DNA of 64,000 bases from a virus: positions 22,436 through 86,435 of the IMG/VR virus record IMGVR_UViG_3300044994_000386; one strand, 5' to 3'. The number at the start of each line of letters is the position of its first letter. Positions within the stretch are counted from its first letter, which is position 1. Made by a program: the position numbers and the translations under genes. Positions 1 to 64,000 of the stretch are shown one piece after another. A model generated the notes under the pieces. That model was not told where the DNA came from and ran no database searches. It worked only from the letters and a program-made list of their open reading frames with translations.

Positions 1-2143
1 CAGTTTGATTCACTACTACTTCATCTTTAGGAACTTCTTTACCTTCCATTGTAGCCTGAGCTGGTTTTATGTTAGCTTTATCTTCAGCAATGTTAAAATA
101 TTTTGTTAATAATTTTCTTCTAGCGGCATCATAATCCTTCAAAGCGTCATCATCTAACATATCATTAATAAAATTAAATAGTACTTGACCTGCACCTGGA
201 TTACCATTTATAGATAAGTTAGGATTGGCGAATATTTTACGAAGAGAGGGATTTTGTAAAATTGTCATAACTCCCTTCTTCCATTTATCAAGAACAACCT
301 TTATTGCAAATGGGCCATTCGGGGCTCTATCTGGTTGCCAATCTCCGGTGCCTTTACCTAAGTATTTATATTCTCTCCAAGTTTTCTGTGAAACTCGACC
401 ATTTGGACGACCGGACGGTATTTGTGGTGTGACAAAAATATTATAAGCGTCTCCAAAAATATCGACTATCTTTATTATCGGATCTACATTTTGAGTAGTA
501 TCGATGTTTATCTTTATATTCTTGAATTTAGAATTCATGCTATATTTTTCTTCTTTTGAAGCAATCCAGATTGACTCATCTTCTTTGGAAAAATTTTTTC
601 TATATACTTCAAAAACAGGATTTTTATCTCCTTTTTTATCACTATCTGATTCATTTATTCTCATGAATTCTTTATATGATGATAAGAATTTTTCTTTCTT
701 TGGTTTTTCTTCAGAAATTCTTGGTAATGTTTCTTGCATTGAGTCGAAAGAATCTATGATAGATTGGATGTCTTCGCTTAGACCTTCCATCATTTTTATT
801 AATTCCGGTGAATTTTTGAAACCTAAAATGGGTTTACAAAACAAAGAAATGGATTTGGCCACATCACTAAATTTAACGGCTTCAACAACCAATTCACTTG
901 ATTCAAGTGGTTTACCATTAGTTTTAAGATTATTTATTAATTGTTTACCAATATAGATTATTTTTGAATTTACAGTACCTTCTGTTGGCCAAATTATGCC
1001 CGCCCATTCAATGCCGGTTTTTTGTTCTGTTTTTGAACCGTCAATCATATCTTGAATCATTTTTACATAATTAGAAATATTAGATGATTTATAATATTTT
1101 ACTAAATTATTATAAGCGATCTTCGCTTTTGTATCTTCAATTGACTCAAATATAAATTTTTCGTTTTTATTAAATATTTTTGTTTTTTTAACATCACCTG
1201 TACCGCTTGAAGAGCTATCAATTGAAAGATTTTTGATGTCAACTTCCATAGTCGGATTATTTGGCAACGATTTACCAGAATCGTCTAACAATTCCACAAA
1301 TACACTATTTGGATTACCAAGCTTTCCTTTCTTAACATCATCTTTTGTAATAAATTGTTTATCATTACCAATACCGACTTGATTGGTAAATGAAATTAAT
1401 TTTGCTTTTTTCTTTTCTCCATTTTTATTTGTGTATGTGTAAATACCACCAATCTTAAATTTATTCTTTTCTGGTGTGGTCTCTTTTTGTTCGGTTGGTT
1501 TATTAAGATTTTTGTTTAATAAATTATGTAATGAAATAACGGACTTAAAAATTTGAACCACTGAAGTCTTGAATTTTTCTTTTGGTTCATCAACTTCTAA
1601 GTCTTCATTTTCTATATCTTCATCATCATCTTCTCTTTCAATTTCAACATTTCCACTTTCTCTAAGTTCTTCTAAGTCTTTTCTAAATTGTTCAATTTGG
1701 TTTTTTAATGCTTCTTTTTCTGGGAACTCATTTATTTCATCTAATTCATTAACTAATTGATCAATTAAGCCACCATTTTTCAGAAACAAATCAAGTGGCT
1801 CAGGCTTCATAGCGGCCTTTTTAATATTCTCAAATAAAGCATAAATAATCGCTTTTCGAAATATTTCTTTTTCTTTATTTAAATAATCTACTTCTAAAGA
1901 CTCGAGTTGATATTTTAGCTTTTTTAATAATGGATTTATTCTAAGTATTTTAGTACCAATAATGACTTTGCGAATAGTTGAATTTATTAATCTACCTAAC
2001 AAAGAACCACCCCAAGTTATATCATTTTCTAAGACTTCTTTAACTAATGCGGAAGACTCTAAGTCTTGTGATTTATAGTTGTAGAATTCTTTGTATTTTA
2101 TAAAATCTGTTAAAAATTCTTTTCTATTTTTTAAATACTTCAT
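1..2143 (-). CDS. Large virion-type protein, C-terminus cut off by the window edge
   Basis: An open frame of about 714 codons runs from an ATG at 2141-2143 to base 1 without a stop, so the C-terminus is outside the window. I do not recognise the family. The first residues are MKYLKNRKEFLTDF, a form of the short N-terminal motif shared by many proteins here. Around residues 165-180 there is a very acidic stretch (EREDDDEDIENEDLE), followed by a section rich in Lys, Asn and Thr. A second motif-like stretch, SSYKEFMRINES, lies near residue 525. No membrane segment or catalytic motif was seen. The start is supported by a TTAATATATAA element about 23 bases upstream and by the motif at the first ATG. 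A structural or internal virion protein is the likeliest role, by inference only. Confidence 0.8.
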   Translation of the reverse strand, partial: MKYLKNRKEFLTDFIKYKEFYNYKSQDLESSALVKEVLENDITWGGSLLGRLINSTIRKVIIGTKILRINPLLKKLKYQLESLEVDYLNKEKEIFRKAIIYALFENIKKAAMKPEPLDLFLKNGGLIDQLVNELDEINEFPEKEALKNQIEQFRKDLEELRESGNVEIEREDDDEDIENEDLEVDEPKEKFKTSVVQIFKSVISLHNLLNKNLNKPTEQKETTPEKNKFKIGGIYTYTNKNGEKKKAKLISFTNQVGIGNDKQFITKDDVKKGKLGNPNSVFVELLDDSGKSLPNNPTMEVDIKNLSIDSSSSGTGDVKKTKIFNKNEKFIFESIEDTKAKIAYNNLVKYYKSSNISNYVKMIQDMIDGSKTEQKTGIEWAGIIWPTEGTVNSKIIYIGKQLINNLKTNGKPLESSELVVEAVKFSDVAKSISLFCKPILGFKNSPELIKMMEGLSEDIQSIIDSFDSMQETLPRISEEKPKKEKFLSSYKEFMRINESDSDKKGDKNPVFEVYRKNFSKEDESIWIASKEEKYSMNSKFKNIKINIDTTQNVDPIIKIVDIFGDAYNIFVTPQIPSGRPNGRVSQKTWREYKYLGKGTGDWQPDRAPNGPFAIKVVLDKWKKGVMTILQNPSLRKIFANPNLSINGNPGAGQVLFNFINDMLDDDALKDYDAARRKLLTKYFNIAEDKANIKPAQATMEGKEVPKDEVVVNQT

Positions 2144-2165
2144 ATATTCGCAATATTTATTTTAG

Positions 2166-2176
2166 TTATATATTAA
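2166..2176 (-). promoter_or_regulatory. Late-type promoter element TTAATATATAA
   Basis: On the reverse strand this reads TTAATATATAA, the element repeated before many genes here. It lies about 23 bases before the start of the large reverse-strand gene, inside the AT-rich divergent spacer 2144-2246. Confidence 0.45.
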
Positions 2177-2246
2177 TTTTTATACTTCAAAAAAAAAATC
2201 ATTTAATTTAGTTTGGTAAATTCAAAAAACTCCTTATATTTGTTAT

Positions 2247-2651
2247 ATGATGTACGACATATTAAAGAATCTAATTTTAATCGATTTATCTAACATTAAA
2301 CCAGAGAATATCGAAAAACTTTTGATTGATAACGGTCTTAATGATGAGTTGTGTCATGAGAAATTAGCTAAAATGAAAGATAAAGGTGTCGATAAGTTGT
2401 ACTTAGACTCAAAAACTTTTGAAACTGTAGCTGCTGTATATAGTGATAATCCTCTTAGAGTCATGTGGGAAATAACTTTTTTGGTTGAAGTTCTCGATAT
2501 GAAGCCCATCAAATTTAAAAGTCAAAAATTAAAGCCTAATAATGCCGGCTTTAATAAACTTGATATTGATGCTATCTTAGATAAGATTAATGAAAATGGC
2601 ATCGATTCTTTAACTGAAGAAGAAAAAAGATATTTGAAAAATAATAACTAA
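2247..2651 (+). CDS. Small hypothetical protein with a C-terminal DUF6576-like tail
   Basis: 134 residues, starting at tandem ATG codons. The protein is charged and soluble, with no signal peptide or membrane segment. The C-terminal 35 residues (LDIDAILDKINENG, then SLTEEEKRYL) resemble a short helical tail that is common in Bacteroidota proteins, where it often ends membrane or regulatory proteins; I recall it as DUF6576-like. This tail is one of the hints for a Bacteroidota host. It is divergent from the large reverse-strand gene and is followed by a strong terminator, so it is probably a single-gene transcript. Function unknown. Confidence 0.75.
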   Translation: MMYDILKNLILIDLSNIKPENIEKLLIDNGLNDELCHEKLAKMKDKGVDKLYLDSKTFETVAAVYSDNPLRVMWEITFLVEVLDMKPIKFKSQKLKPNNAGFNKLDIDAILDKINENGIDSLTEEEKRYLKNNN

Positions 2652-2707
2652 ATTGGCTGACTTTGTGTTACTAAATTAAAGAAATCGGCTCCGTATAAAC
2701 TTAACTT

Positions 2708-2742
2708 AAACACCAGATCATTTTAGATTCGGTGTTTTTTTT
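2708..2742 (+). terminator. Rho-independent terminator
   Basis: AAACACC pairs with GGTGTTT around a roughly 16-base loop and is followed by a run of eight T. It closes the transcript of the 134-residue gene. Confidence 0.75.
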
Positions 2743-2824
2743 ATTTCTGATCCGTAAAAAATCTTAAAATTTTTAAAATCAAGTTATTTTTTAGCCAGAA
2801 TAGCGAATATATAAATCATGAATT

Positions 2825-3112
2825 ATGAGATATAGATGTCTTGAATATTCGGGTAAAAGGATTTATAACCAAAATAAAATTGAGCAAATCTTAGAGGAGA
2901 ATAACCTCAGTTGGCTTATCGATTCAGAGTTTGAAGATGCTGATATTGAAATCAAGAATCGGACACTAATTTGGAACTCAGGTAATTATTACTCTGGAAT
3001 CTGGTATTATGGAATTTGGAAATCAGGAACTTTTTATGGCACATGGATGAATGGAATTTTTGAAGGAGGTATTTTCAAAGGCAAATTCATTAGTGGAATT
3101 AAATCTGTTTAA
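2825..3112 (+). CDS. Small protein with aromatic-glycine (MORN-like) repeats
   Basis: 95 residues. The second half (about 49-92) is a run of short repeats of the form G-x-[WF]-x-x-G (SGIWYYGIW, SGTFYGTW, NGIFEGGIF, KGKFISG). These resemble MORN or other beta-strand repeats that make short beta-solenoids, and such repeats are common in phage proteins of unknown role. The N-terminal 45 residues are acidic and helical and have no recognised domain. No signal peptide. The repeats could mediate protein or surface binding, but nothing here defines a partner. Confidence 0.7.
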   Translation: MRYRCLEYSGKRIYNQNKIEQILEENNLSWLIDSEFEDADIEIKNRTLIWNSGNYYSGIWYYGIWKSGTFYGTWMNGIFEGGIFKGKFISGIKSV

Positions 3113-3138
3113 GATATAAAAAAATCAAATTTTTCTCT

Positions 3139-3594
3139 ATGAAAAGAAAAAAATTAAATACCGATTACAATGAAAATTACAAAAATCATCAAAATCAAGT
3201 TGTTATTACTACTGAAGTGACCGGTGAAACATTTTTTGAAATTGGTGATCAAGTAACAACAGACATAGCTGAAGCAATAGCAATTCTAATGAGATCAAAC
3301 ATTTATGACGAAAAATTATGGAATCAAGAATTCAGTTTTGAATTAATTGAAAATGTTTGTCCTGCTAAATGTTTATATTGGTTAACCGGTGGTCCAAAAG
3401 AATGGAACGTATTAGATAATTATAAAAAACCTTGGTCAGAGTGTAATTTAATTTTTCAAGAAGAGTTTGGTTTTATGGTTATGAGAGTTCTCAAGAAATC
3501 TAAGAGATTAAAAGATATTAGAGATGGATTTAGAAAATATTTAAATTTACCTATTTTATATGATTTTGCGATAAGTCAAGATTTAATAAAGTGA
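3139..3594 (+). CDS. Hypothetical protein, 151 residues
   Basis: I do not recognise this protein. It starts with a basic patch (MKRKKLNTDY), has one pair of cysteines (VCPAKC, about residues 73-78) and aromatic-rich middle parts, and has no membrane segment. It starts 26 bases after the repeat protein and is followed by a strong terminator at 3608-3633, so the two probably share a transcript. Confidence 0.7.
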   Translation: MKRKKLNTDYNENYKNHQNQVVITTEVTGETFFEIGDQVTTDIAEAIAILMRSNIYDEKLWNQEFSFELIENVCPAKCLYWLTGGPKEWNVLDNYKKPWSECNLIFQEEFGFMVMRVLKKSKRLKDIRDGFRKYLNLPILYDFAISQDLIK

Positions 3595-3607
3595 ATATAT
3601 TTATTTG

Positions 3608-3633
3608 AAACCCACCAATTTGGTGGGTTTTTT
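3608..3633 (+). terminator. Rho-independent terminator
   Basis: AAACCCACCA and TGGTGGGTTT form a ten-pair stem with an ATT loop, followed by T residues. It directly precedes the next promoter element, so it separates two transcripts. Confidence 0.88.
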
Positions 3634-3635
3634 AT

Positions 3636-3647
3636 TTTAATATATAA
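3636..3647 (+). promoter_or_regulatory. Late-type promoter element TTTAATATATAA
   Basis: The element ends three bases before the ATG at 3651 and follows immediately after a terminator, so it must drive the next gene. The spacing leaves almost no 5' leader. Confidence 0.55.
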
Positions 3648-3650
3648 TTT

Positions 3651-3935
3651 ATGGAACAAATGAAATCAATTTGTAGAAATCCTTGGTGTAAGTCACATTT
3701 TTACTATACTGAGAATGATATGATTATAGTAGGTACAGATAAACTAAATGGTAAAATCGATGATCAAATTGAAAAAGTACCACCAACTGAATGTCCTAAA
3801 TGTCGAAGCTTTAATCAAGAGTTGTCCGGAGGTGTTTCTTGGATTGAAAAGAAATATGAAGGCTCTCGCGATGATGGTTTACCACATACTATTTCAATCA
3901 ACATTTCAAAATATATATATGGGAGAAAATGGTAA
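3651..3935 (+). CDS. Small zinc-ribbon-like protein
   Basis: 94 residues with two cysteine pairs, CRNPWC near residues 8-13 and CPKC near 48-51, spaced as in a zinc ribbon. Such small proteins often bind nucleic acid or act in transcription, but no family is recognised. It overlaps the next gene by seven bases, so translation of the two is probably coupled. It is expressed from the element at 3636-3647. Confidence 0.7.
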   Translation: MEQMKSICRNPWCKSHFYYTENDMIIVGTDKLNGKIDDQIEKVPPTECPKCRSFNQELSGGVSWIEKKYEGSRDDGLPHTISINISKYIYGRKW

Positions 3936-4792
3936 AAGCAAATTTTTTTGATTTAGACGTAATTGTTAGTACAGATGCTAAGGCTTGGATTGTTGATAAA
4001 AATAATCCTTCGATTCCTATTATGAAAATTTCTAAGTCTGATTTTAATTTATATCAAAACGGCATCTTCAGAAAGCAAGGTAACAAAATTGAATTCAATG
4101 GTAAAACGTTCTGGTTACCAACAGACATAGTCAATAAATTAAAAATTAAAGTAAAAAACCATAATTCTAAATTTACAGATTTGGCCATTTCATTACAAGA
4201 ATTTTTAAACAAAGATATTATTGATAATTTAAAATTTGAATTGAATATTCAATTATTATCTAAATTAAAAAATACCACAGATGATATTTATATTATCTGT
4301 TCAAAACAAACTAAGCTTTCACATCAGTCTATTATTGATAAGTTTAAAGAGAAATTAAAAGAACAAGGATTACAAATTAAAAACTTCTATTTTATATCCG
4401 AAACATTCTACAATCAAAATAAAGATGATGTTGAATTTAAAAAAATAAGATTGTTAATTCAACATTTGATTGGTTATAAAACTTCCGGAAATAAATTTAT
4501 TGACGAAGAAATAACTAGATATGACCAAATCGAATACTATGATAATAATTTAGACACTATAGAAGTTACTAAACAAATTAACGATATTTTGAAAGTTATT
4601 TGGCAAAATTCTGATGATGGTTTAAAATCTGTAATCAAAGAAGATATTATTCAATATAAACCTCAGTTAATTGTTAATCAAGTCAATGATAATAAATTAA
4701 ATCAGATTTCATCTGAGAAGATACTTCTATCACTTTCAAATTTAATAAAGACATTTGAGAGTTTTAATTTAGTAAATTACCGTTTTAGGTGA
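3929..4792 (+). CDS. HAD-like protein, probably divergent phosphatase fold
   Basis: 287 residues. The N-terminus reads MVKANFFDLDVIVSTD; FFDLDxxV resembles motif I of the HAD hydrolases (hhhDxD), with the two aspartates at about residues 8 and 10. Further on, a strand-helix region (DDIYIICSKQTKLSHQ, about 115-130) sits where HAD proteins carry motif II, and FIDEEITRYDQIEYYDNN (about 190-207) resembles the motif III/IV region. The expected small residue after the second aspartate is not standard, so activity is uncertain. It overlaps the zinc-ribbon gene. It may be a third, more divergent relative of the two HAD proteins at 8448-9002 and 44943-45596. Function unknown. Confidence 0.6.
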   Translation: MVKANFFDLDVIVSTDAKAWIVDKNNPSIPIMKISKSDFNLYQNGIFRKQGNKIEFNGKTFWLPTDIVNKLKIKVKNHNSKFTDLAISLQEFLNKDIIDNLKFELNIQLLSKLKNTTDDIYIICSKQTKLSHQSIIDKFKEKLKEQGLQIKNFYFISETFYNQNKDDVEFKKIRLLIQHLIGYKTSGNKFIDEEITRYDQIEYYDNNLDTIEVTKQINDILKVIWQNSDDGLKSVIKEDIIQYKPQLIVNQVNDNKLNQISSEKILLSLSNLIKTFESFNLVNYRFR

Positions 4793-4940
4793 ACTAGGAT
4801 CGACTCTAAATACTTATAGAAAAATCAATCAATTCAATATAATATTACAATTAACTCAAATGTAGTAGGGTGTTATAGATATAATTAACTGGAAGAGTAT
4901 TGATTCTAAATTTAAATTAGTTAATTTTCAATGAATCTGA
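4793..4940. other. Intergenic region between convergent genes
   Basis: 148 bases, AT-rich, between two convergent genes. Two loosely similar stretches (GACTCTAAATAC and TGATTCTAAATT) are present, but I see no clear terminator hairpin, RNA gene or reading frame. Confidence 0.5.
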
Positions 4941-5546
4941 TTATTCTTTATTCTTCAAGTACTTATCAATCATTTCATTCAAACTACGAGAGTCAGTAAT
5001 TTGACCAGTTTCAATTTTATTTTCTTCTTCTTCAATTGTTTCAGTTCTTTTTGGCATCTCATTTAGACCTAAATCTTTACGTATTTCTTTATAAAACTTT
5101 TCCAATTCGGTTCTTTGTGTTGTAGCAAACTTTGTGTTTTCGCGTATTTGAGAAATCGTTTGATTCACAACTTCATGCATACGAGCTGAATTATCACCAT
5201 TATCTACTTGCCTTAATTGAGTTAAAAAATTTTTACGTGTCATTTTCTGTAAAAAAATAGTTTCAGCATAAACCATTGCATCTTCTTTCATCTTATTTCT
5301 AATATATTGATGTTGTGATACTGGAGAATCACCAAGATATAAATCAACTAAAGACTCGAGAATTTCATTGGCTTGTGACTTAGCATCTTGAATATCGTTA
5401 TCATAGTCATAGATTTGAATCTCACCTAAATCTGGTAAATCATCTTTGGTTGCTAAGTATTTAGAAACGTCTAAATCTTTGTTTTGGTTTTGAATTCTAT
5501 CAAATTCATCTTGTAGTTCGTTAATCTTTTGTTCTTTCTTGTTCAT
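4941..5546 (-). CDS. 16: Small terminase subunit, T4 gp16-like
   Basis: 201 residues from the ATG at 5544-5546. A longer frame extends to 5666 but would run into the divergent terminase gene, so the shorter start is chosen. Layout agrees with T4 gp16: an N-terminal DLPDLGEIQIYDYD (gp16 has DLP...EIKVYE), then a central helical hairpin (IRNKMKEDAMVYAETIFL ... ISQIRENTKFATTQRTELEKF) and a charged tail. The small terminase recognises concatemeric DNA and stimulates the gp17 motor. It stands head to head with the large subunit gene, with 49 bases between the starts. The assignment rests on pattern and context. Confidence 0.62.
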   Translation of the reverse strand: MNKKEQKINELQDEFDRIQNQNKDLDVSKYLATKDDLPDLGEIQIYDYDNDIQDAKSQANEILESLVDLYLGDSPVSQHQYIRNKMKEDAMVYAETIFLQKMTRKNFLTQLRQVDNGDNSARMHEVVNQTISQIRENTKFATTQRTELEKFYKEIRKDLGLNEMPKRTETIEEEENKIETGQITDSRSLNEMIDKYLKNKE

Positions 5547-5595
5547 GATTATAAACGAGAATTTTAGATATATATTGAAAAATAATAATTCCTTT

Positions 5596-7740
5596 ATGAT
5601 AAATAAAAAACCACCTGTAATTAAAAAAATTGTTTTTACCACAGATTTAGTTGAAAAAACAACCAAAAGAATTCATGATGGTGAAAAAGTGCAAAAATTT
5701 GAAAATCCGTGGTTTGTAGGTGAAATTGGTGTAAGGAGAGCCGGTATCGCATTTAAGCTAAGTGAAAATGAGATTCAAGAGTATATTCGTTGTAAATTAG
5801 ATATTCATTACTTTGCTGAAAAATATTGTAAAGTAAAAACAGAAGATGGATCAATTCAAAATATTAAGTTAAGAGATTATCAAAAAGATATTTTAGATCT
5901 TTATACTAAGAACAGATTTTCAATTTTAATGGGTTCGCGACAGATTGGTAAAACAATTAATGCGGCAATTACAATGTTACACTTTATTACTTTTAATAAT
6001 GATAAAAACATTATGATTGTAGCAAATATCCGAGGGACTACAATTGAAATTGTGGATAAAATAAAATCGATTTATGTTAATTTACCATTTTTTTTGAAAG
6101 TAGGTATTAAAAATTGGAACCAACAATCCATTATCTGCGAAAATGGTTGTCGTATTAAGACTGCTGCTCGAAGTAAATCACCTGCGATTGGTTTTACAAT
6201 TGATTTTCTTTACCTAGATGAGTTTGCACATATTCCATCAAATATTATCGAACCTTATTACACTGCGGCTTTCCCAGTAGTTTCGGCGATTGAAAACTCT
6301 AAAATTATTATTACTTCAACCCCAAAAGGTATGAATCTTTTCTATCGATTACTTATGGATGCTGAAAGACCAGAAGGTGATCCCCAAAAGAATAACTATC
6401 GAGCAATGAGAGTTTACTGGTATCAAGTGCCGGGTCGATTTGTAACTTATTATAGATTAAATAATCATCGAATGTATGAACATGGGGTTACAAAAGAACA
6501 AATATTTGAACAAGTTAAAGAGCACTTTAGTGATTTTACAAAGGTAGAAATGAAATTCAACTCAGAACTTGTTAAATATGTAATTTATGTTTATAATAAT
6601 GATACCTGTTCGGAAGAAATGGCTAAGAAATTTGAATTTATAAATTCAAAAGGCGAATCATTGCCGATACAAAATATCGCAGAAGTAACAACTTGGAAAC
6701 AAGAAGCGATTAAAGATATCGGTGGTGAAGAAGCATTTAACCAAGAATATGGTCTTAGATTTATAAATACCACTCGTTCATTATTGAATGAAAGTATTAT
6801 TGAGTCATTAATTGAGAATAAAAAACATTATGAATATGAAAAGATTTATGAATTCGATAAAAAATTAAAATTTAGTTATTCTGACTTGAAATGGATAAAA
6901 GATGATGAAGTATTCACACCAGTGATGAGAAATTCGATCAGGGGAGTGATGTCAGTAGATATTTCTGAAGGTTTAGGTCAGGACTATTCGGTAATTAATA
7001 TATTCAAAATTGCACCAAAACCAAAAGAAGTAATCGATGTTTTTAAACATACATATACTTCACTTTCAGATTTCTTTTGTCTGCAACAGATTGGTATGTA
7101 CCGATCTAATTTTGTTTCAGTAAAACAATTGGCAGAAATTTTTTACCTACTAGTGTTTGAATATTTTAATTATGAAAATTGGAAAGTAGTACTTGAGGTT
7201 AATAACTATGGTAATGAGTTTTTAGCACATTTGCCACACGTTTTTGATGGCAATAATAATTATGGTTCTTCAATATTTTTTAGGTATAAGCATAGATTAG
7301 ATGCGGTTGAAGAAAAAATAGGACTCAAAGTCGGTGATAATAAAAATATGTTAGTAAAAGAATACCAAGAAGCTATGGAGAAGCGTAATTTTATAATTAC
7401 ACAAGAAGATAACATTCGAGAAATAACTACATTCGTAAAACACATAACTCCGTCTGGAAATGTGAGATATGCCGCAGATATTGGGAATGATGATACGGTA
7501 ATGACTTTGGTAAACTTATCATCAGTATTCAGCAAACACGCATTCAAAGAAATGGTAGAAGATTATGCTCCACAGATTGTAGATGCCACAACTTTAAATG
7601 AATGGAATCAATTCTTGAAAAATATTGAATATATAGAAGGTACTGATTATTCTTCGCTTATAAATGTAAATCGCAAACGTAAATTAATAAATCAATATAG
7701 GAAAAATTTCAGACCAGGAAATAATTGGTTAGGAATTTAA
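5596..7740 (+). CDS. 17: Terminase large subunit (packaging ATPase and nuclease), T4 gp17-like
   Basis: 714 residues from the ATG at 5596. An upstream in-frame start at 5539 would overlap the divergent gp16 gene. N-terminal ATPase: Walker A GSRQIGKT at about 113-120, Walker B FLYLDEFA at about 203-210 with catalytic Glu, and the coupling motif STPKG near 253. The C-terminal RNase H-fold nuclease has acidic positions in MSVDISEG, VLEVNNYGNEF and YAADIGNDDT. The enzyme cuts concatemers and pumps DNA into the prohead through the portal. Length and motif order fit gp17 (610 residues in T4) with some additions. The stop is followed after 12 bases by the next gene. Confidence 0.95.
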   Translation: MINKKPPVIKKIVFTTDLVEKTTKRIHDGEKVQKFENPWFVGEIGVRRAGIAFKLSENEIQEYIRCKLDIHYFAEKYCKVKTEDGSIQNIKLRDYQKDILDLYTKNRFSILMGSRQIGKTINAAITMLHFITFNNDKNIMIVANIRGTTIEIVDKIKSIYVNLPFFLKVGIKNWNQQSIICENGCRIKTAARSKSPAIGFTIDFLYLDEFAHIPSNIIEPYYTAAFPVVSAIENSKIIITSTPKGMNLFYRLLMDAERPEGDPQKNNYRAMRVYWYQVPGRFVTYYRLNNHRMYEHGVTKEQIFEQVKEHFSDFTKVEMKFNSELVKYVIYVYNNDTCSEEMAKKFEFINSKGESLPIQNIAEVTTWKQEAIKDIGGEEAFNQEYGLRFINTTRSLLNESIIESLIENKKHYEYEKIYEFDKKLKFSYSDLKWIKDDEVFTPVMRNSIRGVMSVDISEGLGQDYSVINIFKIAPKPKEVIDVFKHTYTSLSDFFCLQQIGMYRSNFVSVKQLAEIFYLLVFEYFNYENWKVVLEVNNYGNEFLAHLPHVFDGNNNYGSSIFFRYKHRLDAVEEKIGLKVGDNKNMLVKEYQEAMEKRNFIITQEDNIREITTFVKHITPSGNVRYAADIGNDDTVMTLVNLSSVFSKHAFKEMVEDYAPQIVDATTLNEWNQFLKNIEYIEGTDYSSLINVNRKRKLINQYRKNFRPGNNWLGI

Positions 7741-7752
7741 ATATATATATTT

Positions 7753-8166
7753 ATGAAACATCTAAAAGATTTTGAAAAATTCAAAGAAAGACTTTTTGAT
7801 ATATTCTCAAGTAGTGAAAAAAATAGAGAAGAAATGAATGTATCAAAAAGACTTAAAGAAAATGATATTGTTCAGATATTTGAAACAGATCCTGAAACTA
7901 AAAAACAAAATGACACTACTTGTTTTTTAATTTGGAAAGGTGAAGATGGTAAACAAAATAATAAGGTTGCTAAGATATCACTTGATAAAATGAATGAATA
8001 TGGTAAACCTATTTTTAAATTAACAATATTCGAAGGTGATAAAGTCAAATCAACTAAATTTTTTCTAAGTCAAGAGTTAGCAACACATCAGTTCTTAAAC
8101 TATTGGGAGTCTCAAACTGATGAGGGTAGAAAGAAAAATAAAAGCTACAAGATTAAGAAATTTTAA
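7753..8166 (+). CDS. Small protein with the shared N-terminal motif
   Basis: 137 residues, unknown family. It begins MKHLKDFEKFKERLF, one of the clearest copies of the motif shared by more than twenty proteins here. The rest is charged, with a beta-rich middle (CFLIWKGEDG, AKISLDKM, FKLTIFEGD) and a basic C-terminus (KKNKSYKIKKF). No signal peptide or membrane segment. It follows the large terminase by 12 bases, with an AT-repeat (ATATATATAT) next to the start. Its last four bases overlap the end of the convergent clpS gene. If the motif targets proteins to the capsid, this would be an internal virion protein. Confidence 0.75.
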   Translation: MKHLKDFEKFKERLFDIFSSSEKNREEMNVSKRLKENDIVQIFETDPETKKQNDTTCFLIWKGEDGKQNNKVAKISLDKMNEYGKPIFKLTIFEGDKVKSTKFFLSQELATHQFLNYWESQTDEGRKKNKSYKIKKF

Positions 8167-8444
8167 GCAACTTCCATTGTTGCTGATAAGCCTGCTGCTT
8201 TCAATTTCTCACACATCTTATTCAATGTTTCTTTATCACCGCGCTTTACTTCACATTTACCCCTGAAATGAACTATGTGTGCACATTGGCTAGCCTGTTC
8301 AAATTCATGTTTGCAAATCTTCATAAGACATTCTATAACCCAATCAAAGGTATTATAGTCGTCATTATGTAGAATCAGTACATAAGGCTGACTTAGTATT
8401 TCATCTAGTTCGGTTTCTAATTTTTCTTTATAAATAGTTGCCAT
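8163..8444 (-). CDS. clpS: ClpS, N-degron adaptor of the Clp protease
   Basis: 93 residues, a complete ClpS core domain. The conserved PYVLILHNDDYNTFDWVI (about 20-37) contains the N-end-rule pocket signature (HNDDYNT), followed by a helix with CLMKICKHEFEQA, the histidine-containing strand AHIVHFRGKCEVKRGD, and the final ATMEV strand. ClpS delivers proteins with destabilising N-termini to ClpA/ClpC and blocks other substrates. Phage copies are uncommon. A phage ClpP is encoded at 26999-27721, and no Clp ATPase was seen in the window, so it presumably works with a host or distant phage ATPase. It lies three bases after the HAD gene on the same strand, which suggests an operon. Confidence 0.93.
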   Translation of the reverse strand: MATIYKEKLETELDEILSQPYVLILHNDDYNTFDWVIECLMKICKHEFEQASQCAHIVHFRGKCEVKRGDKETLNKMCEKLKAAGLSATMEVA

Positions 8445-8447
8445 TTT

Positions 8448-9002
8448 TTATATAATATTATTTAAGTTTTTATTTGTTTTAAATTCTTTCTTATTAATTA
8501 CATCAATAATCCTTACAGTTATTGATTGGTCATTTGCCCAATCTTCAAACATAATTAAATGTTCGTATCTATCATCGAAAATAATAAACTCTTCAGCCAT
8601 TGGAAACTGTTTAATTTTTTGTTCAAAAAGGCGAGTTTTGAATTTGTAAGTTTCACCACCGGTATTGCAATAAACACCCTTTGAATTATCTTCACTTGGT
8701 GTGAAAGTGATACTATGTAAATTCAATACATCTAGAACTTGCTTTTCAAGTTTATGTAGGCGACCAGTTGCTAAGAAGCAATATGTTTCTAAATCGTTGA
8801 TGTATTTTTCGTAGAATTTATAAACCCAGCTATTTATTGTTAGATTAAAAACTTTAGTATTAAGCGATTCAGCATTTCCCCACCATCCTTTACCAGACCA
8901 TTGCATACCAGTGGTTTTTTCCCACTCGCTTTTACCTAATTCAGGTGTGGGTGTATTAATTAATGTTTTATCGAAATCAAAGCAAACAATTTTTTTAATC
9001 AT
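8448..9002 (-). CDS. HAD-family hydrolase, SAK-type (RNA repair-like HAD domain)
   Basis: 184 residues. HAD motif I is CFDFDKTLINTP with aspartates 9 and 11; motif II is the Thr of LATGR; the DD pair of motif IV is in FIIFDDRYEHL. The insert GKGWWGNAESL is typical of the group known as 'Swiss Army Knife RNA repair-like' HAD proteins (PF10307), some of which are fused to RNA repair enzymes. The probable activity is phosphatase, acting on nucleic acid ends or a small molecule; the substrate is not defined. It is upstream of clpS in the same direction. A second HAD protein with the shared N-terminal motif is at 44943-45596. Confidence 0.8.
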   Translation of the reverse strand: MIKKIVCFDFDKTLINTPTPELGKSEWEKTTGMQWSGKGWWGNAESLNTKVFNLTINSWVYKFYEKYINDLETYCFLATGRLHKLEKQVLDVLNLHSITFTPSEDNSKGVYCNTGGETYKFKTRLFEQKIKQFPMAEEFIIFDDRYEHLIMFEDWANDQSITVRIIDVINKKEFKTNKNLNNII

Positions 9003-9138
9003 TTTTATTATTTTTATTATTTTTATTTATATATATAGCAAATATAGTTAAAAATGTATAAAATAGAAAATCTTTCAAATGAAAATATATTCTAATATAA
9101 TTAATAAATTTTAATTATAAAAATAAATATATATATTT

Positions 9139-9549
9139 ATGAAACTAAATCTAAAAACATTAATAATAATAGCATTTTTTATATCTTTTGTAATATTTTT
9201 TACTAAATGTTACATAGAAGGAGACAATAATCGTAAAGAAAATAAAAAGCTTAAAGAAGAAATAGAACAAATAAAACATATCAGAGATTCGCTCAGTTCA
9301 GAAAGAAGAAAAATAGATCTTAAAGTTGATAGTCTAAATAGAGAATTGTTTGAAACTAAAAAAAGAATTGATAAATTGGATAATCAACTATTAACCAATA
9401 AAATTGAATTACAAATTGCTAAGGATAAGCTCAGTTCTCTACAACATCGCCTGAATGTTACTAAAAATAAAATTCAAGAATTGAAGGCAAATCCAATAAA
9501 AAGAAAAGGTGATGATTTGTTAAATTCTATAAAAGAAAAAACTAAATAA
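9139..9549 (+). CDS. Inner-membrane anchored coiled-coil protein (possible spanin component)
   Basis: 136 residues. A short cytoplasmic start is followed by one membrane segment (about 7-24, LIIIAFFISFVIFF) and a long charged coiled coil from residue 30 to the end. This N-in, coiled-coil-out layout is that of an i-spanin (Rz) or of other envelope scaffolds. The next gene, six bases downstream, encodes an exported protein, which fits a two-gene envelope or lysis function. No endolysin is visible nearby, so the lysis role is inference. It starts at an ATG preceded by an AT-repeat. Confidence 0.7.
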   Translation: MKLNLKTLIIIAFFISFVIFFTKCYIEGDNNRKENKKLKEEIEQIKHIRDSLSSERRKIDLKVDSLNRELFETKKRIDKLDNQLLTNKIELQIAKDKLSSLQHRLNVTKNKIQELKANPIKRKGDDLLNSIKEKTK

Positions 9550-9554
9550 TTTTT

Positions 9555-10049
9555 ATGAAAATTATAATAACAATCATTTTAAGTTGTTTATTAACTATTT
9601 CCGTTTTTGGTCAATCAAATGATTCAACATCCTATCCAAAGTATTATGTATTAAACAGTGATACACTTGGTGTAATTTTAACTGTAGATCAATTGCAAAA
9701 AATAGATAATGATTTAGAGATTAAAAATCTATTAGAAAGTTCTTTAATAGATTGTGATTTATTATCTTCACAATATATTATTGTTGTATCAAAACTTGAA
9801 AATAGAGTATCAATCTTAGAGTTAAAAAATTCAGAATTATTAAAGGTGACTGATCAACAAGATCAAATTATTAATCAATTAAATTTAAAATTGGTCAACT
9901 ATGAAAAAGATTTGAATCTGTGTGATGATCAAAATAAAAAAAAGGACTCTATTATATCTAATCAACAAATGACAATTAATAGGCTTTTAATAGGTAATGT
10001 TGTCTTGAATTTAGGTCTATTCGCTATAATTGTTGCAATTATTTTATAA
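9555..10049 (+). CDS. Exported protein with coiled coil and C-terminal membrane anchor
   Basis: 164 residues. A signal peptide (about 1-19, MKIIITIILSCLLTISVFG) ends at a probable cleavage site VFG-QS that is typical of Bacteroidota. A cysteine at residue 11 lies inside the hydrophobic core and is not a clear lipobox. The middle is helical and heptad-like, and the C-terminal 20 residues are strongly hydrophobic (LFAIIVAIIL). The protein thus spans or lines the envelope. It pairs with the preceding coiled-coil protein; a spanin-like or host-envelope role is possible but unproven. Confidence 0.7.
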   Translation: MKIIITIILSCLLTISVFGQSNDSTSYPKYYVLNSDTLGVILTVDQLQKIDNDLEIKNLLESSLIDCDLLSSQYIIVVSKLENRVSILELKNSELLKVTDQQDQIINQLNLKLVNYEKDLNLCDDQNKKKDSIISNQQMTINRLLIGNVVLNLGLFAIIVAIIL

Positions 10050-10065
10050 AGTGAAAAAAATGAGT

Positions 10066-10077
10066 TTTAATATATAA
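10066..10077 (+). promoter_or_regulatory. Late-type promoter element TTTAATATATAA
   Basis: The standard element, here followed by a further AT stretch. The start codon is 33 bases downstream, so this transcript has a short leader, unlike several others. Confidence 0.45.
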
Positions 10078-10110
10078 TATATATTATACAAAAAATTATT
10101 AAATTTTAAG

Positions 10111-10776
10111 ATGAAACACATCAGAAAGTTTGAAAGTTACAGAATCTATAAAAAAAGAGAAGAAATCATAAGAGAATCTGTAATTCAAGTAAATGACACT
10201 TACAAAGTAAGAACTATGGTTGATATTCCTCAATCACTAATAAATGCTTATGTAAAGAAAGTAAAAGACAACACAGGTAAAAATCTTAGACAATTCTTTG
10301 GTGATGTTGACATCGCAGAGGAAATTGTAAAATACATCACCTTAAATGGTTTAGATGTTGATAAAATTTCAGCAAATGCTCTTATGGGCGGTTCACAAGG
10401 ACAGTCCCAAGGTCAAGGTCAAATACAGTCTCAATCAGAGACACAGTCGCAAGCTCAAACTCAAGCACAAAGTCAAGCACAAACTCAAGCACAAAGTCAG
10501 GCACAAACTCAAGCACAAAGTCAAGCTCAAACTCAAGCACAAACTCAAGCAAAAAGTCAGGCACAAAGTCAGGCACAAACACAAGCTCAGGTTCAAGTTC
10601 AAGTTGAAGCCGAAACTCAAACACAACCACAAGCTCAAGATCAAGATGAATTTGAAGAAGTTCCTCAATCTAAACCACAGACTCAAGGCCAGGCACAAGA
10701 AGAAACAGAAGAAGATGAAGAAGTAGATCAATCTCAGGAAGAGACAGAAGAAGATGAAGAAGAACTTCCTCTATAA
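10111..10776 (+). CDS. Motif-bearing protein with a long Gln/Ala repeat and acidic tail
   Basis: 221 residues. It begins MKHIRKFESYRIYKK, the shared N-terminal motif. Residues 25-90 look like a small helical domain (NLRQFFGDVDIAEEIVKYI). From about residue 95 to 170 the protein is almost only Q, A, S and T in AQTQAQSQ units, then Gln/Glu, ending in an acidic tail (EEDEEVDQSQEETEEDEEELPL pattern). Such tails are expected to be disordered. The acidic, low-complexity end recalls scaffold or prohead core proteins, but no family match is claimed. Large frames on both strands in other phases are shadows caused by the repeat. It has its own promoter element and terminator. Confidence 0.8.
   Translation: MKHIRKFESYRIYKKREEIIRESVIQVNDTYKVRTMVDIPQSLINAYVKKVKDNTGKNLRQFFGDVDIAEEIVKYITLNGLDVDKISANALMGGSQGQSQGQGQIQSQSETQSQAQTQAQSQAQTQAQSQAQTQAQSQAQTQAQTQAKSQAQSQAQTQAQVQVQVEAETQTQPQAQDQDEFEEVPQSKPQTQGQAQEETEEDEEVDQSQEETEEDEEELPL
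10390..10620 (+). repeat. Coding CAA/GCA-rich tandem repeat
   Basis: Imperfect 12- to 24-base units built from CAAGCACAAACT and CAAGCACAAAGT encode the QAQT/QAQS repeat. The unit phase is a multiple of three, so length changes would keep the frame. This makes it a candidate for copy-number variation. Confidence 0.85.
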
Positions 10777-10841
10777 TACGGGATGATTATTTCGTTTTTT
10801 TTTTTTTCTATTAAGTAATACATTTTTAACATAGATCTTAT

Positions 10842-10873
10842 AAAAAAGTATCAATAAATTGGTACTTTTTTTA
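10842..10873 (+). terminator. Rho-independent terminator
   Basis: AAGTATCAA pairs with TTGGTACTT (one T-G and one C-G pair in the middle) around a TAAA loop, followed by a T run. It ends the Gln/Ala-repeat gene transcript. Confidence 0.75.
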
Positions 10874-10957
10874 TTTTATGTAGGATATTTGAAACAAAAT
10901 TGCGATATTGATAATGACACAGAATTAATAGAAAAATCATAAAATTACTAAGGTTAT

Positions 10958-10969
10958 TTTAATATATAA
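10958..10969 (+). promoter_or_regulatory. Late-type promoter element TTTAATATATAA
   Basis: The element ends four bases before the GTG start at 10974. Any transcript started downstream of it would have essentially no leader. Confidence 0.55.
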
Positions 10970-10973
10970 TCTT

Positions 10974-11696
10974 GTGAAACACTTAAAGCTTTTTGAATCA
11001 TTTAAGAAATTTTATTTTGATAGTATAGATGAGATGGAAGTCGAGAATCCAATTTACCGTTGGTCTGTTTTCATTTCACCTAAGATCACGAGAATATCAG
11101 AATCAAACCAGAATGATTCAACACTCTTAATTGTTGATGTCCAGAAATCATTCAAGAAATGGTTCACTGAAAAGTATGTAAATGAATTAAAGAAATATGC
11201 TTCTCAATTTACTAATGTTTATCAAATCTGGGATAACCATGTCGATGGTAAAAATGTAGATAAAGATTATCTTTATGATCGAAATCCAAAAGTACCGGTA
11301 CACAATGATTTATATACTTTTCCGAATCAAAAAGATCTCATTGAAAAAAGATACAACTATAATGTAAATGCTGATTTTTATAGAAAAATTCTTGATAAAG
11401 AAGTTTACCAAGAAATTATTAATAGAGAAAATAGAAAAGAATTAAAAAAAGGTGATATTTTTCCGACTAAAGAAGGAACATATATTGTATATGTTGGAAA
11501 TAATCATAAGTGGCACCATCTTAGTAAGAAATTATATGATCTATTAGTTAGTTTAAAAAATAAAACGGTCACTATAGTTGGTGGATCGGACAGTGAGTGT
11601 CTAGAAGACATTTACACTGCTGCTTTATCGTTAGGTGTTAAAATAAAAAGAGATTGGAAGTTTATATATACATCCACAAGCTGTCCTATAAAATAA
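10974..11696 (+). CDS. Isochorismatase-like cysteine hydrolase with the shared N-terminal motif
   Basis: 240 residues with a GTG start, chosen because it gives MKHLKLFESFKKFYF, the shared motif, four bases after a promoter element. From residue 49 the chain is an isochorismatase/nicotinamidase fold: STLLIVDVQKSF holds the catalytic Asp at about 55, and TVTIVGGSDSECLEDI holds the nucleophile Cys at about 209. Family members hydrolyse isochorismate, nicotinamide or related amides. Nicotinamidase activity would link it to NAD metabolism, but the substrate cannot be read from sequence. The first 45 residues are an extra N-terminal extension. If the extension is a capsid-targeting tag, this enzyme would be delivered with the DNA. 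Confidence 0.82.
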   Translation: MKHLKLFESFKKFYFDSIDEMEVENPIYRWSVFISPKITRISESNQNDSTLLIVDVQKSFKKWFTEKYVNELKKYASQFTNVYQIWDNHVDGKNVDKDYLYDRNPKVPVHNDLYTFPNQKDLIEKRYNYNVNADFYRKILDKEVYQEIINRENRKELKKGDIFPTKEGTYIVYVGNNHKWHHLSKKLYDLLVSLKNKTVTIVGGSDSECLEDIYTAALSLGVKIKRDWKFIYTSTSCPIK

Positions 11697-11741
11697 ATCT
11701 ATTAAATAGATTGTCCTTTAAAAGTTTACTTACCCTATAAT

Positions 11742-12131
11742 TTAATTAATCCCGTAAATTGAACCAATTTGTGCAAATACTTTGTAATCTTGTATTTGAA
11801 AGTTAATAAACATGATATCTTGATAATTACCAGGATCTTGAGCAAAAACCACATCTAAGTCATAATTAAGGTTAATAATTTCTGGAATGTATCTTTGTAT
11901 CTGAGCATTCAACTGTCTTTTAACAAAATCGGCAGAAACACTAGTTTCATATAATAGCTCTTCGAGATTTCCGCCAAAATTTGGTTCACCTAAAACTTCA
12001 CCTTGGTTTGTAAACAATATCATTTCATATTTTTGTATAATAACACGAATAATATCATCTTCATCTAATCGGTTAGGATTATAATTTGGATGATTTGGGT
12101 ATTCGATGTATAAATCTATAAAATCAATCAT
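11742..12131 (-). CDS. 25: Baseplate wedge subunit, gp25-like
   Basis: 129 residues with the GPW/gp25 domain: EMILFTNQGEVLGEPNFGGNL (residues about 36-56; shown in part) carries the typical T-x-x-G-E-x-x-x-x-P-x-F-G core, followed by a helix and the strand pair NLNYDLDVVF and INFQIQ. gp25 is part of the inner baseplate ring and starts sheath assembly in contractile tails. It is read from a TTAATATATAA element three bases before the ATG. It is not next to other baseplate genes, so tail genes in this phage are dispersed. Confidence 0.9.
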   Translation of the reverse strand: MIDFIDLYIEYPNHPNYNPNRLDEDDIIRVIIQKYEMILFTNQGEVLGEPNFGGNLEELLYETSVSADFVKRQLNAQIQRYIPEIINLNYDLDVVFAQDPGNYQDIMFINFQIQDYKVFAQIGSIYGIN

Positions 12132-12134
12132 AAA

Positions 12135-12145
12135 TTATATATTAA
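12135..12145 (-). promoter_or_regulatory. Late-type promoter element TTAATATATAA
   Basis: Reverse-strand element ending three bases (TTT) before the ATG of the gp25-like gene; a structural gene with the same near-leaderless layout. Confidence 0.55.
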
Positions 12146-12307
12146 CTTTATATATATACATTATATGAAGTATTAAAAAATTATTTTTTTAACGACAAAT
12201 AGTCTTAATTAATAATAGTAATAGTTTTAAAAAAAAATATAAGAGGTCAAGCAGTAAAAACGTTAAGGTTAAGAATTAATTAATTGGCTACAAAGAGTTA
12301 AAGATAT

Positions 12308-13285
12308 CTAAAATAATTCTTTGAATTTACCAATTACTGTCATTCCAAGTACAATAGGGTCTGTACTAGTTTCTAATAATCTAGTATGTTCGGTGATGAT
12401 ATAATTAGCTTGAAACAATTTGTCTATATTTTCTCTTTTCTCATTAATTGACCACTCAATAAAAGGTCGACCTAAAAAAAATAACATTTCATCAATCTTT
12501 TCAGCACCAAAATTATTCATTAACCAATGATAACAATATTCATAAGATTTTGATTTATCATAAATCAAATTATAAAGATCTAATTTTAATTTAATATTCA
12601 TGTTTGGAGTTGAGGCACTACTTTCACCAGTTTGTTTAAAATTATCCACTTCAATTAAAATAGCACGTATATCAGGAAATTTTTTGTTAATAATCCTGAT
12701 CAACTCATCCTTTGAAATCTCAAATCCTTCATTCTTAGCGATCACATCTTGTACACGCTTGTAAATTCCTATTTTAAGAGCCTTTTCTTCTTCCTGATTC
12801 TGGGCATCAAAATTAACCTCAACAAACCTTGAACGAATTCCAGCTGAAACTTTATTGATGTGATTTGTGTTTAAAATGAATCTTACATTCTTAGCTGAGT
12901 ACTCTTCAATATAGGCTTTGAGTGCATCTTGATATTGTGCAGATGTTCTTTCAAACTCATCCAAAAAAACATACTTCATTGAATCAGATGTAATTGTAGA
13001 TTCAATATCAAAGCCCATATAAACCCTAGAGCAAAAAGAATCAATCTTTTCGCGTAAAGTATCAATCGAGGTATAAAACGAAGAATTAATTTCCAAAAAA
13101 GGTTTATCTTTAGTATACTTACCTATTAATATTCGAGCTAGTGTGGTTTTACCTGTGCCAAAATGACCATATAAAATAACATTTTGTGTTAAACCTTTTT
13201 CAAAAATTTTACGGATTCTTGGAAGTAAGATAATTTCATCTAAGGTCTTAGGTCTATATTTTTCAGAAAGTAATAATTGCTTCAT
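12308..13285 (-). CDS. 44: Sliding clamp loader large subunit, T4 gp44-like
   Basis: 325 residues, AAA+ ATPase. It opens with LSEKYRPKTLDEI, the usual clamp loader start. Walker A is GHFGTGKT at about 40-47, Walker B is YVFLDEFE at about 105-112, sensor 1 is in FILNTNHINK and the SRC-type arginine finger is GIRSRF near 153. Members open and load the gp45 clamp on primed DNA. T4 gp44 is 319 residues, so this is full length. The gp62 partner and gp45 clamp were not found in this window. The 176-base spacer 12132-12307 upstream of gp25 holds nothing recognisable besides its promoter. Confidence 0.93.
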   Translation of the reverse strand: MKQLLLSEKYRPKTLDEIILLPRIRKIFEKGLTQNVILYGHFGTGKTTLARILIGKYTKDKPFLEINSSFYTSIDTLREKIDSFCSRVYMGFDIESTITSDSMKYVFLDEFERTSAQYQDALKAYIEEYSAKNVRFILNTNHINKVSAGIRSRFVEVNFDAQNQEEEKALKIGIYKRVQDVIAKNEGFEISKDELIRIINKKFPDIRAILIEVDNFKQTGESSASTPNMNIKLKLDLYNLIYDKSKSYEYCYHWLMNNFGAEKIDEMLFFLGRPFIEWSINEKRENIDKLFQANYIITEHTRLLETSTDPIVLGMTVIGKFKELF

Positions 13286-13331
13286 ATCATTTATAATTTG
13301 TCATGATTATAAGTTGAAGCACATCTGAAGT

Positions 13332-14042
13332 TTATATTTCTTTTAATTGTAAAATAAAGGTATTTAGGTTTCCTAAATTTGATGAATCGGAAAAACATTC
13401 AATTTCTAAATTATGAGATTTGAAATCGATTTTTTTTAATTGTATTTTAATCAAATTTTTGATTCTAAAAAATTCTTTTTTAATCTCTTTCAATTTCTTT
13501 TTAGCATCTATCGAATCATAATGATCAAATTCTTTATATAATTGATCAATCTCATTCTTATCACAAGATAACTCTTCTTCATTAATGTGAAATTCTATTG
13601 AAAAAATGGGTTGTTTTTGCCAATTATAAAATTGATCAATTTCTAAACTATCAATAATTTTACCACCTAAAATCTCATATTCTAAAACTGGTTTTAATAA
13701 TTCTTTAATTTCTGATTTAGTGTGTTTTGCTTTCTTAGTTGTTATAGATAAATAATAAAGATCTTCAACTATCTGTAATTTTTCTTTTTTTCTGTAATCA
13801 GATTTTTCGAGTTCATTGATAAGACAATCTATGTTGAAATTGTATGGCTTTTTACCAGATCTTGACCATCCTTTATTCATGTCTAAACAACCGGTAAATA
13901 AAGAACTACACTTACCATAAAATCCACCAAATGATTCTGTAGCACCAATTGACCAAAGATAATCAGACATATCAACTATTATTTCTAGTTTTTGCCTTAA
14001 GCTCACTCCGTTCTGTGATTCAAAATATTTTAAATACTTCAT
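13332..14042 (-). CDS. Hypothetical protein with the shared N-terminal motif
   Basis: 236 residues, not recognised. The start is MKYLKYFESQNG, a clear copy of the shared motif. The middle has cysteines (CSSLFTGC) and a helix-rich, Lys/Glu-rich second half with coiled-coil character (about 150-205). No signal peptide or membrane segment. It is upstream of the clamp loader gene in the same direction, 46 bases away. Virion-internal protein by inference from its start. Confidence 0.72.
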   Translation of the reverse strand: MKYLKYFESQNGVSLRQKLEIIVDMSDYLWSIGATESFGGFYGKCSSLFTGCLDMNKGWSRSGKKPYNFNIDCLINELEKSDYRKKEKLQIVEDLYYLSITTKKAKHTKSEIKELLKPVLEYEILGGKIIDSLEIDQFYNWQKQPIFSIEFHINEEELSCDKNEIDQLYKEFDHYDSIDAKKKLKEIKKEFFRIKNLIKIQLKKIDFKSHNLEIECFSDSSNLGNLNTFILQLKEI

Positions 14043-14160
14043 TATTAGATTATATTAGTTTTAATAATATCACCGGAATATCACGACTTTTAAGTCTGAC
14101 ATATTCGTTGTTGTATTTTTTTTTATATATTATTTCGAGTAATGGAATTATGATAATTTT

Positions 14161-14168
14161 ATATATAA
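14161..14168 (+). promoter_or_regulatory. Late-type promoter element, variant TTTTATATATAA
   Basis: The ATATATAA core ends four bases before the ATG of the gp15-like tail gene, matching the spacing seen at other late genes. Confidence 0.4.
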
Positions 14169-14172
14169 CTCT

Positions 14173-14964
14173 ATGATTGGAGAAAGATTTAATTTTGACG
14201 ACGTATTTTTTAGAGATTTAACTGTATGTGTTTTAGATACATTAGAAGGCCAAATTAAATGGACGAATCGATTTAGTTCGGGTAACCGAGTAGTTAATGT
14301 ACCTTTTTATTATTCAATTACTGGTGATGAAAGATTCTTAATGGATTCTTTTTCTGATGACGTGGTTTCGGAAAATAGATTTGTAGATTTAAACACTGAT
14401 ATCATACCGCGCGGTCATTTGACGTTAACGGGATTTGATATTCGTTCTGATGAGTTTGCGAATCCGAATGTCTGGCTCAAGATGGTAATTGAAAATGATG
14501 CTGAAATTAGAAAAGTGTTAACTAAAATTAGAGCTATTCCTATTTCATGTAAATATGATCTTACTATACTTTTAGAATCTGAAATTGATGTTTTTAAATG
14601 TAGCCAATCAATTATGGATACCTTGTGGCTCTATAAATTTATGTACTTTGAACATAACTTTATGAATATTGATGCCGTGATGCTTTTACCAGATTCAAAT
14701 CAAATCGAAATTTCAAGAGAAAAAAGCCTGACTTCTGATAATCAAATCAAGTTATCATTATCCCTTGAAGTTCAAACTTATTATCCAGCATTTAGAAAAC
14801 CTACAGTAAATCCTGACGGTAGTTTTGACCTAACAAGTCAAGGAAACGGCAGTCCTAAAAATGATTTATTTGATATCATGGTATATCCTAAAAAAACAAA
14901 GTGGTATACTAATATTTTAGAGGCCAGAAAACGATTCAAAGGGGGACAATCTAACACAAATTGA
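14173..14964 (+). CDS. 15: Probable tail sheath stabilizer/completion protein, T4 gp15-like
   Basis: 263 residues. Layout resembles T4 gp15: an early strand with VVNVPFYYSITGDERF (gp15 has RVPITYASKEHF), then DIIPRGHLTLTGFDIR (gp15 LPRINLHLVDFSY), then ISCKYDLTILLESEIDVFKC (gp15 IYELSIFTRYEDDMFQ) and a final strand LSLSLEVQTYYP. gp15 caps the tail tube and sheath and connects to the head. The sequence match is by pattern only, so other neck or tail terminator proteins are possible. Its near-leaderless late promoter fits a structural gene. Confidence 0.58.
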   Translation: MIGERFNFDDVFFRDLTVCVLDTLEGQIKWTNRFSSGNRVVNVPFYYSITGDERFLMDSFSDDVVSENRFVDLNTDIIPRGHLTLTGFDIRSDEFANPNVWLKMVIENDAEIRKVLTKIRAIPISCKYDLTILLESEIDVFKCSQSIMDTLWLYKFMYFEHNFMNIDAVMLLPDSNQIEISREKSLTSDNQIKLSLSLEVQTYYPAFRKPTVNPDGSFDLTSQGNGSPKNDLFDIMVYPKKTKWYTNILEARKRFKGGQSNTN

Positions 14965-15055
14965 GATAATCTAATAAGTTACCAAAATGAGAAAAAATGA
15001 GTTTTGGAACTAAATATATAGGTATAATAAACATAAAAAATAACAATTCACAATT

Positions 15056-16339
15056 ATGAAGAATATTAAATTGGAGCTATTCAACTTCAGAAAAAAATTA
15101 ACCGTTGATCAAGAGGAAGTATCTAGAATCATTGAGTCTCATATGAATGCTTGTAATGATTTCTCTGAGAAACAGATTATCATGTCGTTGAATGAAAAAT
15201 TAAAGATGTATACTTTTGACAAAAAGGTTAAGTCTTTACTTGAGTCATTGAATAGTGACATGGAAAACTATAAATTGGTATATGAATTGAAACATTTATA
15301 TAATGTGTTGAATAGTAAAAATCAAGGTGAACTTTATAGACAACCTATAAACGTACTTTTACAAACAATTAATTTAGAAAGTGACCAAGATAGAATGGAT
15401 AAGGTTCTTAATGAACTTGCTGTTTATGATTGGGTTCCTGAAATTAAATTATTTGTTCATAATTTAACTAAATCTCCAGAACAAAAAGCTAACTTACTTT
15501 CTGGTGGTAAAGGTGAATCAGTTTATACAATTGTTGAACAAGTTGAAAATGGATACTTATGTATGGTTAGCGACTCTTGGTTCTTACTTTCCGAAAATAA
15601 TATCGAAAAGACTCTTTTAGATACTCATATTAAAGATGAAAATCAATTAAAAGTTCTTAATAACTTATCAACAGCAATGAAGTTTGCTTCAATTGATGAA
15701 GATAGAATAAACTTTAGAATTTCTGAGAACTTAACTATCGGTTTATCAGTTTCTAAAAAAGGTATTATTTACATTAACGATGATGAGATGAACAAAGAAA
15801 CTACATTAGAATCTTTATTCTCATCTCCTATTATCCCAATTGTAAACAAAAACTTTTATCCGTTGTTACTTGAAACATCAAATAACTTAGATAAATTTGT
15901 AGAGTTAGATGTTGTTAAAAGAGTTTCTAACTTAGTCAATCCTTACTTAGAGGTATACGCTTTTAATTATAAAAATTCTATTTATCTTTATAGATGTGAT
16001 GAGAGATATGGCAATTCATTTTTCAAATATGATTCGGCTCTTGAGTTAGTAAATGAAGTTAAAAGCGAATTAAATTATGATTTGACTTATTTTTATGAAA
16101 ATAAATTAAGTGAAGAATTGATTGTTAAAAGAAAACTTGAAGATAAAGAAAGAGAAATTACTTTGAAACTCGAAGATGTTAATTTCAATATTTCAAAAAT
16201 TAAATCATCAGTTCAATTTTTAGGCGAATCAGAAGTATTAAAAAAAGCTTTAAGTAACTTAGAAAAAAGAAAATCGGCTCTTGAGGTTGAATTACAATCA
16301 ATAAAAGAAAGTCAATATAAAGAAAGAGTAAAAATTTAA
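15056..16339 (+). CDS. Hypothetical protein with C-terminal coiled coil, 427 residues
   Basis: Not recognised. The first two thirds are a mixed alpha/beta protein without known motifs. The last 70 residues (about 350-425) are a long charged coiled coil (EEL..KRKLEDKEREITLKLE). No signal peptide. The gene has about 50 bases of leader containing an ATATATAGGTATAATAA stretch and is followed by a strong terminator. It stands between a tail protein gene and the late sigma gene, so a virion or assembly role is plausible but unproven. It does not carry a good copy of the shared N-terminal motif (MKNIKLELFNFRKK is only loosely similar). Confidence 0.72.
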   Translation: MKNIKLELFNFRKKLTVDQEEVSRIIESHMNACNDFSEKQIIMSLNEKLKMYTFDKKVKSLLESLNSDMENYKLVYELKHLYNVLNSKNQGELYRQPINVLLQTINLESDQDRMDKVLNELAVYDWVPEIKLFVHNLTKSPEQKANLLSGGKGESVYTIVEQVENGYLCMVSDSWFLLSENNIEKTLLDTHIKDENQLKVLNNLSTAMKFASIDEDRINFRISENLTIGLSVSKKGIIYINDDEMNKETTLESLFSSPIIPIVNKNFYPLLLETSNNLDKFVELDVVKRVSNLVNPYLEVYAFNYKNSIYLYRCDERYGNSFFKYDSALELVNEVKSELNYDLTYFYENKLSEELIVKRKLEDKEREITLKLEDVNFNISKIKSSVQFLGESEVLKKALSNLEKRKSALEVELQSIKESQYKERVKI

Positions 16340-16349
16340 TCATAAAATT

Positions 16350-16382
16350 AAAAAAAAAGCTTCATTGAAGCTTTTTTTTTTG
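16350..16382 (+). terminator. Rho-independent terminator
   Basis: AAAAAGCTTC and GAAGCTTTTT form a ten-pair stem around ATT, followed by T residues. It separates the 427-residue gene from the sigma factor gene. Confidence 0.9.
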
Positions 16383-16428
16383 TTTTTTAAAATAAACAAT
16401 ACGATTATATATAATATAACATGAAAGC

Positions 16429-16845
16429 ATGAAATTTTTAAGGGCTAATTGCTCTACAAAAAAAAATAAATGCTTAATTATGTACCTACACAACAAAGAT
16501 CTCTATGTAGAAATTATTGTATCGAAGGCACAAGGAAAATTGACGAACAAATCGAAATTAATGTTGGAAATCTTAGCAAAGCGGACTATTAAAAAAATGA
16601 GATATTGGAATAATGATGATAAGATGGATTGCTATCAAAGTGGTTTATTAGATATGTTTTCTAATTGGTATAACTTCAATGAGGAAAAAAGTGACAATGC
16701 TTTTGCATACTTCACTGAAATCTTTAAACGGGGAATCGCCAAAGGTTACAACGAACTCTACAAAAAGAAAGGTGATAATGATCATCAAATTAAATTGATA
16801 AGTTTAGATTCTTCAAACGATGGAATGGGACTTCACTCAATTTAA
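16429..16845 (+). CDS. 55: Late transcription sigma factor, T4 gp55-like
   Basis: 138 residues. The region about 63-112 resembles the sigma region 2 part of T4 gp55. It has the sequence DCYQSGLLDMFSNWYNFNEE, where gp55 has EMIADGIEASIKGLHNFDE, followed by NAFAYFTEIFKRGIAKGYN, where gp55 has NPHAYITQACFNAFVQRI. gp55 directs host RNA polymerase to the minimal TATAAATA late promoter, together with gp33 and the clamp. The frequent TTAATATATAA element here is a good candidate target. An in-frame ATG at 16480 (MYLHNKDLY) may be the true start, because the first 17 residues (Cys/Lys-rich) look less conserved. It is flanked by two terminators, so it is its own transcription unit. Confidence 0.78.
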   Translation: MKFLRANCSTKKNKCLIMYLHNKDLYVEIIVSKAQGKLTNKSKLMLEILAKRTIKKMRYWNNDDKMDCYQSGLLDMFSNWYNFNEEKSDNAFAYFTEIFKRGIAKGYNELYKKKGDNDHQIKLISLDSSNDGMGLHSI

Positions 16846-16846
16846 A

Positions 16847-16881
16847 CAAAAAAAAACCACCATATGAGTGGTTTTTTTGTT
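16847..16881. terminator. Terminator between convergent genes
   Basis: AAAAACCAC and GTGGTTTTT form a stem with a CATATGA loop. A/T runs on both sides allow function in both directions, between the sigma factor and glutamine synthetase genes. Confidence 0.85.
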
Positions 16882-16906
16882 TACTAAAATTTAAGCATAT
16901 ATTTTA

Positions 16907-18013
16907 TTAAGCTTCGGTTTCTATTTCGACTTCACTATAAACAGTTTTGATCATTCTTTCAGATACTAAATAAGGATCACAATTTGATGCTGGTCTTCTA
17001 TCTTCAAAATAACCTCTACCTTCAACTAATGCTTGAGCTGGTATTCTAATCGAAGTATCACGTGTACTATAACCAAAACTAAACTCATGTATACCAGATG
17101 TCTCATGAGCCCCAGTCAATCTCTTTTCATTGTGTAGACCATATACTTCAATATGGGCCATGTGATTTTTTTCTAATTTACGCATTGTTTGTTTAATTAT
17201 TTCAAATCCACCTTCTTGTCTCATTTCTTTACTTGAAAAATTAACGTGACAACCGGTTCCATTCCAATCCCCCTCTATTGGCTTTGGATGTAATGAAACA
17301 TTAACGTTGTGTTTTTCAGCTACCCTTTGTAGAATATATCTTGCGACCCAAAGTTGATCAGAACCATTTAGTGCGGTTACTGGACCAATTTGAAATTCCC
17401 ATTGACCAAGCAAAACCTCGGCATTAATACCCGAAATATCTAAACCAATTTGTATACACATGTTCATGTGCTCTTCAGCGATTTCTCTACCAACAACTGT
17501 ATCCGCGCCAATGCCACAATAATAATCACCTTGTGGTCGAGGTTGACCAGATTTTCCTGACTTAAATCCTAAAGGTAGACCAATTCCTTCACCAAAAGGC
17601 ATTTCTGGCTTATGTGTTAAAGTATATTCCTGTTCCCAGCCAAACCAGGGTAGATCTGATTTATTATTATAACCATTTGTATTCTCTTTTAATCCAAGTT
17701 TTTCTATAATTTCTTGTAATTTTCTACGGTGATTGGTTTTATGTGGATTGCCTTCTGGATCTAATACTTCACATAACACTAATTTATCCATTTTTCCTCT
17801 AAAAGGATCATTTGTTATAAAAACTGGTTTTAATAGACAGTCTGTGTTTTTATTTTTTCCAGATTTGGCTTGTTTGGTTGAACTACCATCAAACGACCAA
17901 ATTGGATAATCTTCAGGATTTGTGGAATCAATCGATTCGGAAATTTTAGTTTTACTTCTTAATTGTTGTGGATTTGATCCATCTAACCAAATGTATTCTA
18001 GTTTAACTTTCAT
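16907..18013 (-). CDS. glnII: Glutamine synthetase, type II (GSII)
   Basis: 368 residues, apparently complete. It makes glutamine from glutamate, ammonia and ATP. GSII signatures in order are WSFDGSSTKQA near 43-53, the LKPVF..DPFR segment, NHR, PWFGWEQEYTL near 122-132 with metal-binding glutamates, PRPQGDYYCGIGAD near 160-173, NAEVLLGQWEFQIGP, LHPKPIEGDWNGTGCH, LTGAHETSGIHEFSFGYSTRD and GYFEDRRPASNCDPY near the end. The short length and these motifs match the eukaryote-type GSII also found in some bacteria, not the 450-plus residue GSI. A glutamine supply would help nucleotide synthesis during phage replication. It is convergent with the sigma gene. Confidence 0.95.
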   Translation of the reverse strand: MKVKLEYIWLDGSNPQQLRSKTKISESIDSTNPEDYPIWSFDGSSTKQAKSGKNKNTDCLLKPVFITNDPFRGKMDKLVLCEVLDPEGNPHKTNHRRKLQEIIEKLGLKENTNGYNNKSDLPWFGWEQEYTLTHKPEMPFGEGIGLPLGFKSGKSGQPRPQGDYYCGIGADTVVGREIAEEHMNMCIQIGLDISGINAEVLLGQWEFQIGPVTALNGSDQLWVARYILQRVAEKHNVNVSLHPKPIEGDWNGTGCHVNFSSKEMRQEGGFEIIKQTMRKLEKNHMAHIEVYGLHNEKRLTGAHETSGIHEFSFGYSTRDTSIRIPAQALVEGRGYFEDRRPASNCDPYLVSERMIKTVYSEVEIETEA

Positions 18014-18098
18014 ATATTTTTTTATTTTTATTATTTATACAATGACCTAAAAAACTAGTTTTGATTTTTAAGATATAAACTAAAAAAATTTATAAGAC

Positions 18099-18401
18099 AT
18101 GAAAGTATACTTACAATATTGGGAAGAATCTGAAAGAGATTGGGGTGTTAGACCTGATGGCTGTTCTATTCATTTAGATTTAGAATCTCATGCAAATTAC
18201 ATTGATGAAGTTTATAGGGATAGAACATTTCATCAACATGTTCCTAATGAGTATGATAGAATCGTTGGTGATCCAATTAAAGTTAGGGTGTCTGAAAAAT
18301 TATACGAGGATTTATTAAAAAAGAAGAGCCTCAGGTTATCTGAAGTTGAGACAAACAACTTAATAAAATTTAATGAAATAATTTTAAATGATCTGGCTTA
18401 A
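18099..18401 (+). CDS. Hypothetical protein, 100 residues
   Basis: Not recognised. It is an acidic, soluble protein with two histidine-rich stretches (SIHLDLESHANY, FHQHVPNEYD). It overlaps the next gene by 14 bases, which indicates translational coupling. It starts 85 bases from the divergent glutamine synthetase gene. Confidence 0.65.
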   Translation: MKVYLQYWEESERDWGVRPDGCSIHLDLESHANYIDEVYRDRTFHQHVPNEYDRIVGDPIKVRVSEKLYEDLLKKKSLRLSEVETNNLIKFNEIILNDLA

Positions 18402-18726
18402 AATATTATTTTATTCACTTAGTTTTTTATTTGTATGGGTTGAGTTTTATCATATGATAAACAAACACCTAATTTATGATAATAATCACCAAAAGTCTTT
18501 ATTAGATAGGCTATTCTTTTTTTCAAAATTTATTTATGCTATTTGGATAATCGTGGGTTTATTTTCTAACTTATGGATTTATTTTCTTTGCATATTGATG
18601 ATTTCTATTTTGAGATATCCTATACTATGGTTTAGTAACTCTAAAATGTTATTTCTTTATGAATTAGTAAATACACCAACATCAGTATTATTTTTGATGG
18701 TGATTTTTGGATTTGGATTATTTTAA
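18388..18726 (+). CDS. Small integral membrane protein
   Basis: 112 residues with about four hydrophobic segments (roughly 3-22, 42-62, 63-78 and 92-111) and few charges. Its start overlaps the previous gene and its end overlaps the convergent gp4-like gene by nine bases. No family is recognised. A role in the host membrane (holin-like, exclusion or other) cannot be decided from sequence. Confidence 0.65.
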   Translation: MIWLKILFYSLSFLFVWVEFYHMINKHLIYDNNHQKSLLDRLFFFSKFIYAIWIIVGLFSNLWIYFLCILMISILRYPILWFSNSKMLFLYELVNTPTSVLFLMVIFGFGLF

Positions 18727-19221
18727 CCTTTCCTCAGTTATAATAATAAACTCAAATCCTTTTCTTTCACACCATTCAATCATATATTTCCATTTACTCA
18801 AGTTCTTATTCCACATTTTGAGTGCATACTCGAAATTTTTTAACTGTTTGGCTGTTGGATTATGTGGTATCTTAGGTTCTTTTGTTTCCGAGCTATGTTT
18901 AACTTCGGCTACTACTTTAGCGATTGATCCATCGCTTCTTACAAGTTCATAGTAAAAATCGGGATAATAGGTGTGTTTTGTAGTTTCCCACGTCTCTTTT
19001 TCATTCACATATTCTGTTTTTTCATATGGAATTTTAATATATTCTGAAGACCAAAATTTAATATTTTCATTATTATCTAAATAAATCATCATTTTATGTT
19101 CAAGACTTGAACGATAGTAGACACCACCTTTACTATTCGCTTTTATTAGCTTTTCTTTGTTTTTAGGAATAAATAATCCTTGTTTATATAGACCGCCAGA
19201 ACGAGGAGCAATATTCAACAT
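18718..19221 (-). CDS. 4: Head completion protein, T4 gp4-like (PDDEXK nuclease fold)
   Basis: 167 residues. It follows the T4 gp4 pattern: a basic start with GLFIPKNKEK, then YRSSLEHKMMIYLDNNENI (gp4 YRSSWELKVM), FWSSEYIKIPY, TYYPDFYYELV and KVVAEVKHSSET, ending with the CERKGFEFIIITEERL strand. The E of SSLEHK, D of PDF and E-x-K of AEVK form the PDDEXK (TnsA-like) catalytic set. gp4 acts late in head maturation, before tails attach. The match to the family pattern is good but was not checked by search. Confidence 0.8.
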   Translation of the reverse strand: MLNIAPRSGGLYKQGLFIPKNKEKLIKANSKGGVYYRSSLEHKMMIYLDNNENIKFWSSEYIKIPYEKTEYVNEKETWETTKHTYYPDFYYELVRSDGSIAKVVAEVKHSSETKEPKIPHNPTAKQLKNFEYALKMWNKNLSKWKYMIEWCERKGFEFIIITEERLK

Positions 19222-19270
19222 AACTTATAGATTTAATTATTATATATATGTATAATATATATATTTATTT

Positions 19271-19948
19271 ATGAAGCATCTAAATAAATTTAATGAAATT
19301 TGGAAACAAGAACCAGAAGAACGTTACATAATAAATAAATATTTAGATATTTTAAAGGATGGTAAAGAATTAAATCAAAATCAAAAAGATTTTATTAATA
19401 GGTATTTCGAATATCCGGATCTTTATGACATCACATCTAAATGGCTTCAAAATAAATTTGATACTTTTTCAAAATATAATATCGAAGAAATCGAAGATAG
19501 ATTGGTAGAATTCTTTGATCAAATTATTCATTGGGATCCATATTTGATGTTTTCATTATATATGAAATACTCAGGCGGTGAAAGCTGGCTTAGTATATAT
19601 CCAGAAAAATTAAATGACCCAAAATATTTACTAACCGAACTATCATATGTTTTTTCAGATTTACTATTCCACACAAAGACTAGAAAATATTCTAAACCAG
19701 AATTCACAATAGATTATTATTTAGAAAATAAAAGACCAGCCATAAGCATCCATTTCAATAGAGCCTATCAAAGTCGAGAGTCTTACAACTTGTTGTTTTT
19801 AGAAGATTTAAGTGATAAAATTGTTAATCGCCTTTCTCAGTTGTATAAAATAGTCGATGTCATGTCAGATAATAACAGACATAACAGTAGATTATATGAT
19901 CCGGAAACTGATGTAAACGATTATATTTTGACTTTAATCATTGAATAA
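19271..19948 (+). CDS. Hypothetical protein with the shared N-terminal motif
   Basis: 225 residues, unknown family. It begins MKHLNKFNEIWKQE, a copy of the shared motif. The rest is helical and rich in aromatic residues, without catalytic motifs that I recognise. No signal peptide. An AT-rich repeat (TATATATATTTATTT) lies directly before the start. Virion-internal protein by inference. Confidence 0.72.
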   Translation: MKHLNKFNEIWKQEPEERYIINKYLDILKDGKELNQNQKDFINRYFEYPDLYDITSKWLQNKFDTFSKYNIEEIEDRLVEFFDQIIHWDPYLMFSLYMKYSGGESWLSIYPEKLNDPKYLLTELSYVFSDLLFHTKTRKYSKPEFTIDYYLENKRPAISIHFNRAYQSRESYNLLFLEDLSDKIVNRLSQLYKIVDVMSDNNRHNSRLYDPETDVNDYILTLIIE

Positions 19949-19968
19949 TTCATTTAGGGGTTTTGAGA

Positions 19969-19980
19969 TTTAATATATAA
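19969..19980 (+). promoter_or_regulatory. Late-type promoter element TTTAATATATAA
   Basis: The element precedes the first of two large tail or fibre genes by 21 bases, so this mRNA would carry a short leader. Confidence 0.5.
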
Positions 19981-20001
19981 ATCAAAATTGATTAATATTT
20001 A

Positions 20002-21576
20002 ATGTCAACTTATAGCTATAGTACACCACCAACTGATGCAACTAATCTAAACGACATTACTGCGATACTGAATCAGTTACCAGATAATACATCTAAGCAA
20101 ATCACACCAAAGGATGTAAGAGATGCCATTTTTTCTACTTGGGAAAATATTATTTTCAAACCGACTGGATTGACATCTGGACACGGCTATATCGGATTAG
20201 ATTCAGGTATCAATGGCTTAACACAGAGTAAAGTTTATTTTGGTAAAAGACGAGCTTCTGGTAAAGATGTTATGAATCCTACACTTTTGGGTAGTAATAC
20301 TGATTTTTTCTTTTTCAATAACAAAAGTGATACAGCTACACAAAACACTAAAATTTCTATTTTATCAGGTACTAATTCATCATTATATAGTTTGGCTCCC
20401 TATCTGGAATCTAAAATTGTAAACGGACTCTCTTATTCCTATATAGACTTAAATATTATAAATAACTCGACTGATAGTAATGGCTTGTATGGTGGAAATA
20501 TCAATATAGGTACTGATGGAGTAAGAGGCTACACAGCGGGTGGAAACGTCTCTATTAATGGAATGATATTTCCAAAATATATTGCTCCAAATTCACCTGA
20601 AGCAAATGCCATAGATGGTTATGTTTTAAAGTATAACAGTAATGGGTATTTGACTTGGGAAAGTTCAGCGGGTACTATTGATAATATCACATCATCTGGT
20701 ACCGTTTCAATTATTGGAAGTCCTGTTTTAATTAACAACCAAGAGACTAATTTTTTAACAGACGCAACCCCTGTTGTTCAAGCGATTGGCTCTATTCCAG
20801 TAGGCTACACGTTTAGCAATGAAAATATCGTTGAGGTTGTTAGAAAAATAATTTATCCTTATTTATCTCCTCAAGTTTCAATGGTTTTAAATGCAACACC
20901 AATTGGAACAAATCCGCCATCATACACGACATCAGGAACAAATAATTTGATAGTTGAAATGGGTAACGTTGCTACGTTTACTTATACATATACCATAACA
21001 AAGAGGAGTAATAATATAACATCTGTAACATCAGTAAATCTTTGGAACTTACCCGGTGTTCCAATTACATCAACAGTCACCTCAACTCGAACAAATAACC
21101 CATCAGCAGCAGAAGTTTCTATATTTGGAACCAAAACCTTCACTTTAACTGTAAGTGACGGTACATCAAGTGATTCTTCAAGTGCTACTATTAGAAAAAT
21201 ATTACCTTTCTTTTATGGCACCAGTACTACGGTAGTTAATTTTAATTCTTTTCAAAGTATTGTTTCAAGTTTGACAAAAAACGTTAAGGATAAAAGTGAC
21301 ACAACTGTACCATTATCAGGTAACAATGTTTGTATTTATTTTGCTTATCCTTCTTTACATGGAACATTAAGTGCCATAATAGATAATAATGGGTTTGATA
21401 TCACATCATCGTTTTCGACTAGTCTAATTTCGATTAATTCACCTGAGGGCTATTGGTCATTGCAAAATTATAGAGTTTATATATACACAAGTGGTGGGAC
21501 ATCACCCGCTACAACATCTGTTGGTTTACCACCAACATATTTAAATCCGGTAAACTATCAATTTAAGTTTTTTTAA
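20002..21576 (+). CDS. Virion surface protein (baseplate or fibre type), 524 residues
   Basis: A Ser/Thr/Asn/Gly-rich, beta-type protein with few charges, typical of tail surface proteins. The N-terminus (about 25-60) has QITPKDVRDAIFSTWENI, a helical part that I associate with attachment ends of phage fibre or tip proteins. About residues 300-400 resemble an Ig-like or PKD-like fold (VEMGNVATFTYTYT, TFTLTVSDGTSS). No chaperone or peptidase domain is seen. It is the first gene of a three-gene row with 21597 onwards. It probably takes part in host binding or decorates the tail; the exact position is unknown. Confidence 0.72.
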   Translation: MSTYSYSTPPTDATNLNDITAILNQLPDNTSKQITPKDVRDAIFSTWENIIFKPTGLTSGHGYIGLDSGINGLTQSKVYFGKRRASGKDVMNPTLLGSNTDFFFFNNKSDTATQNTKISILSGTNSSLYSLAPYLESKIVNGLSYSYIDLNIINNSTDSNGLYGGNINIGTDGVRGYTAGGNVSINGMIFPKYIAPNSPEANAIDGYVLKYNSNGYLTWESSAGTIDNITSSGTVSIIGSPVLINNQETNFLTDATPVVQAIGSIPVGYTFSNENIVEVVRKIIYPYLSPQVSMVLNATPIGTNPPSYTTSGTNNLIVEMGNVATFTYTYTITKRSNNITSVTSVNLWNLPGVPITSTVTSTRTNNPSAAEVSIFGTKTFTLTVSDGTSSDSSSATIRKILPFFYGTSTTVVNFNSFQSIVSSLTKNVKDKSDTTVPLSGNNVCIYFAYPSLHGTLSAIIDNNGFDITSSFSTSLISINSPEGYWSLQNYRVYIYTSGGTSPATTSVGLPPTYLNPVNYQFKFF

Positions 21577-21595
21577 AAATTAAAAAAAAAATAAT

Positions 21596-23131
21596 ATGCC
21601 AATATCAATAATAGATAATTTTCAAGTAAATAAATTGGGACCAATTGATGTAAGAATGATTGCGACCAATTCAGCCGCAAGAGACGCAATTACATTTAAG
21701 TATGATGGTTTGAAAGTTTTTCAAACTGATAATCGTATCACATATACTTGGAACGCCAGTGCATCATCATGGGATGTCGATCCAGTCGGTTCTATATCTG
21801 GAACCGGTAGTGCTGGTTTTATTTCAAGGTGGACTGCACAATCATCACTTGGTAATTCACCTATCTATACAAATGTCACTGGATCTCTAAATGGATCACC
21901 TGTTGGGACTGTTGGTATAAACACACCGCCAATAGGGTCACTTTCACCAAAAGGTATTTTTCAAATTAATGCACCATTTATTGGCGGTGCTGCACCTACC
22001 GTAATTACAAAAGGTACAACTACAACAATATCTGAAAATTGGTATAATAATAATGGAGATCAGGTTTTTAATTCGGCACTTGCTTCAAATAAAATCGTCT
22101 TTAATAACGGACACTTAGATTTTTTTGTAAGACAACCTGGTGCTCTTTCTAACTCTTTTGCTCTACGAGCCAGAATAGGTTTAACGAATAGTGTTTTCTT
22201 AGGAGGCATTAATGTATTCTCTGGTAACCTTGTGCTGAGTGATAGTGATGGTAGAATTAGCGCACCATTTGGTATATTTCAAAAGGGACTGACCACCAAT
22301 GATATATTTATTCAATCAAAAGGAACAAACACATCACCGAATAATATAGGGGTTGTTAATATTAATTATTGGGCAAATAATTTCACATCTGGTGGTAATT
22401 TGATAGATTTAAATTGTTCTTCTAGTCAAGTCAGATATATAAGGGCAATATCACCGGGCACAAGTATTAAATTTAACATAATCAATGGAACCGCTAGTTT
22501 TATACATTTAACAGCTACGGCTCCTGGTGATCCAGCTTCTGGATACAAAAAAGTTTGGACACCCTGGGGTATTAATGTTTGGAATTTATTTCCGGGATCA
22601 ATAGTAGAATTGACTGAAGATACAACTTATTGGAAGATAACAAATGTTAGGCAAAATAATCAACCATTTATTGACATCAACATCAACAATGCATTAGCAG
22701 ATGGTTGGACTGTCACTAATTTCCCATTACCAAATCCTGGTTATAGAGTGATTTATGAACAATCGAATGCTTATATAGAAATGAGAGGTTCTGTGTCATA
22801 TAATGGTTCAATACCGCTGAATAATATACCATTTTATCAATTTCCTTCTCAGTTTGGTTCATTCCCAACACCACATATGTTTAGTACCGTTTGTTTTGCT
22901 TCTACTAACGCAGATATAAATGCATTTAATTCGTCGAAATATCTAACACAAGCACAAAATACTTGGATATACGTAGATACTAATAGAAATATGTATGCTG
23001 ATCCGGTATCTTGTTTCCAAAAAGACCTATCACTTTTTGGAGTTAGAATAAGATTAAACAACACTAATGATATAACAATAAATACTACAACTACAACAAC
23101 CGGAGGTGGAGGCGGTGGTGGATCATCATAA
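21596..23131 (+). CDS. Virion surface protein (tail fibre/receptor-binding type), 511 residues
   Basis: Beta-rich, Asn/Thr/Gly-rich protein with the low-charge profile of tail fibres. The N-terminal part (LGPIDVRMIATNSAARDAI) resembles attachment domains of Bacteroidota phage structural proteins. The middle has motifs like STVCFAS and long runs of short strands. The C-terminus is a homopolymer-like tail: six Thr followed by eight Gly and SS. Such a tail may be a flexible tip or a site of fast length change. It follows the previous tail gene by 19 bases. A receptor-binding role is inferred. Confidence 0.72.
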   Translation: MPISIIDNFQVNKLGPIDVRMIATNSAARDAITFKYDGLKVFQTDNRITYTWNASASSWDVDPVGSISGTGSAGFISRWTAQSSLGNSPIYTNVTGSLNGSPVGTVGINTPPIGSLSPKGIFQINAPFIGGAAPTVITKGTTTTISENWYNNNGDQVFNSALASNKIVFNNGHLDFFVRQPGALSNSFALRARIGLTNSVFLGGINVFSGNLVLSDSDGRISAPFGIFQKGLTTNDIFIQSKGTNTSPNNIGVVNINYWANNFTSGGNLIDLNCSSSQVRYIRAISPGTSIKFNIINGTASFIHLTATAPGDPASGYKKVWTPWGINVWNLFPGSIVELTEDTTYWKITNVRQNNQPFIDININNALADGWTVTNFPLPNPGYRVIYEQSNAYIEMRGSVSYNGSIPLNNIPFYQFPSQFGSFPTPHMFSTVCFASTNADINAFNSSKYLTQAQNTWIYVDTNRNMYADPVSCFQKDLSLFGVRIRLNNTNDITINTTTTTTGGGGGGGSS

Positions 23132-23133
23132 TA

Positions 23134-23772
23134 ATGATTTTTGATAGTTCAGTGTGGCAATCAACCACCTCATCATCGGAATTTTTTGAATATCAAGTTG
23201 GTCCAATAATAACTAAAAATCCATGGGGTAGACCATCTTATGATAAATTGAAATCGATTTTAATAGATGCTTATCAAAATACTATGCTTGGTGAGTATGA
23301 TGTTGATATCTATGGTGGTGTCTTATTTAGTTGGAATGAAACTTGGGATGTCGATATATCAATCAGAAACGGGTTACAAGACTATGAATTAATTGAAAGT
23401 TTGATGAATTATATAACAGATATATCACTCAATAAATATTCAACATTAGTTGATGTCAAATATAATTATCATAAATTCACTGAAGGTAAAAATTATTACG
23501 AAGAAGGGAAACCACATTTGAAGTATTTCTACTATAGAAAACAATGCGGTGATAGATGGCATGAGTTATACTTGGATCGAGAAGATACAATTAAGGTTAC
23601 AAAAAATTTAATTAAGTCTGGTTGGAGATCACAAAAAGAATCTCAGGCTACTAAGTTATTAAATAGACTATTAAAATATGGTCCAAATATGGTCACAACA
23701 TTTGATGCAAAAATATTTATTGAGAAAGACGAAGAATATTTTAATAGTCACACAAATAGAAATTTATTCTAA
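23134..23772 (+). CDS. Hypothetical protein, possibly nucleotidyltransferase-like
   Basis: 212 residues, two bases after the fibre gene, so co-transcribed with it. The stretch VDIYGGVLFSWNETWDVDIS (about 59-78) recalls the minimal nucleotidyltransferase pattern (hG-x..D-x-D), but the usual GS pair is GG and the fit is weak. The rest has no known motif. It may instead be a fibre assembly helper, judged by position. The last nine bases overlap the convergent gene. Confidence 0.6.
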   Translation: MIFDSSVWQSTTSSSEFFEYQVGPIITKNPWGRPSYDKLKSILIDAYQNTMLGEYDVDIYGGVLFSWNETWDVDISIRNGLQDYELIESLMNYITDISLNKYSTLVDVKYNYHKFTEGKNYYEEGKPHLKYFYYRKQCGDRWHELYLDREDTIKVTKNLIKSGWRSQKESQATKLLNRLLKYGPNMVTTFDAKIFIEKDEEYFNSHTNRNLF

Positions 23773-24447
23773 TCTCTTAAACCACCAATTAAAATAAATA
23801 TAATTGTCACCCACCATATGATAATAATCGTTTGAGTATTTGATTAAGATTTTATTCTCAAATGATCTAATAACTTCAACTTCTGTATTTTTTTCGAGTT
23901 TTAATAATCTACCAGTTTCAACAGAAAAACAGAATGCTTCATCATTTAAAAGTTTGTAATTACCTTTTTCTGGATTTAACCACTCTTTAACTGCTTTGAT
24001 AATCAATCCTTTGATTTTTATTACCCACTCTTTAGATTGAACTAAATCATAATCTTTGAATATTTCTGAAGTAAAAGATGGATTTTTATCTAAGATATTT
24101 TTTATTTGACCCCAATACTCTTTATCAGCAACATTAAAACTAATATAAACATCATAATTAATATTATTTGATTTGACAATTCGTAAGACTCTCATCGATT
24201 GAATGTTTTGATCTTCTAGAGTCAAATTTGATTTTAATTGTTTAAAAGAGGTCGAATTAGATAAGGTTTGTAAAATACTATTGATTCGAGCTATTCCCAT
24301 TCTAATGGCATCTTGGTGCTTATCAAACGCATTTATTGAAAGTTGTGGGTTGTCTACGTTTGGCATCGGATAATTAACCGAATCTGGATTCATTCTATTT
24401 AAGTTAAATTCGGTAAACTCTAAAATTAATCTATTTCTCTTTTTCAT
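23764..24447 (-). CDS. Hypothetical virion-type protein with FTEFN start
   Basis: 227 residues from the ATG at 24445-24447, chosen over an upstream frame to 24510 that would overlap the next gene. The N-terminus MKKRNRLILEFTEFNLNRMN has a shifted form of the shared motif (LEFTEFN). The second half has beta strands with an aromatic end (HMVGDNYIYFNWWFKRL). No enzyme motif recognised. I recall similar N-termini in conserved T4-like virion proteins, but do not assign a name. Confidence 0.65.
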   Translation of the reverse strand: MKKRNRLILEFTEFNLNRMNPDSVNYPMPNVDNPQLSINAFDKHQDAIRMGIARINSILQTLSNSTSFKQLKSNLTLEDQNIQSMRVLRIVKSNNINYDVYISFNVADKEYWGQIKNILDKNPSFTSEIFKDYDLVQSKEWVIKIKGLIIKAVKEWLNPEKGNYKLLNDEAFCFSVETGRLLKLEKNTEVEVIRSFENKILIKYSNDYYHMVGDNYIYFNWWFKRLE

Positions 24448-24483
24448 AATTAAATATATACTATATATTAAAAACAAAAAAAC

Positions 24484-24801
24484 ATGATAATGAAAATTAA
24501 AAGATTCCAAGAAGCACTCGATGAAAAAATTGAAATTTCTCTGGAAAGAATTGAAGAGATAATATCAGAATTGACTAATATTTCAACTAATTTAGACGCA
24601 TCAAGAGAAAGAATTGAATCATTTTCTAATGAATTATCAAACTACCAATCTAAATCAAAAAATTACAATGACCAGATCGATGATTCTGTAATTAATTTAG
24701 ATATAGTGAAATCAAATTTTGATCAAATAATTTCTTCGATTGATACGGTTGTTACTAATCTTAAAGACTATAAAGATAAAGGTCGTAACTTCTTATACTA
24801 A
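24484..24801 (+). CDS. Small coiled-coil protein with the shared N-terminal motif
   Basis: 105 residues, or 103 if the second ATG at 24490 is used, which gives MKIKRFQEALDEK, close to the shared motif and to T4-type internal proteins. The whole chain is helical with heptads, with many Ser, Asn and Ile, and no cysteine. It is divergent from the previous gene. Possible prohead core or internal protein; inference only. The following gap 24802-24905 holds nothing I recognise. Confidence 0.68.
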   Translation: MIMKIKRFQEALDEKIEISLERIEEIISELTNISTNLDASRERIESFSNELSNYQSKSKNYNDQIDDSVINLDIVKSNFDQIISSIDTVVTNLKDYKDKGRNFLY

Positions 24802-24905
24802 TGTCAATATAATTCTTTGATATACATTATTTAAATCCAAAGACTGATTTATTTTTGTAATTAAAAGTGTTTTCTTTTCAAACGTTTCAAAGCTTTTGCC
24901 TTATA

Positions 24906-25418
24906 TTATTTATTAAATTTCAATTTATAAAGTAAGATATAAATCAAAGATAAAATTTCATCTACAATATTTAATAGATGTGAGTCTTCAACATCAATAC
25001 ACTTCCTTTCAGTTTTAACAAAGTTTGCTAATTCTTCAAAGTATTGCACTTTATCTTTTGAAGTGGCTTCTTTGGTATCTATTGGCGTATATTGCTCAAT
25101 CAAACCATACTGACCTTGATAAACTTCAATTAATTTATCGATAAAGTCTAATAAATCATCATAGAAGTCACTTAATGCGATGTGTGCTGCATATGATCCC
25201 ATATCACCTTTAACTTGTAGGTGATATACATGTGCCATCTGACGAGCTTCAAATAATTTAGAAAAGAAAGCACTTATATTAGTATTGTTTTTAGGTTTTT
25301 GTTGTTCAATGTATTGATTTTTATCTTGATTATCAGTTTTTTGTTCTGATTGTTCAGGTTGTTCAGTAGTTTGTAGATTATTCTTTTGTTTAAATAATTT
25401 AAATTTTTTAATTTCCAT
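24906..25418 (-). CDS. DUF5856-like helical protein
   Basis: 170 residues. The start MEIKKFKLFKQKNN is a weak copy of the shared motif, followed by a Gln/Glu/Lys-rich linker (about 15-45). From about residue 47 the core reads AFFSKLFEARQMAHVYHLQV, then SYAAHIALSDFYDDLLDFID and KLIEVYQGQYG, which I recognise as the DUF5856 pattern of phage proteins. The regularly spaced His, Glu and Asp residues on helices suggest a ferritin- or Dps-like four-helix bundle. DNA protection or metal binding would be possible, but is not shown. Confidence 0.7.
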   Translation of the reverse strand: MEIKKFKLFKQKNNLQTTEQPEQSEQKTDNQDKNQYIEQQKPKNNTNISAFFSKLFEARQMAHVYHLQVKGDMGSYAAHIALSDFYDDLLDFIDKLIEVYQGQYGLIEQYTPIDTKEATSKDKVQYFEELANFVKTERKCIDVEDSHLLNIVDEILSLIYILLYKLKFNK

Positions 25419-25427
25419 ATCAATATA

Positions 25428-25817
25428 TTATATTTTTCCTTTTAATGCATTGAAAATAACCATACCATCAAATCCAGCATTTCTAAGTTGATGATAAAAT
25501 TCCATTTTTTCAGTTTTATTTGGTGTTTTATCTGCAAAAGTATTATTCCATGCAGTTTTAATTTTATCCTCGGGTGTTAAATCATTTGGTAGATTATCTA
25601 GATCTAAGTCTAAAGATTCTTGAATTTTCATTTCAGACATTTTCTCAACCGAATTTATAGTATATCCGGATTGATTCTTAACAGCTGCTAATATCGAGTC
25701 AGCTAAATAAGAAGCCTCGCCTTGATTCTTAGCCTTTAAATTCAATTCAATATCAGCTCGAATTTTATAAAGAGAATCAAATTTATTAGATTCAACTAAT
25801 TTTGAGAATAGTTTCAT
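25428..25817 (-). CDS. Small protein with the shared N-terminal motif
   Basis: 129 residues. It begins MKLFSKLVESNKFDS, similar to the motif with the FES-type position shifted (LVES). The rest is helical and charged without known domains. It is nine bases upstream of the DUF5856-like gene in the same direction and divergent from the metallopeptidase gene. Function unknown. Confidence 0.68.
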   Translation of the reverse strand: MKLFSKLVESNKFDSLYKIRADIELNLKAKNQGEASYLADSILAAVKNQSGYTINSVEKMSEMKIQESLDLDLDNLPNDLTPEDKIKTAWNNTFADKTPNKTEKMEFYHQLRNAGFDGMVIFNALKGKI

Positions 25818-25849
25818 ATAAATATATATATTAAAATTTAAATTTAAAT

Positions 25850-25861
25850 TTTAATATATAA
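25850..25861 (+). promoter_or_regulatory. Late-type promoter element TTTAATATATAA
   Basis: The element ends four bases before the ATG at 25866. A further AT palindrome (ATATATATATTAAAATTTAAATTTAAA, partly) next to it may serve the divergent gene. Confidence 0.55.
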
Positions 25862-25865
25862 ATCA

Positions 25866-26909
25866 ATGAATTATTTAAAAAATTTCTATATGTTTGAGGA
25901 AGTTAGGGGTGTTGCTGAAGCTACGCTTTACCTATCTGATTTTCTATGTCAATTTATCACAAAAGAATCAATTGAGTTTCAAAAAGAAAATGAAGATAAA
26001 GAATCAGCAGAATCAACTGAAGAATATATTTTCAATTACAACGATTTAAAACCATATCTTCCAAAAAAATCAATCTATGCTTACTTCCCAGTTTCAAGGA
26101 TCAATCTCACACTTTTATTAAAGAAGGAAGTTAAATCGGATACATATCCTTTCAAAATAGGTGGTTGGGCCGTAAGATTTGGAAAAAAGAAAAAAGGTTA
26201 TTCTTATTTTAAAAAAGGTGTAAAAAAAAATAAAGATCATTCAATATCTATTTCTATGGGTATAGAAGTATATGTTGGTAATCTTGACTTAGAGTTGGAT
26301 ACTGATAATAGTTTTCAGATAAAACTCGAAGCTGTAATTTTACATGAATTAAATCACTTCTATGAACATTATAATAGAAGTTGGGATCCATATGGTAGAG
26401 AAATTGAAACAAGTGTAACTTGGGCGTCTATTGGTGATATACCAAAAAATGTGAATGAAAAAGTATATATTTTCTGGCAAGATAATTTTACTTATTATAT
26501 TTATCAATCTGAACCTCATGAAGTAAATGCTCAAATTCAAGAAGCTAAGCCATATGTTGATAAATTAAGTTTTAAAGAACTTAAAAAAACAAACTTTTGG
26601 AAAAATATTAAGGCTATGCAGAATTACGATGAACAAAAGTTTTTACAGAAATTTCATGAGGAAGTATTAATTCATGATCCTACTTTAATTGAATCAGAAG
26701 TGCTTTCACAATATATAAATATTTGGAAAAAAGAATATAAAAAATTATATAAATTACAAAAAGATAAAAATAGTCCAAGACCAGAATTCTTCGAAAAAAT
26801 GTCAGATAGTCAATTTATGAATTACTGGGGTAAAAAAATCAGAGAGGCTGGTGGTAAAATAGTAAGAAAAATTATTAAACAATATTCAAATAAACAAAAA
26901 GAGGACTAA
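25866..26909 (+). CDS. Zinc metallopeptidase (HExxH) with the shared N-terminal motif
   Basis: 347 residues. The start is MNYLKNFYMFEEVRG, a form of the shared motif. The core carries VILHELNHFYEH, an HExxH zinc site with His160, Glu161 and His164. About 55 residues later QSEPHEVNAQ has Glu219, a probable third zinc ligand, as in gluzincin-type peptidases. The N-terminal part contains a Lys-rich region (about 105-125). No signal peptide or propeptide is obvious. It may be an injected protease or a virion maturation enzyme; it is not like the known T4 prohead protease gp21. It is expressed from a near-leaderless promoter and closed by a terminator overlapping its stop codon. Confidence 0.8.
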   Translation: MNYLKNFYMFEEVRGVAEATLYLSDFLCQFITKESIEFQKENEDKESAESTEEYIFNYNDLKPYLPKKSIYAYFPVSRINLTLLLKKEVKSDTYPFKIGGWAVRFGKKKKGYSYFKKGVKKNKDHSISISMGIEVYVGNLDLELDTDNSFQIKLEAVILHELNHFYEHYNRSWDPYGREIETSVTWASIGDIPKNVNEKVYIFWQDNFTYYIYQSEPHEVNAQIQEAKPYVDKLSFKELKKTNFWKNIKAMQNYDEQKFLQKFHEEVLIHDPTLIESEVLSQYINIWKKEYKKLYKLQKDKNSPRPEFFEKMSDSQFMNYWGKKIREAGGKIVRKIIKQYSNKQKED

Positions 26910-26923
26910 AAGTCCTCTTTTTT
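26896..26923 (+). terminator. Rho-independent terminator overlapping a stop codon
   Basis: AAAAAGAGGACT and AGTCCTCTTTTT form a twelve-pair stem around AAA. The TAA stop of the metallopeptidase gene lies at the top of the hairpin (26907-26909). Confidence 0.92.
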
Positions 26924-26998
26924 ACACTGACCATCAAGAAAAAAAAAACAGAATTTGATGAATTTGAACTTTAGTGACTCAAAACACTAATGTGTAGT

Positions 26999-27721
26999 TC
27001 ATATTAATTGATTTTGCTTTTTGTAGTATTCATCGAATCCTTCAAGAAGTTTAGACATTGTAGGTGATTTTTCAGTGCCAATAATTTCATCAATGATTCC
27101 AAATTCAAGAGCTTCGTCAGAATTATACCACTTATCACGTTTAGAAAATTCAAGTATTTGATCAAAAGTTTTACCACAATTTTGAGCTAAAATTTTTAAT
27201 AGAATGTAATTATATTTTTCGGCTTCCATTTGATTGATACGGGTATCTTGAATGTTACCTTGTGTACCATGTGAAACCTGGTGTGTCATTACTTTTGAGA
27301 ATATCAAAGATGATCGTTTACCTTTTGTTCCTGATGAAAGAAGTACAGACCCCATAGAGGCACAAATACCTGTGTTTATAGTGGCTACATCAGAATTGAT
27401 ATAATTCATCACGTCTATAATACCTAATCCTGATTTAACAGAACCACCGGGCGAGTCAATGTGCATTGTGATATCTTTTTTCTCAACTGAATCAAGATAA
27501 ATTAATTGTGCTTGAATGATAGTAGACATATTATCATCCACAACACCAGTTGCCCAGATTAATCTTTCTCTCATTAAACGAGAAAAAACATCCATTTGAG
27601 TTACATTCATTTGTCTTTCTTCAAGAATGTAGGGAGTTAAAGCGTTTTCAAAATAGTCCATCTTTAATGATGAGATACCTCTGCTTTGTGAGAATTTTCT
27701 GAAATCCTTTGCGTAATCCAT
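26999..27721 (-). CDS. clpP: ClpP-like serine protease
   Basis: 240 residues, a little longer than typical ClpP (about 200) because of N- and C-terminal extensions. The catalytic triad is visible: Ser122 in ICASMGSVL, His147 in MTHQVSHG and Asp196 in KRDKWYNSDEA. The HIDSPGGSV loop near 88-95 gives the oxyanion and substrate-strand region. The first 12 residues (MDYAKDFRKFSQ) loosely resemble the shared motif. ClpP forms tetradecameric chambers that degrade proteins fed by Clp ATPases. It could act with the phage ClpS and tmRNA tag, or in capsid maturation, where ClpP-fold proteases occur in other phages. Separate from other enzymes; no promoter element seen directly upstream. Confidence 0.93.
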   Translation of the reverse strand: MDYAKDFRKFSQSRGISSLKMDYFENALTPYILEERQMNVTQMDVFSRLMRERLIWATGVVDDNMSTIIQAQLIYLDSVEKKDITMHIDSPGGSVKSGLGIIDVMNYINSDVATINTGICASMGSVLLSSGTKGKRSSLIFSKVMTHQVSHGTQGNIQDTRINQMEAEKYNYILLKILAQNCGKTFDQILEFSKRDKWYNSDEALEFGIIDEIIGTEKSPTMSKLLEGFDEYYKKQNQLI

Positions 27722-28012
27722 TTTTTTTTATTTTAATATAGTTTAACCATTATTTATTTGTTTCTCTGGCATAACGACTATTTGATCATTTATAAATCAA
27801 AGACTAATGATTTTGATATTGTTATCTGATCGACCTATTCAGTTACTAATTTTTTGGCTAATACAAATTTTACCAGTGCCAGTAAGGTTGTAAAATTTAT
27901 CATGAAATATATACTCTTGGTAATCTTTTTTGTTATGTATTGGTTTTATTTTCATAAAATATAATTTTTGAGTTAAAAAAATTAATATATATTACAAATA
28001 TAATATTTCTAT
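27722..28012. other. Intergenic region with a possible 20-residue membrane peptide
   Basis: 291 bases, AT-rich, between divergent genes. On the forward strand 27902-27964 encodes a 20-residue, almost fully hydrophobic peptide (MKYILLVIFFVMYWFYFHK core). It may be a real membrane micropeptide or chance. A TTAATATATATT stretch at about 27981 probably belongs to the promoter of the next gene. Confidence 0.3.
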
Positions 28013-28270
28013 ATGAAACCAATTAAAAAGTTTGAAGAGTTTATTTATAGCGGTGGTGATACTCAACCATCACCAGGTACAAAACCTATCGAGACACCAA
28101 CAAGACCAAGTACTAAACCTTCACAAAAACCAAACAAGCCTTCGCCTATTAGAAGAGATAAACCAGCCGTAGTACCAGCCCCAAAAGCTAAAAAAGAAAA
28201 TGAGTTACCAACCGCTACGGTTGATGATGTAATTCAAAAATTTGCAAAATTGACAAATCAAAAAAAATAA
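28013..28270 (+). CDS. Proline-rich small protein with the shared N-terminal motif
   Basis: 85 residues. It begins MKPIKKFEEFIYSGG, a very clear motif copy. Residues 15-65 are a Pro/Thr/Lys-rich, presumably disordered linker (TRPSTKPSQKPNKPSP), and the last 20 are a short helix (VDDVIQKFAKLTNQKK). With only a motif, a linker and a helix, this looks like a cleavable internal or core protein rather than an enzyme. It is followed 10 bases later by the next motif-bearing gene, so they form an operon with the 494- and 583-residue genes. Confidence 0.75.
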   Translation: MKPIKKFEEFIYSGGDTQPSPGTKPIETPTRPSTKPSQKPNKPSPIRRDKPAVVPAPKAKKENELPTATVDDVIQKFAKLTNQKK

Positions 28271-28280
28271 TCATTATGTA

Positions 28281-29765
28281 ATGAAAAGCTTCCAAAAATT
28301 TTTAGAAGAAGTAACAATAAAAGGTAATCCTGCTATACCAGGTGAAAATGGAAAAAAACCTGGTGATAAAGACTATTTAAGAGACATTGAGTCTAGAGCA
28401 AAAGCTAGATTGGGCATTTCAGGAAGAGAAAATCCTATGCAGTTTGGTGGAAGAATTATGCAATTATTATCTCTATCACAAAGAATGACTCGTGGTCATG
28501 AAAAAGAGTTAGAGAAATTAGCAAAAGAAATCATACTTAAAAACTATGGAGAAATCTTAGATGGTGTTGAATTAGATATAAAACTTTTTGGTTCTGGTCA
28601 ACAAATTGCTAAATTTATGAAAAATGTTAGTAAAGAACAAAAAGAACAACAAGAAGTTGAAAATAACAAAAATTATCCGGTTATGAGACAGATTAAAGAT
28701 CCGGATACCATCAATAAAATTCACAAAGCAAAAATAGGAAATAATATTATTCAAGGTGAAGCTAAAAACACAAAACATATTATCGCAACCGAAGAAGTTA
28801 AAAATGGCTTGATTAAAATTTTTGGAGATAAAGCTGAACAATTATTAAATATATGGAAAGAAATAAGTAATTTGGCTGATAAAATGGATTGGATTATTCC
28901 AATTGATAATAAAGCCGAAATGATGGAACGTGTCCCTGATGGAATGGCAGGAGCTGTTTCGATAGATTGGAAACCTAAAGAAGACCAATCTAAGGAGGAT
29001 GAAAATAAAGATTTCGCTACAAAAATATTGAATGATTTAGCAAATGAAATAGAGCCTGAAGAAAAAGATATAGAAAAATTACAAGACGAGTTTGAATTGA
29101 TGCAGCCTCGAATTAGAGCAAGAGGCATAGATTTCCCTATGTTGATTCATGAAACTGTTAAAGGTATTTACGAATTAATCGCTTCAGTTCAATTTCCAAG
29201 TAAAAATGCTTCAGAGGATGAAATTAAAAAAGCACAAACTGTTGAATTAAACGTAAGTTCTTTTATGGATGAAGCAGAAGATTTTAGAACAGGTCCAGAA
29301 ATTGCTGCTGATTTTAGAGATTTCATTAATGCTAATCCAAAAGCAACTCATCCAAATATGAGAGCATTTATATTTGGGATGTTAATGGATTCAAATTATA
29401 TCTCAGATGAAGAATTTTTAAAACTATTTAGAGGTATATTGAATGGCACACAAGAGGCTCGTAAAAAAATCGATGAAATGATAGATGAGGTAAATAAAAA
29501 ATTAAACCAATATGAACTGAGTCAAGTTATTGATATTGAAGAACCAGAGATCGAAATTCCTCAAAATTCGAATCAGAAAAAAGATTATTCAGAAATGTCA
29601 CAAAAACAAATTCAAGAGTTAATTGATGACGCTTTAGATGCAGGTGATATGGATAAAGTAAAAATACTTTCTCAATATTTAAAAGAAGGTGCTAAAATTT
29701 ACCTATCAGAATTAAAAAAATTAAATGAAGGTTATATACCTCATAATAAATTAAAAAAAAAATAA
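28281..29765 (+). CDS. Virion-type protein with T4-like capsid-targeting start, 494 residues
   Basis: The N-terminus MKSFQKFLEEVTIKGNP is the copy closest to the T4 internal-protein pattern (MKTYQEFIAEA in T4 IPIII). The following part (ESRAKARLGISGREN, about 36-50; RIMQLLSLSQRMTRGHEKEL) looks conserved. The chain is charged, helical, and has a DxE-rich C-terminal part. No catalytic motif recognised. It is the second gene of a three-gene operon. It may be an internal or scaffold protein. Confidence 0.72.
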   Translation: MKSFQKFLEEVTIKGNPAIPGENGKKPGDKDYLRDIESRAKARLGISGRENPMQFGGRIMQLLSLSQRMTRGHEKELEKLAKEIILKNYGEILDGVELDIKLFGSGQQIAKFMKNVSKEQKEQQEVENNKNYPVMRQIKDPDTINKIHKAKIGNNIIQGEAKNTKHIIATEEVKNGLIKIFGDKAEQLLNIWKEISNLADKMDWIIPIDNKAEMMERVPDGMAGAVSIDWKPKEDQSKEDENKDFATKILNDLANEIEPEEKDIEKLQDEFELMQPRIRARGIDFPMLIHETVKGIYELIASVQFPSKNASEDEIKKAQTVELNVSSFMDEAEDFRTGPEIAADFRDFINANPKATHPNMRAFIFGMLMDSNYISDEEFLKLFRGILNGTQEARKKIDEMIDEVNKKLNQYELSQVIDIEEPEIEIPQNSNQKKDYSEMSQKQIQELIDDALDAGDMDKVKILSQYLKEGAKIYLSELKKLNEGYIPHNKLKKK

Positions 29766-29773
29766 ATAGGTAT

Positions 29774-31525
29774 ATGTTAATCATAAAATATAATGATTTC
29801 TTAGATATAAGATTAAATGAGAATGTTCAAGCAGCAAAGGCTTACTTGAGAGATTTAGCTTTGGCCAAAAAGAAAAATATAGATAAAAATGCAGAGCTAA
29901 CTCCTGAAGAAGTACGTAGAGTAGAAAACAATCCAGATTTCTTAAAAATAAAAGAAATGCTGAAAGATAACCCAGGATACACCTATGCTTTCACAAGGTT
30001 TTTCTTTGATGAGGGAATTGATATTAATGAGTTGCAAAGAGTCTATAACAAGCTTAAAGAATTAAGACAATCTCTTAATTTATTATCAATGCCCATTGAT
30101 AAGTTTGCTGATGTAAAACCATCGAATGAAGATCCACGTAAAGGTTTTGAAAGATTACTTGATGATATTGCTAAAATTGAGATTTCTCGTACTGTTAAGA
30201 AATGGGTAAATCAATTACCAAGTGATTTAAAACGCGAATACCAAAATGCTTCAGTTGTTCAAAAAGAAAAAATTAAAGGTATTGCAATAGCATTTGATGA
30301 ATTTGGTAAAGAACTAGACGGTACTAAAAATTGGGAAAAAAATAAAGAATTACAGGATTTATTTTTCTTAAAAGTTAAAAGATATAAAAATATATCCGAC
30401 TTAATTATAGCTGCAAATAATTATATTAAGGCCGCAAATAATGCTCAAATTTCTAAATTCTTACAAGCTATTCAAAAAGTTAATGTTAAATATGGCCAGA
30501 TGAATGGTGTTGAAATCATTTTTGATGAGAATAGAATTTTGATTATTGAGGTTAAATCTTTTTTTGCTAACAGAGAATTAAACTCTAATACAGCACATTG
30601 TATTGCTTCTTCTCATAGTCAGTGGGATAATTACGTCGGTGCTGATAATATATATAACAAGCAATATTATATTTACAATTTTAATTTACCACCATCTGAT
30701 AACTATTCAGTTATTGGTATTACAATTGGACCTGGAAATAAAATCACTGCATGTCATGCTAAAGATGATAGAAATATATCCGGTTCAATTAAAACTATCC
30801 TAAAACAATGGCAGAATAATTATAATATAAATGTTAATATATTAGAATTATTAGCTGCAATGACACCAGACGAAATTGAAGCCAAAAAGAAAAGAATTGC
30901 TGCAAATAAAGAAATTGTTAAACCTGGTCTTTCTATTGATAAAATTAAACATTATCTTGAAGAAGGTGCTGATCCAAATGCTCAACAAGGTAAGCCTTTA
31001 AATAATGCGGTTAAAGAAGATGATTATGATAAGGCTAAACTTTTATTGGAAAAAGGTGCCTCACCAAATATTGGTAATTCAATTAAATATGCCAAAAACC
31101 TTGATATGATTAAGTTACTAGTTGACTATGGTTCTGAAATCAATAATGATGTTTTCCTCAATATTATCAATGATTATGACGCAGTTGAGTATGTATTAAA
31201 AGCAGGAATTGATCCAAACTTTGAAAAAGGTCTTCCATTAAGAAATGCTGCTAAATTAGGTAGAACTGATATTATGAAGCTTCTTATCAAATATGGTGCT
31301 AGAATTTCTGAAAGAAGATATATGGTTGTTAAATGGGCACTTGAATGGGCACAGATTGATGCGATTAAACTATTATTTCAAGAACTTGAAAAATCAGGTA
31401 ATAGTGTTGATAAAGAATTCTTAGAAAAATCACAATTCAAACATTGGGTACAAACTTCTGATAAAGTATCTGAAGATAAAATTAAAAAAGTTCTAGACTT
31501 CTTAGATCAATATGGAACTAATTAA
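29774..31525 (+). CDS. Ankyrin-repeat protein with the shared start and a central Cys-His domain
   Basis: 583 residues. The N-terminus MLIIKYNDFLDIRLNEN is a variant of the shared motif. The central domain (about 245-345) contains NTAHCIASSHSQWDNYV, QYYIYNFNLPPSDNYSVIGI and ITACHAKDD, a layout (Cys-containing segment, then strand, then a conserved polar turn) that recalls the paralogous SCM/GRALW proteins at 38747, 41794, 47667 and 52314. The C-terminal 180 residues hold about five ankyrin repeats (for example EEGADPNAQQGKPLNNAVKE, KAGIDPNFEKGLPLRNAAK, KLLIKYGARI). Ankyrin repeats bind proteins. The combination of packaging-like start, enzyme-like core and binding repeats fits an injected effector; this is inference. 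Confidence 0.78.
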   Translation: MLIIKYNDFLDIRLNENVQAAKAYLRDLALAKKKNIDKNAELTPEEVRRVENNPDFLKIKEMLKDNPGYTYAFTRFFFDEGIDINELQRVYNKLKELRQSLNLLSMPIDKFADVKPSNEDPRKGFERLLDDIAKIEISRTVKKWVNQLPSDLKREYQNASVVQKEKIKGIAIAFDEFGKELDGTKNWEKNKELQDLFFLKVKRYKNISDLIIAANNYIKAANNAQISKFLQAIQKVNVKYGQMNGVEIIFDENRILIIEVKSFFANRELNSNTAHCIASSHSQWDNYVGADNIYNKQYYIYNFNLPPSDNYSVIGITIGPGNKITACHAKDDRNISGSIKTILKQWQNNYNINVNILELLAAMTPDEIEAKKKRIAANKEIVKPGLSIDKIKHYLEEGADPNAQQGKPLNNAVKEDDYDKAKLLLEKGASPNIGNSIKYAKNLDMIKLLVDYGSEINNDVFLNIINDYDAVEYVLKAGIDPNFEKGLPLRNAAKLGRTDIMKLLIKYGARISERRYMVVKWALEWAQIDAIKLLFQELEKSGNSVDKEFLEKSQFKHWVQTSDKVSEDKIKKVLDFLDQYGTN

Positions 31526-31528
31526 AAT

Positions 31529-31559
31529 AAAAAACCCACTAAAATTAGTGGGTTTTTTT
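31529..31559. terminator. Bidirectional terminator
   Basis: AAAAACCCACTAA and TTAGTGGGTTTTT form a 13-pair stem with an AA loop, with A and T runs on both sides. It sits between the convergent ankyrin and Ro60 genes and touches the Ro60 stop codon. Confidence 0.92.
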
Positions 31560-33006
31560 ATAACTCAATTGAGTTGATTCGGTTGTATAAGGCTCGTTTG
31601 TCTTCCTCCATCATTTTCATGATGTCAAAGACTCTATCAGAGAAACCAGCTAAAGCAAATACTTTAGGCTCTGGGAATTGAAGAGTTCCATATCCTTGTA
31701 AGTCCCAAGAGTAAACATAAGGATTACAGTTGAACTTCTTCTTGTAGTCGGCAAACTGAGCAGTGGGTGTATTGTAGCCAATCCAGCCCTGCATATCTGA
31801 TAAGATAATTACTCTATCATAAGATTTATTAGCCTTAATGAATATATCTTTGAAGTTAGTTCCACCACCTGAAAAATTGAACTTACTACGGATAGTAAAA
31901 ATAGAATCCATTGGATTATATTCAATGTAGCTAGCATAATTCGCAAAAGTCATAACATCACAGCTATTAGCTTTAGCAATCATAGCACCAAATAGAGATG
32001 CAATTTCAGAAGGACGACCACTCATAGAACCAGATACGTCAATGACAACCAAAGTTTCGCCATTAAATCTTGGAACATTTACTACCGAAAAATCTAAAGC
32101 TTTATTGATGGCAACCAATACTTTACGAACTTCAGATGAAGAGCCAAGTTTTGAGACTTCTTCATAAGCAGTCGAAAAACGGAAAGGTAGAACTTTAGAT
32201 TTTCGAATCATTGATTCGTCAATTAAAAGAGTACAAGCTGCATCTACCACTGATGGTGCCTGAGAAATAATATTTCTCAAGTTTTTCAAAAGAGCAAAGT
32301 AACCAATCTTACGAGTTTGAATTAACTCAGACCATGCATCGGCTTTAAGTTGACTTAATTCTTCTTCGTTAGAAGCATTTTGACCAGCCTGAGAAAGCAT
32401 AGCCTCCCAAGTATCAGTGTTTTTTAATTTACCGCTGATCAAGGCTTTCAAAGCTTCGGAATTTTTCTCGGTAGGAACCGGATGAACCAAGTTTACCACG
32501 TCAACTAATTTGAATTTTTTAGATTCACCTTTGTACTTAGCCAATTGATAAGTATCAAACTTATCGAAAGCTTTAGCAAATCCTTTTTTTAAAGAATTTG
32601 GAAATTTAGGTTTATTCTTATCGGTTTTGTAGTTAACATAGTAAGACATAATTTCAGTCATATCATCAACACGACTAACAACCTTATTATAAAAATTTTT
32701 AGACCATTCTTGACCAGAGATATATAATGCTAATTCAGCGGCAAGTACATGAGTAATACTTCTCATTCCGAATTCATCACGAGCAAAAATAGCAGCTTTA
32801 GCCGCAAATTTAGGATCAACTTTAGATAAGAGAGCCTTTAAATCGTCAATTGATTGGTCAGCCGATCGGTAAAACTGGTTGTTAACAAATGATGTCAACA
32901 ACAAAGAAACAAGAGACAGTTCATCAGTTTTGCGATAGGCTTCACCACCAGCAAGATTAATTGTTTTTGTTTTTGGTTTTGATTCTGTTTTGTTAAACTT
33001 TGACAT
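31558..33006 (-). CDS. rsr: Ro60 (TROVE and vWA) RNA-binding protein
   Basis: 482 residues from the ATG at 33004-33006. A longer frame to 33102 would reach into a hairpin and has no support. The first 280 residues follow the TROVE (HEAT-like ring) domain, e.g. SLVSLLLTSFVNNQFYRS, FAAKAAIFARDEFGMRSITHVLAAEL and the RKIGYFALLKNLRNI block. The C-terminal vWA domain has a complete MIDAS motif, VIDVSGSMSG near 340, plus the Thr of GGGTNF and the Asp of ILSDMQGW. Ro60 rings bind misfolded RNA and Y RNA; bacterial Rsr works with exoribonucleases. In this phage it could act in RNA quality control during infection. No Y RNA was identified next to it. Confidence 0.92.
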   Translation of the reverse strand: MSKFNKTESKPKTKTINLAGGEAYRKTDELSLVSLLLTSFVNNQFYRSADQSIDDLKALLSKVDPKFAAKAAIFARDEFGMRSITHVLAAELALYISGQEWSKNFYNKVVSRVDDMTEIMSYYVNYKTDKNKPKFPNSLKKGFAKAFDKFDTYQLAKYKGESKKFKLVDVVNLVHPVPTEKNSEALKALISGKLKNTDTWEAMLSQAGQNASNEEELSQLKADAWSELIQTRKIGYFALLKNLRNIISQAPSVVDAACTLLIDESMIRKSKVLPFRFSTAYEEVSKLGSSSEVRKVLVAINKALDFSVVNVPRFNGETLVVIDVSGSMSGRPSEIASLFGAMIAKANSCDVMTFANYASYIEYNPMDSIFTIRSKFNFSGGGTNFKDIFIKANKSYDRVIILSDMQGWIGYNTPTAQFADYKKKFNCNPYVYSWDLQGYGTLQFPEPKVFALAGFSDRVFDIMKMMEEDKRALYNRINSIEL

Positions 33007-33100
33007 ACTATATAAATTTATTTTGTTTTCTATAGACAAGGACTCGTAGAAATCATTATTGGCTTTTGAATCATGCGAGTGTATAAAACTCAATCTATAC

Positions 33101-33142
33101 AAAAAAAAAATCAGAGTTACTTAAACTAAATAACTCTGATTA
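33101..33142 (-). terminator. Reverse-strand terminator upstream of the Ro60 gene
   Basis: AATCAGAGTTA and TAACTCTGATT form an 11-pair stem. On the reverse strand it is followed by ten T. It stops transcription from the region 33143-33676 before the Ro60 gene, so Ro60 must have its own start site within about 95 bases. Confidence 0.8.
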
Positions 33143-33171
33143 CAAATATATATATAAAATTAGACAAATAG

Positions 33172-33194
33172 GAAAAGCTAGTTGAGCTTTTTTT
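33172..33194. terminator. Small hairpin with T tract
   Basis: AAAAGCT and AGCTTTT pair around AGTTG, with T residues following on the forward strand and A-rich flanks on both sides. A weaker terminator; may act on the forward strand. Confidence 0.4.
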
Positions 33195-33535
33195 TATATT
33201 TAACTTTATCTAAATAAAAGTTAAAAAATAGTTGATTGATTTTTAGGTCTATCATCAAAACCCCAATCTTTGGTTCATTTTGGTCAGAACTGCTATTCGT
33301 AGCAAACGTCTATTTTTTTTTAATCTTCCTCTCCAAAGTATTAAGTTTTTTTTTGGATATAGAAGCATCTAAAACCATAGATAGTTTTTAGAACTTTCAT
33401 GATAGTTTTGAATTTTTCTTATCGAAGTAACTCATCCTATCACCATATTTGTCTAATAATTTTAACATGTAATCAGAGTAAGTTTTAGAAAAGTATTTTT
33501 CTATGCACGCGAAGTAACTTTTCTAATCACTACTG
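33185..33535 (-). pseudogene. Decayed coding sequence between nrdA and Ro60 genes
   Basis: No intact gene lies in the 570-base gap. On the reverse strand several fragments read like protein, interrupted by stops and frame changes: one ends ...YGDRMSYFDKKNSKLS, another contains LILWRGRLKKN, and a third contains SSDQNEPKIGVLMIDLK and ends at about 33187. Each is bounded by stop codons. I interpret it as the remains of one gene. Alternatively, part of it may be a structured RNA; no tRNA-like or Y RNA signature is evident. The rest of the gap (33536-33676) is AT-rich without recognisable features. Confidence 0.4.
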
Positions 33536-33676
33536 ATTTTATTGTTATACATAAGGTTTTTAAAAAGTTTACAAAAATAATAATTTTTTTTAATAATTTG
33601 TACATATATATATGAACATATAAAATTTAATTTTTTTTAAAGTGGATTTTTTATAGTCCATTTTCTATATACTTTA

Positions 33677-36235
33677 TTAAGATCCACATGCTAAACATTC
33701 TCCAGGTTCCGAATCTAAGCTACAAGCAATTTCCGACATTTGATCTTCTACTGACTTAGGCTTTTCTTCTTTTTGTACAGTAAACTTAACAGCATCAGCA
33801 GCACTCTTAGTTCTGAAATAATACATACCGGTTTTTAGATTGGTTCTTTTGTCGCGATAAAATTTTGGATTACCGGATTTATCATAAACTACTTCAATGG
33901 TCGGATCTTTAGGAATGACAACTTGGCCTTTTTCATCAGTGATTAGATTTCTACGTCCCCAACCATAAAAATGCATTGATGTTAGCTTTCCGAAGTTAGC
34001 ATTATCCATAAATATATTCATTGATTGTGTTTGGTCAATAAAAGCACCTCTATCAGCCGCCATATCAATAACATCTTTTTGTTTAATTTCCCAAACTGTC
34101 TTGAATATTTCTTTAAGATTAACTGGAATTTCAGGTACATTTTGAACAGAACCGTTAGAAGCAATGATTTTATTCCTAACCGAATCTGACCAGATTCCAA
34201 GTTTAACTAATTCTTTCACAAGATATTTGTTTACATTTATAAACTCACCTGAAAGTACACGTCTTACATAAAGGTTTGAAGTTTGTGCTTCACAGGATGC
34301 TTCATTTCCTAAAATAGAAGCGGTTGATGCAGTTGGCATAATACATGTTGTTAAAGAGTTTCTAACGCCAAATTTTTTAATATCTTCTCTTAATTTTTTC
34401 CAATCCCATCTATCTGTTGGTGTGACACCCCATAAATCAAATTGGAATTTACCTTTAGAAATAGGGGATCCCTCATATGAAGCATAAGGACCCTTTTCTT
34501 TAGCTAAGTCACAAGAAGCCCTCATCGCTGAATAATAGATAGTTTCAAATATCTCTTTATTCAACTTTTTAGCTTCATCAGAATCATAAGGTAAATTTAA
34601 TAAGAAGAAAACATCGGCTAATCCTTGAACACCTAAACCAATTGGTCTGTGTAAGAAGTTTGAGAATTTAGCAGAAGGCGATGGATAATAATTAACATCG
34701 ATTACATTATTCAAGTTAATTGTTGCCGAGTAAGCCACTTCATATAATTTCTTGAAGTTATAAGTTTTGTTTTTATTAACAAATTTAGACAAAGAAATTG
34801 ATGCTAAGTTACATACAGCAGTTTCATTTACATATTCTTTACCATAAAATTCACCTAAGCCTAAAGATTCAAGTAAAGATTTATTCTGAAGAACTTTACT
34901 TTGAAATTTAGTAACACCAGTTGCTTCTACAATTTCAGCACAAAGATTTGAACTACGTATAATACCAATATTTGATTGATTTGATTTTTCATTGATAGCA
35001 TCTTTATATAAGATATATGGTGTACCGGTCTCAACTTGTGATTCAAGAATTTTGTTCCATAATTCACGAGCTTTAATAGTCTTTTTGCCACGACCTTCAG
35101 ACTCATATTTTAAGTAAAGTTTTCTAAACTCTTGACCATAAGTCTCGGTCAAACCTGTACATTCGTGTGGACACATCAAAGTCCAATCTTCGTCTAAGTC
35201 AACTCTTTCCATGAAAAGATCATTCATCCAAATAGCTAAGAAAAGGTCACGAGCACGTAATTCCTCTTTACCTTGATTTTTTCTTAAATCTAAAAATTCG
35301 AAGATGTCGGAGTGCCAAGGTTCAATATAAATAGCAATTGATCCTTTACGTTTTCCACCACCTTGGTCTACCGCACGAGCCGTCTCGTTGTAGATTTTCA
35401 AAAATGGAATAATACCATTGGAAGTCCCATTTGTACCAGCAATGTAAGATCCTTTGGCTCTAACTTTAGAGAATGAAATACCAATACCACCAGCATTTTT
35501 TGAAATCTGTGCTGACTCTTTTAAGGTGTTAAAGATTCCTTCAATTGAATCTTGTTCAACATCTAATAAGAAACAAGATGATAATTGTGGCCTGATAGTG
35601 CCTGAGTTGAATAAAGTAGGTGTCGCGTGAGTATAATATCCTTCCGATAGTAAATTATAAGTTTCAATTACCTTAGGAATATTTTCGCCCCATATCTGAA
35701 TTGCGGTTCTCATGTACATATATTGAGGTCTCTCTGCGACTTTACCATTGATTTTCAATAAGTAAGATTTTTCCAAAACTTTATATCCAAAATACTCAAA
35801 GTTATGATCTCTCGAGTGGACTATTGCTGAATCTAACTCATCAGCATGTTTTTGTACTATTTTGTAAAAACTTTCTGAAATTATGGGTGAGTGTTTACCA
35901 GTTTTCGGATTCACATAATTATATAAATCTCCCATTGTTTCGGAGAAACTTTTTTTAGTTTCTTTGTGTAGACTAGTTATTGCTAATCTAGATGCTAAAA
36001 TTGCATAATCTGGATGTTTTGTTGTTAGTGATGCCGCAGTCTCCATTGCAAGTTTGTCTAGAACCCTTGTTTCAACATCAGGAGTAATTCCTTCGATTAC
36101 TTTTTGTGCAACTTCAAAAGGAACGATCCATTTTGTGTCCAAACCATATGTCTGTTGATTAATGCGTTCTAAGATTTTATCTAACATCAAGGGTTCTTTT
36201 TTACCATTTCGTTTTGTTACTTTTATCATACTCAT
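33677..36235 (-). CDS. nrdA: Ribonucleotide reductase, class I large subunit (NrdA)
   Basis: 852 residues. The N-terminal ATP-cone (MIKVTKRNGKKEPLMLDKIL) is present, so dATP feedback control is possible. Active-site features: LSSCFLL with the first redox Cys near 217, GGIGISFSKVRAKGS, NLCAEIVEAT and NETAVCNLASISLS with the radical-site Cys, and the C-terminal CLACGS with the Cys pair that takes reducing power from thioredoxin or glutaredoxin. It converts ribonucleoside diphosphates to deoxy forms for phage DNA synthesis. The small subunit gene (nrdB) is not in this window. A second ATG two codons later may be the true start. Confidence 0.95.
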   Translation of the reverse strand: MSMIKVTKRNGKKEPLMLDKILERINQQTYGLDTKWIVPFEVAQKVIEGITPDVETRVLDKLAMETAASLTTKHPDYAILASRLAITSLHKETKKSFSETMGDLYNYVNPKTGKHSPIISESFYKIVQKHADELDSAIVHSRDHNFEYFGYKVLEKSYLLKINGKVAERPQYMYMRTAIQIWGENIPKVIETYNLLSEGYYTHATPTLFNSGTIRPQLSSCFLLDVEQDSIEGIFNTLKESAQISKNAGGIGISFSKVRAKGSYIAGTNGTSNGIIPFLKIYNETARAVDQGGGKRKGSIAIYIEPWHSDIFEFLDLRKNQGKEELRARDLFLAIWMNDLFMERVDLDEDWTLMCPHECTGLTETYGQEFRKLYLKYESEGRGKKTIKARELWNKILESQVETGTPYILYKDAINEKSNQSNIGIIRSSNLCAEIVEATGVTKFQSKVLQNKSLLESLGLGEFYGKEYVNETAVCNLASISLSKFVNKNKTYNFKKLYEVAYSATINLNNVIDVNYYPSPSAKFSNFLHRPIGLGVQGLADVFFLLNLPYDSDEAKKLNKEIFETIYYSAMRASCDLAKEKGPYASYEGSPISKGKFQFDLWGVTPTDRWDWKKLREDIKKFGVRNSLTTCIMPTASTASILGNEASCEAQTSNLYVRRVLSGEFINVNKYLVKELVKLGIWSDSVRNKIIASNGSVQNVPEIPVNLKEIFKTVWEIKQKDVIDMAADRGAFIDQTQSMNIFMDNANFGKLTSMHFYGWGRRNLITDEKGQVVIPKDPTIEVVYDKSGNPKFYRDKRTNLKTGMYYFRTKSAADAVKFTVQKEEKPKSVEDQMSEIACSLDSEPGECLACGS

Positions 36236-36330
36236 AATTTTCTATTTTTGTGTTTTTATATATCGCCTATATTTGTTAATTTTTTACTCGATTTTGATTT
36301 TTTTTAAGATTTTTTATAGTGTCATTTTTT

Positions 36331-37260
36331 TTATAAAAAATCGATGTTATTTAGCTTATTTAAATTATGTTTAAACTTAGTGTTATTAAGGATTTTAGTG
36401 ATATCTGACAATTTTACATAATAAATATTTTCAAAAGAATCTACTTTATACATTGATTCTTCATAATTAGTTTCTAACACAACGCCAGTAACATGAATAG
36501 GATTACCTTCAATATCTTTAGATAAGAACTCAATTTCAGTACCTTCAAAAATATTACGGTTCATAACTTCTTTCGAATATGATTGTTTACCGATGTGATC
36601 TTGTAATTCTGCTATGATCATCATACGCCATTTATTATCTAAAAGTTTAAACATATTAAATAAATTGTCAGAAAAATAAACCGCCAATTCATTAAATAAT
36701 TCTACATTACTAAAATTTTCAGATTTTAGATGTGTCTTTAGAAGGTAGTAATAATTGTTAAAGTCTGTTTTAGAAGGCTTTCTCCTATTATTTGTAAAAT
36801 TCAAATCAGTATGTGTAGATAAAACTTCATAGACTTTTTCTTTAACTCTTTTTTGTTTAATGTAGTTTTCGTTATCTACAGATTCAAACCAATAATTAGA
36901 AGATTTATCTACTTCAAATGTCTCATTGAAGTACATTGAGGATCCTTCACCCTCACCTTCTTGTATTGGTTCTTCTTTTCTTCCTTTAAATATTGAATCA
37001 TACTTTAACGAGTGTTTACCCTCAAGAGAGTGTTTTGATAAAATAATGTCATTACTTTCGGTTTCAAGTTCATCTTCTTTGCTCAGATCAAATTCTAAAT
37101 CATCCTCATCAATTTCAATAACCAAATCACTTGATTCATCATCCGAATCTATAAAATCATGAATAACATTATCAATTTGGTCTTCATATGATTCTTGATT
37201 ATCATTTTCATCCGGAGTAAAGTCTAACTCCTTTTCAATGTTATTTTTCTTTTTAGTCAT
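36331..37260 (-). CDS. Acidic hypothetical protein beside the gp41 helicase
   Basis: 309 residues, not recognised. The first 110 residues are very acidic and probably disordered (runs of D, E and S). The rest is a mixed domain with a helical core (NVELFNELAVYFSDNLFNMFKLL) and an end with beta strands (IEFLSKDIEGNPIHVTGVVL). It is 23 bases downstream of the gp41-like gene on the same strand. That position makes a replication accessory role (helicase loading or single-strand-DNA-associated) conceivable, but no sequence motif supports it. Confidence 0.65.
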   Translation of the reverse strand: MTKKKNNIEKELDFTPDENDNQESYEDQIDNVIHDFIDSDDESSDLVIEIDEDDLEFDLSKEDELETESNDIILSKHSLEGKHSLKYDSIFKGRKEEPIQEGEGEGSSMYFNETFEVDKSSNYWFESVDNENYIKQKRVKEKVYEVLSTHTDLNFTNNRRKPSKTDFNNYYYLLKTHLKSENFSNVELFNELAVYFSDNLFNMFKLLDNKWRMMIIAELQDHIGKQSYSKEVMNRNIFEGTEIEFLSKDIEGNPIHVTGVVLETNYEESMYKVDSFENIYYVKLSDITKILNNTKFKHNLNKLNNIDFL

Positions 37261-37283
37261 AAACGATTTATTATTTTTTTTTA

Positions 37284-38624
37284 TTAAACGATATCTAAAA
37301 AGACATCGTTTTCAAGTGTGAGATAAGTAGGATTTAAATTCAATCTAACTTGTGATTTTAAAAAATCACCATCTCTTTGTTTTAGTAATTTAAAACGATA
37401 GAGATTTTGTCTTTTCATCTCTTCAGTTCTTATTATAGCAAAAAATGTATCTGCTGTTTCGGCAATCGCTTTAGATTCCGGTACTTGTTCAAGTGTGATA
37501 TTATTAGAGTTCCAAGCATCTTTCGAAACTTGTACTCCAGTAATTACCGGACACTTATATTTAGCACCAATTGCGCGAAGCCCTTCGGCTAATGATTTGC
37601 CTTTAGAATAAAGATTATCACTAGCAATACCCTTTGATGATGCGATTAATGTAATATAATCTACAATAACCAAATCGATTTTAATTCCTTTTTTATCCTT
37701 TAGCTTTGTTAAGTAGTTATCAAAATCATTTATGGTTGCGGTACCAGCTGCCCAAAACTTAGTGATAATTTTCCCAACTTTTTTCTCAAAAAGGTCACCA
37801 CCAAAACCAGAAGATTGATTTTTGAGAGCTTCAATTTTCTTTTTAATAAGTTCTGTGTCTTTAGAAACCTTGTCATATTCATTAATTGGAATTTTAAGTC
37901 TCATGGAACCAATTCTTTTCATTACTTTACGCTCACTCATCTCAAGTGTTATGTAGAGAACATTATAGCCTAAATCAGCAGATCTGGTGGCAAAGTTTTG
38001 CATCCAAAGTGATTTACCATTATTAGTTTCAGCCATGATTACATTTAGTGTCATTATATCCCAACCCCCGCCTAATATATGGTCTAGAGTTTCGAAGCCA
38101 GACCTAACCTTATATTTAGCACTATCTTGAACATGTGATTCTGGATCATCAAAATCGGCTCCTAAGTCATCTTCTTTAATGAAGTTTATATTAGCCATAT
38201 TATCAACAATTTCTTTAATTTTATTAGCTGATACAACAATTGATTCGAAGTCAGTGATTTGATCTAAATTTCTTATTTCATCAATGATATTAACTGTACC
38301 GCTTTTAAGTCTATTGGCTAAAATCCAAGCATTAAGTTTCGGAACAATAAAATTTTCTTCGTGGTATTTGGATAAATTAACACTCAACATTGCTTTTAAA
38401 ATACTTGGAGTGATGATTCCATCCTTATCTTCCAAAGAAACCATTTCTAAAATTTGTTTTGGCGAGGGTACATCCACATCTGAATTTTTTAACATATATT
38501 TGCGAATGATATTATAAACCAATTCGATTTCTTTATTTTTGAAAAAATAAGATTCTACGATTTCAAAATATCTTTTATTTTCAATGATGTAATTAAAAAA
38601 AATCTTTTCAAGTGAAACTGTCAT
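37284..38624 (-). CDS. 41: Replicative DNA helicase, T4 gp41/DnaB-like
   Basis: 446 residues. N-terminal helical domain, then a RecA-type core: Walker A AETNNGKS at about 198-205 after GFETLDHILGGGW, the helicase motif YITLEMSERKVMKRI, Walker B DLVIVDYITLI, and the DnaB-type motif 3 region CPVITGVQVSKDAWN with the arginine-finger area LLKQRDGD near the C-terminus. It unwinds DNA at the fork 5' to 3' and would work with a primase. gp41 of T4 has 475 residues, so this is full length. No primase gene was seen in the window. Confidence 0.93.
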   Translation of the reverse strand: MTVSLEKIFFNYIIENKRYFEIVESYFFKNKEIELVYNIIRKYMLKNSDVDVPSPKQILEMVSLEDKDGIITPSILKAMLSVNLSKYHEENFIVPKLNAWILANRLKSGTVNIIDEIRNLDQITDFESIVVSANKIKEIVDNMANINFIKEDDLGADFDDPESHVQDSAKYKVRSGFETLDHILGGGWDIMTLNVIMAETNNGKSLWMQNFATRSADLGYNVLYITLEMSERKVMKRIGSMRLKIPINEYDKVSKDTELIKKKIEALKNQSSGFGGDLFEKKVGKIITKFWAAGTATINDFDNYLTKLKDKKGIKIDLVIVDYITLIASSKGIASDNLYSKGKSLAEGLRAIGAKYKCPVITGVQVSKDAWNSNNITLEQVPESKAIAETADTFFAIIRTEEMKRQNLYRFKLLKQRDGDFLKSQVRLNLNPTYLTLENDVFLDIV

Positions 38625-38746
38625 GTGGTATGTTTATTTTTATACTTAATTATATTATTAAGTAAATTTAAGTTTATTATATATACTTCACCAAAATCAT
38701 GACTTCTTCTACATCTTATAAAATTTTAGAGAATTATTGAATCAAT

Positions 38747-41700
38747 TTAAATTATTTTTATTAAAAATTGTGACAAGAATTTAATCTTATATGAATCGAG
38801 TGGATTTTCACAAAGATCTGACCAAACAATCTCTTTTATATAATTTTTTAAATAATATCCATCAATTCTATTCTTTGATGCGAATTCATATATATATTCT
38901 GCTACTTTAGATTTGATTTGATCACCAGCATCGTATCTCAAAAATTGTTTTATTAGATAGAAACCGTTATCTGTATAACCATTTATGTAACTTTTAAGTG
39001 ATTGATAGTCTTCTTGATCATATTCTTTAACAAAGTCTTTTAAAATTAATAAAGAGTCAAAAATAGAACCACATAAGCTATAGAAGAACATACACAATTT
39101 AAAGTATTTTATTATAGTCATAATCTCAATTGAATTAGTATCTATACTTGAATATAAACCTTTAGCGCAAGATAAGATAAAATCTATTATATTTGAAGTA
39201 TTACCTCTATAATTCCAACTAGAACTAGACTCTAATTCTTCAAATGCCTTATTAAATATTTCACTATAAAATTCCATGTAATTTTCATCTGGTATCTTTT
39301 CTGCGACATCATTAATAAAGACATATCGACTACTTTTTTCTTTTTGCAAGTTGTGAATAGTCTCTGCTAACTTAATTCTTTTGGATTTCAGATCCTGTGG
39401 CGCATTTGATTTATTAATTAGATTTAATATTCTTTTGAAAATAGAAGATTTAAAATTTTCCAAGTAATCGAAAGCACAGACCCAAGAGGTGGATTCTTTG
39501 TCGACATTGATATCAAATACTTCTGCGTCAAGTTGTGTTACCCATATTTTATTATTATATTGAAAAAATATTGAAGATAAGTCTGAATTTTGAGATGGTG
39601 ATACTACTTGATACATAGGGTAAGAAATAAAATCTACTTGATTATCTCCTCTATAATCTATTACTTTTAATTCATTCGAGAATGAACCTATAATTATAAT
39701 TGGTGATGTATCAGGTGTAAAAGTTTCTGATTTCAAACCTTTAACTAATTTAAGGACGCTTGATTTATAAGATTTAATATCAATCCACTTATCTAACGGA
39801 TCTATTTTATCACCTGTGTAGGCAACTATTACATCGACTACCATGCCGCTTAATATTGGACCAAAAGTTTCATGATTCTCCATTTTAGATTTAGGTATCC
39901 AGTCTTTAACAATATCGTTATAAACACAATTTGATTTCAAAAATCTTTCTGATAAATGATTACAAATTACAGTTAGTTCTTCATTTACCCAAGAATCAAC
40001 ATCAATTGCCCAAACCGCTTTGTTTTTTGGTATCCATTTCTTTAAGTAATCTGACCACGTATAATTTTTTATATCACTCCCACCTTTTGTATCTTGTATA
40101 AACCTAACTAGATACCCATTATAAGAATCCATATCATCTTTATTATATTTATTTGAGACAAAGCCTGAACCAGTTAATTGACCATTTTCATCAAGTTCTT
40201 GATATAGATAACACATCGTATCGGCATACGGATATAGATTTTCTACCGCCTTTTTAAGACTACATCTCATAACACTACTATTACCTTTGTAGTGTGATGG
40301 CATATTATTTGGATTATCATTACCAATATTTTTCAAAGCCCAATTATAAACAAAATCAAAATCAGAATCTTGAATTGTATAAATTCTATCTAGATAAATT
40401 CTACCATCATCTAATTCCCAAAATAGGGCTCTCGCAATTAATTTATCAAATTGCTTTAAAATTATCATTGATATCTTGTCTGGATTGTCTGCATATATTC
40501 TCAAAAATTCAGACCTCTTAGCATGTCTCATGCAAGAGTTACCTAATGTACCACTATTTTTGAAATAGTTACTTTCATTATACCAATATATAATATCATC
40601 ACCTTTAACAATCTCAATTTCTCTACCCACACCATGTTTCATATCCCAAATTGCCTTGAATTGATTAACAAATGTTTCAATATCCGATTCGGTAAAAGAA
40701 TAACCATTATCTTTAAGAATCTGACGAATCATTCTACCAATCTTTGCTTTACTCTTAGTTTTTGATTCTAAATTTTCTCCCTTTTCTATGAATCTTAGGT
40801 ACTGATTATCTGGAATGAATGATATTTCATCATTTTTATCGGATTGATCTATATAGTTATATTTAGTCTTGATATCTTTTTTGTAATCAATAATATTATA
40901 TATCTCATCAGCAATTTTATTGTCCGATGGCATATCATTTATTATATCTTTAAATTCCTTACTAGTAACTAACAATGATTCGATGAGTAAATCTAGCGAA
41001 TAATTTTTATCTAAAGAATGAGTATATTTTTTTATTTGTGATTTATCTAAGTCTTGTGTAATTTTATCTTTTTTAAGATTGAATTTATCACCTAACTTTT
41101 TTATCATGTAATCAATTCCTTTTTTTGTAATTATAGTCAAAACACCAACTCCTATAGATAAAAAGTTGCTTTGTAAAGTATCTAGATTTAAGTTATACTT
41201 ATCTACAAATAAAGCAATTACATTCATAGATGGAACTAATAAAGAAGTATAAGCAAATATATCGATGAACCCATTGATGGTATTATACACATTTTTGAAG
41301 ATAATTTTAATTAAGTTACCAATAGCTATTAGAGATTTAACAACCTTTTTTACAATACCATTGCCAATACCCCTTAGTTTTAATTCCATTAATAAAGACT
41401 GAGCATTTTCTTTAATTTCTTGATCTGATATATCAAGATTCATTTTAGTGCTCTTATTTTTTCTTTCTTCTAAATAAGAAATCACAACAGCTGTGATGGT
41501 AAGTAACACGATATTTTCCTTTCTGGGTTCTATACTTAGATTACTATTATCGATTAACTCATTTATGATAGGATATATTGCTGCTATACCATTACCGAAT
41601 TTAGTAATTAGTGTAAAATTTAATCCCAAATCGCTAAAAACTTTGTTTAAAATTTGCCTACAGCCATAGTCTTGTTTTTTATCTTCATTGATCGGTGGAT

Positions 41701-41773
41701 TACTTAACATCTCGATCAATTCTTCTGCCATAGTGTCAAATTTTGTATATTCTCTAAACTTTAAAACTTTCAT
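38747..41773 (-). CDS. Large member of the FIPD/SCM/GRALW paralogous family, 1008 residues
   Basis: N-terminal motif MKVLKFREYTKFDT. Residues about 140-230 are hydrophobic (for example IAIGNLIKIIFKN and VPSMNVIALFV) and may be membrane-active or a helical core. The family core runs from about 255 to 490: DIKTKYNYIDQSDKND followed by ISFIPD, then KIGRMIRQILKDNGYSFTES and IETFVNQFKA, then NSGTLGNSCMRHAKRSEF, and LIARALFWELDDGRIYLDRI. The C-terminal half (about 500-1008) has no recognised domain. Conserved Cys in SCM and the Arg/Trp/Asp of GRALxW and DRxY may be functional. The order of blocks recalls PcfJ-type proteins, but that is only a visual likeness. Adjacent to a second member at 41794. 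Confidence 0.75.
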   Translation of the reverse strand: MKVLKFREYTKFDTMAEELIEMLSNPPINEDKKQDYGCRQILNKVFSDLGLNFTLITKFGNGIAAIYPIINELIDNSNLSIEPRKENIVLLTITAVVISYLEERKNKSTKMNLDISDQEIKENAQSLLMELKLRGIGNGIVKKVVKSLIAIGNLIKIIFKNVYNTINGFIDIFAYTSLLVPSMNVIALFVDKYNLNLDTLQSNFLSIGVGVLTIITKKGIDYMIKKLGDKFNLKKDKITQDLDKSQIKKYTHSLDKNYSLDLLIESLLVTSKEFKDIINDMPSDNKIADEIYNIIDYKKDIKTKYNYIDQSDKNDEISFIPDNQYLRFIEKGENLESKTKSKAKIGRMIRQILKDNGYSFTESDIETFVNQFKAIWDMKHGVGREIEIVKGDDIIYWYNESNYFKNSGTLGNSCMRHAKRSEFLRIYADNPDKISMIILKQFDKLIARALFWELDDGRIYLDRIYTIQDSDFDFVYNWALKNIGNDNPNNMPSHYKGNSSVMRCSLKKAVENLYPYADTMCYLYQELDENGQLTGSGFVSNKYNKDDMDSYNGYLVRFIQDTKGGSDIKNYTWSDYLKKWIPKNKAVWAIDVDSWVNEELTVICNHLSERFLKSNCVYNDIVKDWIPKSKMENHETFGPILSGMVVDVIVAYTGDKIDPLDKWIDIKSYKSSVLKLVKGLKSETFTPDTSPIIIIGSFSNELKVIDYRGDNQVDFISYPMYQVVSPSQNSDLSSIFFQYNNKIWVTQLDAEVFDINVDKESTSWVCAFDYLENFKSSIFKRILNLINKSNAPQDLKSKRIKLAETIHNLQKEKSSRYVFINDVAEKIPDENYMEFYSEIFNKAFEELESSSSWNYRGNTSNIIDFILSCAKGLYSSIDTNSIEIMTIIKYFKLCMFFYSLCGSIFDSLLILKDFVKEYDQEDYQSLKSYINGYTDNGFYLIKQFLRYDAGDQIKSKVAEYIYEFASKNRIDGYYLKNYIKEIVWSDLCENPLDSYKIKFLSQFLIKII

Positions 41774-41793
41774 CCAATTATATATTTAATTTA

Positions 41794-42801
41794 CTATTCG
41801 ACTTCTTTATAGGTTTCCCATTTACCCATAGTGTTGTTTAACTTATAATAACTACCACCTTTTGGAGTATAGTTTGTGAGTCTTTTATCTTGAGCATAAC
41901 AAAAAGTATCTAAATAAGGCAAAAATTCATAAGACTCTATAGGATACTTTATATTAATAACAAATGGTTTCCAGAATTCTATACCATTTTTAATATATTT
42001 TACAAAATCACCGGATTTATTTTTTGATCTGTAGGTCATTCTATTTTCTTTAGCGAAGTCTATAAATTTATAGTAGTCTTTTTCGTGTATGTAGTAAACT
42101 CTATCCATAAATAACTCACCATCTTTAGTTTTCCATATTAAAGCTCTTCCGATAATTTTAGCAATAATTTTCCCTGCATTTTTATCAACTTCATCTTCCA
42201 TCAAAGTAAGACATTCAACTACATTATCGTTGTGAGTATAAAGATCAAAAATATAATCACCCAAATCATTCATACATGAGTTCCAAAGCTGATTAGCTTT
42301 TCCATATTTATTAGAATAATTTTGAGTATTATAAGCCATTGGTATACTTTTGTAAATTTCAAAATGATTTTTAATTTTTTGATTTTTAGATTTAAATTTA
42401 TTTACAAAGGTCTCAACTTGATCACTGGTAAATTTGTTAGGGAATAAAATATTCACTAATCTACCGATTTTGATTGGGTTTCTACCTTTATACCAAGTAA
42501 TTGATGCAGGGGTTAAAGGCCTTTGTGTGGTTATTCTTCTAAGATTTTCATCATCTAACTCACTGTAGACAGTATCGCGTAATATTTTACCAGGAACAAA
42601 GGTAACATAGTCTTCTTTAAACTCTGTGTCTATGAGTGTGTAATTTTTAAATTCTTTTAATTTATTAAGATGTAGTAATTCTTTAGCAATCGGATCACCA
42701 TCGATTGAGCTCAAAATATAAAGCATAGCTTCAGATAAATGAAATGGAAATCCTAAAGATTTATTTTCTAATATGAATTCTTCAAAATTATAAATTAACA
42801 C
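41794..42801 (-). CDS. Short member of the FIPD/SCM/GRALW paralogous family
   Basis: 335 residues with a GTG start at 42799-42801, giving MLIYNFEEFILENKS; a TTTAATATATAT element lies four bases upstream. Family blocks: SSIDGDPIAKELL, VTFVPG (in place of SFIPD), KIGRLVNILFPNKFTSDQ, VETFVNKFKS, LWNSCMNDLGDYIF and IIGRALIWKTKDGELFMDRVYY. The protein ends soon after the core, so it may be a minimal form of the family and a good one for defining the domain. It lies 20 bases upstream of the 1008-residue member in the same direction. Confidence 0.78.
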   Translation of the reverse strand: MLIYNFEEFILENKSLGFPFHLSEAMLYILSSIDGDPIAKELLHLNKLKEFKNYTLIDTEFKEDYVTFVPGKILRDTVYSELDDENLRRITTQRPLTPASITWYKGRNPIKIGRLVNILFPNKFTSDQVETFVNKFKSKNQKIKNHFEIYKSIPMAYNTQNYSNKYGKANQLWNSCMNDLGDYIFDLYTHNDNVVECLTLMEDEVDKNAGKIIAKIIGRALIWKTKDGELFMDRVYYIHEKDYYKFIDFAKENRMTYRSKNKSGDFVKYIKNGIEFWKPFVINIKYPIESYEFLPYLDTFCYAQDKRLTNYTPKGGSYYKLNNTMGKWETYKEVE

Positions 42802-42944
42802 ATTGATATATATTAAAATAAAATATTTTGAAAATGAATCATTATAGTAAAAAAATCAAAAAAAAACCTTGACAAATAAAATCAATATAAATAAATTTTA
42901 AATACTAATATATATATATACAATAAAAAATAAAAAAATTCTAT

Positions 42945-43121
42945 ATGAAACACATTAAATTATTTGAAGATTTTGAATACGACGAAGAAAATCAAAACAA
43001 AGAAGAAAGTTCGGAATATAGCGATTTTGATTACGAAAAGGATTATTTTGACTACGAAGAAGAATTAAAAAATGAAGAAGTTCATGAATCAAAAAAAAAA
43101 TCAAAATTTGATTTTTTTTAG
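42945..43121 (+). CDS. Small acidic protein with the shared N-terminal motif
   Basis: 58 residues. It opens MKHIKLFEDFEYDEE, a clean motif copy. The rest is almost all Asp, Glu, Tyr and Ser in repeated DFDYEKDYFDYEE units, ending SKKKSKFDFF. It is too small and simple for an enzyme and resembles internal or core proteins. The start is preceded by an AT-rich stretch with ATATATATATA. It lies in the spacer between two reverse-strand genes. Confidence 0.62.
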   Translation: MKHIKLFEDFEYDEENQNKEESSEYSDFDYEKDYFDYEEELKNEEVHESKKKSKFDFF

Positions 43122-43153
43122 AAAACGATAAGTGTTGTTATAATAAAGAGTCA

Positions 43154-43213
43154 ATGAAAAAAATCAACAAAAAAGACAATAAGAAAGAAAATAAAAAAAA
43201 AGATGAACTTTAA
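43154..43213 (+). CDS. Possible 19-residue basic peptide
   Basis: A short frame starting at ATG 43154 encodes about ten lysines and ends KKKDEL. It follows the 58-residue acidic gene by 32 bases. It may be real, as a charged partner of that acidic protein, or a chance product of A-rich DNA. Confidence 0.2.
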   Translation: MKKINKKDNKKENKKKDEL

Positions 43214-43225
43214 GAAGAATTTATT

Positions 43226-44896
43226 TTAGGAAACTTTAGTTTCAATTTTCTTAATTGAAACTTGTACCCAATGTGGTATTAGATGAGATGAATATCTCAA
43301 AACGTCAGAAAAGGAGCTATCAATAATAATCGTATCAGCATAATCATTCATTGACCTCACACTTCTACCTGTCATTTGTAATAAACTGCAAATAGTTCGC
43401 CAAGCATACCAATCCGGATTATTAGATTGTCTCATTTTATTTTTCTGAGAGGCTAAACTTGGATAAGGTATTTTAGCAATGATTTGAAAACGACTCTTAT
43501 CGTGGTCGAAAGATACACCAGTACCGACTGATGGACTAACAAAAACAGTAGGTTTATCAGATTCAAAATGTGCCCTCAAAATTTCATCTTTATTCGAAGA
43601 ATCGTGGAAAATTAATCTCGGTTCTTTTATACTACTCTCAATCCAATTAGCTAATTCAAAAGAGTTAGTATGAATAATGCCCTTATGATTCTCATACTTT
43701 TTAAGTAGCCTTTTGATATAAGGTACATAATTCTTAAAAGTTTCTTCTTTTTTAGAAAAGGACATTTTACCAAGTGGCATATAATATATTGGTCTGTTTT
43801 TAACTGGAAAAGGTGAATCAACCGAATAGTAAATTGCCTTATCTGGATCAATGCCATTTAAATTACAAAACAATCCTTTGTCTAATATAGTTCCTGACAT
43901 TAAGATTACTAAATCATAACGTGACCAAACATATTTATCGAGATAGTCAAAAGCCCAAATAGGTTCGAGTGAAAGGTCTTTTTGTTTTGTTTTTTCGTTA
44001 TAGGTTGATTCTAATACCCAGTTATTGGGATTTGCCTTATACTCTTTCAAGAACACATCAATTTTCAAAATATATTGTTTGAGATCATTAATAATTTGCA
44101 TTTTTTTGACATCGGCATTTTTAGTACCAAATAATTTATCAATCTTCAATTCTCTTTTATCAGATTTGATATTACGATCACCTGACATTGATTTTTCAAT
44201 TTGATCTATAGTATCATTGATCTCACCAATTAAATAATTTAAAAATTCTATATAATCATTGATTGACTTTACATTATGAAGTGCCTTAATGATTTCATAT
44301 TCATTAACAAATTTTAATCTTTTAATAATAGTCTCTGTGATTTTAATTGAAATAAAATCGGACATAACATCATCAAACTCATGTGCCTCATCAACAATCA
44401 AAACATTTGATTTACGTTGCTCATTTATACCATTATTATAAACTGCATATATTAGATAAAGATAAAAATTAGTTAATGAAACTTGACCTGAAATATAACT
44501 ATTTCTAGCATTGTCATAGGGACAACTATCACAAGAAGTTTTATTCAGTCTATTAAATTCTTTACCTTGAGCACAAGAACATTCGTAAGAAGTACAAGAA
44601 TAATTTTCTTTTCCTTTTAAATTATTGATTGATTCATATTCTTCGTCATATTGATCTTGTAGAATTTTTCCAGCAGTTACTATATCAATTTTAGCAGATT
44701 TATTAACTTTAGTTGTATACCACTCGGAGATCATCATTGCTAGATGTGATTTTCCAGTACCCACAGGCATGTTCAAAAGAAAAAACTTTGAATCAGGATT
44801 TGTATCAATTTTGGATTTTATAAATTCAAGAGCATCTTTTTGCTCTTTACGAGGTGTATATTTTGCAACATCATTTCTGAGATTTTTATAAGCCAT
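43226..44896 (-). CDS. DinG/XPD-like superfamily 2 helicase with Fe-S cluster
   Basis: 556 residues. Walker A is PVGTGKS at about 44-50 and the DEAH box is VLIVDEAHEFDD near 168. Between them a cysteine group (Cys101, 106, 108, 122, 125) matches the Fe-S cluster region of DinG/Rad3 helicases. Motif VI is QMTGRSVRSMNDY near 518-530. Such enzymes unwind DNA 5' to 3', often at forks, R-loops or recombination intermediates. T4 instead uses UvsW and Dda, so this is a different helicase choice. It is divergent from the HAD gene at 44943. Confidence 0.88.
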   Translation of the reverse strand: MAYKNLRNDVAKYTPRKEQKDALEFIKSKIDTNPDSKFFLLNMPVGTGKSHLAMMISEWYTTKVNKSAKIDIVTAGKILQDQYDEEYESINNLKGKENYSCTSYECSCAQGKEFNRLNKTSCDSCPYDNARNSYISGQVSLTNFYLYLIYAVYNNGINEQRKSNVLIVDEAHEFDDVMSDFISIKITETIIKRLKFVNEYEIIKALHNVKSINDYIEFLNYLIGEINDTIDQIEKSMSGDRNIKSDKRELKIDKLFGTKNADVKKMQIINDLKQYILKIDVFLKEYKANPNNWVLESTYNEKTKQKDLSLEPIWAFDYLDKYVWSRYDLVILMSGTILDKGLFCNLNGIDPDKAIYYSVDSPFPVKNRPIYYMPLGKMSFSKKEETFKNYVPYIKRLLKKYENHKGIIHTNSFELANWIESSIKEPRLIFHDSSNKDEILRAHFESDKPTVFVSPSVGTGVSFDHDKSRFQIIAKIPYPSLASQKNKMRQSNNPDWYAWRTICSLLQMTGRSVRSMNDYADTIIIDSSFSDVLRYSSHLIPHWVQVSIKKIETKVS

Positions 44897-44928
44897 AATA
44901 ATTATATTAAAGATTTATATATAGTTTA

Positions 44929-44939
44929 TTAATATATAA
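44929..44939 (+). promoter_or_regulatory. Late-type promoter element TTAATATATAA
   Basis: The element ends three bases before the ATG at 44943. It lies in a 46-base divergent spacer and the near-palindrome could also serve the helicase gene. Confidence 0.5.
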
Positions 44940-44942
44940 TAA

Positions 44943-45596
44943 ATGAAATTTATAAAAAAATACGAAAATTTTAATTCAGAGCCTTTACACATATTCGATT
45001 TTGATAATACTTTAGTAGACACGCCATCTTTCGAGGAATTAGTATATAAAATGATTAAAGAAGACGTTAATGTTAAAACTTTACTGAATAGGTCTATCAA
45101 AATTTTAGGCGTTTCTATTAATGATCTGAAATGGGAAAACGGTCGAATTTATGTAAGTGATCCTGAAAATAAACTAACACCAACTAAAAATTGGATCAGA
45201 AAAGGAAAACGTTTATACCTTACACCACCAGATAAATTCTATTATTTGGATGAATCTTTACCAACTGGACTTTTAAATTTATCTGAAAAATACAAAGAAG
45301 TTAAAAATAAAGCAATTTTGACCGGTAGAACAATTGACATGAAAGATAAGATTTTAGAAACTTTGAAAAGATTAGGATTGGAAGAACCAAATTTTGGTCT
45401 TTTTTGTTATCCAAACCGTTCACAAACTTCTGATAAAGTTGCTGTCTGGAAAGGCAAAACTATTATTAAATTGATACAAGAAACAGGTTTTAAAGAAGTT
45501 TATTTCTATGAAGATAAGATTAAGTGGTTAAAAACAACCACCAAAATGGTTAAAGAAAAGTTACCGGAAGTCAAATTCAAACCAATAAAAGTTTAG
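44943..45596 (+). CDS. HAD-family hydrolase with the shared N-terminal motif
   Basis: 217 residues. The start MKFIKKYENFNSEP is the shared motif, followed directly by HAD motif I HIFDFDNTLVDTP with Asp19 and Asp21. Motif II is AILTGR and the acidic motif IV is VYFYEDKIKWL. The pattern is related to the SAK-type HAD at 8448-9002. A comparison of the two shows that the motif here is an added leader of about 14 residues on an otherwise similar catalytic domain. The probable activity is phosphatase; substrate unknown. The end overlaps the convergent polymerase gene by four bases. Confidence 0.82.
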   Translation: MKFIKKYENFNSEPLHIFDFDNTLVDTPSFEELVYKMIKEDVNVKTLLNRSIKILGVSINDLKWENGRIYVSDPENKLTPTKNWIRKGKRLYLTPPDKFYYLDESLPTGLLNLSEKYKEVKNKAILTGRTIDMKDKILETLKRLGLEEPNFGLFCYPNRSQTSDKVAVWKGKTIIKLIQETGFKEVYFYEDKIKWLKTTTKMVKEKLPEVKFKPIKV

Positions 45597-47089
45597 TTTA
45601 ATTCGGCCTCAAGTTGTTTGATTTCATCCAATACCTTCTTGAGTTCATCTTTTTTCTTCATCATGATCTTCTTATTCTTCTTTCTATCAGCATAAACTTC
45701 TTCAAGCATTTTAAGTGTAGGTGAGTTTCGTTTTTCAAACACCACACCATTTACACAAACCACATGCTTTTGAGGATCAATTTTAACACCATTATCGCAG
45801 TAATCTGGTCGATTAGGATCTTTAACACCAACAAAAGTTTCTGGTGCAATAAAAAATTGTCTTTGAGTTGTTGGATATAATGAGGCAAAGTCATAACAAA
45901 CTACCCACTGATTCAAGCCTTGTATTGGATCTTTAACCCAACCACCAACAATTCCTGCGTTATCATTATTATTTTTATCACCTCTAAAAAGTACGATTTT
46001 TTCTTGTTCCCTGAATCTATTTCTAAGCATCCCTTCAGTAATCGCAAGTGAACCAAGAGCATTGTTTACTGATGAAATAACATCCACAATTTTTATCCTG
46101 GCAAGCGAAGATATCGCATAAATTATTGATATGTAGTTACGAGATTCATGTATCTTTTGAACTAGAACAGAGTCAACTGCGTTATAATACATAAACGTTT
46201 CAAAATCATCTTCGTATAACTTTTGCAATGAACCGTTGTACTTAATTTTCTCAACACCAACCAATTTACTCGATACGAAGTCTAATGATGAAGACTCTTT
46301 AACTTTAATTGAAGTATCACAGATTTCATAAAGTTGCATGTAATCAAAAATCATTCTATGTGCTGGTATTTCTTGATTTGACATCCAAACTTTATTTAAT
46401 CGCTTAGTCAAAGAAGAAACTGCCGGATCAATAGTATATTCTTTACCGTTTACTGTCTTTTTTAATTTACGAGCACGATTTACCAAGTAAACCCAGTCAT
46501 AATTTACGAAGTTCCAACCCGTTATTAGTGGCATTTTTGGAATCATCTTATAAAAGAAATTATACATCATGTCAAATTCATCATCATATTTGATGTACTT
46601 AAATTTATATTCGGTGCCAAACTTTTCGAAATATTTATTAGTATTATCTTTGATACGCTTTTGCATATCTTCTGGCATATCTTTTAAACCCAAAAGAATG
46701 ATCTTATCATCGTAAACAATTGAAATAGAAAGTACGCGAGTTGGCGCGGTTTCAGCATCGGGAAATCCATCTATTATTTCGGTCTCAATATCAACAAAGT
46801 ATATCTTAGGTAAATTAAATTCAAATATTTCTTCTTTTTCTTTTTCTGGAAGAGCGTCTAAAAAATCATAAACTGAGTATCTATCTGGTTGTGAAACTGG
46901 AATCTTTTTTACTGGCTTACCATCACATGATCGATAATTTAAATCACGATCTTTATCATCTGGTTCACAAACAACATATTTGGTTGGATTATCCCAATCG
47001 TAGTATTTTAATTTAATATCTCCAGTCTTATTTACATAACTGATTATTAAACGCTTTGTGTTACTTAAATATTGACAATCCACTAACAT
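45593..47089 (-). CDS. 43A: Family B DNA polymerase, N-terminal half (split gp43)
   Basis: 498 residues. The exonuclease domain has Exo I YFVDIETE (Asp100, Glu102), Exo II TGWNFVNYDW near 195 and Exo III YYNAVDSVLV near 305. The polymerase part starts with GGWVKDP and motif A VCYDFASLYPTT near 405. The chain then ends with a lysine-rich helix (DRKKNKKIMMKKKDEL) before motif B (KxxxNSxYG) and motif C (DTDS), neither of which I find elsewhere in the window. T4-type relatives are known with the gene split at a similar place, between motifs A and B. The remaining half must be encoded elsewhere or be supplied in trans. The downstream neighbour is a convergent HAD gene. Confidence 0.9.
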   Translation of the reverse strand: MLVDCQYLSNTKRLIISYVNKTGDIKLKYYDWDNPTKYVVCEPDDKDRDLNYRSCDGKPVKKIPVSQPDRYSVYDFLDALPEKEKEEIFEFNLPKIYFVDIETEIIDGFPDAETAPTRVLSISIVYDDKIILLGLKDMPEDMQKRIKDNTNKYFEKFGTEYKFKYIKYDDEFDMMYNFFYKMIPKMPLITGWNFVNYDWVYLVNRARKLKKTVNGKEYTIDPAVSSLTKRLNKVWMSNQEIPAHRMIFDYMQLYEICDTSIKVKESSSLDFVSSKLVGVEKIKYNGSLQKLYEDDFETFMYYNAVDSVLVQKIHESRNYISIIYAISSLARIKIVDVISSVNNALGSLAITEGMLRNRFREQEKIVLFRGDKNNNDNAGIVGGWVKDPIQGLNQWVVCYDFASLYPTTQRQFFIAPETFVGVKDPNRPDYCDNGVKIDPQKHVVCVNGVVFEKRNSPTLKMLEEVYADRKKNKKIMMKKKDELKKVLDEIKQLEAELN

Positions 47090-47104
47090 ATATATAATTA
47101 TTTT

Positions 47105-47641
47105 TTAAAAATCGATATCAAAGTAATCTAAAATCTCGCCATTCTTTTTTATCACTAATTCTAATTCTCCCCTTTTCAAAATTTGATACTCATAATATCT
47201 ACCAATTTTAAATAAAGTACGAATGAAAGGGATATCTTCCGAGTTCTTATTGATTCTATCTAAATCGACCATAAGGCATAACACCTTTCTATCATCCTCA
47301 GTATTATAGTTTATGATATTTGGATCTTGGTTTTGGGTAAGCACGGATTTATTATAACAAATAAACTTGGTTTCTAATATTTCGCCGCTTGGTATATATC
47401 TAATAGAAATATCATCACCAGGTTGTAGTACTTTATCCTCTTCCCTTAGATAAACTCGAATCCATAAATAAATTCTTTGTTTCTCAATAATTTCAGTTCG
47501 GGGTTTAAAGTCACCTTCTTCTTTTATATTTGTAGTGTCAATAGATTTGATTTGCTCAATTATTTCTTCTTGATAATTTTTAATGTTTTTAGATAGAACT
47601 TTTCTATCTAAGAATGGATCTTGTTGAGAAAATAAATTCAT
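47105..47641 (-). CDS. Hypothetical protein upstream of the polymerase half
   Basis: 178 residues, not recognised. A helical start (NYQEEIIEQIKSID) is followed by beta-rich segments (QRIYLWIRVYLREED, SIRYIPSGEILETKFICY). No shared N-terminal motif, no membrane segment. It is 15 bases upstream of the polymerase gene in the same direction, so a replication or repair accessory role is possible by position. Confidence 0.66.
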   Translation of the reverse strand: MNLFSQQDPFLDRKVLSKNIKNYQEEIIEQIKSIDTTNIKEEGDFKPRTEIIEKQRIYLWIRVYLREEDKVLQPGDDISIRYIPSGEILETKFICYNKSVLTQNQDPNIINYNTEDDRKVLCLMVDLDRINKNSEDIPFIRTLFKIGRYYEYQILKRGELELVIKKNGEILDYFDIDF

Positions 47642-47666
47642 TATTATATGGATTTTATTTTTTATA

Positions 47667-49697
47667 TTAATCCAAATAATTATTGTTTATTAAGTCTCTA
47701 AATTTTTTTTGATTGGTTAAAAAAATATAAAAAATATCCATCCAAAAAACACCTTTATAATTATTCCAAATACATTTATATTTGATCAGATCGAAAACAA
47801 CTTTGACAAAGTCTAAAATTAAAGTAAGAATAGTTGATGAATCGTATTTTTCTGATTTGAAAGTTTTAATAATTTCGTTTGAAATTTGATTTTTAATATC
47901 TTGATCAATCTCACTCGAATTTTGCCAGAAACCTAAATGCCACCTTCTTGGATCTTCCAGTAATTCTCGTGATATACTTTCTAAAGAAACTAAAAAATCG
48001 GGATTTGAAGATTCCAAATCTTTAAATGAATTGATTCTATTTTGATAGACAGTTTCGAATATGGATTTAAAATTTTCATCGAAAGCATCAGCCCATAAAG
48101 ACATAAACTGATGTATACCAAATTTATAGATTGTGTTTCTTGCATTAAAAATAGTACCTCTTTTATCTAAAATCTCATCGGTGGCTGTTAGTTGATCATC
48201 TTTTATACTTCTAATATCATAGTCTTTATCTTCAATCATTTTTTCTATTTTTTTGTAAAGTAAATAATTATAATATTCTTTTATAAAGATTACATATAAC
48301 ATCTTTTTAGGATTTTTTAGATCTAACTTAATATTGAAAAGTTTTTGATCCACTTCAACTGCTAAGTATTTTTCTTTATCATCTAAGATATTGTAAATCT
48401 TTCTATATTTTTCAACAGATTCTGGTTCAACTTGATATACGGTCCATATATTTTTCTTGATTCCTATATTACCATCATCGTCTTCTTCAGTTAGATCTAT
48501 TAAAAAGCTTTTGCCTGAAATATCATCATAAAATATATCTTCATCATCATCTGGATAATAGTCATAATTTTTTTCTTCTTGATCTAAGTAAACTTTAACG
48601 GCAACATTCTCATCATAATAATCGTTATATTTTTTTGAGTAAACTGCGGTATCATACCAAATATAAGAGTTATGATAATTGGAGTATAAAGCATTATTTA
48701 TATGTATATAAGAATTAAGATAATCGGACCAAATTACTTGATCAGATGGATAACTTTCATCTTCGTATTCACAATAAACTATATCCATTAAAACGCCTTC
48801 ACCATTTATGTTTCTTAACTCAAGTGTATTCTTTTTGTTTTTTATTTCGTAGTCACCAGTATATAAAGTTTTATCTAACGTATCATAATAAATGAAGCTA
48901 TCCATATAAGGATAATAATCATAAGTACCATCAGCATTAGATTTACCAGTTAATTTAACTTTCATATCATTATTATTTTTAGAAATCTTAAAATTATCAT
49001 TAACCCATTTTTCAATCAAGTTAGTATCGGAATCTAATGTGAAATAAATCCTATCTAAATATAAACCATAATTTGTTTTCCAAAGTAAAGCTCTGCCACG
49101 TAATTTATTATCATTATCTATATAAATCACCAAGCTACATTCTTCAGGATTATTTACATAGATATCTAAAAATTTTTGACAATTCGGATATCTCATACAA
49201 GATTTTCCCAAAGAGCCTTTTCCCGAAAGTGTTTCTTGACAATAGTTATCTTGTAGATACCAAAATCTGATGTCTTCACCTTTAACAACTCTAATCGATT
49301 CAACTTTTGAAGTCTTGATTTTATTAGCGTCATAGGCTGATTTAAACTTATTCACAAATTTTTCAATCTCATAGTCAGTATATTCGATTTGATTATCGGT
49401 TAGAATCGATCTAACTATTCTACCAATTGTAGTTTGATTTGACTTTTCACTAAAAAGATCATTCGGATTTAGACCAGACTTTAACTTATTTGTTATTTGA
49501 GAATCAGGTATGAAAGATAATTTATCATGTTTGCGTGTTAAATCAATGAAGTTATATTTAGTCTTTATATCTTTATTAATTAATTGACTAAATTTTTTAG
49601 CAATTGGATCATCAATTGATTTAATTAAATTCAAAAAATAATCAGAAGTCAATAAAATAGATTCTAATATAAATTCATAGTAGCTTTTAAGTTTCAT
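47667..49697 (-). CDS. Member of the FIPD/SCM/GRALW paralogous family, 676 residues
   Basis: The start is MKLKSYYEFILESIL, a variant of the shared motif. Family blocks: SIDDPIAKKFSQLI, TKYNFIDLTRKHDKLSFIPD, TIGRIVRSILTDNQIEYTDY, EIEKFVNKFKSAYD, EDIRFWYLQDNY, GSLGKSCMRYPNCQKFLDIY and LRGRALLWKTNYGLYLDRIYF. After the core, residues about 270-420 are extraordinarily rich in Tyr and Asp (NDYYDENVAVK, DYYPDDDEDIFYDD); the C-terminal part is helical. About residues 110-230 align best with the member at 52314. Function unknown. Confidence 0.77.
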   Translation of the reverse strand: MKLKSYYEFILESILLTSDYFLNLIKSIDDPIAKKFSQLINKDIKTKYNFIDLTRKHDKLSFIPDSQITNKLKSGLNPNDLFSEKSNQTTIGRIVRSILTDNQIEYTDYEIEKFVNKFKSAYDANKIKTSKVESIRVVKGEDIRFWYLQDNYCQETLSGKGSLGKSCMRYPNCQKFLDIYVNNPEECSLVIYIDNDNKLRGRALLWKTNYGLYLDRIYFTLDSDTNLIEKWVNDNFKISKNNNDMKVKLTGKSNADGTYDYYPYMDSFIYYDTLDKTLYTGDYEIKNKKNTLELRNINGEGVLMDIVYCEYEDESYPSDQVIWSDYLNSYIHINNALYSNYHNSYIWYDTAVYSKKYNDYYDENVAVKVYLDQEEKNYDYYPDDDEDIFYDDISGKSFLIDLTEEDDDGNIGIKKNIWTVYQVEPESVEKYRKIYNILDDKEKYLAVEVDQKLFNIKLDLKNPKKMLYVIFIKEYYNYLLYKKIEKMIEDKDYDIRSIKDDQLTATDEILDKRGTIFNARNTIYKFGIHQFMSLWADAFDENFKSIFETVYQNRINSFKDLESSNPDFLVSLESISRELLEDPRRWHLGFWQNSSEIDQDIKNQISNEIIKTFKSEKYDSSTILTLILDFVKVVFDLIKYKCIWNNYKGVFWMDIFYIFLTNQKKFRDLINNNYLD

Positions 49698-49758
49698 AAA
49701 ATTCTTATTTTTAGTAATTATGATTTAATATATATATTAAAATTATAAATAAAATTTA

Positions 49759-50505
49759 ATGGTACAAAAATTTTTTGAGTATGTCGTAGGAAAATTTGAA
49801 CCGATTAAATCTTTCTATTTGAAAGATGAATTGAATCCAAAAGTTTGGCCTTATGGTGATGAGAAAATAAATCAATCAATTAAAGAAGACCTACTTGAAA
49901 TCTCAAAAGACTATTTCGAAAATTTAGAAATAAAAGCCAAACTAAAAGATATAGTTTTGACTGGTTCATTAGCTAATTTCAATTGGTCAGAATATTCAGA
50001 CTTTGATGTACATTTAATTTTTGATTTCGGTGAAGTCAATAAAGATGAAGAATTAGTAAGGAAGTATCTTGATGCGGTTGAAAAGGTTTGGAAACTTCAA
50101 CATGACATCACAATTGAAGGATATCAAGTTGAAATTTATTGTCAAGATTCAAAACAAGATCACTTCTCAACTGGTCAATATTCATTATTAAAAGATAAAT
50201 GGCTTGTTAAGCCAACTAGAGAAAATTTTGTTCCAGATGAAGATCTAATTAAACGTAAGGCTGGGCAAATCATGTCAATTATTGAAGATTTAGAGAACGA
50301 CTTAAAGGAAAATAAAAGTTATGAATTAATCAGTTCTAAACTTAAAAAAGTTTGGAAAAAGATTAAAGATAGTCGTAAAGCCGGACTCGAAAGAGAAGGT
50401 GAATACTCTGTTGAGAATTTAGTATTTAAACTTCTTAGAAGAAATGGTTATATAGGGAAAATCCTAGATTTAAAAAGAAAAGCATATGATAAAAAATTTA
50501 AATAA
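49759..50505 (+). CDS. Nucleotidyltransferase with the shared N-terminal motif
   Basis: 248 residues. The N-terminus MVQKFFEYVVGKFEP is a variant of the shared motif. The catalytic signature is VLTGSLANFNWSEYSDFDVH with Gly69-Ser70 and the metal-binding Asp81 and Asp83, typical of the pol beta superfamily (nucleotidyltransferase fold). A third acidic residue is likely in the QVEIYCQDSK strand near 130. Members transfer a nucleotide to proteins, antibiotics or RNA ends. The C-terminal 80 residues are basic and helical (KKVWKKIKDSRKAG), perhaps for nucleic acid binding. If packaged, it could modify host molecules early. Co-directional with 50507. Confidence 0.82.
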   Translation: MVQKFFEYVVGKFEPIKSFYLKDELNPKVWPYGDEKINQSIKEDLLEISKDYFENLEIKAKLKDIVLTGSLANFNWSEYSDFDVHLIFDFGEVNKDEELVRKYLDAVEKVWKLQHDITIEGYQVEIYCQDSKQDHFSTGQYSLLKDKWLVKPTRENFVPDEDLIKRKAGQIMSIIEDLENDLKENKSYELISSKLKKVWKKIKDSRKAGLEREGEYSVENLVFKLLRRNGYIGKILDLKRKAYDKKFK

Positions 50506-50506
50506 T

Positions 50507-51199
50507 ATGACACCAATTAGAATAACAGAAATAGAACAAACTTTCAAAGAAATTTTTGAAAAAGAAGAAGGCAAAGTAGTTTCAGTAGATTCGGTTTATG
50601 AGAAATCCGATAGTGGTAATTTTTATAAATTAGTAATCTCTATACATGGACTTTCGGTGCAGGATACTTTTATTATTCACACAAAATTCATATTTAAAAC
50701 TGATTTAGAAAAGAAAAACGTAATTGAAGAATCATTTATTTATCTTTATGATATCAATTGTGTATATCACAAAGTTAATTTCAATAATGTGTTAGATATG
50801 AAGAAAAAAATCGAAGACATCATTGAATCTAACGACTTTGGTGAAGATATTAAAATCCTTTCTGATTTCATTGGTGCACCTTCTATGTTTTTAAATTATT
50901 ACTTAAAAAGATCTAAAATTACTGATTACTCAGTCTATGATGTGATCTATGAACCAAAATTCAAGACTCAACCTTGTGAAGAAACTACATTTGATTTCGA
51001 AATAAACATTAACAACAACTACAAAATAGATTTATCAATACAAAAAACTAATCGAAAAGCGGATGAAGAATTTGATACCTACACTTTTAGGTTCAAATTT
51101 TTAGATGAATATACAACTATAAAAACCGATTCTATTTCAAATATTCACTTTTTTATTGGTTCACAGATTGCTAAAATATTAGATAAAAAGTTAAAATAA
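50507..51199 (+). CDS. Hypothetical protein, 230 residues
   Basis: The ATG at 50507, directly after the previous stop, is chosen; an upstream in-frame ATG at 50486 would overlap the nucleotidyltransferase gene. Not recognised. Beta-rich with regular strand-turn patterns, no membrane segment and no catalytic motif. It probably shares a transcript with the nucleotidyltransferase. Confidence 0.65.
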   Translation: MTPIRITEIEQTFKEIFEKEEGKVVSVDSVYEKSDSGNFYKLVISIHGLSVQDTFIIHTKFIFKTDLEKKNVIEESFIYLYDINCVYHKVNFNNVLDMKKKIEDIIESNDFGEDIKILSDFIGAPSMFLNYYLKRSKITDYSVYDVIYEPKFKTQPCEETTFDFEININNNYKIDLSIQKTNRKADEEFDTYTFRFKFLDEYTTIKTDSISNIHFFIGSQIAKILDKKLK

Positions 51200-51238
51200 T
51201 AAATTAATATATAAACTAATAAAAATAAATCTTCATTT

Positions 51239-52312
51239 ATGCATAGAGATAGTACTCCTAATTTTCAGACTAAATTAACCAAATTAACTCACTTCAATGA
51301 TTTCATTAATCATGCTGATGAAGAAAAAGAGGATCTTAAAAAGGTAAAAAGATCTTTTACTAAAAATGCTGAAGGTAGTGGAACCGACATCGGCAATAAA
51401 ACTAAATATAAGTACAATAGAGTAACTCGTAAGATGGATGATGATTCATTGTCTGAAATTAAAGATGATATCAAAATGTTAGATGATTTAGTGACAAAAG
51501 ACAAAAATCATAAATATAAAATTGTTTCTAAACTACACCAAGAATCAGCTGGGAGTATTGATGTTTTGGATGATTTGAAGTCTAATTTTAGAAGTTGGAG
51601 ATATAACCACGATACAATTGAATATGTCGAAAAATTGACATCAATTTTAAAAAAAAGGCACCCAGAAACAGACGAGTCAAAATTAAAACAAATGGCTATT
51701 GACTGGTGCGGTTTTGAATGTGAAAACGATATAGTAGAACCAACTATTAATAAAAGATCTGATTATAGAGGTGGAGTGGTTAAGCCACATTGGTTAGGTG
51801 AGAGAAAATTCATTAAGAAGTTTGAAAACTTTGGTTTAAATAAAGAAGAAATGCATATTGGTTTAGATAATACTTCCTCGGAAGTAGAGTTTGAATCACC
51901 AGCTAAAAACCAAAGTTATATGTTTTTTGAAAACTTAAAAACGATAAAAAGAATGACAAGTGAGATGTTAGAGATGGATCAAGATAAAGTTAACGATTTG
52001 TTAAACAATGGTCATAACTGGGCAGAAGATCATATCTCTACTGCCAGAGAAGCAGTCTCACACGTTTATGACTTTTTAAATAATAAGTTAACAAATGAAA
52101 ATCATGAAATGAATTTCAAAGAGAATGAAAACTATATGTTTTTTGCGAATATTGAAAACATTCACAATCAAGTTAATGAATTGATTGAACTGGATTACCA
52201 AATTGTAAATAATTTAATTTTAAATGGACATGATTGGGCAGAAGATCACATATCAAGTGCTAAAGAGAAAATATCACAAGTTTACGACTTATTAAAATCA
52301 AAAATTAACTAA
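51239..52312 (+). CDS. Protein with tandem C-terminal repeats and an internal copy of the shared motif
   Basis: 357 residues. The first part (about 1-120) is charged and contains LTHFNDFINHAD, a motif-like stretch. At about 195 the sequence ERKFIKKFENFGLN is a near-perfect internal copy of the shared N-terminal motif, followed by two tandem 58-residue repeats (about 226-283 and 298-355). Each has YMFF-N, then I..ME/LI.LD.. VN.L..NGH.WAEDHIS.A.E..S.VYD.L. The internal motif could mark a cleavage site or a former gene start. The repeats are helical and WAEDHIS-centred, of unknown role. Upstream there is a TTAATATATAA element at about 51205. Confidence 0.74.
   Translation: MHRDSTPNFQTKLTKLTHFNDFINHADEEKEDLKKVKRSFTKNAEGSGTDIGNKTKYKYNRVTRKMDDDSLSEIKDDIKMLDDLVTKDKNHKYKIVSKLHQESAGSIDVLDDLKSNFRSWRYNHDTIEYVEKLTSILKKRHPETDESKLKQMAIDWCGFECENDIVEPTINKRSDYRGGVVKPHWLGERKFIKKFENFGLNKEEMHIGLDNTSSEVEFESPAKNQSYMFFENLKTIKRMTSEMLEMDQDKVNDLLNNGHNWAEDHISTAREAVSHVYDFLNNKLTNENHEMNFKENENYMFFANIENIHNQVNELIELDYQIVNNLILNGHDWAEDHISSAKEKISQVYDLLKSKIN
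51917..52306 (+). repeat. Two tandem 58-codon coding repeats
   Basis: Copies begin at about 51917 and 52133 (216 bases apart). They encode YMFFENL...WAEDHISTAREAVS and YMFFANI...WAEDHISSAKEKIS. The DNA has diverged more than the protein, so the duplication is old. Confidence 0.75.
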
Positions 52313-52313
52313 T

Positions 52314-53891
52314 ATGATAACCAAATACAGTGAATTTTTATTGGAACAATTTATAACAATGATTAATGAATCAGAGGTGATATTTTCAGATAAGTTTAGA
52401 AAATTACTTAAAGCAATCGAATCACCAATTGCCAAGGCACTTATAAATATTGAGAATAAAGATTTAAAAATAACTGCTAACTATTTAGATGTTTCAGATA
52501 ATAAAGATTCAATTTCTTTCATACCAGATAGAAAAGCTCAAGAGATATTAAAAGATAAACCAGAAAAGTTTGCAACATTTAATGGTACCGGTGGTATTTT
52601 AACACATAACATGAAAGAAAACGGGACCATATTCAATTTATTAGGATATGAACCAAAAGGCGACAAAGGTTATAAACCACAAGTCGGTGAAAGGGGATTA
52701 GTTGTTTCAAGAGCCGTTTCGCCTTTATCAGGAAATGTTTATCTTTATATGAAGTTTGATAATGGTGAATGTGTATTAAAGGAAGATAGAGTAAACTATG
52801 AAGATTATCTAAAAGATCTTTGGACTAAAAATAGACAAAATGTGAGAACAGGTAGAGCAATTCAAGCATTATTGAATGCTGCTGGTTATACATATAAATC
52901 ATCTGAAATTGAAGAATTTGTTAATAAATATAAATCGGCTTTTGAAAAAATGAACGATGCTTTCTCAAATTTTGAATTAGTTGAAGGTGATAAAATTGGT
53001 TACTGGTATAATTCTAAAAATTACGCTGATAATAAAGGTACACTTTCAAATTCTTGTATGTCAAATGTTCCAAATAACTTCTTTGATATTTATATGTCAA
53101 ATCCTGATGTATGTAAACTATTGATTTTAAAAGACGAGTCTGGTAATAAAATTAAAGGCAGGGCTTTAGTTTGGAAACTTCAATTTCCAGAAGGAGTTAC
53201 TTTTCTTGATCGTATATATACACATAATGATTCAGATGTTGAGTTATTCCGTGAGTATGCTAAATCTCAAGGGTGGTATTATAAATTTAGAAATGATAGT
53301 TCAAATTCTTCTGAAATGATTTCACCATCAGGTGAAAAAGTAGATATGGGACCATTAGTAGTGAAAATTAGAAAAGGTGAATATAATAAATATCCATATG
53401 TGGATACGGTCAAATATTTTAATTCAAGTGCAGGCACACTATCAACTAGTTCTAAAGGATATGTAATCTGTCTTGAAGATACCAATGGAGGTGGAGAAGA
53501 GTGTGACTATTGCGGAGGTTCAGGTGAAGTAGAATGTTATGACTGTGAAGGTAGTGGTGTACAAAGATGTGAAGAGTGTGATGGAACAGGTAACATTAAT
53601 TGTGAAGAATGTTACGGTAATAGAGAATTAGATTGTCCAAATTGTGATGGTTTAGGTGAAATTGATTGTGAATATTGTGATGGTTTAGGTGAAAACGATG
53701 ATGGTGAAGAATGTTCAGTTTGTGAAGGTAAAGGTAAAGTTGACTGCAGTTATTGTGACGCTGAAGGTAAAAGAGAGTGTCCGGAATGTGACGGTAGAGG
53801 TACCGTTGATTGTAATGAATGTGACGGTAGAGGTGAATACTCTTGTAGTAACTGTGATGGTGAAGGTATCGTGCCTTGTCCGGAATGTTAA
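52314..53891 (+). CDS. FIPD/SCM/GRALW family protein fused to a DnaJ-type zinc-finger array
   Basis: 525 residues, starting MITKYSEFLLEQF (variant of the shared motif) one base after the previous stop. Family blocks: ESPIAKALI, DSISFIPDRK, GRAIQALLNAAGYTYKSS, EIEEFVNKYKSAFE, GTLSNSCMSNVPNNFFDIY and KGRALVWKLQFPE..FLDRIYT. From about residue 395 to the end there are about eleven C-x-x-C-x-G-x-G or C-x-x-C units, the repeat used in DnaJ cysteine-rich domains, where four units fold around two zinc ions. A much longer array than in DnaJ. It may bind unfolded proteins or RNA. Short frames in other phases here are shadows of the repeat. Confidence 0.85.
   Translation: MITKYSEFLLEQFITMINESEVIFSDKFRKLLKAIESPIAKALINIENKDLKITANYLDVSDNKDSISFIPDRKAQEILKDKPEKFATFNGTGGILTHNMKENGTIFNLLGYEPKGDKGYKPQVGERGLVVSRAVSPLSGNVYLYMKFDNGECVLKEDRVNYEDYLKDLWTKNRQNVRTGRAIQALLNAAGYTYKSSEIEEFVNKYKSAFEKMNDAFSNFELVEGDKIGYWYNSKNYADNKGTLSNSCMSNVPNNFFDIYMSNPDVCKLLILKDESGNKIKGRALVWKLQFPEGVTFLDRIYTHNDSDVELFREYAKSQGWYYKFRNDSSNSSEMISPSGEKVDMGPLVVKIRKGEYNKYPYVDTVKYFNSSAGTLSTSSKGYVICLEDTNGGGEECDYCGGSGEVECYDCEGSGVQRCEECDGTGNINCEECYGNRELDCPNCDGLGEIDCEYCDGLGENDDGEECSVCEGKGKVDCSYCDAEGKRECPECDGRGTVDCNECDGRGEYSCSNCDGEGIVPCPEC
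53500..53888 (+). repeat. Cysteine-rich CxxCxGxG coding repeat array
   Basis: About eleven tandem units of roughly 30-36 bases, each coding for a Cys-x-x-Cys pair plus Gly-Gly or Asp-Gly spacer. The units differ at the DNA level, so they are not a recent expansion. Confidence 0.85.
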
Positions 53892-53900
53892 AGGATATTA

Positions 53901-54602
53901 TCAAAAATTTTCTATAATCTTATTTATTTTTTCGTCTCTACTAAGTCTTATATATTCACTATAATTGGGGTCAGTCTTATCATTCACTACAAATAATAAC
54001 ATAGAATTATTAGATACTATCTGATAACCAAATTCAATAATAATTCGTGTAGCTTCATCATTTTTATATAATAAGAAGTTATCAAAATTCATAATGATCT
54101 CATCAAAAAGAATAATCCGATTATAATTATAATTCATATAAGGATCAACATAAACTTTTTTAGCAAAGAAACTTCCAATTTTATACAACCCATTTGTATT
54201 TGTATTGATAATATTCGAGTTTGAATGTGGATAATACCCGGTACTATCTTGTATAGAACTGCCTAATTTATTATTAAGAATCATATTGCTAAATTTAGTT
54301 TTAATAATTTTATTGATTAACTCTGGTGGGAAATTATAATTTAAATTAACTTCGTCTATCTGAATATAATCAAATTTTTTAGTTATAGTTAATTCTGAAA
54401 TTATTTCTTTAAACAAAATTTTAATACATTCATCAATCAGTATATTTTGAATCTTATCATTCATACTATTTCCAAAATCAGATTCTAAATTTAGTAATAA
54501 ATATGAAACTTTAATTTTTTTAAAATTACTAAGACTTGAATTTAATTTTATAAAGTCATATTTTTTAGTCGACTCATATAACTTCTGTATTAATTTTTCC
54601 AT
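53901..54602 (-). CDS. Hypothetical protein, 233 residues
   Basis: Not recognised. The start is MEKLIQKLYESTKKYD, which loosely resembles the shared motif (LYES). It is Asn/Ile-rich with no membrane segment or catalytic motif. Its start is one base from the end of the Dam gene, so the two are co-transcribed and possibly translationally coupled. Confidence 0.65.
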   Translation of the reverse strand: MEKLIQKLYESTKKYDFIKLNSSLSNFKKIKVSYLLLNLESDFGNSMNDKIQNILIDECIKILFKEIISELTITKKFDYIQIDEVNLNYNFPPELINKIIKTKFSNMILNNKLGSSIQDSTGYYPHSNSNIINTNTNGLYKIGSFFAKKVYVDPYMNYNYNRIILFDEIIMNFDNFLLYKNDEATRIIIEFGYQIVSNNSMLLFVVNDKTDPNYSEYIRLSRDEKINKIIENF

Positions 54603-54603
54603 A

Positions 54604-55551
54604 TTAATTTATTTTTTCACCAGTTTCTGGATTATAATTCAAGATTAATAACTCGACACCTTTAGGTTGTTCTGCTTTATTATTTGAATTATTACCGCCT
54701 TGAGCTGAACTTCTAAATACCTCCTTTTGTGTCCAAACGTACTTATCACGAGGGAGTAGATCTTCTAAAATTGGAAAATAGTAATATGAAAGTGACCAAC
54801 GACATTTAGTTGTTTTAAGTAACTCTAATAGCCTACGATGTGAAGTAGTGCCAAAAACACTATCAGAGTCTGCGCCATACCAAAAAAGTCTTTTAGCATC
54901 ATCATCACCTTTATCTTCATTAAATCTAGCATAAGGTGGATCTAAATAAAGATAAGTATCTTCAGCATCATATTTATTAATTATCTCTTCAAAATCACAA
55001 TTATGAAATTCGGTTATTGATTTTAATTTGTCAGTATATTTATTTTTCTTCAATTTGTCAATTAGAACATCGAGTTTTAATTTATCTTTATCTTTTTTAT
55101 AACCATTAAAGCCAGCACCGCGTGGATAAACTGAATTATGAGCTGATGTAATTAGAAAGGCATAAATAGCAGCTTTTTTAAAATCACCAATTTCAAAATT
55201 CATATCATCTAAGAAATCATTCCTCTGATATTCTTTGTAAATAGATTTATAGAAATTCCACTTCTTTAAAGGATCAGTTTCAGTTGTATATAAAAGATTA
55301 GCCTTTAGATTCTCTAAATGCTTAAGAAACTCTTCAGGTTGTGAACAACATTTAAACAAATTTACTTGGTGTCGATTTTTATCATTAAAAATAACAAATT
55401 CGGCTTTCAAATTAGGATCGTCCATATAAGTGGCAAAGCTACCACTGAAAGGCTCTAAATAGGTTTTAATACCAGTCTTTGGAATTTTTGAATTAATAAA
55501 TTCTATGAAAACTTTTGAGGATTTACCTCCGAAATAACTTATGATTGACAT
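54604..55551 (-). CDS. dam: DNA adenine N6-methyltransferase, D12/Dam class
   Basis: 315 residues. Motif I is SYFGGKSSKVF near residues 5-15 (the FxGGK S-adenosylmethionine motif), with YLEPFSGSFA as the next conserved block. The catalytic motif IV is DPPYARF near 191. Dam-type enzymes methylate adenine in short sites such as GATC. In phages this protects DNA from restriction or alters transcription. The target recognition region (about 60-180) is longer than usual in T4 Dam (259 residues), so the site may differ. Confidence 0.9.
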   Translation of the reverse strand: MSIISYFGGKSSKVFIEFINSKIPKTGIKTYLEPFSGSFATYMDDPNLKAEFVIFNDKNRHQVNLFKCCSQPEEFLKHLENLKANLLYTTETDPLKKWNFYKSIYKEYQRNDFLDDMNFEIGDFKKAAIYAFLITSAHNSVYPRGAGFNGYKKDKDKLKLDVLIDKLKKNKYTDKLKSITEFHNCDFEEIINKYDAEDTYLYLDPPYARFNEDKGDDDAKRLFWYGADSDSVFGTTSHRRLLELLKTTKCRWSLSYYYFPILEDLLPRDKYVWTQKEVFRSSAQGGNNSNNKAEQPKGVELLILNYNPETGEKIN

Positions 55552-55597
55552 TTAATAAATAATATTTTGTATTTATATCAATTATTTTGGAATTTGT

Positions 55598-56033
55598 TTA
55601 TATTAATTCTCCTAATACCCAATCCCAATCTCTTATTTCAAATACATTAGTCATTCTAACTGAAAAATCTCTGCGGTATTTTTTTAAATCAAAATTATAA
55701 AACAGGAAATTTTTTAGAAGCATAATCAGTAAATGGTTAATCTAAATACATACCAACAAGTTGTTTAGTGATCCAAGGATACTTTCAAAAACTCCATCTA
55801 TTATCACATGGTTATTTAGTAAATTATTAATGTAATCAATCTTTTGTCGACCTTTGCTATTTTCAGGATTCATTAATACAAGATTTAAAAATTCACTTTT
55901 ATAAAAAAATTAAGAACTTTTTATTATACCAATCAGTTTCGAAATTTATTGGTTTGATGAATCTCATGCTAAATTGATCTGAAAGAAAGTAGATTTTACT
56001 TAGATCGATTTTTTTCATAAAAGAAAGAGTCAT
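55598..56033 (-). pseudogene. Broken coding sequence next to the tmRNA gene
   Basis: A protein-like frame begins at MTLSFMKKIDLSKIYF (ATG at 56031-56033), shifts phase near a poly-A/T run at about 55905, continues ...NPENSKGRQKIDYI, and meets an in-frame TAG at about 55741 before reopening to the stop at 55598 (ends DWDWVLGELI). One frameshift and one nonsense codon mark a pseudogene. I could not assign the family. A second possibility is two short overlapping genes, but the continuity of codon use favours decay. Confidence 0.5.
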
Positions 56034-56062
56034 AATTCTATTTGATAAAGACTCATTTGTTG

Positions 56063-56408
56063 TGGAGGTGGGGGTATCGAAACCCCGTCTTCTTCAGCTA
56101 AAATTAATTACTCATTTACAGGCTTAGTAAATTTTTCTAAATTTACAAAATATTCAGTTTTATATTACGTGTTATCCTGACTTTCAACGAGACTTTTACA
56201 GAGTCTTTACTGTTTGGAAACCTATTAAGCAAAAGCTACTTCGTTTACCTTTAAGATGTTGTTGCGTAGGGCAAATACTAAATCTTCTTTGCTTGCTACT
56301 TCGTTTGTGTTGCCATTTAAAGCGTTTGATACCGTTTTTGAATCGGTTAGATATCATCCGATGCCTGCATAATTAACTTTACTCTGCGAATCTATACCTT
56401 TCACCCCC
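56063..56408 (-). ncRNA. ssrA: tmRNA (transfer-messenger RNA, ssrA)
   Basis: Reverse-strand gene of about 346 bases. The 5' end GGGGGTG pairs with the 3' CACCTCC to give a seven-base-pair acceptor stem whose third pair is G-U, the identity element for alanyl-tRNA synthetase, followed by discriminator A. The T-arm GGGG-TTTCGATA-CCCC precedes it; its loop is one base off the standard length. Upstream is the conserved tmRNA block ACTAAGCCTGTA (E. coli ACTAAGCATGTA). The tag reading frame runs from GGC (56312-56314) to tandem TAA TAG stops (56222-56227) and ends NEVAFA, 29 codons. CCA is not encoded in full. tmRNA frees stalled ribosomes and adds a degradation tag. Its neighbours are two gene remnants, then Dam and a peptidase. 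Confidence 0.92.
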
Positions 56409-56438
56409 GTTAATTATTATATTTTTAAATTTAATGTT

Positions 56439-56546
56439 TTAAAAAAAATCACAATGATTTATTTCTCCACATTTTGGGCATTCCCAAATTCTATTAGAGA
56501 GCGTTAAATCACTATGTTTATGAATACAAAGATATATATAAATATT
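56439..56546 (-). pseudogene. Remnant of a TnpB-type (IS200/IS605 family) zinc finger
   Basis: A short reverse-strand frame ends ...HKHSDLTLSNRIWECPKCG, then EINHCDFF and a stop at 56439. It matches the C-terminal zinc finger of TnpB/IS1341 proteins (CxxC ... LTLSDRxWxCPxCGxxHDRDxNA), but the upstream half is missing. The final catalytic-region DRD is reduced to HCD. No complete tnpB or element ends are found. It lies 30 bases from the tmRNA 5' end. Confidence 0.55.
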
Positions 56547-56564
56547 TAAAATTCCAAAAAAAAA

Positions 56565-57164
56565 TTAAAATGGTTCGATATCTTTTTTGTAACCCCTTTT
56601 GTTTGCCTCATAGTAAAAATAAATAGTAAATACAGGCTCGCGTTTAGTATTTTCCCACATTTCAATCTCTGGGTCATACTGAATTAAAATATCATCGTTG
56701 ATTTTCTTTAATATATTAGTCATTTTCATTATTGACTTCATCTTTTCATTTTTTTTAAAATTGAATTGAATACTGATATCATAACCGTCGTTAATAACGT
56801 AAAAGTCATTAATACCGGCATTTTTAATCATCTTTCTAATTAGATAAGTTAATTCTTTGACTACATCTTCTTGGTCTTTAGAAAGTTCAACTTTATTTCT
56901 ATTATTGGTGTTATATGAATGTTTATTGTCTGAGTATGAATCATATTCTTCAAAATCAGAGTATTCAAATTCATTGGAGTCATAATTTAATTTCTTATAA
57001 CCCGGATCAGATTTGAGATCTGATTTTGCTGCAAGTTTTGCCCTTGGATCATTAATATCATCATCTAACCAAGACAGATCTTTATTTCTTTTACTTGACT
57101 CATGGATATAATCAAATCCAAATCTATTTTCTTTTATTAATCGATTGAATTTTTTAAGTTTCAT
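56565..57164 (-). CDS. Hypothetical protein with the shared N-terminal motif
   Basis: 199 residues. The start MKLKKFNRLIKENRFGF is a variant of the shared motif. A disordered Asp/Ser/Tyr/Asn region (about 60-90) is followed by a small alpha/beta domain (VVKELTYLIRKMIKNAGIND, ISIQFNFKKNEKM, PVFTIYFYYE). Not recognised. It is one base downstream of the peptidase gene, therefore in the same operon that leads to the tmRNA region. Confidence 0.7.
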   Translation of the reverse strand: MKLKKFNRLIKENRFGFDYIHESSKRNKDLSWLDDDINDPRAKLAAKSDLKSDPGYKKLNYDSNEFEYSDFEEYDSYSDNKHSYNTNNRNKVELSKDQEDVVKELTYLIRKMIKNAGINDFYVINDGYDISIQFNFKKNEKMKSIMKMTNILKKINDDILIQYDPEIEMWENTKREPVFTIYFYYEANKRGYKKDIEPF

Positions 57165-57165
57165 A

Positions 57166-58797
57166 TTATTTTATTTCAAATTTTATCTTATCACCACTGA
57201 ATTTGATATCTGGGTCTATATTATATTTTCTAAATAAAAAGTCTAAAATAGACATATCTTTTTCAAAATGTTCAAATCTATAGTCGTCAATTTCCATAGT
57301 AATGGTTATCTTACCTTCGTGACCTTTTATATTATCATTGTTATAGAAAACGGACTTCTTAAATTCTTCTAAAAATTTAGAGTATTTAGACATCAATTCA
57401 TCATCAAATCCAACTCTTCTTTTAACTATAAGTTTACTCCAATCTGCTTCAACACAAGCTTTTGCTAATCTTTCCAGGTAAGAAATATTCTGAACCTCAT
57501 CATGTGTATGTTCATTAAAGTAACCCACTGATATATTGGTACATTCCGGAATTATATCTGTGAAGTTTGCTGAGTCTGTGAAAACACCGGTCGGATCTAA
57601 ATTTAATTTTAATCCACTTTTATTTAACTCTTGACACAAAGAAGTTGCAAACTCATAAGAACAACACTCAACCGACATCTGTGCTGTAACAACAGAGTAA
57701 TAGTTTCTTCTATCAAAAGAAATGCACTTTTTTATTTTTTTTAAAAATGGGTATTTATAATGATTCGCAGAAACCTTACTTGAGCCTATACCACCTCTTT
57801 CTTCACCATAGAAAAAGAAATAAACACCTGGTATATTATGTGCAATCATGTAAAGCATCACAGTCACACCAGCTTTATCATCCGCACCTAAGATTGAAGT
57901 ACCGTCAGTACAAATAAATTCGTCTTTTTCCTTTGTATATGAGATTAAAGTAACTCGATCTTTTGTTCTTGATGCTGTATCTAAGTGTGATGTAAACATT
58001 GTATCACCACCGTCACCAACAATTTTATAGTAGTTACCAAATTCGTCTTTTGTCAAGTCTTTAGGCATATATTTCATAACCCCTTCCTCGGTACCATATG
58101 GATACGTTTCTGTAACAAGTGATAAGAAAGTTGATCTCACATCTTTTGGATTATATTTAAACTCAGGAAGTTGAATTCTGTTTCCACTTGGACGATTAGA
58201 ATATTGACCAACTATTTTATTATAAGACTTTAAAAATCTACTGACCTCTTTATCACTAAATTTATTTGGAAAATATTGTCTTAAAAATTGATTTACACTA
58301 ATTTTACATGGCTTACCTTTGATTACAATGTTAAAGGTATTATATTTATCAGACACATCAATTTTTTCAATTCCAAGTGGATTTTTAATGTTTCTGTTAC
58401 TTTCTAAATCATAGATCGACCAGCAGATTTCATCAGAGATTTTATCTAACAAAATCCAAAAATCGTCACTAAATTTAATTAGAGGAACATTATTATTTTT
58501 ACCAACTAACTTTTTTTGCATACTTTCTATTTCTTTACTTGTTTCAGGTGGTAAGTGATTTGACCATATATTAAATGAGTGAACAAAAGCTTCATACGAT
58601 TCAATAGATTGCAGATCACCTAATACCTGTTTTAGTGTTGATATGTTCATATCATTCTTGCCTATTAAGATTTTATCTTTATATGGTGATTCTATGTTAA
58701 TCGCTGTCTGAAGACCATTAATTATCTTACCATATCTCTTTTTATCCATTTTATCTAGGACATCTAAAACACCTTTAGTTAAATAACAACCTTTCAC
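57166..58797 (-). CDS. M28/M42-type zinc aminopeptidase fused to a family helical module
   Basis: 543 residues, GTG start at 58795-58797 preceded by ATATATAAGGA. The C-terminal half (about 225-480) is a co-catalytic zinc peptidase: MFTSHLDTAS (His-x-Asp), SILGADDKAGVTVML (bridging Asp), FFFYGEERGGIGS (Glu-Glu), ISFDRR and NEHTHDEVQN (His ligand). These peptidases remove N-terminal residues from peptides. The N-terminal part contains VNQFLRQYFPNKFSDKEVSRF, which matches the FPNKFTSDQVETFVNKFKS module of the paralogous family at 41794. This is a fusion of a peptidase with that module. It is in an operon with the NFACT-R protein. No signal peptide. Confidence 0.85.
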   Translation of the reverse strand: MKGCYLTKGVLDVLDKMDKKRYGKIINGLQTAINIESPYKDKILIGKNDMNISTLKQVLGDLQSIESYEAFVHSFNIWSNHLPPETSKEIESMQKKLVGKNNNVPLIKFSDDFWILLDKISDEICWSIYDLESNRNIKNPLGIEKIDVSDKYNTFNIVIKGKPCKISVNQFLRQYFPNKFSDKEVSRFLKSYNKIVGQYSNRPSGNRIQLPEFKYNPKDVRSTFLSLVTETYPYGTEEGVMKYMPKDLTKDEFGNYYKIVGDGGDTMFTSHLDTASRTKDRVTLISYTKEKDEFICTDGTSILGADDKAGVTVMLYMIAHNIPGVYFFFYGEERGGIGSSKVSANHYKYPFLKKIKKCISFDRRNYYSVVTAQMSVECCSYEFATSLCQELNKSGLKLNLDPTGVFTDSANFTDIIPECTNISVGYFNEHTHDEVQNISYLERLAKACVEADWSKLIVKRRVGFDDELMSKYSKFLEEFKKSVFYNNDNIKGHEGKITITMEIDDYRFEHFEKDMSILDFLFRKYNIDPDIKFSGDKIKFEIK

Positions 58798-58807
58798 TCC
58801 TTATATA

Positions 58808-59197
58808 TTATTTTTTAGTCACGATTATTTGATTTGAATTTTTATATTCTACCTCAACTTGACCTGGATTCATTCCCGGCCTTTTGTGTACAAATTTTCT
58901 TTTACAATAAACAACGGTTACTTTAGATCCAGAATTACCTTTTGAATTATCAGCAGCAATTTGAGCCGCTTTTTTAATTACTTCCAGTGTTGGTAATTTA
59001 TCAGATACCTTTATTACCACATGGCTACCAGGTACACCTTTAGCGTGCATCCAAATATCGTCTTCACTGGCTAATTCCAATGTCAAGAAATCATTTGCTG
59101 CTGCATTTTTACCTTGAAAAACAATAAAATCATCAATTAGGTGTCTTTTGACACCATTGCCTTTTGCTTCAAAATATTTATACTTTAATATTTCCAT
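58808..59197 (-). CDS. Stand-alone NFACT-R (DUF814) domain protein, RqcH-like
   Basis: 129 residues. The start MEILKYKYFEAKGNG is a variant of the shared motif. The rest is a complete NFACT-R domain: EDDIWMHAKGVPGSHVVIK (RqcH has DTWLHVKDIPGSHVVIR), then AAQIAADNSKGNSGSKVTV, and HKRPGMNPGQVEV near the end. In RqcH/NEMF this domain binds tRNA and the 50S subunit in ribosome quality control, where alanine tails mark stalled chains. The catalytic NFACT-N part is missing here. It may bind ribosomes or tRNA and compete with or assist rescue. Overlaps the 59197 gene by one base (TAATG), so coupled. Confidence 0.9.
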   Translation of the reverse strand: MEILKYKYFEAKGNGVKRHLIDDFIVFQGKNAAANDFLTLELASEDDIWMHAKGVPGSHVVIKVSDKLPTLEVIKKAAQIAADNSKGNSGSKVTVVYCKRKFVHKRPGMNPGQVEVEYKNSNQIIVTKK

Positions 59198-59553
59198 TAT
59201 TTTATTACTTTATTTAGATAAGCCAATCCATGATAAATATCTATGACTCTAACTTTAATTACAGCTTGTGTAGCAGGTGAGCTAAAACTGTTTCCCTTTT
59301 TCTTAACTAAGGCAGTAATATAAATTGTATCACCACGTTTGACTTCCCTATTACTTAAATCTGGACTAAATCCAATTTGATTTGCCTCATAAAATGGTAA
59401 ATCTTTGTGATCCATAAAAACATCTATAATAGATTCAATTTCAAATTTATCCGAAGATTTAGACTTAACAATACCATCTTCTAATTCCAATATTTCTGGA
59501 TCTTTGATGTCATTTGATAATTCTTGAAATTTTTTTATTTTACGAGTTTTCAT
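59197..59553 (-). CDS. Small beta-rich protein with the shared N-terminal motif
   Basis: 118 residues. The start MKTRKIKKFQELSND is a variant of the shared motif. Residues 70-118 form a likely small beta barrel (REVKRGDTIYITALV, AVIKVRVIDIYHGLAYL), a fold common in nucleic acid or ribosome binding. Not assigned. It is the first gene of the operon with the NFACT-R, peptidase and 56565 genes. A TTTAATATATATATAAAAT stretch lies just upstream of the ATG. Confidence 0.7.
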   Translation of the reverse strand: MKTRKIKKFQELSNDIKDPEILELEDGIVKSKSSDKFEIESIIDVFMDHKDLPFYEANQIGFSPDLSNREVKRGDTIYITALVKKKGNSFSSPATQAVIKVRVIDIYHGLAYLNKVIK

Positions 59554-59614
59554 ATTTTATATATATATTAAATATTTAAACAAAAAAAAAATATATTAAA
59601 CAAAATATAAAAAT

Positions 59615-60970
59615 ATGTCTAAACTCGTGAGATTAAATGAAATAAACGATGATTCATTATTGAACGAACTATTCTCTCAAGAAATAGTTGTATTTGAAGA
59701 TGTACAGGGCTCAAAAATTTTTGTAAATTGGAATGGAAAAGAATTTATAATTAAGCCAAAATCACTATCCTCTGAACCAATCAACTTAATTGATTTGGCT
59801 ATGCAGAATTATTACAATCATGCAATAAATTATTTTAATTCATTAGATTCTCGTGTCAAAGGTTTATTAAATAAGAAATGGTGGTTTTGCTTTGAATATT
59901 TTCCAGATAATCAACCGGCTAATATTCAATATGATCGTGTTCCGAAAAATCACTTAGTACTCACATCAATTTCAAAAAATGGTAGGTTCGAATACTCATT
60001 TGATGAATTAGATGAATACGCTAGGCTTTTCAATACTGATGTGATTCCGGTAATTTTTAAAGGTAAATTGAGTGAGAAGTCAATTGAAGCAATTAAGTAC
60101 TTTTTAAACACAAGTGAAGATGATTTAGAATTTGTTTTTGGTGAAAAATCTTTTTCATTTTTCTTTTATAAGTTGTTAAATCCACAGTTAAATAACTCAT
60201 TCTTGATGCAAGATGATTTTCAAAAAAATATTGAAAAAATTATTATCCGTGTATCTAACAAAGATATATCATTTGAAATTTTAAATCCATTATATAAGAG
60301 AATATCAAACTCTAATTCAACTGATTTTGTTGAAATCTATAGTTTAATTTTAGTTAATTTCTTGAATTTTTGCCAATCTATTAAATTAGATGAAATTAAA
60401 ATTAAAGCTAATCGAAGGGACGAGGCTTATATTAACTTAATTTGTAAGTTATTTAACATATATCTATCTGAAGTAAAAGAAGATCTTCTACAGTTTGACT
60501 TTGCAGTACCTGAGTTTTTTGATAAAGATAAATTCAGAATCAATAAAGAGCTAATCCAAAATAAAAAAACCAAAAGTTTAATTGAAGAATCACCTAAGAT
60601 CGAGTACATATTTAAAGTTATCTTAGGATCTTTCAATAAAAAAAGAAAGAAAACGATCGGTGTATTCACAGAAGACACACTTGTTATATTCAATACATTT
60701 GTTGATCGTATCAATTCATACTTAGATAAACACCTAAAGAAATTGAGTGAAATTGAACTAACTAGAAAAAAACTTTTAGATTTCGGTGACTTTTTCGAAA
60801 TTAAATATGATACAGATGGTGATGAACAAGTTTATCCAGATATCTACACTGAGTTTGAAAAAGGATTTCCGGAAGAAAAGAATAAGAAGAAAAGTAAAGG
60901 TGGAAAATTTGAAGTAGAGCCTCCCTCAGAAGAAAAAACAACTATACCAGATGAAACAGGTAAAGGTTAA
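59615..60970 (+). CDS. Possible RNA/DNA ligase-like nucleotidyltransferase domain protein
   Basis: 451 residues. The N-terminal 160 residues show ligase-like features: IFVNWNGKEFIIKPKSL (a Lys-Pro near the place of the KxDG site), then KWWFCFEYFPDNQPANIQYDRVPKNHLVL, which resembles motif III-IV (GE..., YDR.P..). The usual KxDG motif is not intact, so activity is doubtful. The C-terminal half is helical, with a Lys/Glu-rich disordered end (EEKNKKKSKGGKFE). It may be an RNA ligase relative used in tRNA repair. Low certainty. Divergent from the NFACT-R operon with a 61-base spacer. Confidence 0.55.
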   Translation: MSKLVRLNEINDDSLLNELFSQEIVVFEDVQGSKIFVNWNGKEFIIKPKSLSSEPINLIDLAMQNYYNHAINYFNSLDSRVKGLLNKKWWFCFEYFPDNQPANIQYDRVPKNHLVLTSISKNGRFEYSFDELDEYARLFNTDVIPVIFKGKLSEKSIEAIKYFLNTSEDDLEFVFGEKSFSFFFYKLLNPQLNNSFLMQDDFQKNIEKIIIRVSNKDISFEILNPLYKRISNSNSTDFVEIYSLILVNFLNFCQSIKLDEIKIKANRRDEAYINLICKLFNIYLSEVKEDLLQFDFAVPEFFDKDKFRINKELIQNKKTKSLIEESPKIEYIFKVILGSFNKKRKKTIGVFTEDTLVIFNTFVDRINSYLDKHLKKLSEIELTRKKLLDFGDFFEIKYDTDGDEQVYPDIYTEFEKGFPEEKNKKKSKGGKFEVEPPSEEKTTIPDETGKG

Positions 60971-61086
60971 GTTTACAAAAGAAATGACCAAAGACTTAGG
61001 TTATCTATCATCATGATAAGAGCACAAAAAGATAAAAAATTGTAAATAAAATTTTCAACAAATAAGATTGACGGTCTATAATTTGT

Positions 61087-62304
61087 ATGATTAAAGTATT
61101 AGAGTACAGACCCGAAAAAAAATTTCAGATTCGAAATAAACTCCAAAACAAAAATCATTTATTACAATTTTTACCACTTAGTTTATTTGAAATTTCAAAA
61201 GTTAGATTTATTACGTTCAAAAAACAAAACTTAAAAACTGCCTATTTAATAGACATAGTTCACAATTTACTCCTAAAATATTATTTCAAAAAAGAAAATA
61301 GATTTAATTTATCATCCATTATATTAAAAGAAAAATATGGCTATCTTTATAATTATTATATTGAGTGGTTATTACAGAATGAAACTATTGTAATGGTTCA
61401 AAATTATAAAACTGGTAAAAGGGCCAGAGTTTATAAATTAAATGAATCTATAATCAATGGAAAAATCAGTCGATATAGAAACACAGATAAGATTTTATTG
61501 AAAAAATGGAAAAATGCGGTTTTATCAATTGAAACTGAAGATACCACAACCAACCAAATACTACCAGAAATTAAACAAAAACTGGTTGATGATTTGTTCC
61601 ACGTTCAAATTGATTACCAGAAATCTATTTTATTTTTAGATTCTACAATGCAGGAATTCGATATTTACAACAAAAATAAATATTCAATAGATGCAATTAA
61701 AGACCAACATATATTCTATCATTTTGATTCATATGGTAGGATGCATACCAATTTTACAATTCTTAAATCATTTATCCGTAAAAATTGTTTACTAATTGAC
61801 GGAGAAGAAACCTATGAACTAGATATAAAAAATAGCCAACCTTTATTTTTAACAAAGTTAATGTTGGAAGAGGGCTTAGTAGACATAGATTTATCTGAGT
61901 TTGAGCTATTCAAATATCTAACAACGCATGGAAAGTTTTATCAATATATCATGGATAATTCAGATATAAAAGAAAAATCTAAAATTAAAGAGTTAACCTA
62001 TAAAGTTCTTTTTGGTAAAAACCATCGAAGTAAAGACGAAATGATTTTTAAGAGATTATTTCCCACGATTCATAATTTTATTAAGATGTACAAAAAAAAG
62101 AGTAAAGATTATAAAACTTTATCTCATCAGCTACAAAGAGCCGAATCTAATCTTGTTTTTAACAAAATTATTAAAGAAATTATGTATCTCTATCCTGAAG
62201 TTAAATTAATTACGGTTCATGATAGTATTATTTTCCAACAAAAGTACAAATCAATCATAGAAGAAGTATTCAATAATCAACTAAAAAAAGAATTTGATAT
62301 ATGA
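61087..62304 (+). CDS. Family A DNA polymerase-like palm protein
   Basis: 405 residues. Motif A is ETYELDIKNSQPLFLTKL (about 243-260), with the catalytic Asp; a preceding HFDSYGRMHTNFTILKSF block resembles the region before motif A. Motif B is KELTYKVLFGKN (about 305-316), with the fingers Lys and the Tyr-x-x-x-Gly part. Motif C is ITVHDSIIF near 378-386, the HD of family A. There is no 3'-5' exonuclease domain and the chain is shorter than Pol I. I know similar proteins from Bacteroidota mobile elements as hypothetical. It may be a repair or specialised polymerase. The stop overlaps the next gene by four bases (ATGA). Confidence 0.68.
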   Translation: MIKVLEYRPEKKFQIRNKLQNKNHLLQFLPLSLFEISKVRFITFKKQNLKTAYLIDIVHNLLLKYYFKKENRFNLSSIILKEKYGYLYNYYIEWLLQNETIVMVQNYKTGKRARVYKLNESIINGKISRYRNTDKILLKKWKNAVLSIETEDTTTNQILPEIKQKLVDDLFHVQIDYQKSILFLDSTMQEFDIYNKNKYSIDAIKDQHIFYHFDSYGRMHTNFTILKSFIRKNCLLIDGEETYELDIKNSQPLFLTKLMLEEGLVDIDLSEFELFKYLTTHGKFYQYIMDNSDIKEKSKIKELTYKVLFGKNHRSKDEMIFKRLFPTIHNFIKMYKKKSKDYKTLSHQLQRAESNLVFNKIIKEIMYLYPEVKLITVHDSIIFQQKYKSIIEEVFNNQLKKEFDI

Positions 62305-62474
62305 AAAGAAAATTTGGCCTTTTTTCAAAAAATTCTACAGACATAATCCACCAGGTTGATGTCGAATCTGAATCTGAAGCAATATCATTCTTCGCAAAAA
62401 TTAAAAATCTCCAAAAAAAAGATTTATTAGAAATTTTTGATGTTAAGGAGATAAAATCTAAAACTAATAAATAA
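62301..62474 (+). CDS. Small hypothetical protein coupled to the polymerase-like gene
   Basis: 57 residues, starting at the ATG that overlaps the previous stop as ATGA. It reads MKRKFGLFSKNSTD at the start, then DVESESEAISFFAKIKNL and a final helix. The overlap and continuous codon use support a real gene. It is too short for an assigned family; the middle resembles a frequent small phage protein pattern. Function unknown. Confidence 0.62.
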   Translation: MKRKFGLFSKNSTDIIHQVDVESESEAISFFAKIKNLQKKDLLEIFDVKEIKSKTNK

Positions 62475-62497
62475 AACGTAAATTTTATATATAGTTT

Positions 62498-63076
62498 ATG
62501 TTTAATTTATCAGATCCAAAAATAGGATATTTAATTATATCTGCACAAAATGAGAATACCTCTGCCTTGGATATTAAATTTCAATCCAATAAGTTGGCTA
62601 ATATTCTTTATGCTAAAGATTATACTCTAATTCCTGTTACTGGTTATTATAATCAAAAATATGAAAATTCATATATTGCTATCACTTCTGATGATAATGA
62701 TAATGATAAGCTAAGATCAGATGCAATCTATCTAATGGATGAGTTTAACCAATCATCTGTAATAGTTAAATATATCAACGAAACAGGTGCTAAGAAAATT
62801 CTTTCTGATGGATCCGAAGTACCATTGGGGATTGTAATTTATAATTCTGATATGAAAAATAAGACATATATCTACAATGGTGTTTCATTTTCGTTTATTG
62901 AGCAAAAGAGATATTATTTCCCTAAAGATAAAAAAGATCTTAAATCTGGAATGATCGTAGAATACTTTAATAATAATAAATGGACGGAACGACAAATAGT
63001 AAACGTCGATGATGAATACGATAAGATGTATCGATTATTAATAAAATATAAGAAGTTAAGAATTTGTCAATCATAA
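62498..63076 (+). CDS. Hypothetical protein, DUF3293-like start
   Basis: 192 residues. The N-terminal stretch KIGYLIISAQNENTSALDIK with PVTGYYNQKYENSYIAI recalls the DUF3293 pattern (SAQNPxS...N...L...PVxGxY...EES) seen in bacterial and phage proteins. The C-terminal 65 residues (SFIEQKRYYFPKDKKDL) look like a separate small domain. Possible nucleotide- or ligand-related role; unproven. It is preceded by TTTTATATATAGTTT next to the start. Confidence 0.6.
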   Translation: MFNLSDPKIGYLIISAQNENTSALDIKFQSNKLANILYAKDYTLIPVTGYYNQKYENSYIAITSDDNDNDKLRSDAIYLMDEFNQSSVIVKYINETGAKKILSDGSEVPLGIVIYNSDMKNKTYIYNGVSFSFIEQKRYYFPKDKKDLKSGMIVEYFNNNKWTERQIVNVDDEYDKMYRLLIKYKKLRICQS

Positions 63077-63112
63077 AACAATAAAAGTATCAAAAAAAAA
63101 ATAAATATAATT

Positions 63113-63727
63113 ATGATAAAAATTAAAAACTTTGCAAAGCAAGAATTGGATATTCTTGCTGCAACAACACCGGATGCTATTATTATACCATTTGCAAAAG
63201 AAATACTTGAATTGTGTGAATCATTTGGTAAATCAGGTCAAAGTGGTGCTTCGGCGCCTTACGTTGCCTATGCTATTTCTGAGACAGTAAGGAAACTAAT
63301 GCTATTTGAGCCTATTTCAGATATTACAGGTGATGAAAATGAATGGCACGGTATATCTGAAACAGATAATGGCTCAATAATTTTTCAAAACATTAGATGT
63401 GGTGCTTTATTTAAAGATGGAGTGGATTCAAAACCATACTATCTACATGCTATTGTTTGGAAAGGCGTTGAAGATGAGGATACGTTTACTGGAAGCGTTT
63501 ATTATGATGATATAAATTTTGAATTGATAAGTAGCAAACAATTAGTTAAATTTCCTTTTAAACCAAAGACATTTTATATTGATGTGGTTCGTGTGCCAAT
63601 TACAAAAGAAGAAGCCGAAATTAGAAATTTATACTACACCGAAAGTATTTCTGGAGAATGTTATTATACTATTTTAAAAGATCCAAAACAACTTGATGAA
63701 GTTTTTAAATATTATGAAAAAATCTAG
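63113..63727 (+). CDS. Conserved phage protein of unknown function
   Basis: 204 residues. The start MIKIKNFAKQELD is weakly motif-like. The blocks GKSGQSGASAPYVAYAISE, LMLFEPISDITGDENEW, IIFQNIRCGALFKDG and FPFKPKTFYIDVVRV match a family I recall from many phages and some bacteria (pattern GGSAPY ... PLTG-DEW ... QN-RC ... TFYIDV). No function is known. Followed by a promoter element and the LRR gene. Confidence 0.7.
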   Translation: MIKIKNFAKQELDILAATTPDAIIIPFAKEILELCESFGKSGQSGASAPYVAYAISETVRKLMLFEPISDITGDENEWHGISETDNGSIIFQNIRCGALFKDGVDSKPYYLHAIVWKGVEDEDTFTGSVYYDDINFELISSKQLVKFPFKPKTFYIDVVRVPITKEEAEIRNLYYTESISGECYYTILKDPKQLDEVFKYYEKI

Positions 63728-63759
63728 ATATTAAAAAAATAAAAATAATTTCCGGGATG

Positions 63760-63770
63760 TTTAATATATA
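63760..63770 (+). promoter_or_regulatory. Late-type promoter element TTTAATATATA
   Basis: It ends five bases before the ATG at 63776, with the same near-leaderless spacing as other late genes. Confidence 0.5.
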
Positions 63771-63775
63771 CCCTA

Positions 63776-64000
63776 ATGAAATACCTACTAGAATCCTCCA
63801 TATTTAATCAAATTGACCAAATTTGCAAGGAATTTGGTATAAAAAACTATACTCTAAATTGGGATGGGTCTATTGATGTGAATGGTGATGTGGATTTATC
63901 CTATCAAGGTCTATCAGAATTACCCCTTAAGTTCGGTATAGTCAGTGGTGATTTTTATTGCAATCATAATCAATTAACTTCCCTCTGGGGAGCTCCGAAG
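63776..64000 (+). CDS. Leucine-rich-repeat-like protein, C-terminus cut off by the window edge
   Basis: 75 codons are present before the edge. The start is MKYLLESSIFNQIDQ (weak motif, LLES). Residues 30-75 read as short LRR-like units, DGSIDVNGDVDLSYQGLSEL then PLKFGIVSGDFYCNHNQLTSLWGAPK, as in phage and bacterial LRR proteins whose arrays end in L-x-S-L-x-x-x-P. The rest of the array must lie beyond 64000. LRR proteins mediate protein binding and often act as effectors; here unknown. Confidence 0.72.
   Translation, partial: MKYLLESSIFNQIDQICKEFGIKNYTLNWDGSIDVNGDVDLSYQGLSELPLKFGIVSGDFYCNHNQLTSLWGAPK

What the first reader, a model, noticed from the sequence alone, without database searches (positions are those of the whole stretch)
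61087..62304. Second polymerase: short family A-like palm protein without exonuclease
Motif A (ELDIKNSQP), motif B (KELTYKVLFG) and motif C (VHDS) are in the right order and spacing in 405 residues, with an unusual N-terminal half. The phage therefore carries a family B half and a family A-like protein. The role (repair, priming, RNA-templated synthesis) is open, and the family seems little studied.
Basis: partly seen in the sequence, partly recalled or inferred. Interest (0 to 1): 0.62.

Follow-up and report, generated by a model that had tools for sequence, protein, structure and literature searches.

The report
Exonuclease-free Pol I-like polymerase of megaphages
A giant bacterial virus carries, besides its main copying enzyme, a small second polymerase built like the core of DNA polymerase I; close versions sit in the largest known phages and distant ones in bacterial mobile elements, it resembles published but barely studied 'TV-Pol' and 'divPolA2' proteins, and whether it starts new strands, patches gaps or makes RNA is untested.

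Summary
ORF 61087-62304 (+) encodes 405 aa with motifs A (D246), B (K301...FG) and C (HD379S) in family A order, plus an unlisted DxxGR motif (214-218). Across 84 aligned relatives D246, R218 and K301 never vary, and D379 is kept wherever present. AlphaFold2 on that alignment is confident (pLDDT 93.9); the best solved matches are family A DNA polymerases, then mitochondrial RNA polymerases. Profiles link it strongly to phage divPolA2 (E 4e-12), weakly but in register to Pol I (P 3e-4; shuffles far lower), and hardly to T7 RNA polymerase. There is no exonuclease domain; residues 51-118 look like a winged helix. No Pfam, PHROG or NCBIfam family recognises this protein. Relatives occur in 634-735 kb phages (Mahaphages), which also carry family B polymerase in pieces, in over 150 viral contigs, and sporadically in integrase-bearing bacterial elements. 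Its signature is an invariant glutamine where Pol I has its ribose-sensing glutamate. Most likely an active accessory (primase-like or gap-filling) DNA polymerase: a new variant of the TV-Pol/divPolA2 kind. Substrate and role are inferred, not shown.

The parts
61087..62304 (+). Short family A-like polymerase gene, 405 aa (P0001)
   Evidence: Open frame; conserved in 84 aligned relatives; predicted model pLDDT 93.9
61237..61440 (+). Winged-helix-like N-terminal domain, residues 51-118
   Evidence: Helix 51-68, strand 73-76, helices 77-84 and 88-97, strands 101-105 and 113-118 in the model; reading as winged helix is inference
61726..61740 (+). DxxGR motif, residues 214-218 (R218 invariant), equivalent of TxxGR of Pol I and DX2GR of T7-like RNA polymerases
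   Evidence: R218 84/84, D214 77/84, G217 80/84; DX2GR as a family feature in PMC4496689
61816..61842 (+). Motif A ELDIKNSQP, residues 244-252; D246 = first catalytic aspartate; Q251 at the steric-gate position
   Evidence: D246 84/84, Q251 84/84; glutamate at that offset in all 19 family A yardsticks
61975..62016 (+). Motif B (O helix), residues 297-310: [RK]xxxKxxx[YF]xxxFG
   Evidence: K301 84/84, R or K at 297 in 80/84; aligned to the R..K..F..YG of E. coli Pol I by hhalign
62215..62226 (+). Motif C VHDS, residues 377-380; D379 = second catalytic aspartate
   Evidence: D379 in 83 of 83 rows that reach it; aligned to VHDE of Pol I
59615..60970 (+). Conserved upstream gene, 451 aa, unknown function
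   Evidence: Homologue upstream on the same strand in 48 of 72 loci, mostly within 300 bp; about 67% identical
62498..63076 (+). Conserved downstream gene, 192 aa, S-AdoMet lyase family-like
   Evidence: Homologue downstream in 50 of 72 loci; PF23780 E 6e-9 in one relative, above cut-off
45593..47089 (-). Part of a family B DNA polymerase (the 'family B half')
   Evidence: PF00136 at 45611-46027, E 4e-13, profile 19-155 of 453

Best explanation
The protein is a catalytically competent, exonuclease-free, minimal family A-type polymerase: a winged-helix-like N-terminal domain followed by a helical linker and a palm/fingers core. The palm binds two metals through D246 and D379; K301 and the arginine or lysine at 297 hold the incoming triphosphate; R218 touches template or primer. 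Inferred role: it is not the replicase (a split family B enzyme is present) but an accessory polymerase of the phage and of mobile elements. The N-terminal domain docks it on DNA, and the core makes short stretches, most likely DNA primers or initiation patches, that the family B enzyme extends. Levels: palm of family A type 0.95; active polymerase 0.85; accessory DNA polymerase of the element's own DNA metabolism 0.65; primer synthesis rather than gap filling 0.4.
For: Model pLDDT 93.9 from an 84-sequence alignment. Foldseek top PDB matches are family A polymerases (apPol, Pol theta, Pol I), probability about 1.0. hhalign: to divPolA2 E 4e-12; divPolA2 to Pol I E 2e-9; direct to Pol I P 3e-4, score 39.0 against shuffles of at most 16.6. 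Invariant catalytic residues. Megaphages W01-W04 carry family B polymerase in pieces and a 5'-3' exonuclease. No DNAG_N primase hit in any of six records although controls rang. In LR756511 the gene overlaps by 4 nt a gene with a DNA_pol_A hit. Bacterial copies lie near integrases, a resolvase, an AAA_24 gene and ArdC. Precedent: TV-Pols predicted to be primase-polymerases (PMC2579912), CcPol-MP shown to prime with dNTPs (PMC7581432).
Against: No biochemical data. Direct similarity to Pol I is weak (probability 38%) and no Pfam model fires. TM-scores to solved structures are only 0.3-0.4. Toprim_2 hits, strong in W05 and marginal in W01-W03, may be conventional primases. In most phages the gene does not sit in a recognised replication cluster; the neighbours are an unknown gene and a SAM-lyase-like gene. 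No SSB-like partner comparable to MP was identified. Sugar specificity is unclear because the gate residue is changed.
Confidence: 0.55

Rival explanations
1. It is a repair or gap-filling polymerase, the phage's own equivalent of the Klenow part of Pol I, working with the phage 5'-3' exonuclease and a ligase to finish lagging strands or repair damage.
For: Stand-alone 5'-3' exonuclease in four megaphages; in one Flavobacteriaceae element a 5'-3' exonuclease gene lies 75 bp downstream on the same strand; Pol I-type core; the divPolA2 authors name repair as one possible role (PMC11348598).
Against: In the phages the exonuclease gene is far from this gene; mobile elements rarely need their own gap-filler; the winged-helix-like domain is not a Pol I feature.
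Confidence: 0.3
2. It is a single-subunit RNA polymerase or an RNA primase of the T7 kind.
For: DxxGR rather than TxxGR upstream; the family A steric-gate glutamate is replaced by glutamine; POLRMT structures rank just after DNA polymerases in Foldseek; the divPolA2 authors name this possibility for their family (PMC11348598).
Against: hhalign to T7-like RNA polymerases scores 24.9 against 39.0 to Pol I, with shuffles up to 19.3; the position equivalent to T7 RNAP Y639 is F309 in all 69 phage rows, whereas from general knowledge Y639F weakens rNTP selection; no promoter-recognition domain of the T7 kind.
Confidence: 0.12
3. It is a catalytically dead palm protein used as a DNA-binding or regulatory factor.
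For: Divergence from every curated family; tight conservation can also be structural.
Against: Both metal-binding aspartates, the triphosphate lysine and the template arginine are the invariant positions, which is the pattern of catalysis.
Confidence: 0.05

Closest known systems
divPolA2 (barbaviruses, Vibrio phages including ICP1; Virol J 2024, PMC11348598)
   Same: About 400-435 aa, family A palm with catalytic aspartates, no 3'-5' exonuclease, unclassified N-terminal domain, second polymerase beside family B; profile match E 4e-12
   Different: divPolA2 phages were not found by tblastn with this protein; divPolA2 has a DPY-type fingers motif and E/H/W at the gate position, here [FYL]Y and invariant Q; separate clades in a tree of the core
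TV-Pol family (PMC2579912)
   Same: 400-600 aa minimal family A core in mobile elements of Bacteroidetes, Planctomycetes, Verrucomicrobia; conserved hairpin arginine, two aspartates, RxxxK; linked to integrase or resolvase
   Different: Fingers aspartate absent here; no D5 helicase fused or recognised beside it; N-terminal domain is alpha/beta (winged-helix-like), not all-helical; the presumed Ma-LMM01 member MAP_030 shows no significant profile match
CcPol-MP primase of SCCmec (PMC7581432; survey PMC10061031)
   Same: Small mobile-element family A polymerase that works as primase-polymerase: a functional precedent
   Different: Needs an OB-fold partner (MP), not found here; lacks the N-terminal domain; sequence relation not tested here
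DNA polymerase I / Klenow core (PF00476)
   Same: Order and spacing of TxxGR-like, A, B, C motifs; fold
   Different: No exonuclease, glutamine for E710, serine for E883 in most rows, no Pfam hit
T7-like RNA polymerases (PF00940)
   Same: DxxGR, palm fold
   Different: Low profile score, half the size, no promoter-binding domains

Membership tests
Family A DNA polymerase | Palm aspartates in motifs A and C | tested here: met
   D246 84/84, D379 83/83
Family A DNA polymerase | Motif B R-x3-K...YG on the O helix | tested here: met
   R or K at 297, K301 invariant, F309 in place of Y, G310 in most; aligned by hhalign
Family A DNA polymerase | Steric-gate glutamate (E710 of E. coli Pol I) | tested here: not met
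   Q251 in 84/84; E in all 19 yardsticks
Family A DNA polymerase | Match to the PF00476 model | tested here: not met
   No DNA_pol_A hit for the protein, among its relatives' listed families, or in the whole record
Family A DNA polymerase | Overall fold of the polymerase core | tested here: met
   Top PDB matches all family A, probability about 1.0, but TM-score 0.3-0.4
divPolA2 | Significant profile similarity over the palm | tested here: met
   E 3.7e-12, score 96.5 versus 17.6 shuffled
divPolA2 | Occurs with a regular family B polymerase in the same phage | tested here: met
   Family B pieces in the window record and W01-W04
divPolA2 | Fingers DPY-type motif | tested here: not met
divPolA2 | Same clade | tested here: not met
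   Separated by a 100/100 branch; root unknown
TV-Pol | Invariant arginine of the hairpin and two palm aspartates | tested here: met
   features from PMC2579912
TV-Pol | Fingers with conserved aspartate and RxxxK | tested here: not met
   [RK]xxxK present, aspartate absent
TV-Pol | Mobile-element context with integrase or resolvase | tested here: met
   For several of the bacterial relatives only
TV-Pol | Direct sequence grouping with named members | tested here: inconclusive
   Only a presumed Ma-LMM01 member could be compared, no significant match; other named members not at hand
T7-like RNA polymerase | Profile similarity to T7-like RNA polymerases | tested here: inconclusive
   Score 24.9, shuffles up to 19.3; PF00940 record search had no ringing control
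PolA-SSB primase (CcPol-MP) | OB-fold SSB partner gene | not tested
   Neighbours show no recognised OB fold by Pfam; no structure was made for them
PolA-SSB primase (CcPol-MP) | Primer-independent DNA synthesis | not testable with these tools
   Needs purified protein

The most novel reading that the evidence does not exclude
This is the primase of the largest known phages: a family A primase with a glutamine ribose gate and a winged-helix docking domain, supplying primers to a two-piece family B replicase, a structural solution apart from DnaG-type and AEP primases, shared with mobile elements of their hosts.
Probability: 0.22. Interest if true: 0.7.

Novelty: new variant of a known kind. 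Interest (0 to 1): 0.45.

Why it matters
Family A enzymes that can start strands are known from one worked-out example (CcPol-MP). A conserved, exonuclease-free family A core in the largest phages, and in mobile elements of their presumed host phylum, gives a natural series to test how a polymerase becomes a primase or RNA polymerase: the ribose gate is changed to glutamine in every member. It also adds a missing polymerase to the replication inventory of Mahaphages, where neither Pfam nor PHROGs sees it.

Tried and rejected
Pfam, PHROGs and NCBIfam scans of the protein and of 84 relatives gave only scattered weak hits; the best was an unannotated PHROG (phrog_4756, 6 members, best E 6e-8). 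phmmer/hmmsearch of the PDB gave nothing significant; a Pol I entry (9qhs) appeared at E 1.6 in the right register. Folding without an alignment failed (pLDDT 36). Reverse transcriptase: not among Foldseek matches with meaningful scores. Plasmid replication initiator: considered because of the Hymenobacter plasmid copy, set aside because that plasmid has its own annotated replication initiation protein. Ma-LMM01 MAP_030 as a TV-Pol yardstick gave no significant match. T7-like RNA polymerase was compared and scored lower than Pol I. divPolA1 was not compared: one record is not held and only a cut end of another was fetched. The upstream 451-aa gene could not be identified.

Full report
Setting. 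The window is the last 64 kb of an 86,435-bp virus record. The ORF at 61087-62304 (+) is 405 codons from an ATG.

Relatives. tblastn finds it in six phage records of 595-735 kb. The lengths 634, 636, 642 and 735 kb are those of the four largest complete genomes of the Mahaphage clade, predicted to infect Bacteroidetes (PMC7162821); that LR745206, LR756504, LR756502 and LR756501/3 are those genomes is inferred from the lengths. An alignment-based scan of IMG/VR found 158 related stretches, and GTDB genomes gave 16 in Bacteroidota, Planctomycetota and Verrucomicrobiota. In 396 sampled genomes of the phylum of a Pontibacter copy, 14 had a match, one being the centre itself, and in 294 of the phylum of a planctomycete copy, 2: patchy, as mobile genes are. 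A tree of the core separates the megaphage-type sequences from a mixed mobile-element group that includes LR756511; support is rough and some branches are long.

Is it a family A palm? Three lines agree. (1) Conservation: in 84 rows R218, D246, I247, S250, Q251, Y285 and K301 never vary; D379 is kept wherever the row reaches it. (2) Profiles: direct comparison to 19 family A polymerases scores 39.0, P 3e-4, aligning K301 with the motif B lysine and HD378-379 with the motif C HD of E. coli Pol I; 40 column shuffles reach at most 16.6 and the reversal 14.4. The link is much stronger through divPolA2: 3.7e-12 to it (shuffles at most 17.6), and 2.4e-9 from it to Pol I. T7-like RNA polymerases score 24.9, shuffles up to 19.3. 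(3) Structure: with the 84-sequence alignment the model has mean pLDDT 93.9, pTM 0.89, and Foldseek ranks Plasmodium apicoplast polymerase, Pol theta, Pol I and POLRMT at the top. TM-scores are low (0.3-0.4) and rmsd high, so the match is of the core, not of the whole chain. In predicted viral structures the best match is a protein already named 'putative DNA polymerase I' of an uncultured marine phage (47% identity, TM 0.93), and Barba and Aeromonas phage proteins follow. The motif A correspondence (D246 with the first catalytic aspartate of Pol I) rests on order, on the divPolA2 alignment and on the model, since local hhalign to Pol I covers only motifs B and C confidently.

Anatomy. Residues 51-118 have the helix-strand-helix-helix-hairpin order of a winged helix (inference). 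Residues 119-205 are helical and could serve as thumb. D214-x-x-G-R218 is the DX2GR/TX2GR element of the superfamily (described for RNA polymerases in PMC4496689). At the position of the Pol I steric gate E710 (five residues after the first aspartate) every one of the 84 rows has glutamine, while all 19 family A yardsticks have glutamate and divPolA2 has E, H or W. F309 stands at the place of the Pol I motif B tyrosine in all phage rows. These changes make sugar selection hard to predict. There is no exonuclease domain.

Context. Upstream, a 451-aa gene of unknown function is found in 48 of 72 related loci, and downstream a 192-aa gene related to S-adenosylmethionine lyases in 50 of 72, on the same strand and mostly close by. 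The record and megaphages W01-W04 hold family B polymerase matches in separate pieces and no PF00476 match, so this protein is a second polymerase. W01-W04 also have a 5'-3' exonuclease gene. DNAG_N primase was not found in any of the six records, with ringing controls; Toprim_2 hits are clear in W05 and marginal in W01-W03, so a conventional primase is not excluded. In LR756511 the gene overlaps by four bases the next gene, which has a DNA_pol_A hit. Bacterial copies lie near tyrosine integrases, a resolvase, AAA_24, DUF3871, ArdC, methylases and in one case a 5'-3' exonuclease.

Mechanism. Shown by sequence and prediction: an intact family A-type active site without proofreading. Inferred: active DNA polymerase; accessory rather than replicative, because family B is present; docking through the winged helix; priming or initiation slightly favoured over gap filling, because mobile-element family A cores (TV-Pol) were predicted to be primase-polymerases from their context (PMC2579912) and CcPol-MP was shown to start strands with dNTPs (PMC7581432).

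Known or new. The nearest described group is divPolA2 (PMC11348598), which shares size, lack of exonuclease, unclassified N-terminal domain and company of family B. It differs in motif details and forms another clade. The wider class is TV-Pol; membership cannot be settled because named members could not be compared properly and the fingers aspartate is missing. A 2026 survey of bacterial polymerases (PMC12926913) describes PolA1, PolA2 and PolA3, none of which fits this protein. No paper found describes this protein in Mahaphages, but the search covered open-access papers only. I rate it a new variant of a known kind.

Noticed in passing
window 45593-47089 (-); LR756502 about 120552-121919 and 254948-255340: Family B DNA polymerase of these megaphages is split: one gene matches the profile's start (18-155), another, about 134 kb away in LR756502, the rest (124-452).
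   Followed up: partly
L011 4993-6279 (LR756511): A 428-aa DNA_pol_A protein whose start overlaps by 4 nt the stop of the palm homologue; only its C-terminal half matches Pfam.
   Followed up: partly
window 59615-60970: Highly conserved 451-aa protein with an EDVQGSK...FEYFPDNQPANIEY pattern that recalls RNA-ligase-type nucleotidyltransferases without the lysine; recalled from memory, no family or PDB match.
   Followed up: partly
window 62498-63076: Relative of S-adenosylmethionine lyases (PF23780), possibly anti-restriction, kept next to the polymerase gene in many phages.
   Followed up: partly
window 63113-63727: Tad3-like Thoeris inhibitor, PF25185 E 4e-21.
   Followed up: no
window 52314-53891: 525-aa protein whose C-terminal part is an array of CxxC-rich repeats like the DnaJ/BSD2 zinc domain.
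   Followed up: no
window 58808-59197 (-): Stand-alone NFACT-R RNA-binding domain (ribosome quality-control type), PF05670 E 6e-14.
   Followed up: no
L273 (Vibrio phage ICP1 57667-58971): This hypothetical protein of ICP1 is a divPolA2 (41.7% identical to AUR84708).
   Followed up: no
L092 (DCST01000012, MAG UBA1459): 7.5-kb contig filed under a bacterial genome groups with the phage-type sequences and is probably a phage contig.
   Followed up: no
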